A DNA stretch of 5,761 bases from Sedimenticola sp. (GTDB lineage Bacteria; Pseudomonadota; Gammaproteobacteria; Chromatiales; Chromatiaceae): NCBI GenBank assembly GCA_027038775.1, contig JALWGP010000015.1, positions 1-5,761 of the forward strand, written 5' to 3'. Below, in pieces: positions 1 through 5,761 of the stretch. The position numbers and the translations under genes were made by a program. Every line of letters begins with the position of its first letter. Within the stretch, counting starts at the first letter, position 1. The notes beneath the pieces were generated by a model. The model was not told where the DNA came from and did no database searches. It worked only from the letters and a program-made list of their open reading frames with translations.

Positions 1-1350
1 CTGGTCGTCCATGAGCGCCGGTTGGATGCCGAAGAAGGGCTTGCTGGCCGAGCCGGGCTTGAGGCCGTGGGCGCCGGGCAGGGGGGTGATCATGTGGCCG
101 CCGGTCTCGGTCTGCCACCAGGTGTCCACGATGGGGCAGCGGCCGTCGCCCACCACGTGGTAGTACCACTCCCAGGCCTCGGGGTTGATGGGCTCGCCCA
201 CGGTGCCCAGCAGGCGCAGGGAGGCGCGGGAGGTTTTCTTCACCATTTCGTCGCCGCAGGCCATGAGGGCGCGGATGGCGGTGGGCGCGGTGTAGAAAAT
301 GTTCACCTGGTGCTTGTCCACCACCTGCCAGAAGCGCGAGGCGTCGGGATAGGTGGGAATACCCTCGAACATGAGGGAGATGGCGCCGTTGGCCAGGGGG
401 CCGTAGACGATGTAGGTGTGGCCGGTGACCCAGCCCACGTCGGCGGTGCACCAGTAGATGTCGCCCTCGTGGTAGTCGAAGGTGAGCTTGTGGGTAATGG
501 CGGCGTAGACCATGTAGCCGCCGGTGGTGTGCAGCACCCCCTTGGGTTTGCCGGTGGAGCCGGAGGTGTAGAGGATGAAGAGCGGATCCTCGGCGTCCAT
601 CTCCTCCGCAGGACAGTCGGCGGAGGCGCCTTCCATCGCCTCGTGGTACCAGACATCCCGGCCGTCGTTCCAGTCGATGGGATCGCCGCCGCGCCTGACC
701 ACCACGCAGGTGTGCACGTTGGGACAGCTCTGGAGGGCCTGGTCGGCGTTGGCCTTGAGCGGCACCTTCTTGCCGCCGCGGATGGACTGGTCGGCGGTGA
801 TCACCGTCTGGCAGTCGGAGTCGAGGATGCGGTCCTTGAGCGCGTCGGGGGAGAAGCCGCCGAAGACCACCGAGTGGATGGCGCCGATGCGGGCGCAGGC
901 GAGCATGGCCACCGCCGCCTCGGGGATCATCGGCATGTAGATGGCCACCCGGTCCCCCTTCTTCACGCCGCGGCTCTTGAGCACGTTGGCGAACCTGCAC
1001 ACCTCCTCGTGCAGTTCGCGGTAGGTGATGTGGCGGTCTTCCTCCGGGTCGTCGCCCTCCCAGATGATGGCGGTCTGGTCGCCGCGGGTCTCCAGGTGAC
1101 GGTCGAGGCAGTTGTAGCAGGCGTTGAGCTTGCCGTTCTCGAACCAGCGGATCCTGATCTCGTCCTTGTAGTCCCAGTCGAGGACGTTGTCCCACTTGCT
1201 GAACCAGGTGATGTACTTCCCGGCCTGCTCCGCCCAGAACCCCTCGGGGTCCTCCACGGAGCGCTTGTACATGGCTTCGTACTCTTCGGCGGTGACGTTG
1301 GCCTGGGCCGCGAAGGCTTCGGGAACGGGATAGAAGGCTTCTTCGGACAT
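1..1350 (-). CDS. acs: Acetyl-CoA synthetase, AMP-forming (N-terminal 450 residues; 3' end outside window)
   Basis: This cytoplasmic enzyme activates acetate with ATP to acetyl-AMP and then forms acetyl-CoA, AMP and PPi. The start MSEEAFYP is set by a GGGAG ribosome site 8 nt upstream. Visible motifs are the N-terminal ACAS region ([12 protein letters not shown], residues 49-60), the CoA-site RGGK (191-194), the ATP P-loop [11 protein letters not shown] (261-271), GWVTGH (306-311), GEPINP (385-390) and [10 protein letters not shown] (409-418). The residues that set the acetate pocket in Salmonella Acs (V310, T311, V386, W414) are all present here, shifted by two: V308, T309, V384 and W412. 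This supports acetate over longer acids. The family is about 650 aa, so roughly 200 residues, including the C-terminal lid and its regulatory acetylated lysine, lie beyond the edge. It is the last visible gene of a four-gene minus-strand run, 55 nt after the exonuclease. No frameshift is seen. Confidence 0.97.
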
Positions 1351-1358
1351 GTCGGGAT

Positions 1359-1363
1359 CTCCC
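1359..1363 (-). promoter_or_regulatory. Ribosome binding site of acs
   Basis: GGGAG on the minus strand lies 8 nt before the acs ATG. It fixes the start codon and follows an A-rich leader that looks unstructured. Confidence 0.75.
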
Positions 1364-1405
1364 TTGTTGGTTTTGTGGTCTTTGTATTGCACTCCCCGGA
1401 ACGGG

Positions 1406-2098
1406 TCAAGTGTGCAACAGGAAATTCTTCAGCGGCGGCGCCCTGCGTCCCCGGCTGTTGGCCGCCTGCACCAGGAAGAGCTCGGCGGTGGCGATGGCGT
1501 CGCACAGGGCATTGTGCGCCCGGTAGCGGGGCAGGCCGTACTTCTCCCTGAGATTGAACAGCCGCAGTTCACTGCCCTGGTAGGGCTGGTTCCTTCGCTC
1601 CAGTTGCCGTTTTGCCAGGTGCAGGGTGTCGATCACCGGGAACAGCGGGGCCATTCCATAGAGCCGGCGGCACGCTTCTCTCAGGAATCCGGTTTCCACC
1701 GCGGCGTGGTGGGCCAGCAGCACCTTGCCCGCCAGCTCCCGCAGCAGGTCGGTGATGACCGCGTCCAGCGGCCGCCCCCCCGCCACCTGGTCATCGGTGA
1801 GCTGGTGGATGGCCACGTTGTCGCCCGCGAGGGTGCGCGGGCTCCGGATCACCTGGTGGCGGGCGGTGCGCAGTTCCACCCGGCCGCGGACGACCTCCAC
1901 GTGACCCACGCTCAGCAGGTGGTCGCTGGCGGGATCCAGGCCGGTGGTCTCGAAGTCCACGGCCAGGATGGGAGCCCGGTCGATGGGGGTGTGCGGCGGG
2001 GGAAAGGCGGTGGAGAGGAAGTCGTGCAGGGGGCCGGAAGGTGCCTTGCGGGCCAGCCGCTCGCGCCGGGCATCCAGGCTGAAGGGATTGAACCGCAT
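1406..2098 (-). CDS. DEDDh-family 3'-5' exonuclease (DnaQ/PolC-epsilon-like)
   Basis: This 230-aa protein has a single RNase T/DnaQ exonuclease domain, expected to remove nucleotides from 3' ends of DNA or RNA in the cytoplasm. Motif I is VDFETTG (D48, E50). Motif II is [11 protein letters not shown] around residue 130, where the DnaQ aspartate is a glutamate (E135). Motif III is HNALCD (H195, D200). A basic N-terminal stretch (about residues 1-22, RRERLARK) precedes the domain. The ATG overlaps the stop of the upstream nucleotidyltransferase gene by one base (TGATG), so translation is probably coupled; only a weak GGA precedes it. The frame stays open far upstream, but that stretch is antisense-like shadow of the upstream gene. 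It is not the replicative epsilon subunit by context: it sits between a DUF294 protein and acs. Its substrate is unknown. Confidence 0.92.
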
Positions 2099-3948
2099 CA
2101 GATCCGGTCGGTCTGGTAGCGCAGCTCCAGGGTCGCCTGCATGGTCTGCACCACCTTGAAGGCGTCCTTGAGGTGCTCGCGCTCCAGTTTCGAGAGCTGG
2201 GCCGGCGCCATGAAGTTGTCGGGCGCCTCGCCGGCGGCGATCTGCCGCGCCTGGTGCTCCAGCCGCAGGCGGCTGATGAACTCGAAGGCGTCCTGCAGGT
2301 TGGCGGCGCCACCCTGGCTCAGCGACGGGGTGCCTGCGGCCGCCTGCAGCCGGTCCAGGGTGCTGGTCTCCGGCAGGCCCTCGGCCAGGGCGTAGATGCG
2401 GGCCATGTCGATGATGGGCACCAGGCCGGAGTGCTTCAGGTCCAGGGTGTCGTCGTGCTGGCCGTCGTGCACCAGCACAAAGTCGCGGAAGAAGCCCAGG
2501 GGCGGACGGTGGGTGAGGGCGTTGCGCGTCATGTGGCCGAGGAAGAGCTGGTTCTTGGGGGTTTGTTCCAGGATGCGACCGCGCAGGTTGCTCAGCAGCC
2601 GCCGGTCGCCGTGCACCACGCGCATGTCGAAAAAGATGCTGGAGAGCATGAGCGCCTTGGGTTCGGGCTGGTTGATCCAGCGGTCGAAGTAGTCCTGCCA
2701 CACCGTCTCGGTCTGGCGCCACTCGGGGTTGGAGGCCATGACGTTACCGGGGCAGTAGACAAAGCCGCAGGCGTTCAGCCCGTCGTTGACGAAGCGGGCC
2801 AGCGCCTCGAACCAGGCTTCGTGTTCGGGCTGCATCTCGTCGGAGACGATGAGGCCGTTGTCCTGGTCGGAGTGGCTGGTCTGCTCGCGCCGCGCCTGGG
2901 AGCCGGCGCAGATCCAGGCGTAGGGCACGGGCGGCGGGCCGATCTCCGCCTCCTTCAGCTCAATGAGGCGGACGGTGAGGGCGTCGGTGACAGCACTCAC
3001 CGCCTTGCCCACGTGTTCCTGGTCCGCTCCCATGTTCACCAGCTGCATCTGCAGGCGCGGCAGCATGCGGCTCGCCTCCACCAGCTCCTCCACCGACCCC
3101 GCCTTGCGGATGGTGCTGGTGAGATGCACCGTGCTCATCCCCTCCTGGCGCATGATGTCGGTGATGGTGAGGATGCCGCGCAGCTCCTGCTCGTCGAACA
3201 CGGGCAGGTGATGCACCTGCTTGCGGGTCATGGTGAGCAGGGCGTCGAAGAGGCTGTCCGTGGTGCGGGCGGAGATGATTCCGTGGGTCATGATCTCTTC
3301 CACCGGCGTCTCCAGCGGCAGGCCGGGCGCCACGCAGCGGGTGCGGATGTCGCGGTCGGTGAGAATGCCGGCGGGTTTCCCCTCCTCCATGAGCAGCAGG
3401 GAGGAGATGCCCTTCTCGGTCATCAGCCGGGCGGCGTCCTGGATGGAGATGCCGGGCGGGGCGGTGACCACGGGGCCCTTGCAGTAGTCGCCCGCGTAAC
3501 TGTGAAGCAGGCTCGACTGGCTCTGTTCCTGGATCCGGCTCACCGCCTCCTTGAGTCGCTGCGCCGCCGAGTGGCGGATGAAATGCAGCACCGAGGGGTC
3601 GCCGCTCACCAGCTCTGCGAGCTCTTTGCAGGGGATGCTATAGAGCAAGGTATCCTCGGTTGCCTTTACCGTGAATTCCGGCATCAGCTGGGCGGCGCAG
3701 AAGCTGGTGCAGACGTCGCCTTCCCCCAGCATGCCCATGAGGCTCTCCTTCGAATAGAGCGCGATGGCGCCACGGCGGATGATGTAGAGCCGGGAGATCT
3801 CCTCACCGTCGGGAGGCACCGGGTGTCCCCGGCGCACGTACTCGATGGAGAGGCGGCCGGCCAGGCGGGTCACCACCTCTTCCGGCAGGCGGTCGAAGGG
3901 GGGGATGGCGGCGACGAAGTCGCGGATCTCCTTGAGCTCGATTTCCAT
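2098..3948 (-). CDS. cNMP-binding-like / tandem CBS / DUF294 putative nucleotidyltransferase
   Basis: This 616-aa cytoplasmic multidomain protein has, in order, a cyclic-nucleotide-binding-like beta-roll (about 16-125), a CBS pair (about 157-270, with GILTDRD at 194-200 and GILTITD at 258-264), a GlnD-like nucleotidyltransferase domain (about 315-450) and the DUF294 C-terminal substrate-binding domain (to about 610). The transferase signature is intact: GSQARREQTSHSDQD, with G349/S350 and candidate metal ligands D361 and D363. The beta-roll lacks the Glu and Arg that contact cAMP in Crp-type pockets. I chose the ATG giving MEIELKEIRDF, 4 nt after the upstream stop. A GTG at 3999 would add 17 residues, but these only overlap the upstream gene and have no ribosome site. 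No clear Shine-Dalgarno precedes the ATG either, which fits coupling to the gene before it. CBS domains usually sense adenylates, so a role in adjusting acetate metabolism to energy state is plausible but inferred. Confidence 0.96.
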   Translation of the reverse strand: MEIELKEIRDFVAAIPPFDRLPEEVVTRLAGRLSIEYVRRGHPVPPDGEEISRLYIIRRGAIALYSKESLMGMLGEGDVCTSFCAAQLMPEFTVKATEDTLLYSIPCKELAELVSGDPSVLHFIRHSAAQRLKEAVSRIQEQSQSSLLHSYAGDYCKGPVVTAPPGISIQDAARLMTEKGISSLLLMEEGKPAGILTDRDIRTRCVAPGLPLETPVEEIMTHGIISARTTDSLFDALLTMTRKQVHHLPVFDEQELRGILTITDIMRQEGMSTVHLTSTIRKAGSVEELVEASRMLPRLQMQLVNMGADQEHVGKAVSAVTDALTVRLIELKEAEIGPPPVPYAWICAGSQARREQTSHSDQDNGLIVSDEMQPEHEAWFEALARFVNDGLNACGFVYCPGNVMASNPEWRQTETVWQDYFDRWINQPEPKALMLSSIFFDMRVVHGDRRLLSNLRGRILEQTPKNQLFLGHMTRNALTHRPPLGFFRDFVLVHDGQHDDTLDLKHSGLVPIIDMARIYALAEGLPETSTLDRLQAAAGTPSLSQGGAANLQDAFEFISRLRLEHQARQIAAGEAPDNFMAPAQLSKLEREHLKDAFKVVQTMQATLELRYQTDRI

Positions 3949-3952
3949 GGGG

Positions 3953-4420
3953 TCAGGGTTTGCGGGTGGTGATTTCGGCAAAGTAGCGGTGTTCTCCACG
4001 AACCAGCGCCAGGCGGATCCTCTCCCCCTCGGCCAGGGGGTAGGGCAGCTCCGCCTTCCAGCGCTTGCTGCTGCCGCGGGTGGTCATTCGGATGGGGGGG
4101 GCCTTCTCCCTGGCCACCAGCACCCCGTCCACGGGCACGCTGGTGCTCAGGTACACCAGGGTGGTGCTGCCTGGACCCGGCTCGGCGCCGATGTTGACGG
4201 CGATCTCCCGGTGGAGCAACTCGCACACCTCACCCAGCAGGCGGCACCGATCGTCTACGACCAGGGGTTTCGCGTTGTTCGCGCTCTCGGTGGATTCCGG
4301 CGTGGTGGAGAGCTCGAAGAGGTCGGCGATGATGTATCCCCCCACCATCAGCAGGGGCGCCACCACCAGGGCGATTTTCAGGTGCGGATTGGTGGCCGTG
4401 AATTTCCTGATCAGTCCCAT
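3953..4420 (-). CDS. Single-pass membrane-anchored protein of unknown function
   Basis: I do not recognise the family of this 155-aa protein. A short basic N-terminus (MGLIRKF) is followed by one hydrophobic segment (about 17-36, IALVVAPLLMVGGYIIADLF), then a Ser/Thr/Asn-rich linker and a soluble domain of about 100 residues. By the positive-inside rule the domain should face the periplasm. It has two cysteines six residues apart (C59, C66) that could form a disulfide there, and a beta-rich tail ending HRYFAEITTRKP. The start was chosen because AAGG lies 8 nt before this ATG; a GTG 69 nt further upstream would add a proline/glycine-rich stretch without a ribosome site. It is the first gene of the minus-strand run and ends 4 nt before the DUF294 gene, so it is probably co-transcribed with the acetate genes. 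Coding is supported by the ribosome site, the membrane segment and tight spacing. Confidence 0.77.
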   Translation of the reverse strand: MGLIRKFTATNPHLKIALVVAPLLMVGGYIIADLFELSTTPESTESANNAKPLVVDDRCRLLGEVCELLHREIAVNIGAEPGPGSTTLVYLSTSVPVDGVLVAREKAPPIRMTTRGSSKRWKAELPYPLAEGERIRLALVRGEHRYFAEITTRKP

Positions 4421-4528
4421 CTGCCGTACCTTGTTGCCGGGGCCGGGGGGGCGGAAAGCGTGACCGCCGTGACAGGGCAAGCCTACCACGAATGCGCCTC
4501 TTTTTCCGTCGTGCGGGGTGGTTGCGCA

Positions 4529-4542
4529 CTGACCTGGATCAA
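4529..4542 (-). promoter_or_regulatory. Candidate FNR/Anr-like binding box
   Basis: On the minus strand this reads TTGATCCAGGTCAG, against the FNR/Anr consensus TTGAT-N4-ATCAA. The left half is perfect and the right half matches 3 of 5. Its centre lies about 70-71 nt before the transcription start predicted from the TATACT hexamer, near the -71.5 position used by class I FNR-type activators. It could instead serve the leftward acetate operon. No footprint or regulon evidence is available from the sequence alone. Confidence 0.4.
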
Positions 4543-4581
4543 TGCGGCGGCCGCCGTGGGAGATGAGAATGAGCGCGCTTC

Positions 4582-4605
4582 GGCCGGAGCGTCTATACTC
4601 CGGCC
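4582..4605. repeat. Perfect 8-8-8 inverted repeat over the rightward promoter, candidate operator
   Basis: The arms GGCCGGAG and CTCCGGCC are perfect reverse complements, separated by 8 nt (CGTCTATA). The right arm starts inside the TATACT hexamer. A dimeric repressor bound here would block the -10 region. A transcript reading through it would form an 8-bp GC-rich hairpin, but no T-run follows, so a terminator is unlikely. The motif does not resemble the AT-rich Zur box I would expect for a zinc-regulated gene. Confidence 0.5.
4594..4599 (+). promoter_or_regulatory. Candidate sigma-70 -10 element for the rightward genes
   Basis: TATACT matches TATAAT at five of six positions in an otherwise GC-rich region and lies 38 nt before the next start codon. 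No good -35 is found at 16-18 nt spacing; the best near match is ATGAGC at 19 nt. A weak -35 would fit an activator-dependent promoter. Confidence 0.45.
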
Positions 4606-4620
4606 TTCACCATTCCAGAG

Positions 4621-4627
4621 AGAAGGG
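4621..4627 (+). promoter_or_regulatory. Ribosome binding site of the 114-aa secreted protein
   Basis: AGAAGGG ends 10 nt before the ATG. This is slightly long but acceptable, and it selects the MKWAKAIF start. An in-frame ATG at 4542 would lie upstream of the predicted promoter and would add 32 residues ahead of the signal peptide. Confidence 0.6.
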
Positions 4628-4637
4628 CATTCCGTAC

Positions 4638-4982
4638 ATGAAATGGGCGAAAGCGATTTTCCTTGGGCTGCTGCTCCCGGTACTGCCGGTGGCCGCCGGT
4701 TCGTCGAATCCCGGCCAGGATGCGCTGGTGGAGATGGGCCGGCTCAATGGCGTCGCGCTGGCCTGCCGCTACTACGAGCAGACCCGGCGCATCAAGCAGG
4801 CGCTCATCGACAACCTGCCCAAGCGCAGGGAACTGGGGCAGCTCTTCGATGATCGAACCAACGAGTCGTTCATGGCCTTCGTGAACTCCGGCGAGCCCTG
4901 TCCCTCGCCGGCGGAGTTCGAGGCGGGTGTGGAGAGAGCCATCCGCTGGATCGAACAGGCGTTCGAAGGACAGTCGCTTTGA
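4638..4982 (+). CDS. Small secreted (periplasmic) protein of unknown function with two cysteines
   Basis: This 114-aa precursor begins with a clear Sec signal peptide (MKWAK, then AIFLGLLLPVLPVAA) with likely cleavage after A20 (V18-A-A). The mature part, about 94 residues, appears mostly helical and charged, and has exactly two cysteines (C43 in ALACRYYEQ, C88 in GEPCPSPAEF) that could form one disulfide in the periplasm. There is no lipobox and no metal-binding His cluster. I do not recognise a named family. It lies 40 nt before the ZnuA-like gene in the same direction, with no terminator between, so the two are probably co-transcribed and may work together. The start is supported by the ribosome site and the fit of the signal peptide. 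Confidence 0.8.
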   Translation: MKWAKAIFLGLLLPVLPVAAGSSNPGQDALVEMGRLNGVALACRYYEQTRRIKQALIDNLPKRRELGQLFDDRTNESFMAFVNSGEPCPSPAEFEAGVERAIRWIEQAFEGQSL

Positions 4983-5013
4983 ACCCGTTGACGGAACCCG
5001 GCACTCACCCACT

Positions 5014-5017
5014 GGAG
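5014..5017 (+). promoter_or_regulatory. Ribosome binding site of the ZnuA-like gene
   Basis: GGAG lies 5 nt before the ATG, within the 40-nt spacer after the 114-aa gene. The spacer has no hairpin or T-run, which supports read-through transcription. Confidence 0.7.
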
Positions 5018-5022
5018 CTGGC

Positions 5023-5761
5023 ATGAAAAACCGGTTGTTCCAACTGCTTCCGTTGCTGGTGCTGCTTCTTTCTTCCACGGTATTCGCCGCCGGCAGCGGC
5101 GAGTTTCGCGTGGTGGTCAGCATCAAGCCGGTCCACTCGCTGCTCAGCGCCCTCCTGCAGGGGGTGACGGAGCCGGAGCTCGTCGTGGGGCCCGGCAGGA
5201 CCCCTTACGGCTACCGGATGACGGAGGCGCAGGAGAAGGCGCTGCAGCAGGCCGACCTGGTGGTCTGGGTGGGGCCGGAACTGGAGCGCTTCCTGGTGGA
5301 GCCGGTACGCGGGCTGCCCAAGGGCGTCGAGGTGCTCACGCTGCTCGACAGCGATGCCATGAAGATCCTGCCGTCGCGCTGGGACGACGTCAGCCGGGAC
5401 CCCTATTTCTGGCTCGACAGCCGCAACGTGCTCATTCTCATCGACGAGCTCACCCGCTACCTCATGGAGCGGGATCCGGCGCGCACCCACCTCTACCGGC
5501 GCAACCGCGACCGCCTCTTCGAGAAGGTGGCCGAGCTCGACCGCAGGCTCGAGTACGGCTACCGGGGACTCAAGGGTGGGGTGATCCTCAACTACTACGA
5601 TACCCTCCAGTATTTCGAACAGGCCTACGCGCTGAAGGTGGGCGGCACCATCGCCCGCGACCCGGAATCGCCGGTGGATGCGGCGCGGCTGCTGCGCGAG
5701 CGCGCCCGGCTGTTGGAGGGCGGCTACGCCTGCGTGCTCACCGAGGCAGGCATGAAGATGC
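5023..5761 (+). CDS. ZnuA/TroA-family (cluster A-I) substrate-binding protein lacking the canonical zinc histidines (3' end outside window)
   Basis: 246 residues are visible. A signal peptide (MKNRLFQLLPLLVLLLSSTVFA, likely cleaved after A22) places it in the periplasm. Family motifs are clear: VVVSIKPVHSLLSALLQGV (30-48), ALQQADLVVWVGPELERFL, DPYFWLDSRN (126-135), LNYYDTLQYFEQAYAL (189-204) and CVLTE (237-241). Zinc-binding ZnuA proteins have SPHDY, DPHFWLD or a close variant, and FHDAYQYFE at the three corresponding sites. Here these read TPYGY (Y62), DPYFWLD (Y128) and YYDTLQYFE (Y192), so each histidine is a tyrosine. The His-rich loop between the first two sites in many ZnuA proteins is absent. 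The frame is intact and codon use matches the neighbours, so this is not simple decay. It may bind another ligand, perhaps a metal through phenolates, or serve a non-transport role. No ABC permease or ATPase gene is visible. The family call is firm, the ligand unknown. Confidence 0.93.
   Translation, partial: MKNRLFQLLPLLVLLLSSTVFAAGSGEFRVVVSIKPVHSLLSALLQGVTEPELVVGPGRTPYGYRMTEAQEKALQQADLVVWVGPELERFLVEPVRGLPKGVEVLTLLDSDAMKILPSRWDDVSRDPYFWLDSRNVLILIDELTRYLMERDPARTHLYRRNRDRLFEKVAELDRRLEYGYRGLKGGVILNYYDTLQYFEQAYALKVGGTIARDPESPVDAARLLRERARLLEGGYACVLTEAGMKM

Follow-up and report, generated by a model that had tools for sequence, protein, structure and literature searches.

A ZnuA-fold protein with tyrosines at the three zinc-ligand positions, likely one half of a ZnuA–SCO1 fusion that would serve clade II nitrous oxide reductase

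The last gene of a 5761-base contig from Sedimenticola sp. encodes a ZnuA-fold domain with tyrosine at each of the three zinc-ligand sites. We consider it likely that this domain is one half of a ZnuA–SCO1 fusion, and that the fusion serves CuA assembly in clade II nitrous oxide reductase (NosZ). More specifically, the SCO domain would act in the periplasm on Sec-exported NosZ, reducing its CuA site, loading it or both, and the ZnuA-fold domain would be a metal-free module that docks or positions the client or a small helical partner protein. The docking role is inferred because the zinc site is lost and no zinc permease gene lies beside the domain. The main feature, an SCO1 copper-chaperone fusion linked to nos genes, lay beyond the window, by which we mean the whole stretch of DNA analysed; it is the entire contig (C15) of a genome in 440 contigs.

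The truncated gene and its full-length relatives

The reading frame at 5023-5761 is open up to the last base, giving 246 residues; since the window is the whole contig and the frame runs to its end, the gene is cut. The features of the window are as follows.

4529..4542, plus strand: weak FNR/DNR-like box CTGACCTGGATCAA, 8/10 positions, 95 bp before the small gene; tentative
4638..4982, plus strand: small 114-aa protein, 40 bases upstream of the ZnuA-fold gene and on the same strand
5023..5761, plus strand: N-terminal 246 residues of the ZnuA-fold protein (Pfam PF01297, 99.7 bits), cut by the contig end
5206..5208, plus strand: codon of Tyr62, first ZnuA His-ligand position by alignment to solved ZnuA; relatives have Y/F/H/L/W/Q/G/T
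5404..5406, plus strand: codon of Tyr128, second His-ligand position by alignment to 2xh8; relatives have F/Y/H/L
5596..5598, plus strand: codon of Tyr192, third His-ligand position by alignment to solved ZnuA; relatives have Y/F/H/L/Q

The ZnuA/TroA fold was recognised by Pfam in the window protein and by a fold match of its closest full-length relative. Positions 1-4489 carry, on the minus strand, an acetyl-CoA synthetase-like gene (cut, and judged from its sequence), genes for a DnaQ-like exonuclease and a CBS/DUF294 protein, and a gene for a 178-aa protein without a family match. Elsewhere in the same genome, another ZnuA (L001:935-1798, contig C60) adjoins znuC- and znuB-like genes; its triplet is AHH, with alanine in place of the first ligand histidine, and the same holds for L026.

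Relatives were collected from 68 loci of named genome records, and were found in 40/55 related genomes at E 0.001, a count that includes ordinary ZnuA. Most close relatives are single frames that measure about 460-620 aa between stops, and Pfam analysis of two of them identified ZnuA followed by SCO1/SenC (PF01297 and PF02630 in one frame). A profile built from 51 full-length or nearly full-length members retrieved 623 proteins at E 1e-40 or better, and both domains are present in all of the best 120 of these 623. Within an alignment of 193 rows, the CxxxC cysteines and the distal histidine of SCO are invariant wherever the row has a letter (188/188, 188/188 and 187/187). Two loci are exceptions: at L019 an SCO match is absent from the 3.7 kb of DNA, in which only the end of the binding-protein part was matched, and L092 has no SCO match on a contig that stops shortly after the frame.

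Each half of the fusion is already annotated in databases, the source records reading 'SCO family protein', 'metal ABC transporter solute-binding protein, Zn/Mn family', or both together. No description of the ZnuA–SCO fusion was recognised in the literature among the matches listed.

The C-terminal half of the window gene was not found in its own assembly; the search returned a stand-alone SCO gene beside PCuAC. A marginal SCO match was also noted on contig C25. Because relatives carry complete fusions, genomes of the same genus included, we read the window gene as such a fusion as well, a reading drawn from sequence comparison. The family occurs in Thiolapillus, Sedimenticola and the Thiodiazotropha clam symbionts.

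The ZnuB of the window's genome matched none of the 67 family loci (0/67; the window's own downstream DNA is missing), and zinc uptake with a partner encoded close by was rejected on this ground. The ZnuC of the same genome gave 15 matches in 14 of the 67 loci at 29-35% identity, some of them being the nos ABC gene; others, such as the match at L094 7428-8273, were left unclassified.

Variation at the three former ligand positions

The preliminary description of this DNA had claimed that all three ligand histidines of ZnuA are replaced by tyrosine in an intact frame. Alignment to solved ZnuA structures of Salmonella, E. coli and Citrobacter confirms this: characterised proteins place tyrosine, not histidine, of the window protein at the ligand positions. 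Y62 stands opposite the histidine of 'EHDY', Y192 opposite that of 'FHDAYGY', and Y128 opposite that of 'MHLW', the last in the alignment to 2xh8, which is the only one to span it. The three histidine metal ligands of cluster A-I are thus lacking in the window protein.

The same residues are far from constant among relatives. In 73 de-duplicated rows (86 before de-duplication; L021, an unfused ZnuA, is among them), the triplets are YYY in 10, YFY in 8, FFF in 6, YFF in 6, HHH in 6 (L021 included), and others. Adding 120 database proteins gives a larger set of 193 rows, duplicates included; over 192 of its rows, YYY occurs in 39 and HHH in 11, all three residues are Y/F/W in 133, histidine is absent from every site in 144, and phenylalanine occupies at least one site in 123. 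On a tree made with the three ligand columns removed, built quickly and with long branches to the outgroup, sites 1, 2 and 3 need at least 17, 17 and 20 changes. By these alignments, the three former ligand positions have turned mostly aromatic in the family, and the tyrosines do not form a conserved set of ligands, since the sites mix Y, F, H and others. The test that the preliminary description had set for itself, whether the tyrosines vary among homologues, gave a divided answer: they do vary, but are mostly confined to Y/F/H. Phenylalanine is unable to coordinate metal and is nevertheless common at these sites; therefore the hydroxyl is not what selection keeps.

The HHH members among the fusions (loci L078, L080, L082, L085 and L086, Thiodiazotropha) form a single clade (SH-aLRT support 100%) inside a Thiodiazotropha group whose other members are YYY, YYH, YYF, YFF and HFY. 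It is likely, though not proven, that this clade regained all three histidines, as judged from this tree. Five residues, Y178, G179, Y180, Q200 and A201, are near-invariant in the family and absent from six ordinary outgroup proteins; R125, R134 and E177 also occur in the outgroups and are not family-specific.

These patterns bear on three other readings of the ZnuA-fold domain. Tyrosine at all three ligand positions had suggested a site for ferric iron or another metal, together with an adjacent Y191-Y192 pair of the kind that we take to define FbpA. The family departs from FbpA-type ferric-binding proteins in this respect: Y191 is kept in 187/193 rows and Y192 in only 110/193, so that one member of the pair is conserved, and phenylalanine and histidine freely replace tyrosine through the many switches on the tree. 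We rejected the ferric-iron site and regard any such tyrosine site as very improbable. Even less credence is due to a decaying ZnuA pseudogene or an assembly artefact, to which the cut at the contig end and the fragmented genome might point. Stop-free full-length orthologues exist in many genomes, including G007 (3 contigs) and G017 (2), and the 51 full-length or nearly full-length relatives have a mean column identity of 54%; this conservation led us to reject decay, and agrees with the view of the preliminary description that selection is at work. Its further suggestion that the protein may bind nothing gains support as a possibility. A domain that is still a receptor, for a copper chelate, an anion or an organic cofactor that would be passed to SCO, with the aromatic residues lining a new pocket, would account for the near-invariant residues missing from the outgroups and for the reappearance of HHH as one nested clade, as if the site were re-usable. 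Against it stands the lack of a ZnuB-like permease match in the 67 loci, and we judge it improbable.

The small upstream gene and linkage to nitrous oxide reductase

The small gene accompanies the fusion closely. A tblastn match to it lies in the upstream 700 bp of 66/67 family loci, and the one miss, L089, starts at a contig edge. Its product has a signal-like N-terminus (by eye), C43 and C88 are invariant in 42 sequences, and four helices are predicted (AlphaFold pLDDT 87.9). It has no Pfam match, and its best match among PDB folds is at E 2.7, though its fold may yet be a known one.

Across the order, the small protein is found in 83/210 genomes, including 74/75 with the fusion; the only fusion genome that misses it is G002, where the sequence begins inside the fusion gene. 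The count of 75 is 76 rows minus G222, an SCO-only match, and it includes G000 and G006, where a contig end shows the ZnuA part alone, G002, where only the later part is seen, and G121, where the frame is broken. Nine genomes have the small protein and no detected fusion, and all nine match NosZ at E 1e-60; in two of them, G028 and G130, the small gene lies at the edge of its contig, which may have cut off a fusion. The small domain in G222 is joined directly to SCO in a 285-aa protein without a ZnuA part (L155:7030-7884), and in G150 and G149, of another genus, the small-protein frame is followed by an overlapping frame that holds the SCO domain. The small protein and SCO look like the core unit, since some genomes with NosZ have the two without a ZnuA part; the ZnuA fold would be an added module.

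Upstream of the small gene, boxes were scored against what we take to be the FNR/DNR consensus. Scores of at least 9/10 were obtained in 11/46 upstream regions against 0.81 expected from shuffles, and also in 34/269 other genes of the same loci; conservation of an FNR box is suggestive in part of the family but, as those other genes score too, tentative.

Several lines of evidence link the family to nos genes. At a Thiodiazotropha locus, the gene downstream of the fusion encodes Sec-dependent NosZ (TIGR04246, 876.6 bits). Searching the loci by similarity to the genes of L057 and L084, we found nosZ in 22/67 family loci; another 6 loci have between three and six genes resembling nosD, nosF, nosG, nosH, nosL and nosY, so that a nos gene is present in 28/67 overall. 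For L084, NosD and NapG/NapH-like proteins were named by NCBIfam, and NosD and NosL (PF05573) by Pfam; the names nosF and nosY were assigned here from position together with ABC ATPase and ABC-2 permease matches. At the genome level, nosZ lies at most 2.5 kb from the fusion in 31 genomes; in 30 of these it follows the fusion on the same strand, at a measured 301-877 bp.

Sec-type NosZ over the curated cut-off is present in 62/75 fusion genomes and in 28/135 others (p 9.7e-19), NosZ at E 1e-60, a threshold that also admits weaker, probably clade I, and fragmentary proteins, in 64/75 with and 41/135 without the fusion (p 8.6e-15), and NosZ counted by hand per genus in 16/18 against 14/43 (p 6e-5); the genomes are related, and these p-values overstate independence and serve as guides only. 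Since those 28 genomes carry Sec-type NosZ above the cut-off but no fusion, the fusion is not required everywhere. Within the window's genus, G009 (99% complete) and G014 likewise have NosZ and no detected fusion. Conversely, 11/75 fusion genomes have no NosZ match at E 1e-60; three of these (G003, G020 and G175) are at least 90% complete, and G003 has NosZ fragments.

For the window's own clade (L033-L043), the link is one of co-occurrence only, as the fetched flanks yielded no nos gene. NosZ of the window's genome is encoded on contig C224, beside cytochrome c-like and NosD-like genes.

Two further observations concern the neighbourhoods. In G020, which has no NosZ, the small gene and the fusion (L149:8531-11172) adjoin a nosY-like gene, with two similar unannotated 268-aa frames nearby; the region is possibly the remnant of a lost nos cluster. 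Menaquinone-type genes neighbour the pair in several loci (L053, L055, L058 and L062); the names menA-, menE- and ubiE-like were assigned here by similarity, with a menA-like family match for the L057 gene.

Another client is conceivable, in that the fusion may serve a different copper enzyme, through the CuA of cytochrome c oxidase or through general periplasmic copper or thiol handling, and its proximity to nos genes would then reflect clustering of denitrification genes. Assembly of CuA in oxidases is a known function of SCO proteins, as stated in passages of PMC7558416. COX2 correlates with the fusion (43/75 against 31/135, p 1e-6, a guide in the same sense), more weakly than NosZ does, and the fusion is not adjacent to nos genes in the window's clade. 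However, COX2 at E 1e-15 is found in 0/15 genomes of the window's genus, with the fusion gene in 13/15 (G000 and G006, among the 13, show only the ZnuA part), and in COX2-negative genomes NosZ (E 1e-60) still tracks the fusion, at 27/32 versus 30/104. The window's genome moreover has the separate PCuAC and SCO pair. Taken together, we think service to another copper enzyme unlikely, and we favour assembly of NosZ CuA.

Comparison with known systems and significance

The family differs from ZnuA, TroA and AztC (cluster A-I, PF01297) in that its three histidines are replaced, mostly by Y/F, in the lack of a ZnuB match in the family loci, and in the SCO1 domain fused in relatives. Compared with SCO1, SenC, PrrC and ScoI (PF02630), it has an extra N-terminal module of ZnuA fold, a partner gene for a small helical protein and, among some of its members, linkage to nos genes. 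In Paracoccus denitrificans, deletion of senC2 (SCO) or pcuC (PCuAC) leads to less N2O reduction at low copper, and CuA assembly of NosZ is thought to be similar to that of oxidases, according to passages of PMC7558416. An SCO protein is common to that system and to ours; the SenC2 and PCuAC account, in the same passages, concerns a Tat-exported NosZ and has no ZnuA-fold module. NosL is described in passages of PMC6530538 as a copper chaperone of the nos cluster that serves CuZ; the NosL gene adjoins the fusion in six loci, and therefore the fusion does not replace NosL. A senC gene near nos genes is reported for Bacillus azotoformans in passages of PMC3475470. A ZnuA-fold module is absent from the passages on SenC2/PCuAC, NosL and the B. 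azotoformans senC in these three sources (PMC7558416, PMC6530538, PMC3475470).

A more detailed picture can be proposed, which we hold tentatively, as a serious possibility and not as our expectation. The pair may constitute an undescribed two-protein CuA maturase of Sec-exported (clade II) NosZ, consisting of a four-helix periplasmic partner and an SCO1 protein with a captured zinc receptor. The receptor would have been stripped of its metal site, its clam-shell serving as a client-docking module, and one Thiodiazotropha lineage would have rebuilt the three histidines, perhaps becoming metal-responsive again.

Nitrous oxide reductase is the known biological sink of a strong greenhouse gas, and how the CuA site of Sec-exported (clade II) NosZ is filled is, to our knowledge, an open question. 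The family offers a directly testable candidate, namely an SCO chaperone that is linked to nos genes, carries a repurposed metal-receptor domain and has an uncharacterised partner protein. Furthermore, it is an example of a binding protein whose fold outlived its metal site, with one clade that seems to have regained the three ligands.
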